This document shows, piece after piece, positions 1 to 16,733 of a stretch of 16,733 nt of DNA (positions are counted from its first letter, which is position 1; every line of letters begins with the position of its first letter). The notes below the pieces were generated by a model. The model saw only the letters and a list, made by a program, of their open reading frames with translations. It was not told the origin of the DNA and made no database searches. The DNA comes from Deltaproteobacteria bacterium (GTDB lineage: Bacteria > Bdellovibrionota_B > Oligoflexia > Oligoflexales > Bog-1112): NCBI GenBank assembly GCA_016186945.1, contig JACPKR010000048.1, forward strand, positions 1-16,733, read 5' to 3'. The position numbers were made by a program, and so were the translations under genes.

Positions 1-564
1 AGCAATGGCAAGCGTTAACATTCCGGCAATACCGACAAGATACCAAGGGTGTTTGTAACTTATAGCGTTCGCAGTCTTGCCAACAATAGCGCCAAGAATC
101 AGAGCCAATCTCCGAGAAAATTCGAGATCGATAAAAAAGAATCGACTGTCGAAGTTTGCGATTACATCATTTCCCCTGTTGAGAAACCATGCCTGTTTCG
201 CCCCATTAAGACACGTCCAACCCAGAGCTGCAACGGAAAGGGATACATAGAGGAGTGGTTTCAATTCCGCAAACGCATACATGAAAAATCCAAGCGAGAG
301 TAAAAGGATTCCCGTACATGTGACGAGCTTTCTTCCGAAGACATCCGCAAGACGACCCGTTGGCTTTTCAAGGAAAAAGCAAATTAACTTGAAGGAGGCC
401 AGCGCCAAGCAAATATGAAAAAATGTCAGCTTCTGATCAGAGACGTTGACCAGCCAAAAGGCCCAAAAAATCCCTTCCATGAACTCAAGAAGAAGCCAAA
501 CTGAATAGACACCCTTCAACGCATAGATATTTCTAATCTTGCTCTTGATCCAAAGTTCCGGCAT
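1..564 (-). CDS. MFS transporter, N-terminal part (gene runs off the left edge)
   Basis: The minus strand is open from ATG at 564 down to base 1, giving 188 codons with no stop, so the C-terminal half lies outside the window. Hydrophobic stretches fit membrane helices near residues 15-35 and 43-60, followed by three or four more. Around residues 65-78 the sequence PTGRLADVFGRKLV matches major facilitator motif A (GxLaDrxGRk), which lies in the loop between helices 2 and 3. It is therefore an inner-membrane secondary transporter; the substrate cannot be told. An AGGAG box lies 7 bases before the ATG, inside the 3' end of the upstream regulator gene. The two genes overlap by 32 bases and are probably cotranscribed and translationally coupled. 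It could be a host gene flanking the prophage or cargo carried by it. Confidence 0.82.
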   Translation of the reverse strand, partial: MPELWIKSKIRNIYALKGVYSVWLLLEFMEGIFWAFWLVNVSDQKLTFFHICLALASFKLICFFLEKPTGRLADVFGRKLVTCTGILLLSLGFFMYAFAELKPLLYVSLSVAALGWTCLNGAKQAWFLNRGNDVIANFDSRFFFIDLEFSRRLALILGAIVGKTANAISYKHPWYLVGIAGMLTLAIA

Positions 565-1336
565 TGCCTAATCTCCTTTTATTGCCTGCCAAAATTACCG
601 AGAACAAATCCCCCGCTGGGTCATCCTCCAGAGAAATGATCCACTCCCTTAATGCTTTCATTCTCGCCTTCAATTCCTCCCGCTGGGGCTTGTTGACAAG
701 ACGTGTTATCGAATATTGGATTGTCAAATCGTTGAATCCAGCACGCTTATGATCCCTGAGAGAGTGCAGGAAGTTCTTCTGCCTGACTCTCTGGAACTCT
801 TCTCTTTCAGGAATAATGACCCAGTTACTCATCGTGTAACAATTGCCCTTGCGGTCAACGATTCCATAGTCGTATAGATTTTCCAGTTTCGATTTTGCTT
901 GTTCCAGGTCGATCCCGAATGTTTCCGAAATATCTTCAGCAGAGACCGGATTGAACTTGGAATAACACGAAACAAAGATTAGTAAATCAAGGTAGAGGGG
1001 ATCCCTTTCTATCAGCTTGACCTGCATCCGATTCATCTGTTGAACTTTAGATTTGAATTTCTTTGTATTCTCGGATCGCTCCTCACTGTCGATAAAAATA
1101 TGTTTGTACATGGGCGGAAATTGATCGCGCACCCAGGCTTTCAACGCCTGCTCTTCGTTCAGCTTTAGTGCTTTGATAATGGCGACAGCGACCTCCAAAC
1201 TAGGATGCTCGCCTCTTTCAACACACGCATAACATTGGTAGGAAAAAGAAAATTCGTTCGCGGTATAACAGGCTCGTGCTGAACGAAATTTGAGCTTTCT
1301 TGCGCTCAACACTAAATTTGCAAATTCTGGTGACAT
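533..1336 (-). CDS. TIGR02147/DUF4423-like transcriptional regulator with XRE-type helix-turn-helix
   Basis: This 267-residue protein has an N-terminal helix-turn-helix-like segment (about residues 15-65, including SYQCYACVERGEHPSLEVAV), a charged linker, and a C-terminal winged-helix-like region (about 110-230). The C-terminal region has the pattern seen in TIGR02147/DUF4423 proteins: a YDYGIVDRKGNCYTMSNWVI turn, then a QKNFLHSLRDH helix. Such proteins are abundant in Bdellovibrionota and Fibrobacter and are presumed DNA-binding regulators; their ligands are mostly unknown. It starts at ATG 1336 with AGGG upstream, and is transcribed away from the phage genes. Its 3' end overlaps the MFS gene, so it probably controls that transporter, itself, or both. 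A role as a phage lysogeny regulator cannot be excluded, because it faces the early operon across a shared control region. Confidence 0.7.
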   Translation of the reverse strand: MSPEFANLVLSARKLKFRSARACYTANEFSFSYQCYACVERGEHPSLEVAVAIIKALKLNEEQALKAWVRDQFPPMYKHIFIDSEERSENTKKFKSKVQQMNRMQVKLIERDPLYLDLLIFVSCYSKFNPVSAEDISETFGIDLEQAKSKLENLYDYGIVDRKGNCYTMSNWVIIPEREEFQRVRQKNFLHSLRDHKRAGFNDLTIQYSITRLVNKPQREELKARMKALREWIISLEDDPAGDLFSVILAGNKRRLGNAGTLDQEQD

Positions 1337-1455
1337 AAGCGCCCTAAAAAACAGAGAAATGGGATAATAGTTTGGTTTACAAATGTAATGTTAATTTTTA
1401 TAAATATAATTTTTAATATTACAAAATAAAAATTTTACGCATTTCTAATGCGATG

Positions 1456-1484
1456 TTGCGTAGTTGTAAACGATATTGTTTAAT
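1456..1484 (+). promoter_or_regulatory. Candidate rightward early promoter
   Basis: TTGCGT (1456-1461) and TTTAAT (1479-1484) are separated by 17 bases, a good sigma70 arrangement. Transcription would start near 1491, about 30 bases before the micro-ORF at 1520. The TTGTAAAC arm of a long-range inverted repeat lies inside the spacer and the CGCATT/AATGCG palindrome lies just upstream, so a repressor could block it. Its identification rests on spacing and sequence only. Confidence 0.45.
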
Positions 1485-1519
1485 AAGCAAAGGATGTTTG
1501 ATTTTTAAAGGAGGAAAAA

Positions 1520-1555
1520 ATGAAAGCTTCAGAAGGTGGTGGCGTTTCAACCTGA
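1520..1555 (+). CDS. 11-residue leader-type micro-ORF with strong RBS; frame continues past an in-frame TGA to 1651
   Basis: AAAGGAGG lies 5-6 bases before ATG 1520, one of the strongest ribosome-binding sites in the window, yet the frame encodes only MKASEGGGVST before TGA (1553-1555). The same frame then stays open for 31 more codons, encoding a basic segment beginning RRKRFPKKERC, until TGA at 1649-1651. A small hairpin (GGAAA-CGT-TTTCC) lies a few bases after the first TGA and a long hairpin at 1584-1622. It could be a regulatory leader peptide, a small gene broken by a nonsense change, or a recoded gene. I cannot choose between these from sequence alone. Confidence 0.35.
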   Translation: MKASEGGGVST

Positions 1556-1913
1556 CGGCGGAAACGTTTTCCTAAAAAAGAGCGCTGCATTAAGATGTCG
1601 GCAAAAACAGCCTTAACGCAGCTAACAACAGCCTCTAAGAAAGGCCATTGACGGTGAATACGTTATCTAATCACTCGCCCGTTTGCAATATAGGACACCC
1701 TGAATTTGGTCGATTTTTCGCCAAATCGATGCAAGCCTTCCTAGATTCCATAAAATTTACCGGCAAGTGTGTAATACCACTTGCAACATTTTTTTCCACG
1801 TCCGCAGCGAACCGTTCGAGATGTCTCGATTCGGGCATTTTTCGAATAAGGCGCGGCTTTTTTTTGGTTCAATCGTTCCTAAAAGCCGGCAGCCAACAAG
1901 AGGAGTGCGCTTA

Positions 1914-2138
1914 ATGAATGAAGAGTTGGGAAATTTAAGACGGGAAATCTTGAAGTCTGGCCTGTCCTTTCGCTCCGCTCTCAGACGAGCAGGCATTCAT
2001 TTTTCTGCATTTCACAATTGGAGACTCGGTTTTTGCCAGCCGAACGAAAAAAACCAGAAACGAATCAGAAAAGCCCTCATGGCTCTCGGACGAATTAACC
2101 AGATTTTGGAAGAACTTGAAAACCAAAAACGCGCTTAA
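1914..2138 (+). CDS. Small phage helix-turn-helix protein (74 aa)
   Basis: From ATG 1914, behind AGAGGAG, the protein is 74 residues. The segment at about residues 18-45 (SFRSALRRAGIHFSAFHNWR) resembles a helix-turn-helix: it has the helix-turn spacing of Cro/XRE-type DNA-binding domains and is followed by a basic helix. I see no dimerisation domain beyond the C-terminal helix. It is the first well-supported gene of the rightward operon and ends 12 bases before the primase-helicase gene, so it is a plausible early regulator, perhaps acting on the repeats just upstream. An upstream in-frame extension to 1767 exists but has no ribosome-binding site and runs through a T-rich inverted-repeat region. 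The HTH assignment is by eye. Confidence 0.6.
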   Translation: MNEELGNLRREILKSGLSFRSALRRAGIHFSAFHNWRLGFCQPNEKNQKRIRKALMALGRINQILEELENQKRA

Positions 2139-2150
2139 AGGGAGACAACG

Positions 2151-4763
2151 GTGGGACAAACAGCTTCGATTGACGAGCTACTGAAAGAGAGAATTGTCAA
2201 ATCCCTCTGCAAAGAATTCTCAGGTGAAATCACCGAAACCTACGTCAAGGACATCAAATGTATACGCTGCGGGAAAAAAGAAGCTTTCTGCTATATCGAA
2301 AGACCCTTTCGCATCAAATGCAACCGTAGAAACAACTGCGGCCTCGATGTCCCCTATACCGACTATTTCCCAAACATGCTCAAGGAACTCTACGAAGAAC
2401 AAAAGGTACAAAATCGTCATGATCCCCACTATGCACAAAGATTTTATGCAGTCGTCATTCGCGGCATTGCGAATTATGAAAAATGGGGAGGCCGCTATGA
2501 ACATGCAGTGATAAAGGGGCAAAACTACCCAGCTCTGAGCTTTCTTCTTAGTGACGGTGCGACGAAAAACATGCGACTTATCAAAGGCCCTCGCAATCAC
2601 CATAACACGGGGGATACCAAAGGACTTCTCTGGCTTCCCAGAGTCGAGCTTGACCTTACGAAGGAAATCGTCGTTGCCGAGTCTCCCTTAAAAGCAATGG
2701 CACTTCTTGAATTCGGCAAACAAGCGATAAGCTGCGTGTCAACCACTACAAAGCCTGAAGACTCGATTTGGCTTTCCGAACACAAAACTTCACTCAAAAA
2801 ACTCGTCCTGGCGTTCGACAATGACCCCGCAGGTCGAGAGGCGACAAGAAAGTGGGCCAAGTACTGTAGGACACATAAACTTACGTATGAGATCGTTCTA
2901 CCCATCGAAGGCGATTGGGACAGCCTTTGGAAAGATGGAAGACTTGATGAGAAGACTTGGGCAAAGTGCCAGCTAGAAGGCGCACTATTCGCCGCTAAGT
3001 CCCCCTCAGAAGCAGCTACGGCATATTACGAAAGACTCGGTCACGTTCCCAACATCTTTGAATGGCAAGGAGTCACCTGCCGTCCCGACTGGACAAAGGA
3101 TAAGGAAACAGGTGAACCCTTCCTCGAAGGCGCAAGCGAAATTATCAAGGGCACTCTCAAGGCATCCTTTTCGATAAAAAGAGAAGGACTCGCCATCATC
3201 GAAGAATGCAGGCCGATCGAAAACTTTCTCGTTCTCCAAACCCCAGACGGCAAAGAGACAAGAACACTTGCCACAGCCAAAAACCTTTGCAACAGAAACG
3301 CTTTTCACGAGTTTCTGATCGAGCGCGCCCGCCTGAACTTTTCAGGAAGTTGCCAAGACCTTGCCAGCCTTTTAAACGAGCATATCGACTATCAGTCCCA
3401 GTGCCTTGTCCGACAGATCGAAAGATTCGGTTACGAGCGACAGACAAACGCTTTCGTCTTTAAACAACTCGCTGTCGATTCATTTGGAAACGTCATCAAG
3501 CCAAACAAACATGGCTATTTCGAAGGACTTAACATCATGCCACCTCTCAACTATAACAAGGAGGCAATAGAAGGAGAATTTCCACCGCTCGACATCCCGC
3601 AGTTCATGGAAGACCTCTGGCAATCGTTCGGTTCTAAAGGCTGGCTAAGTCTCGGTTACTACGTTGCCACTTACTTTTCCCATATCCACTTCGAGGAACT
3701 TGGCTACCATCCGTTTCTCTCCATCTTTGGCCCCCGAGGAAGTGGCAAGTCGTCACTTGCGACCAAACTTAACGAAGCCTTTACCTTTATAAGAGAGGAA
3801 GGGATCGCATTTTCGCGAGCCAACACAATAAAAGGATACGCTCGCGTTCTTGCAGAACGAAATGGCCTTCCCATCTGCATGCTCGAAGGAAACGACGAAA
3901 GGCGGATGAACCTCACCAGTGAAGACCTCCTCGCCCTCTACAACCGTAACGCTTCCCAGACAACGGCTCAGCGAACAATGGACAATACAACGAGAAAATT
4001 ACCCTTCGACGCGGGGTTAGTTATGGTACAAATGCAGGAGCCGTTTTCCAGCGCAGGCGCAAAACAGAGGTTTATCTCAATCAAATTTCCCGAGAAAAAT
4101 AACGTCTTCAATGAAGAAGAGTCGCAAGCTTACAAACGCTTTATGGCAAACCACTGCTGTGACCTCGGAGTTCAAATATTAAAAAGCAGGAAATACTTCG
4201 AGGGAAATTGGCTTAAAGAAATCGACTCCCAAGTTCAAACTCTTCGCGAGAGCGGCATCAACCAAGCACGGGTACTCGGAAACCATGCCATTTTGCTCGC
4301 TGGACTTACGAGCTTTCTTACAAGGTTTTGCCCCGATGGCGACGACCACTACAAGGACTGTTTGGAGTTTATGGTACAATGCGCTAGAGCGAAGGCAATC
4401 GAATCTCTGACAGATGATAATACTCTTGCCGAATCTTTTTTCGATGCCTTCGAGGCACTAAGCGATGGAGAATATTCGCCGCTCAAAAAGGGTCGACACT
4501 TCATCGAAGACAAGGACACCATTTATATAAGGCTGACGGAGGTTCTTGCTGTAATGTCATCCAATTATTATATTGTGGGCAAGGACCAAACCCGTTTGGA
4601 GGATGCTTTGAGAGTTCATCCCCGGTTTTTGTATAGAAAAAAGAAAAGGTCTCACACTCTTTGGATATCGGGAGAGAGATGCTTTAACTGCTGGTGGTTT
4701 CGAAAGGAAGGTAATGGCGGAGCGGAAGTCCGAAGCATTTCTGTAGTTGAGGCGATCTCATAA
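2151..4763 (+). CDS. Phage primase-helicase (zinc finger, TOPRIM and AAA/D5-like ATPase)
   Basis: This 870-residue protein would make RNA primers and unwind phage DNA. Four cysteines (C37, C40, C57, C63) form a likely primase zinc ribbon. A TOPRIM domain follows: E177 in IVVAESPLKAMAL, then D223-N-D225 in LAFDNDPAGREA, as in DnaG-type primases. A P-loop, GPRGSGKSS (residues 527-535, K533), marks the ATPase, and the segment MLEGNDERRM (about 580) fits its acidic Walker B neighbourhood. This arrangement resembles the DUF927/D5-like helicases of phages and integrative elements. The C-terminal 100 residues are basic and aromatic, possibly DNA-binding. The start is GTG 2151, behind AAGGGAG. The candidate origin begins right after its stop codon, which supports a replication role. 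Sequence family beyond these motifs is inferred. Confidence 0.87.
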   Translation: MGQTASIDELLKERIVKSLCKEFSGEITETYVKDIKCIRCGKKEAFCYIERPFRIKCNRRNNCGLDVPYTDYFPNMLKELYEEQKVQNRHDPHYAQRFYAVVIRGIANYEKWGGRYEHAVIKGQNYPALSFLLSDGATKNMRLIKGPRNHHNTGDTKGLLWLPRVELDLTKEIVVAESPLKAMALLEFGKQAISCVSTTTKPEDSIWLSEHKTSLKKLVLAFDNDPAGREATRKWAKYCRTHKLTYEIVLPIEGDWDSLWKDGRLDEKTWAKCQLEGALFAAKSPSEAATAYYERLGHVPNIFEWQGVTCRPDWTKDKETGEPFLEGASEIIKGTLKASFSIKREGLAIIEECRPIENFLVLQTPDGKETRTLATAKNLCNRNAFHEFLIERARLNFSGSCQDLASLLNEHIDYQSQCLVRQIERFGYERQTNAFVFKQLAVDSFGNVIKPNKHGYFEGLNIMPPLNYNKEAIEGEFPPLDIPQFMEDLWQSFGSKGWLSLGYYVATYFSHIHFEELGYHPFLSIFGPRGSGKSSLATKLNEAFTFIREEGIAFSRANTIKGYARVLAERNGLPICMLEGNDERRMNLTSEDLLALYNRNASQTTAQRTMDNTTRKLPFDAGLVMVQMQEPFSSAGAKQRFISIKFPEKNNVFNEEESQAYKRFMANHCCDLGVQILKSRKYFEGNWLKEIDSQVQTLRESGINQARVLGNHAILLAGLTSFLTRFCPDGDDHYKDCLEFMVQCARAKAIESLTDDNTLAESFFDAFEALSDGEYSPLKKGRHFIEDKDTIYIRLTEVLAVMSSNYYIVGKDQTRLEDALRVHPRFLYRKKKRSHTLWISGERCFNCWWFRKEGNGGAEVRSISVVEAIS

Positions 4764-4861
4764 TGCCCAGTGGAAATCTGGGGGCTGATACCCACAAAAT
4801 TTCCTAATCAATCTCGCTTCGAACCATAACCTGTTCTGGCGATGTTCCAGTATTCCGTCCA

Positions 4862-4884
4862 CCGGAACAGCCTTGGAACACCTT
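4862..4884 (+). repeat. Left arm of 23-base perfect inverted repeat
   Basis: It begins CCGGAACAGCC and contains two GGAAC motifs 11 bases apart. It is the exact reverse complement of 5075-5097, 190 bases away. Confidence 0.9.
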
Positions 4885-5074
4885 ATATCTATATAATATC
4901 AATATGTTAAGTCATAAAGTTCCAAGTTCCGGGCAAAATCGATTTTTGTCTCAATCTTTTTTTGTTTTCCTTATTTCATCTTTGAAAAAAGATATCTGAC
5001 AAGAATAAATATTATTGGAACTTTGGAACTATTCTCTTTATCTCTCTGTTTTTGTTTAGAAAACACCTGTTCCA

Positions 5075-5097
5075 AAGGTGTTCCAAGGCTGTTCCGG
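5075..5097 (-). repeat. Right arm of 23-base perfect inverted repeat, inside an 11-base-periodic motif array
   Basis: It is the exact reverse complement of 4862-4884. It lies inside a longer array: GTTCC at 5069, 5080 and 5091, followed by GGAAC in the opposite orientation at 5100 and 5111. The array is therefore itself symmetric around GTTCC-GGCT-GGAAC (5091-5104). Confidence 0.9.
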
Positions 5098-5199
5098 CTG
5101 GAACAGCGCCGGAACAGGAATCGATCGCTGAGAAAAATGGAGGGACCTTGTCTTTAAAAATTGGCTTTTGATCTCCTTCGCAAGACCCGGGGGTTCGAT

Positions 5200-5430
5200 T
5201 TGTACCTTTTTAACTTCGCTCTCAACGTTTGTCGGAAAAAAGCAGCGGAAATTGCTCAGCATTTGGAAACAACTTCAGCTCATATAAGCCAAATACGACG
5301 GGGTAAAGGTACTGGTTCCAAGCAGTTTTGGAAATTTTTCAAGGTCGTGTTCCTGTCTCTTCTGTCTGAAAAAAGAAATCGCACAATTGATAAGGTTATT
5401 AGCGAGCCTTATGAAGACGCCGCAGCCTAG
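5200..5430 (+). CDS. Small helix-turn-helix protein next to the motif array
   Basis: The protein contains a helix-turn-helix of XRE/Cro type: RKKAAEIAQHLETTSAHISQ, then IRRGKG, matching the usual helix 2-turn-helix 3 plus following glycine. It has a basic, hydrophobic C-terminal tail. The start is uncertain. TTG 5200 has GGGGG 6 bases upstream and gives 76 residues; an earlier TTG at 5161 gives 89 residues but lies 16 bases from the nearest GGAGGG. It sits directly downstream of the GTTCC/GGAAC array, so it is the natural candidate to bind those sites as initiator or repressor; that link is inference. There is no sign that it belongs to a toxin-antitoxin pair. Confidence 0.6.
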   Translation: MYLFNFALNVCRKKAAEIAQHLETTSAHISQIRRGKGTGSKQFWKFFKVVFLSLLSEKRNRTIDKVISEPYEDAAA

Positions 5431-5474
5431 CGTTTCAACAAAACGAGAAGCTATCCATGTAACCTGCCAATTCC

Positions 5475-5501
5475 AAAAAACTTGGAGCAAATTGCTCCAA
5501 G
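5475..5501 (-). terminator. Perfect 10-bp inverted repeat followed, on the minus strand, by six T residues
   Basis: CTTGGAGCAA (5481-5490) and TTGCTCCAAG (5492-5501) are exact reverse complements around a single A. On the minus strand the hairpin is followed directly by TTTTTT (bases 5480-5475), the form of an intrinsic terminator for leftward transcription. No leftward gene is seen to its right for several kilobases, so it may stop antisense transcription or instead be an operator. Confidence 0.4.
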
Positions 5502-5572
5502 TCAGTTCCCAGAAAAAATGTTCTACTCCTTATTGTTGGAAGTAATTCAATGAATTTCCGCAATGAGGAAGC

Positions 5573-5950
5573 ATGTCAAATCTCGAAGCACCCGAGGAAT
5601 ACTGGAAGTTAAGTGAGTCGGAGCGCAATTCGTGTACGAACGGTTGCGGACCTGGCTTTCTGCAAGAACTGTCCTTTCTTGGAAAACTTGCGCGCAGGAT
5701 TATGACGACAGACGTTTTCTACGAATCCTGTTGCGTTCACGATTTTGAGTACACACGCGCGAACGTCCTTCCGTCTGAGGCTCACAGAGAGGAAGCTGAC
5801 GAGCGATTCTTGCGGAACATGAAGACGCAAGCAGGCTCTGCAAAGCCCTGGTGGCGACGCTGGATTCGAATTGGGCAGGCGTATCTTTACTACTCACTTG
5901 TTCGCAAGTTGGGTGCCGAGTTTTACAAACAGGGAAAACGGCATGAATGA
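5573..5950 (+). CDS. Phage phospholipase A2-like protein
   Basis: This 125-residue protein carries NGCGPGF (residues 23-29) and FYESCCVHDFEYT (49-61). The latter is the CCxHDxxY catalytic signature of the phospholipase A2 fold, with H56-D57 as the expected active-site and calcium-site pair. A downstream EADERFLRNM segment supplies the conserved acidic helix. A basic C-terminal part with aromatic residues (about 90-118) may bind membranes. There is no signal peptide. Enzymes of this fold cleave the sn-2 ester of phospholipids; in phages the role is unproven, perhaps in lysis or entry. Start ATG 5573 follows GAGGAAG. Its stop overlaps the start of the next small membrane protein by 8 bases, suggesting the two work together. 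Confidence 0.72.
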   Translation: MSNLEAPEEYWKLSESERNSCTNGCGPGFLQELSFLGKLARRIMTTDVFYESCCVHDFEYTRANVLPSEAHREEADERFLRNMKTQAGSAKPWWRRWIRIGQAYLYYSLVRKLGAEFYKQGKRHE

Positions 5951-6092
5951 ACTCGGAGACGCGATGAAGGTGATAGCGCTTTTTCTGTGGATTCTTCTTC
6001 TCCTTATCTTTGCGAGTCTCCTTGTCTCGGTTGAGGGAAGAATCGGGACTCTCCAATTTCCCAAAGGTCTTCATAGCGAGGACTTGGCATGA
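5943..6092 (+). CDS. Small single-pass membrane protein (49 aa)
   Basis: ATG 5943 overlaps the end of the phospholipase-like gene, and the stop overlaps the recE-like start as ATGA, so its reading frame fits snugly between two real genes. One hydrophobic helix spans about residues 9-29 (VIALFLWILLLLIFASLLVS), followed by a short polar tail of about 20 residues. I do not recognise a family. A holin-like, spanin-like or membrane-anchor role is possible, particularly given its phospholipase-like neighbour, but this is inference. Confidence 0.6.
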   Translation: MNELGDAMKVIALFLWILLLLIFASLLVSVEGRIGTLQFPKGLHSEDLA

Positions 6093-6964
6093 ATAGGGAG
6101 GCCGTAACATCGCTTGAAGTCGATCATCGCGAAATGTCGGTATACCACGATGACCTAGCTCACATTTCTAAATCAGGTTTGGTCAAAGTACTCGCAAAGC
6201 CAAGCGACTTTTTCAAGGCTTACCTTGACCCTGAGCGCGAGCTTCCTGTCCCCAGTCGCGAAATGATCTTAGGGTCAGCGGTTCACGCGTTCGTTCTTGA
6301 GCCTGATGCCTTTGCAAGTTGTTACGGACACTCTCCTGCAACGGACCGAAGATCGAAGTCGTTTCAAAACGCGAAAAAGGAAAACCCTGACCAAATACTT
6401 CTCACAAGCCACGAATGGGAGTCTGTGCATCGCATGGGACAAGCCCTTCTTACGAGTCCTGGCACAAAATCCTATCTCGATCTCAAAGGCAAAGCCGAAA
6501 CTTCGTTTTTTTGGACTGATCCACACACGCAAGTTCGTTGCAAGTGTCGTCCTGACTTTCTCTCGGATGATTCCGAGTTTGTCATCGACATAAAGACGAC
6601 TCGCGACGCTTCGCCTCATGGCTTTCGCAAATCTTCGGACGATCTCATGTACTGGCTAAGTGCTGCGATGACATTTTCAGGAGTGGAGGCAGTAAGGGGG
6701 AAAAAGCCTTCAGCCTACGTCTTTCTCTGTGTGGAGAACAGGGGAGAGAAGAACCCAGAGACAGCGGTTTACTTCGTGGATGAGGAGGCAATGGAATTGG
6801 GGGAGTGCTTTTTTAGAAAGAGCCTGACTCTCTTTGCAGAGTGTTTAAAAACCAAGTGCTGGCCTGGATATTCCAAGAAAGCCGAACCGCTTGGATTGAC
6901 GTATTGGCGAAAACGGGAGCTTGAACAATTGCGAACCGAGGGAGGACTACTGCATGCAGGTTGA
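6089..6964 (+). CDS. RecE-like exonuclease (PDDEXK/exonuclease VIII type)
   Basis: This 291-residue protein matches the nuclease part of RecE and related PDDEXK-like phage proteins, which degrade the 5' strand of double-stranded DNA ends to leave 3' tails for annealing. Visible features are the N-terminal YHDDLAHISKSGLVKVLAKP segment, GSAVHAFVLEP with H66, CRPDF with D156, and IDIKTT with D167 and K169, followed by a YWLSAAM helix. These give the expected H, D, D-x-K active-site set. Start ATG 6089 overlaps the previous stop by 4 bases; a GAGG box lies upstream. The next gene, RecT-like, overlaps by 11 bases, so exonuclease and annealing protein form the usual coupled recombination pair. Confidence 0.82.
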   Translation: MNREAVTSLEVDHREMSVYHDDLAHISKSGLVKVLAKPSDFFKAYLDPERELPVPSREMILGSAVHAFVLEPDAFASCYGHSPATDRRSKSFQNAKKENPDQILLTSHEWESVHRMGQALLTSPGTKSYLDLKGKAETSFFWTDPHTQVRCKCRPDFLSDDSEFVIDIKTTRDASPHGFRKSSDDLMYWLSAAMTFSGVEAVRGKKPSAYVFLCVENRGEKNPETAVYFVDEEAMELGECFFRKSLTLFAECLKTKCWPGYSKKAEPLGLTYWRKRELEQLRTEGGLLHAG

Positions 6965-7589
6965 AAATCTACTGATCGCTACAAGTGACAACGATGTCGA
7001 TTACGCGAAGTCACTTAACAGCGCGAAGTCGTTTGAGCAGGCTATGAAGATGGCAACTTTTCTTTCAAAAGCGAGCTTTATCCCCCATGACTTTCAAAAC
7101 AAGCCGTCCGACTGTCTGATCGCTCTTCAGATGGCTGCGACTCTTAAAGTCAGTCCTTTTGAGGTGATGAAGGGGATTTATGTTGTGAAGGGCAAGCCGT
7201 CTTTTTACTCGCAATTTGCAATTGCGCTTGCCAACACGAAAGGCCCCTTTGCGGGGCGTATCAACTTCAGAACGGAAGGTGAGGGGCCTTCGCTTGTCGT
7301 TTCTGCGTATGCAACGATGAAGGACTCAGGCAAGGAAGTTTCCGCCGCAGCCTCCATGGAAATGGCACAAAAGGAAGGCTGGGCAAAGCAAAATCCGAAA
7401 TATCTGTCGATGCCCGAGCAAATGCTTTCGTACAAAGCGGCACTTTTTCTCATCCGCAAGCATGCACCCGAGGTGCTTATGGGGATGCACACGGACGATG
7501 AAGTTAAGGAGATAGGAGGGTCAACTGCGATGAATAGCAAAATAGAAGAGATGAATCGCAAGGTTGAAAGGAAAGCAGATGGAATATGA
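6954..7589 (+). CDS. RecT-family single-strand annealing protein
   Basis: The 211-residue protein has the RecT-like pattern: FEQAMKMATFLSKASFIP near the N terminus, LIALQMAATLKVSPFEVMKG (about 46-65), GKPSFYSQFAIALA (about 70-83), and near the C terminus the diagnostic MPEQMLSYKAALFLIRKHAP followed by EVLMGMHTDDEV. RecT proteins coat 3' tails left by RecE and anneal them to complementary strands. ATG 6954 is chosen because GGGAGG lies 8 bases upstream; an upstream TTG at 6921 lacks one. It overlaps recE-like by 11 bases and the next micro-ORF by 11 bases. No integrase is near, so the pair more likely serves replication-linked recombination than integration. Confidence 0.8.
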   Translation: MQVENLLIATSDNDVDYAKSLNSAKSFEQAMKMATFLSKASFIPHDFQNKPSDCLIALQMAATLKVSPFEVMKGIYVVKGKPSFYSQFAIALANTKGPFAGRINFRTEGEGPSLVVSAYATMKDSGKEVSAAASMEMAQKEGWAKQNPKYLSMPEQMLSYKAALFLIRKHAPEVLMGMHTDDEVKEIGGSTAMNSKIEEMNRKVERKADGI

Positions 7590-7659
7590 AGATATCGTCT
7601 ATATCGACGCGCGGCCAACGGGAGGGTCCCGCCCCACAGTCCCCGTGGAGGATTGGTAA
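7579..7659 (+). CDS. 26-residue micro-ORF between the RecT-like and nuclease genes
   Basis: ATG 7579 lies behind AAAGGAAAG, overlaps the RecT-like stop by 11 bases, and its TAA shares an A with the ATG of the nuclease gene (TAATG). The frame encodes an acidic peptide beginning MEYEDIVYIDARPTGG. Both junctions mirror those of the neighbouring real genes, which argues that it is translated, at least to couple recT to the nuclease gene. No family is recognised. Confidence 0.45.
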   Translation: MEYEDIVYIDARPTGGSRPTVPVEDW

Positions 7660-7991
7660 TGAGTGCAGCGGAGCATAACAGACTGACGCGCCGTATCGTC
7701 GCGACACTTAACAGCATGCCTGATTGCTTCGCATGGAAGAACGAAACGGGGGCAAGTATGCGCCGAGGACGCACTTACTTTTATGGCCTAAAAGGCTCCT
7801 CTGACATTGTCGGCTTGGTCGATGGTTTTTTCTTCGCGCTCGAAGTGAAAACGGGAAGTGGCAGGCAAAAGTCCGATCAAAGGCACTTTGAAGACAGAGT
7901 GAATGCATGCGGGGGACTTTACGGTGTCGTTCGCTCAGTGGATGAGGCTTTGGGGTTGTTGCATTCCTGGCAGCAGAAAATGGCTGTGTAA
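7659..7991 (+). CDS. VRR-NUC domain nuclease
   Basis: The 110-residue protein is a compact VRR-NUC (PD-(D/E)XK) nuclease. GSSDIVG supplies D49 and FALEVKTG supplies E62-x-K64, followed by GRQKSDQRHFEDRVNACGG with Q74, the usual family order. Stand-alone phage VRR-NUC proteins are thought to act as Holliday junction resolvases or structure-specific nucleases, fitting its place after RecE/RecT-like genes. ATG 7659 follows GGAGG and overlaps the micro-ORF stop as TAATG; the frame also offers an upstream start at 7653, less well placed. Confidence 0.8.
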   Translation: MSAAEHNRLTRRIVATLNSMPDCFAWKNETGASMRRGRTYFYGLKGSSDIVGLVDGFFFALEVKTGSGRQKSDQRHFEDRVNACGGLYGVVRSVDEALGLLHSWQQKMAV

Positions 7992-8030
7992 TATAGCAGA
8001 TAGATTTCGAGAGAGAGAAAGACGGAAAAA

Positions 8031-8261
8031 ATGGATGACGTCACTAAGTACCTTGGGCTGGCGAGTTCTGCTTCCTTTGCAGCGATCGTTCTTATCATCC
8101 TCCTTCTCGATGTTCGCGCCATGAGAAGCGATCTGGAGACGCATGAGCGATTGTTGCGAGAAATCTTGGACACCGTTCAGGAGCGATGCAGCTCAACTCA
8201 TAACGTTGGAACTTTGGGAGAGAACACGTGGAAAGCCCACTCGTCAACGAAAAGCAAATGA
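8031..8261 (+). CDS. Small membrane protein with N-terminal anchor and helical tail (76 aa)
   Basis: Residues 11-28 (ASSASFAAIVLIILLLDV) form one transmembrane helix, followed by a charged helix (about 30-55, RSDLETHERLLREILDTVQE) likely to form a coiled coil. That layout resembles i-spanins (Rz) or other phage membrane anchors, but no family is recognised and no Rz1-like lipoprotein frame is apparent inside it. ATG 8031 has GACGGAAA upstream, a weak site. The next gene overlaps the end. Confidence 0.55.
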   Translation: MDDVTKYLGLASSASFAAIVLIILLLDVRAMRSDLETHERLLREILDTVQERCSSTHNVGTLGENTWKAHSSTKSK

Positions 8262-8488
8262 CGAATTCTCGGATGATGGCTCGTTCCATCGAAGGAAGTT
8301 TCCACCACCTTGGCTGCTCCCTGTCTTCGGGACTGAGGCTTTTTTCGTTCGACCGCAGAACGTTTTTGAGGGTTCGAGACGGAGAAGTCATCCCGTCAGT
8401 ACAGTATATGGATAGGCTTAACACTTTGTCTTCCTATTTGCAGGAGTCGAAAAGACTTCTCGTGAGGTTTACCCACGATCAGGCTTGA
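8228..8488 (+). CDS. Hypothetical small protein, possibly DNA-binding (86 aa)
   Basis: I do not recognise this protein. GTG 8228 follows GGGAGAG by 5 bases; an alternative ATG at 8258 overlaps the previous stop as ATGA and would give 76 residues. The segment FDRRTFLRVRDGEVIPSVQY (about 42-61) looks faintly like the second half of a helix-turn-helix followed by the usual Gly-x-x-x-Pro turn. It lies between membrane and tail genes in a coupled series, and its end overlaps the proposed ATC start of the gpZ-like gene by 11 bases. Confidence 0.5.
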   Translation: MESPLVNEKQMTNSRMMARSIEGSFHHLGCSLSSGLRLFSFDRRTFLRVRDGEVIPSVQYMDRLNTLSSYLQESKRLLVRFTHDQA

Positions 8489-9047
8489 CACAAAACACAC
8501 TGCCGACTTTCTTCGGAAGGAGGAGCGAGAGCTAAAAAAGAGCCTCAATCAGGCTCATAATCGCGCCATCCGCGCTGCCTACGACCTCGGTGCGAAGATG
8601 CTCGCTTACGAGTACGGAATGAAGAAGGGGACGCAATCCAGGCAGGAGAAAGCCCCTGACGAGTCGAAGCGAGTGAGCTTTGGTGACAATACGTGGATCA
8701 AAAAGATCAGGTCCAGGACAAATTCCAATTCCGCAACGCTGTATGCCTCCGATGTTCCCTATAGCGTTCGCCACTCGGTGGTAGGAGTTCAGGAGCCCGC
8801 AAAGAAGAAAGGGATTGCCCCAAAAGCTAGAACTCGGGTTGTAGTAAGGAGGAAACGCAGAAGACTGAAAATGCCGCGTGCCTTCTTTGTGAAAATGGAT
8901 GGTCGTGCGAAATTGCTGGAGAGGGTCGCAGGGATTAAGAATCCAGTACAGATGAAGTGGCCGTCGGTCTTTGAAATACTGACAAGAAATGACAATCACA
9001 AAAAGTTAATGAGTACAGTCTGCAAAGAGTTGGAGAAAGTTTTTTGA
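8478..9047 (+). CDS. Minor tail protein, lambda gpZ-like, with apparent ATC start
   Basis: The frame is open from 8466 to 9047. The first ATG (8598) would remove a well-formed N-terminal segment, ADFLRKEERELKKSLNQAHN, whose Asn-Arg pair aligns in position with the INR of lambda gpZ. Starting at ATC 8478, 10 bases after GAGG and overlapping the previous stop by 11 bases, gives 189 residues; lambda gpZ has 192. The middle VVVRRKRRRLKMPRAFF and later ERVAGIKNPVQMKWPSV segments match gpZ landmarks (basic stretch, IPGAF, QRVAGK, KIPMAVP). gpZ proteins act at the tail-head connection. No ATG, GTG or TTG exists in frame before 8598, so either a rare start or a point change is involved. It sits upstream of the terminase, not with the tail genes. 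Confidence 0.72.
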   Translation: MRLDTKHTADFLRKEERELKKSLNQAHNRAIRAAYDLGAKMLAYEYGMKKGTQSRQEKAPDESKRVSFGDNTWIKKIRSRTNSNSATLYASDVPYSVRHSVVGVQEPAKKKGIAPKARTRVVVRRKRRRLKMPRAFFVKMDGRAKLLERVAGIKNPVQMKWPSVFEILTRNDNHKKLMSTVCKELEKVF

Positions 9048-9057
9048 AAAATGTGTT

Positions 9058-9105
9058 CAAACCACAAAATCTGTGGTTCGACGGGGCAGTGCTTTGCTTT
9101 ATATT
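9058..9105 (+). promoter_or_regulatory. Candidate phage late promoter 1: palindrome plus -10 box
   Basis: CAAACCACA-N5-TGTGGTT (9058-9078) is a perfect 7-bp palindrome. A TATATT box follows at 9100-9105 after 21 bases, predicting a start near 9112. The palindrome would be centred near -43 and overlap the -35 position, which has no good hexamer (TTCGAC at 17-base spacing). This is the geometry of an activator-dependent promoter. The same element recurs at 12141-12189. Downstream lie the terminase genes. Confidence 0.5.
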
Positions 9106-9164
9106 GAGACGTATGAGGAGATTTTTCTTGACGTGAGAGTTGGTAAAAAAATTCAGACATTGTT

Positions 9165-9219
9165 GCGGGTCCTTCCTGATGGAGTTGGCCGAGTGGCCAC
9201 CCCGCTGCCTACTTTTTTT
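9165..9219 (+). terminator. Structured element ending in a T run, in the leader of the terminase operon
   Basis: An outer stem GCGGG (9165-9169) with CCCGC (9201-9205) encloses a short hairpin TCC-TGAT-GGA and a stronger one TGGCC-GAGT-GGCCA (9186-9199). Seven T residues follow at 9213-9219, eight bases after the outer stem. With transcription starting near 9112 this would give a leader RNA of about 108 nt. It could be an attenuator or terminator, or a small phage RNA. The spacing from stem to T run is long for a classical intrinsic terminator, so confidence is low. Confidence 0.35.
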
Positions 9220-9263
9220 AGATTTTAGGGCCTCTTAGAGGTCAAAAACGATAAGGATGGTGA

Positions 9264-9794
9264 GTGATTGCATCTGAAAAAAATGACGTGATGCTAACGA
9301 TCTCTGAACTTGAGAGGCTCACTGGTCACACTTACAGGACTCTCAAACGTCGCTTGTCAAACCTTGATCCCATTAAGGGAGAGCAGCAGAAGCAACTTTA
9401 CAGATTATCCGAGATTTTGAAGAGCTTTCTTGGAGCCGATCAATTCAATCAGGATAAGCTTGAACTCACCCAGGAGCGGGCTGCTCTTGCGAAGGCGCAG
9501 GCAGCAAAGGTGAGGTTCGATTTAGAGCTTGCTCAGGGAAAATACGTAAAGATAGAGGAAATTGAAAAGGAATGGGATCAACTCGTTCTTGCGATTCGAG
9601 GAAAGTTTCTTGCACTTCCTTTCAAACTCGCCCCTCAGCTTGAGAATGTAGCAGCATTTGATGCGGAAGAGTTCCTGAAGGACTCCATCCACGAGATATT
9701 GCAGGAGTTAGCGGATGCTAAAGGAAACCTTGAGGGCGAAGGCATCATCAAGGCTAGCCCCTCCTCCCAAGCTTACGATCAGCGAGTGGGCTGA
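9264..9794 (+). CDS. Terminase small subunit (Nu1-like)
   Basis: The 176-residue protein resembles lambda Nu1-type small terminase subunits, which recognise phage DNA for packaging. The N-terminal part (about 10-45, LTISELERLTGHTYRTLKRR) is a winged HTH like that of Nu1, and the middle (about 65-125) is a long charged helix containing LAKAQAAKVRFDLELAQGKY, typical of the family. Start GTG 9264 has AAGGA 7 bases upstream; an ATG at 9291 would cut into the HTH domain. The terminase large subunit gene overlaps its last 80 bases in another frame. Confidence 0.78.
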   Translation: MIASEKNDVMLTISELERLTGHTYRTLKRRLSNLDPIKGEQQKQLYRLSEILKSFLGADQFNQDKLELTQERAALAKAQAAKVRFDLELAQGKYVKIEEIEKEWDQLVLAIRGKFLALPFKLAPQLENVAAFDAEEFLKDSIHEILQELADAKGNLEGEGIIKASPSSQAYDQRVG

Positions 9795-11487
9795 CCGTTA
9801 CCGCAAGCTCTCCCGCGAATCCTCAGCAGAACCAGGCCAATGGAAAACAGATCGTGCTCCCTATCAAAAAAGCATGATGGACGCAGTCTCCAACCCTAGA
9901 GTTCGCACGATTGTCCTAATGACGGCATCTCAGATTGGCAAGTCCTGCCTTCTGGAGAATGTCATAGGTTACTTTATTTGTTACGACCCTTCTCCAATCC
10001 TGCTCGTGCAACCGACATTGCAAATGTCACAGGCGTTCTCCAAAGACAGGCTCTCTCCACTCGCTCGCGACACCCCCATCCTTCACGGGAAATTGCAGCA
10101 TGCTCGTACAAAAGACGGTTCCAATACGGTTCTTCACAAAACGTTTCCAGGGGGACACATCACACTTTCTGGCGCCAATTCCCCGGCTTCTCTTGCTTCC
10201 AGACCTATTCGCATTCTTCTTTGCGACGAGGTTGACAGATGGCCTCTTACGGCGGGAACGGAAGGTTCCCCGCTTCACATTGCTGCCAAACGAACGGTGA
10301 CGTTTTACAACAGAAAGCATGTCTTTGCTTCGACACCTGGGAATTCGGGCGAGTCGATCATAGCCGATGAGTGGGAATTGTCGAACAAGCAACGTTATCA
10401 TGTCCCCTGCCCTCATTGCGAACATTATCAGACGCTTGAGTGGAAAAACGTGAAGTGGATAAAAGACGGGGATATTCATAAACCTGAAACAGCCTATTAC
10501 GAATGCGAAAGTTGTCAGGGGAGAATTTCAGAGGTGAATAAACAGGTCATGCTAAGGCGAGGGAAATGGGTTGCCGAACATCCTGAAGTTCTGGAGCGAC
10601 AAGGTTTTCACATCAACGAGCTATATTCTCCCTGGAGAAGATGGTCGCAAGTTGTTTCTGACTTTCTTGCTTCCAAAGATCATCCTGAGAAGTTGAAGGT
10701 GTGGGTCAATACATCGCTCGGGCTTCCGTTCCAGTACAAATCTGACGAACACCCCGAGTGGCGAAGTCTTTACAGTCGCAGGGAAAACTACACAATAGGC
10801 ACGGCTCCGGCTGCTTGCACCCTTCTTACTGCCGGTGTCGATGTTCAGGCTGACCGCCTTGAATGCACGGTCATTGGTTGGAAAGATAGCGAGGCGTTCG
10901 TCATCGACCACATTGTTTTTCCTGGGCGCACTTCAGATATCGACTCGCCTTGTTGGACCGAACTTGATGCGTTACTTGCCAAGACTTGGGAGAAGGCCAA
11001 TGGGTCGACCCTAAGAATACGAAGAATGGCGATTGACTCCGGTTACAACACCAGCACGGTTTACGCGTACTGTCAGAAAAAGCCGTCGGCTCGCGTTCTT
11101 GCCATCCGGGGCCTTGATAGTCTCGATGTTCCCATTGGCACTCCTCGTCGTGTCTATGTTCGCTCGACAGGGAAACGTTCTCGTTCCCTTCTTCTTTGGG
11201 GACTTGGGGTTTCTATCATAAAAAGCGATCTCTACAGCCGCCTTTCCCTGCCTGCTCCAACAGAGGAGGAGATCGAAAAGAACGGTTTTCCCTCTCAGTA
11301 CATCCATTTCCCCGAACTTGGGCAGACTTACTTTCAGCAACTTACCGGAGAAACTTGCGCTCTCACGACGGACGCCCACGGTCGCCCGAAATACACTTGG
11401 CGAAAGATTCATCCCGAGGTCGAGGCCCTCGATTGCTTCGTTTACGCCATGGCTATGCAGCAGTTTCGGGGGGCCAAAATCAACTAG
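9715..11487 (+). CDS. Terminase large subunit (GpA family)
   Basis: The 590-residue protein is the packaging motor ATPase and genome-cutting nuclease. The ATPase begins with MTASQIGKSC (K76, a GpA-type P-loop) and has Walker B ILLCDEVDRWP (D171-E172). A zinc-finger pair CPHC ... CESC lies in the linker near residues 230-265. The nuclease shows GVDVQADRLEC (D376), AIDSGYN (D441) and EALDCFVYAM (D573), the acidic triad expected in GpA proteins. ATG 9715 has AGGAG upstream and lies inside terS. Its stop overlaps the 3' end of the leftward antitoxin gene by 8 bases, so the two transcripts converge here. GpA-type terminases usually act at cohesive or related ends, but the packaging mode is not shown. 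Confidence 0.93.
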   Translation: MLKETLRAKASSRLAPPPKLTISEWADRYRKLSRESSAEPGQWKTDRAPYQKSMMDAVSNPRVRTIVLMTASQIGKSCLLENVIGYFICYDPSPILLVQPTLQMSQAFSKDRLSPLARDTPILHGKLQHARTKDGSNTVLHKTFPGGHITLSGANSPASLASRPIRILLCDEVDRWPLTAGTEGSPLHIAAKRTVTFYNRKHVFASTPGNSGESIIADEWELSNKQRYHVPCPHCEHYQTLEWKNVKWIKDGDIHKPETAYYECESCQGRISEVNKQVMLRRGKWVAEHPEVLERQGFHINELYSPWRRWSQVVSDFLASKDHPEKLKVWVNTSLGLPFQYKSDEHPEWRSLYSRRENYTIGTAPAACTLLTAGVDVQADRLECTVIGWKDSEAFVIDHIVFPGRTSDIDSPCWTELDALLAKTWEKANGSTLRIRRMAIDSGYNTSTVYAYCQKKPSARVLAIRGLDSLDVPIGTPRRVYVRSTGKRSRSLLLWGLGVSIIKSDLYSRLSLPAPTEEEIEKNGFPSQYIHFPELGQTYFQQLTGETCALTTDAHGRPKYTWRKIHPEVEALDCFVYAMAMQQFRGAKIN

Positions 11488-11806
11488 CCTTTTTTTGTAT
11501 CTCTTTGACTGTAACTTTCAATTTCAGGCTAGCTTCTTTAAGAAGGTCGTTGATGGCAATCTCGACTAGAGTGGCTCGGGGATAGCCTATAGCTTTTGCA
11601 ATTGCTGCTGCTTTTTGGGGGCTGACTCCTTTTCTTCCTCTTTCTATATCGCAGAGATTGGCCGGCGAAATACCTATCAAATCGGCAAAGTCTCTTTGTG
11701 ACATTTCTTCAGAAAGGCGCCACGACCTAATAAATTCAGCAAACGTTAACGGTCCCACCCTTTTTTCAAGTTGTTTTAAATTATAATATTTTTCTTTAGT
11801 ACTCAT
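11480..11806 (-). CDS. higA: HigA-type antitoxin (XRE helix-turn-helix)
   Basis: The 108-residue protein has a clear XRE helix-turn-helix at about residues 35-75 (MSQRDFADLIGISPANLCDI, ERGRKGVSPQKAAAIAKAIG) and a longer C-terminal helix. It would neutralise the toxin encoded just upstream and, with it, repress their promoter. ATG 11806 is chosen: GAGG is 9 bases upstream and the start overlaps the toxin stop by 11 bases; an earlier ATG at 11821 is possible. Toxin gene first and antitoxin second is the HigBA order. The 3' end overlaps the terminase large gene convergently. The family name is by resemblance; RelBE-type naming would also be acceptable. Confidence 0.8.
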   Translation of the reverse strand: MSTKEKYYNLKQLEKRVGPLTFAEFIRSWRLSEEMSQRDFADLIGISPANLCDIERGRKGVSPQKAAAIAKAIGYPRATLVEIAINDLLKEASLKLKVTVKEIQKKAS

Positions 11807-12071
11807 GTTTACTAACCTCAATGACTTCGATAAGCTCTATCCGTCCATCTCGTGTTTCGATGTAAATTGCTCGGTAAGCCTTGCTGAGTCTGATCGATCG
11901 TTGTCCAGATCGTTGTCCCTTAAGTGGCTCATCGTGAAACCCAGGGCTTTTTCTAAGCACCCGTATCCCTTCTTTCTCGATGGCTAGAGCCCAAGCCATA
12001 AACTTTTTTTGAATATAGTCTGGAATTTTAGATAGTTGACGATCGACCTTCTTTTCCCAGATAACTTTCAT
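11796..12071 (-). CDS. higB: RelE/HigB-type toxin (mRNA interferase family)
   Basis: From ATG 12071 this 91-residue protein has the RelE/ParE-fold pattern: a starting strand MKVIWEKKVDRQLSKIP, a helix with KKFMAWALAIEKEG, then PLKG and RSIRLSKAYRAIYI (about 58-71) with the basic strand typical of HigB/RelE ribosome-dependent mRNA interferases, and a C-terminal ELIEVIEVSKHEY strand. A longer frame begins at 12107, but its first codons are the -35 box of the promoter, so ATG 12071 is preferred. It forms a leftward operon with the antitoxin gene, inserted between phage late genes. Expected role: growth arrest, plasmid or prophage maintenance, or defence against other phages. Confidence 0.8.
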   Translation of the reverse strand: MKVIWEKKVDRQLSKIPDYIQKKFMAWALAIEKEGIRVLRKSPGFHDEPLKGQRSGQRSIRLSKAYRAIYIETRDGRIELIEVIEVSKHEY

Positions 12072-12077
12072 CTTTAT

Positions 12078-12107
12078 AAGATACTGCTTAAGGCAGTACA
12101 ATGTCAA
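12078..12107 (-). promoter_or_regulatory. Toxin-antitoxin promoter with embedded operator palindrome
   Basis: On the minus strand TTGACA (12107-12102) is a perfect -35 box and TATCTT (12083-12078) a fair -10 box, 18 bases apart. Between them lies the perfect inverted repeat TACTGC-N5-GCAGTA (12082-12098), placed for autorepression by the antitoxin. Counting from the -10 box, transcription would begin at about 12071, the A of the toxin ATG, so the mRNA may be leaderless. Confidence 0.65.
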
Positions 12108-12140
12108 CCCTCAATTGTCTCTAAGCCATTCAAAAACACC

Positions 12141-12189
12141 CAAACCACAATTTCTGTGGTTTATATCTTTCTTTCCCCTGACGTATAAA
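12141..12189 (+). promoter_or_regulatory. Candidate phage late promoter 2: second copy of the palindrome plus -10 box
   Basis: CAAACCACA-N5-TGTGGTT (12141-12161) matches the copy at 9058-9078 at 19 of 21 bases; the two differences are in the central loop. A TATAAA box at 12184-12189 follows after 22 bases. Transcription would begin near 12196, ahead of gpW and the portal. The sequences between palindrome and -10 box otherwise differ, so only the palindrome and geometry are conserved. Confidence 0.5.
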
Positions 12190-12232
12190 TTCCATAGACA
12201 GTGCACTTTCTGTTGGCATTTGGGGGCGAGAC

Positions 12233-12433
12233 TTGAAGTTTACAAATGAGCAACTTGAAAAGCTTATGCAGGCGTATGCTTCAGGTGCCCTCAGAGTCCG
12301 CTTTGGGGAACGCGAAGTCGTCTATCGTTCGGAGGAAGAACTTCGGCGAGCGATCGAGCGAGTGGCAAAGGAGCTTGGAAAAAAGCAAACGGTGAAAATC
12401 CCAAGAAGCTTCGGCAGCAAAGGGCTTACATGA
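12233..12433 (+). CDS. Head-tail joining protein, gpW-like
   Basis: This 66-residue protein is close in length to lambda gpW (68 residues) and has its pattern: an N-terminal helix EQLEKLMQAYASGALRVRFG, a two-strand turn (EREVVYRSEEE) and a second helix (LRRAIERVAKELGKK). gpW completes the head by filling the connector after packaging. Start is TTG 12233 behind GGGGGCGAG. The TGA overlaps the portal ATG by 4 bases, reproducing the W-B gene order of lambda. Confidence 0.82.
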   Translation: MKFTNEQLEKLMQAYASGALRVRFGEREVVYRSEEELRRAIERVAKELGKKQTVKIPRSFGSKGLT

Positions 12434-13794
12434 ACTGGCTAGATAGAAGCATAGCTTTTTTCGCACCTCGCTATGCGTACCGTCGCGCTAACGCACGTCG
12501 CTGGTACGAAGCGGCCTCCAACGCCGAGCGCCTGCGCGACTGGAAGCCTGTCGGGGATGCCAAAAGTTCGTATTTGTCGAAGACCATTCGAGAACGAGCA
12601 AGAGACCTCTACAGAAACAATCCTTATGCTCACCGCGCTGTGAACACATTTGCATCTTACGCCGTGGGTAAGGGAATCACACCCCATGCTTTCGTTCAGA
12701 GGGGGCTAAAATCGAAAGCGCATGAAGAGTTTCTAAAGCAATGGGCCGATACAAGTCTCTGCGACGCGAACAACCGTCATACTCTCTATGGCTTGCAATC
12801 TATAGCAACGCAACACCTCGTAAGAGACGGTGAAGTTTTTCTGCAAAGAGTGATGGCCGACGACCTCCTTCCGCTTAAGCTTCGGATGCTTGACCCGGAC
12901 TTTCTTGACACAAATCGAACGGAACGGGGACAGAATCGAGACGTCATCCAAGGTGTCGAGTATGATAACCAGGGGATTGTCACCGCCTACTATTTCTTCG
13001 AGCGCAATCCTAATGAGCAAAGTTATTCTGTTCCCAAATCAAAGCGTATTCCAGCTAGCGACATTATCCACCTCTTTCGCACAGATTTCGCGGGTCAGAC
13101 ACGAGGCATAAGTTGGCTTGCACCCATCATGGTTCGCATGCGCGACCTGGATGAATACGAGGACGCTCACATTGTCCGGCAAAAAATTGCTGCTATGTTT
13201 GTCGGAGTCATTCGCGACTTGGAGCCTCTGGATATTGAAGAAACCGAGAAGGCCCTGAGGAAAATGGAGCCGGGGTCATGGTTTCCAGCTCCTCCGGGGA
13301 AAACAGTCGAGTTTTCCAACCCTCCCTCTGTCGAAGGATTCGGGGAATATATTGAGCATTCCAAGTACACGATCGCCACAGGTCTTGGCATTCCATACAT
13401 GATTTTGTCGAGCGATTTTTCCAAAGCCAATTACAGCAACGCCCGCATGGCGATGCTTAATTTTTACAAACTTATCGAGCAGGTTCAGAACCATATTCTC
13501 ATTCCACAATTCTGCGACCGAGTCTTTCAATGGTTTTTGGAAGCTTGCGAGTTAAGGGGCCTGAGAGGTGACGGGGTGAGGTGTCTATGGGTTCCCCCTA
13601 AAAAGGATATCGTCGATCCCTTAAAGGACTATCAAGCTTACAAAATAGGAGTTGAAGAAAATTTTATTTCTCATGCCAGCGTGGTTAGGGAACTTGGCGA
13701 CGATCCAGATAGTACCTACCAGGAAATTGCAAACGTCAAGAAACAACTTAAAAAACTAGGAATTGAAAATGAAACTAACAACGAGAAAAGCTAG
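12430..13794 (+). CDS. Portal protein, lambda gpB-like
   Basis: The 454-residue protein forms the DNA-entry ring at one head vertex. It has the lambda-family portal landmarks: the basic N-terminal RRANARRWYEAAS, RARDLYRNNPYAHRAVNTF (about 57-75), a long RDGEVFLQR... LDPDFLDT segment, the SDIIHLFRTDFAGQTRGISW stretch (about 208-227) and the late ANYSNARMAMLNFYK clip-region motif (about 335-349). ATG 12430 overlaps the gpW stop as ATGA. The C terminus overlaps the protease-capsid fusion by 26 bases. Confidence 0.9.
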   Translation: MNWLDRSIAFFAPRYAYRRANARRWYEAASNAERLRDWKPVGDAKSSYLSKTIRERARDLYRNNPYAHRAVNTFASYAVGKGITPHAFVQRGLKSKAHEEFLKQWADTSLCDANNRHTLYGLQSIATQHLVRDGEVFLQRVMADDLLPLKLRMLDPDFLDTNRTERGQNRDVIQGVEYDNQGIVTAYYFFERNPNEQSYSVPKSKRIPASDIIHLFRTDFAGQTRGISWLAPIMVRMRDLDEYEDAHIVRQKIAAMFVGVIRDLEPLDIEETEKALRKMEPGSWFPAPPGKTVEFSNPPSVEGFGEYIEHSKYTIATGLGIPYMILSSDFSKANYSNARMAMLNFYKLIEQVQNHILIPQFCDRVFQWFLEACELRGLRGDGVRCLWVPPKKDIVDPLKDYQAYKIGVEENFISHASVVRELGDDPDSTYQEIANVKKQLKKLGIENETNNEKS

Positions 13795-15523
13795 CTTTAC
13801 CACTCAATCGGCCAACGATGAAGACTTAAGCGTCGAGCTTGTGTGGTCAACAGGCGCCCGAGTTCTACGGTCTGACTTCGGGGAGCGCTACTATGAGGAA
13901 CTTTCCCTTGCAGCGGATTCCATCGACCTTTCACGGTTGAACAGGGGCGCTCCTCTTCTCAACTCCCATAAGGCACATGACCTTTCTAACCAAATCGGTG
14001 TTGTGGAACGAGCCTGGGTTGAGGGAAATGAAGCTCGCGCAAAAGTCAGGTTTTCAAAACGATCTGACGTACAGCCCATCTACGAAGACGTGAAAAACAA
14101 GATCATCCGTAACGTTTCGGTCGGCTACCGAGTTCTGGCAACGAAAGAAGAAACAAGAGAAGGTGACGACTACAAGACTGTTATCGCTACGAAATGGCAG
14201 CCCCAGGAATTAAGCCTTGTCGCTATTCCCGCAGACAGCAAAGCACAAATCAGGAGAGAAAAATCAGTCGAAGAGGTGCGTTCCGAAGAAAGGAAGAGAG
14301 TCGTTGAGATTAACAGGTTAATAGACAGGTTTCGCCTTCCCCAAGCAGTAAGCGACAGTCTCATTTCTTCAGGCGCGAACCTTGAACAGGCCAGAGAAAA
14401 AATCCTTCAGGAGCTTGCTAGAGAATCAGAGGAAAAAAAGGTGAACACACGTTCCATTCAGATTACACGCGATGAGAGGGACACAAGACGTGACTTCATA
14501 GCCAAGGCCATCCTGCATAGACAACACCCTACTTCAAAAAAAGAAGAGGGCGTTTATCCGTACTGCGGTCAAAGCCTCGTTGAGCTTGCTAGAATAAGCC
14601 TCGGGCTGAGCGGAACATATAGCAAGGAGGAAGTTGTCTCGCGGGCTTTTCATTCTACGTCCGACTTTCCTCTTATACTTGGAAACGTGGCCAAGCAGAG
14701 ACTGCTCTCCTCTTACGAAGCACTCGCTAAGAAGCAGAACTTCTGGCCTCTCGTCAAAGTCGTATCCGTCGGCGATTTCAAGGAGATCAAGCGAGTCAGG
14801 CTTGGAGAATCCCCTTCTCTTAAAGAAGTCAGAGAGGGCGAGAATTTCAGCTATTCAACTAAAACAGAAGAAGAGGAAAGTTACAAGATTACGACCTTCG
14901 GTCGCATTTTCTCCATCACTCGACAGACGATCGTCAATGACGACCTCGGCGCCTTTGATGACATGGGAGATTGGGGGTCTTCCGCAGCTAAACTGGAAAG
15001 CAAGCTCTTCTGGAGCATCTTTAACGAAAACCAAAAAACAGCGAAGGGAATACAACTCTTCAATCAAAAGAACAAGTTTGACAAGTCTCAAACCTTGTCG
15101 ATCAGGGCTCTTTCCGACGCAAGGCTTTTTATGGCAAGACAAAGAGGAGTCGATGAAAAAGAAAGCGAGTGCCTCGATATCCAGGCAGAATATTTGATTG
15201 TGCCCCCGGAATTGCAGACGGAAGCCGAGCAGTTCCTAAGTCGTGAAGTCGTTCCGCAGAAGCCGAACGAAGTAAACCCGTTCAAAGGTGCCTTTAAGCT
15301 TATCGTCTCTACTTGGCTTTCAGACACAAAGGCTTGGTATCTTTCGGCGTCTCGTGAGCAGGGCTTGGACCTTATCGAGATGGCCTATCTTGAAGGAAGA
15401 CGCGAGCCTTTTGTGGAATGGAAAACAAACTTTGAAAACGACTCGATCGCTGTTAAGGCAAGAATGGATGTAGGAGCTAAGGCGATCGACTACAGAGGAT
15501 TTTTCCAGGGAGCTTGGACATGA
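13769..15523 (+). CDS. Prohead protease / major capsid protein fusion
   Basis: This 584-residue protein joins two usually separate head proteins. Residues 1-160 resemble a prohead protease: LLNSHKAHDLSNQIG carries the expected catalytic H67 and IRNVSVGYRV the nucleophile S117, followed by WQPQELSLVAIPADS. Residues 160-230 are charged and helical, likely a scaffold-like delta region. From about 230 to the end the protein resembles the Mu gpT-type major head subunit, with FWPLVKVVSVGDFKEIKRVR and GRIFSITRQTIVNDDLGAF. Fusions of this kind are known as prohead protease/major capsid fusion proteins; self-cleavage would free the coat. ATG 13769 has AGGA upstream; a TTG at 13763 is the alternative. 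The next gene starts inside its stop (ATGA). Confidence 0.88.
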   Translation: MKLTTRKASFTTQSANDEDLSVELVWSTGARVLRSDFGERYYEELSLAADSIDLSRLNRGAPLLNSHKAHDLSNQIGVVERAWVEGNEARAKVRFSKRSDVQPIYEDVKNKIIRNVSVGYRVLATKEETREGDDYKTVIATKWQPQELSLVAIPADSKAQIRREKSVEEVRSEERKRVVEINRLIDRFRLPQAVSDSLISSGANLEQAREKILQELARESEEKKVNTRSIQITRDERDTRRDFIAKAILHRQHPTSKKEEGVYPYCGQSLVELARISLGLSGTYSKEEVVSRAFHSTSDFPLILGNVAKQRLLSSYEALAKKQNFWPLVKVVSVGDFKEIKRVRLGESPSLKEVREGENFSYSTKTEEEESYKITTFGRIFSITRQTIVNDDLGAFDDMGDWGSSAAKLESKLFWSIFNENQKTAKGIQLFNQKNKFDKSQTLSIRALSDARLFMARQRGVDEKESECLDIQAEYLIVPPELQTEAEQFLSREVVPQKPNEVNPFKGAFKLIVSTWLSDTKAWYLSASREQGLDLIEMAYLEGRREPFVEWKTNFENDSIAVKARMDVGAKAIDYRGFFQGAWT

Positions 15524-15816
15524 AAAACTTCGTAAGAAAAGGCGATCAGTTAGCGTTAATAGTTTCGAGTCCAACAAAATCGGGCGATCCGGTGATAGTC
15601 GGAAACATCGTGGGAGTGGCCGCAACGGACTCAGACGCTGAAGGGAAAACGGTGATAAGCACTTGTGGGGTCTTTGAGTTTGCGAGCGATCTCAAGCTTG
15701 AGGTTGGAAATCCCCTCTATATCGGGGATGGGAAATTTTCCGTCGATCCCAAGCACACATTTTTCGGCACCGTCGTTGGTGTTGATGTTGGGAAAATAGA
15801 GGTCTGGCTTAAATGA
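15520..15816 (+). CDS. DUF2190-like capsid decoration protein
   Basis: The 98-residue protein is beta-rich, with QLALIVSSPTKSGDPVIVGN, IVGVAATDSDAEGKTVI, VEVGNPLYIGDGKFSVDP-like and GTVVGVDVGKIEVWL segments, the pattern of DUF2190 proteins found next to major capsid genes and thought to stabilise the capsid. ATG 15520 overlaps the capsid stop by 4 bases, and its own stop overlaps the next start by 4 bases. Confidence 0.78.
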   Translation: MKNFVRKGDQLALIVSSPTKSGDPVIVGNIVGVAATDSDAEGKTVISTCGVFEFASDLKLEVGNPLYIGDGKFSVDPKHTFFGTVVGVDVGKIEVWLK

Positions 15817-16106
15817 ACGAGGGCTTATGGACTTGGGCAATAGATGCGTTTGGCGAGGAGGTGAGCTTGGACCTGGATAACGAAACTTTTACAACACAGG
15901 CAATCTTTAACGACGAGCCTGTCGAGGTTGAACTTGAGACAGGTGCTGTCATCAAGGCGAAGAATCCAAAGGTGAGTTTTTTTAAGAAGTCGCTCAAACA
16001 TCAACCTTACAGAGGTTGCCTGGTTCGTCGGAAAGACAAGTTATACAAGGTTTACTCGATAAACGAGAATGACTACGGAGTGGAATGTGAGCTGCACGCG
16101 ATCTGA
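15813..16106 (+). CDS. Head-tail connector, FII-like
   Basis: The 97-residue protein has the layout of the lambda gpFII head-tail joining protein: a short N-terminal helix (LWTWAIDAFGEE), a first beta pair with TTQAIFNDEP, then a strand series with NPKVSFF, and RRKDKLYKVYSINENDYGVE near the end. It sits where FII-like genes usually do, after the capsid and decoration genes. Identity is by layout and position, so moderate confidence. Confidence 0.62.
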   Translation: MNEGLWTWAIDAFGEEVSLDLDNETFTTQAIFNDEPVEVELETGAVIKAKNPKVSFFKKSLKHQPYRGCLVRRKDKLYKVYSINENDYGVECELHAI

Positions 16107-16545
16107 AGTTAGAAGGATTTTGAAAAAGGTTCTTAGTGCAAAATACGAGGGAGTCTACACAAACCCTTGTATGTTTGCTCAAGGGACAGACGATGTTAAA
16201 GTTCTTGTCCATACTCCCAAGGAATCAATTGAATTGATTGGCAAGTCGCCCGCTCTCTTTGAGCACGGCGTTGATGTTGAGGTTCACGCCGTAAGGTTTG
16301 GAGACAGAAACATTGACGACGATTTGGACAAGCTCTCTGATGATTTGAAAAAGCTTATAGGGGAAAGCGATGCACTCGATGGGATCGTTCATGAACTCGC
16401 CCTGATAAGCATTGACACAACCTATGATGATAGCGCCGATCATATCTTTGGAGGCGTTAAGCTCTTGTACCGAGCCAAATATAGAAGTTCGAACGCAGCA
16501 AACGAGCGGGCCGGACATCTTTACGAAGGAGCGTACCTAGCATGA
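16087..16545 (+). CDS. Tail terminator / minor tail protein, gpU-like
   Basis: GTG 16087 follows GGAG by 6 bases and gives 152 residues; an upstream ATG at 16069 lacks a ribosome-binding site. The protein has an N-terminal helix (RRILKKVLSAKYEGVYTN), a strand with VKVLVHTPKESIEL, and later beta strands (GVDVEVHAVRFG, HELALISIDTTY, GGVKLLYRAKYR), consistent with tail-terminator proteins that cap the tail tube. Its place between connector and sheath genes supports this. The family is not certain. Confidence 0.5.
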   Translation: MSCTRSEVRRILKKVLSAKYEGVYTNPCMFAQGTDDVKVLVHTPKESIELIGKSPALFEHGVDVEVHAVRFGDRNIDDDLDKLSDDLKKLIGESDALDGIVHELALISIDTTYDDSADHIFGGVKLLYRAKYRSSNAANERAGHLYEGAYLA

Positions 16546-16733
16546 CAATTATCATGAATGAACCGCAGGACAGTGCCCTTTCTCCTTATCATTACATCGA
16601 GTTTGACAACTCCAGTGTGGGAAAGGGTGTCCTTTCAAGCCAGCCTCAGAAGATGCTTCTTGTTGGGGACAAGAAGACCACCGAGAGATTGAAAGACATT
16701 GCCCTAAAAGCTTATCCGCAGGCTGACGTTACG
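16542..16733 (+). CDS. Tail sheath protein, N-terminal part (gene runs off the right edge)
   Basis: ATG 16542 overlaps the previous stop as ATGA and AAGGAG lies upstream. The 64 codons present include YHYIEFDNSSVGKGVLSSQ and PQKMLLVGDKK, the N-terminal pattern of Mu gpL-like phage tail sheath proteins. A sheath gene implies a contractile tail. The rest of the gene lies beyond the window. An alternative ATG is at 16554. Confidence 0.75.
   Translation, partial: MTIIMNEPQDSALSPYHYIEFDNSSVGKGVLSSQPQKMLLVGDKKTTERLKDIALKAYPQADVT

Follow-up and report, generated by a model that had tools for sequence, protein, structure and literature searches.

Two copies of one palindrome, AACCACA-N5-TGTGGTT, stand in front of two late operons in a prophage of a Bdellovibrionota bacterium. 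Judged by sequence, these are genuine phage-specific palindromes of operator-like form, positioned for the co-regulation of two late operons with cargo between them. We propose, giving the idea about an even chance, that the palindromes would be operators for one phage-encoded dimeric, sequence-specific DNA-binding protein co-regulating the two late transcription units. Phage regulation here is of a known general kind; the use of one regulator with several late operators is a principle long established.

Two late operons separated by a toxin-antitoxin module

The window, by which we mean the whole stretch of DNA analysed, is one complete contig of 16,733 bases and holds the left part of a myovirus-type prophage. 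It starts on the left with a probable host transporter gene and an HTH regulator gene, both on the minus strand, which are followed by an early part with a small HTH gene, a toprim primase-helicase, a PDDEXK exonuclease, RecT and a VRR nuclease. Next come a probable minor tail gene (assigned by eye), terS, a gpA-type terL and a reversed RelE/HigB-HigA module, while the right part consists of gpW, portal, protease-capsid, cement and head closure genes and the start of the tail sheath gene. The late region was surveyed as far as the contig end, which falls in tail genes. The placement described in the initial annotation was borne out: copy 1 precedes terS-terL, in the gap between the probable tail gene and terS, and copy 2 precedes gpW-portal-capsid, in the gap between the toxin-antitoxin module and gpW, both late operons being on the + strand.

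9264 to 9794, + strand: terS, terminase small subunit (phrog_57, E 1e-19; DUF1441)
9715 to 11487, + strand: terL, gpA-type terminase large subunit (GpA_ATPase E 1e-84, GpA_nuclease E 4e-77), the true start probably a little downstream of 9715
11480 to 11821, - strand (reversed): XRE-type antitoxin, HigA/HipB-like (family match)
11796 to 12071, - strand (reversed): RelE/HigB-like toxin, ATG at 12071 (family match)
12078 to 12107, - strand: toxin-antitoxin promoter TTGACA-18-TATCTT (promoter scan)
12082 to 12098: separate palindrome TACTGC-N5-GCAGTA, between the -35 and -10 of the toxin-antitoxin promoter
12233 to 12433, + strand: gpW-like head-tail adaptor (phrog_2545)
12430 to 13794, + strand: portal, lambda family (family match)
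13763 to 15523, + strand: prohead protease-major capsid fusion (family match)

The reversed toxin-antitoxin module that had been reported between the two late blocks is indeed present; it is of HigBA type and separates terL from gpW. Its promoter contains TACTGC-N5-GCAGTA, which is likely, from its position, to be the pair's own operator. The AACCACA site (copy 2) lies about 36 bases upstream of the -35 of this promoter (12107-12078) and outside it, and was rejected as a HigBA autoregulatory operator on that ground.

The terL-gpW junction resembles an insertion hot spot, with different inserts in the window (11480-12107, the reversed toxin-antitoxin genes) and in three other prophages: a reversed block carrying a gene for a single-strand-binding protein in L158 (7239-8219), response-regulator and HTH genes in L150 (6945-8462) and a longer insert in L152 (2900-8800). 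In both the window (8598-9047) and L158 (12220-12915), terS is immediately preceded by a probable minor tail (Z-like) gene, assigned by eye without a family match; this gene order differs from the usual lambda order. In the early or lysis-like region, positions 5573-5950 encode a small protein that weakly matches prokaryotic phospholipase A2 (E 1.1e-4, which does not reach the Pfam cut-off). Beyond the primase-helicase gene, the non-coding DNA contains a perfect 23-bp inverted repeat (4862-4884 and 5075-5097, 190 bases between the arms), flanked by many copies of GGAACA/TGTTCC and found only here within the genome; the region looks like an iteron-type phage replication origin.

Within the genome, the palindrome pair is unique to the prophage

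Both 21-base sites of the initial annotation, 9058-9078 and 12141-12161, were recovered, with 19 of 21 bases equal. Their shared core is 19 bases long, with perfect 7-bp arms.

9060 to 9078: palindrome copy 1, AACCACA-AAATC-TGTGGTT, with an imperfect extension to 9057-9081 (pattern search)
12143 to 12161: palindrome copy 2, AACCACA-ATTTC-TGTGGTT, with an extension to 12142-12162 (pattern search)

The claim that there is no third copy held even at three mismatches, the window yielding only these 2 sites, each read on both strands; in the shuffle control for this search, 4 matches were reached in 0 of 200 shuffles. The half-sites AACCACA and TGTGGTT are present in the window only inside the two palindromes. 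When the window was Markov-shuffled 1500 times, a repeated perfect palindrome with an identical 7-bp arm and equal spacer arose in 10 of the shuffles. The two copies are both intergenic, in a window of which 11.6% is non-coding, and when they are aligned in register the similarity is confined to the palindrome, with identical arms, a variable spacer and no likeness outside. Uniqueness, rarity in shuffles, non-coding placement and the end of similarity at the palindrome edge together argue for a functional site rather than a duplicated segment.

Across the 2.66 Mb genome the exact palindrome occurs only at these two positions, both in the prophage. Allowing up to 2 mismatches gave 12 sites, where a reversed control pattern gave 8, and the remaining 2-mismatch sites were taken as background because the count is near that of the control. 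Since no other exact copy stands before any host gene, the operator of a host regulon was discarded as a candidate, and a host regulator is, from these counts, unlikely to own the palindromes. Two known boxes were likewise set aside. No DnaA box pair (TTWTNCACA) matches anywhere in the window. An NrdR box is defined by N6 spacing and a tandem second box; here the spacing is N5 and there is no tandem second box. A literature search on the palindrome halves returned unrelated matches only, among the matches listed.

Promoter-like hexamers follow both copies

The TATATT and TATAAA boxes reported downstream of the palindromes are present, at gaps of 21 and 22 bases.

9100 to 9105, + strand: TATATT, -10-like hexamer, 5/6 with A2 and T6 present, inferred start about 9112
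12184 to 12189, + strand: TATAAA, -10-like hexamer, 5/6 with T6 missing, inferred start about 12196

As -10 elements, TATATT is good and TATAAA poor, and the -35 regions are poor at both sites. Relative to the inferred starts the palindromes are centred at about -43 and -44, in agreement with the proposed position near -43 over a poor -35, and the two palindrome-to-hexamer spacings are one base out of register with each other. Hexamers of at least 5/6 with gaps agreeing within 1 base occur at about 0.7% of random non-coding anchor pairs; this test is post hoc, and its support is modest because the hexamers were picked after looking. Promoter activity at both sites would be compatible with this arrangement.

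Candidate binding proteins

At least one small protein of the phage is XRE-like, as judged by a structural model and a weak fold match, and two ORFs were considered as candidate binders.

1914 to 2138, + strand: small HTH protein, candidate binder, at the head of the rightward early operon
5161 to 5430, + strand: small HTH-like ORF, candidate binder, in the early region (by eye only)

For the product of 1914-2138, an AlphaFold2 single-sequence model has four helices and is HTH-like (pLDDT 71.5), and its best fold matches are structures of the P22 c2 repressor, which are weak (prob 0.72, E 0.96). The 5161-5430 ORF gave no match in a family search and a poor predicted model (pLDDT 58). No relatives of either protein were found in 55 genomes.

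The palindrome in related phages

A search of related prophages for the palindrome, as suggested with the initial annotation, found it absent from about 60 gpA-type terminase loci, the closest of which has a terL 53% identical to that of the window. These include 50 loci from GTDB genomes, some of which are the same prophages under another accession; the nearest are four prophages, three from a single genome and the fourth from another (terL 52-53% identical), the further ones being about 31-38% identical. Relatives with a terminase in the same order include Pseudobacteriovorax (G012), which places the host in that part of the Bdellovibrionota. Phage regulators have operators that evolve rapidly. 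The relatives are too distant for persistence of an operator sequence to be expected, and therefore its absence from them, although named as a refuting outcome in the initial annotation, neither supports nor refutes an operator. No relative with more than about 80% terL identity was found in IMG/VR, INPHARED or GTDB genomes by terL, portal or DNA searches.

The nearest site among the approximately 60 loci has a single mismatch and lies 3.7 kb from terL in a Paenibacillus locus. Across 55 related genomes, exact matches stay at chance level (1 match versus 3 control matches). Several matches in IMG/VR were rejected. At four loci with a gpA-type terL near the bare palindrome (L039, L065, L078 and L116, among the matches listed), the match falls inside a holin-like ORF and was taken as chance. 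The palindrome with a -10 occurs on 7 contigs (L062, L072, L082, L117 and L163-L165), whose fetched stretches carry no relative of the window genes, and neither of the 2 contigs with a longer 17-base pattern carries one.

We also compared the regions that correspond to the two sites. No shared element above background was found between them in L150, L152 and L158, which also have genes between terL and gpW/portal, whereas the window's own pair stands out in this comparison (16/18, where the background reached at most 14). When pairs were sought less strictly in 16 loci, that of the window ranked first among the low-GC loci; L153 had one 16/21 pair around terL, which is close to the background rate. 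A scan for repeated palindromes flanking terL in 60 loci, including the window, gave zero when arms with fewer than 3 different letters were skipped; this zero says nothing on rarity, because the window's own pair, whose 6-bp arms consist solely of A and C and the complementary letters, was itself skipped.

Other features of these loci were observed along the way. The terL open frame of L158 (8426-11530) has 1034 codons, with an intein-like insert that splits the ATPase domain. A perfect DnaA box, TTATCCACA, is present in each of three Pseudobacteriovorax prophages (L150 at 6330, L151 at 4260 and L152 at 8500, each locus being oriented to have terL on the + strand); it precedes a conserved pre-terS stretch by about 50-65 bases. 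The window's own sequence just before terS (9178-9245) has a hairpin (about 9183-9214) followed by seven T and then a second inverted repeat (GGCCTCT-TAGAGGTC). It loosely resembles the stretch conserved upstream of terS in L150-L152, without BLAST-level similarity, and is a candidate cos site or late-leader terminator.

Discussion

In the mechanism that we propose, a putative phage-encoded dimer, probably of XRE type, would read both 19-bp palindromes and so tie the terS-terL and gpW-portal-capsid units together. A second site would be needed for co-regulation because terL and gpW have the reversed toxin-antitoxin pair between them. The predicted binder would touch RNA polymerase from a site centred near -43/-44. 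With that centre and a poor -35, an activator fits better than a simple roadblock; activation in lytic growth would therefore be likelier, and is the likeliest single sign to assign to the sites. Identical arms around a variable spacer are as expected for a dimer operator.

Several known systems resemble this arrangement in part. In P2 Ogr and P4 Delta, several late promoters have a short inverted repeat upstream to which a phage-encoded activator binds, and separated late operons are linked in this way; a short inverted repeat before separated late operons is common to that system and ours. The Ogr site is TGT-N12-ACA, centred near -55; the half-sites here face the opposite way (ACA-N5-TGT), with an inferred centre near -43/-44, and the Ogr pattern was not found. 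No match to the Ogr/Delta zinc-finger family was found among the ORFs scanned on the contig, which holds only part of the phage. At class II activator promoters (CRP class II) and for lambda CI at pRM, a dimer site is centred near -42 (-41.5) and overlaps a poor -35. The sites described here would also overlap a poor -35, with centres at -43/-44 by inferred starts, but their sequence differs and their spacing differs by one base between the copies. Similar to lambda Q at pR', there is a possible promoter just upstream of terS with a terminator-like hairpin about 80-100 bases on; however, here there are two palindromes at two places, copy 2 has no such terminator, and no match to the Q family was found among the ORFs scanned on the contig. 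The likeness to HigBA-type operators, an XRE antitoxin with a palindrome near the module, is offset by the different palindrome within the module's own promoter and by the presence of the AACCACA palindrome 3 kb away as well.

Among the alternatives, a phage repressor or Cro-like protein could silence two leaky late promoters in the lysogen. XRE-type phage repressors (lambda, P22, 434) bind palindromes of this size, the site anatomy would be the same, and the 1914-2138 HTH protein weakly resembles P22 c2. Yet the early control region (1337-1913), where the main repressor operators are expected, contains neither palindrome nor half-site, and without an activator the late promoters would have poor -35 regions; we regard repression as unlikely. 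It is very improbable that copy 2 is a second operator of the HigA-type antitoxin, with copy 1 an extra site at which the antitoxin touches the terminase promoter. The antitoxin does belong to the XRE proteins, and copy 2 is located upstream of the toxin, in the divergent region, but the toxin-antitoxin promoter already holds a different palindrome (12082-12098) and copy 1 is 3 kb distant with no toxin-antitoxin promoter there, which makes this pair an unlikely owner of the sites.

The palindromes might instead act as RNA, each forming a 7-bp hairpin with a 5-base loop for antitermination (nut/put-like), processing or weak termination before each late block, which we consider decidedly unlikely. 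Each copy folds at about -8.8 kcal/mol as RNA, both could be transcribed by readthrough or from a weak + strand promoter-like site (12073-12102), and a terminator-like hairpin with seven T (about 9183-9214) lies downstream of copy 1. Nevertheless, the loop varies while the arms are identical, so that the arms appear to be read as sequence and DNA recognition is favoured; there is no shared boxA-like companion, the flanks of the 19-mers are dissimilar, and an Rfam search gave no match. An intrinsic terminator in particular was rejected and is unlikely, because copy 1 continues on the + strand as CGACGGGGCAG, with no U-tract after the stem; a terminator scan found no + strand terminator at copy 1 and a weak one only at copy 2. 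The lack of conservation in any relative examined would suit chance or a functionless remnant. This we consider highly unlikely given the shuffle result, the location of both copies in non-coding DNA (about 1%) and the matching -10 spacing.

Returning to co-regulation by a single phage protein, a more specific version is tentative and somewhat improbable: a new XRE-type late activator, encoded by a prophage of the Bdellovibrionota, whose regulon of two sites would start late transcription afresh beyond the reversed toxin-antitoxin module inserted there. If the operator reading is true, it would offer a concrete way into the late gene control of temperate phages in a host group that has been little studied, and would show how a phage can keep late genes together despite cargo inserted between terL and gpW.
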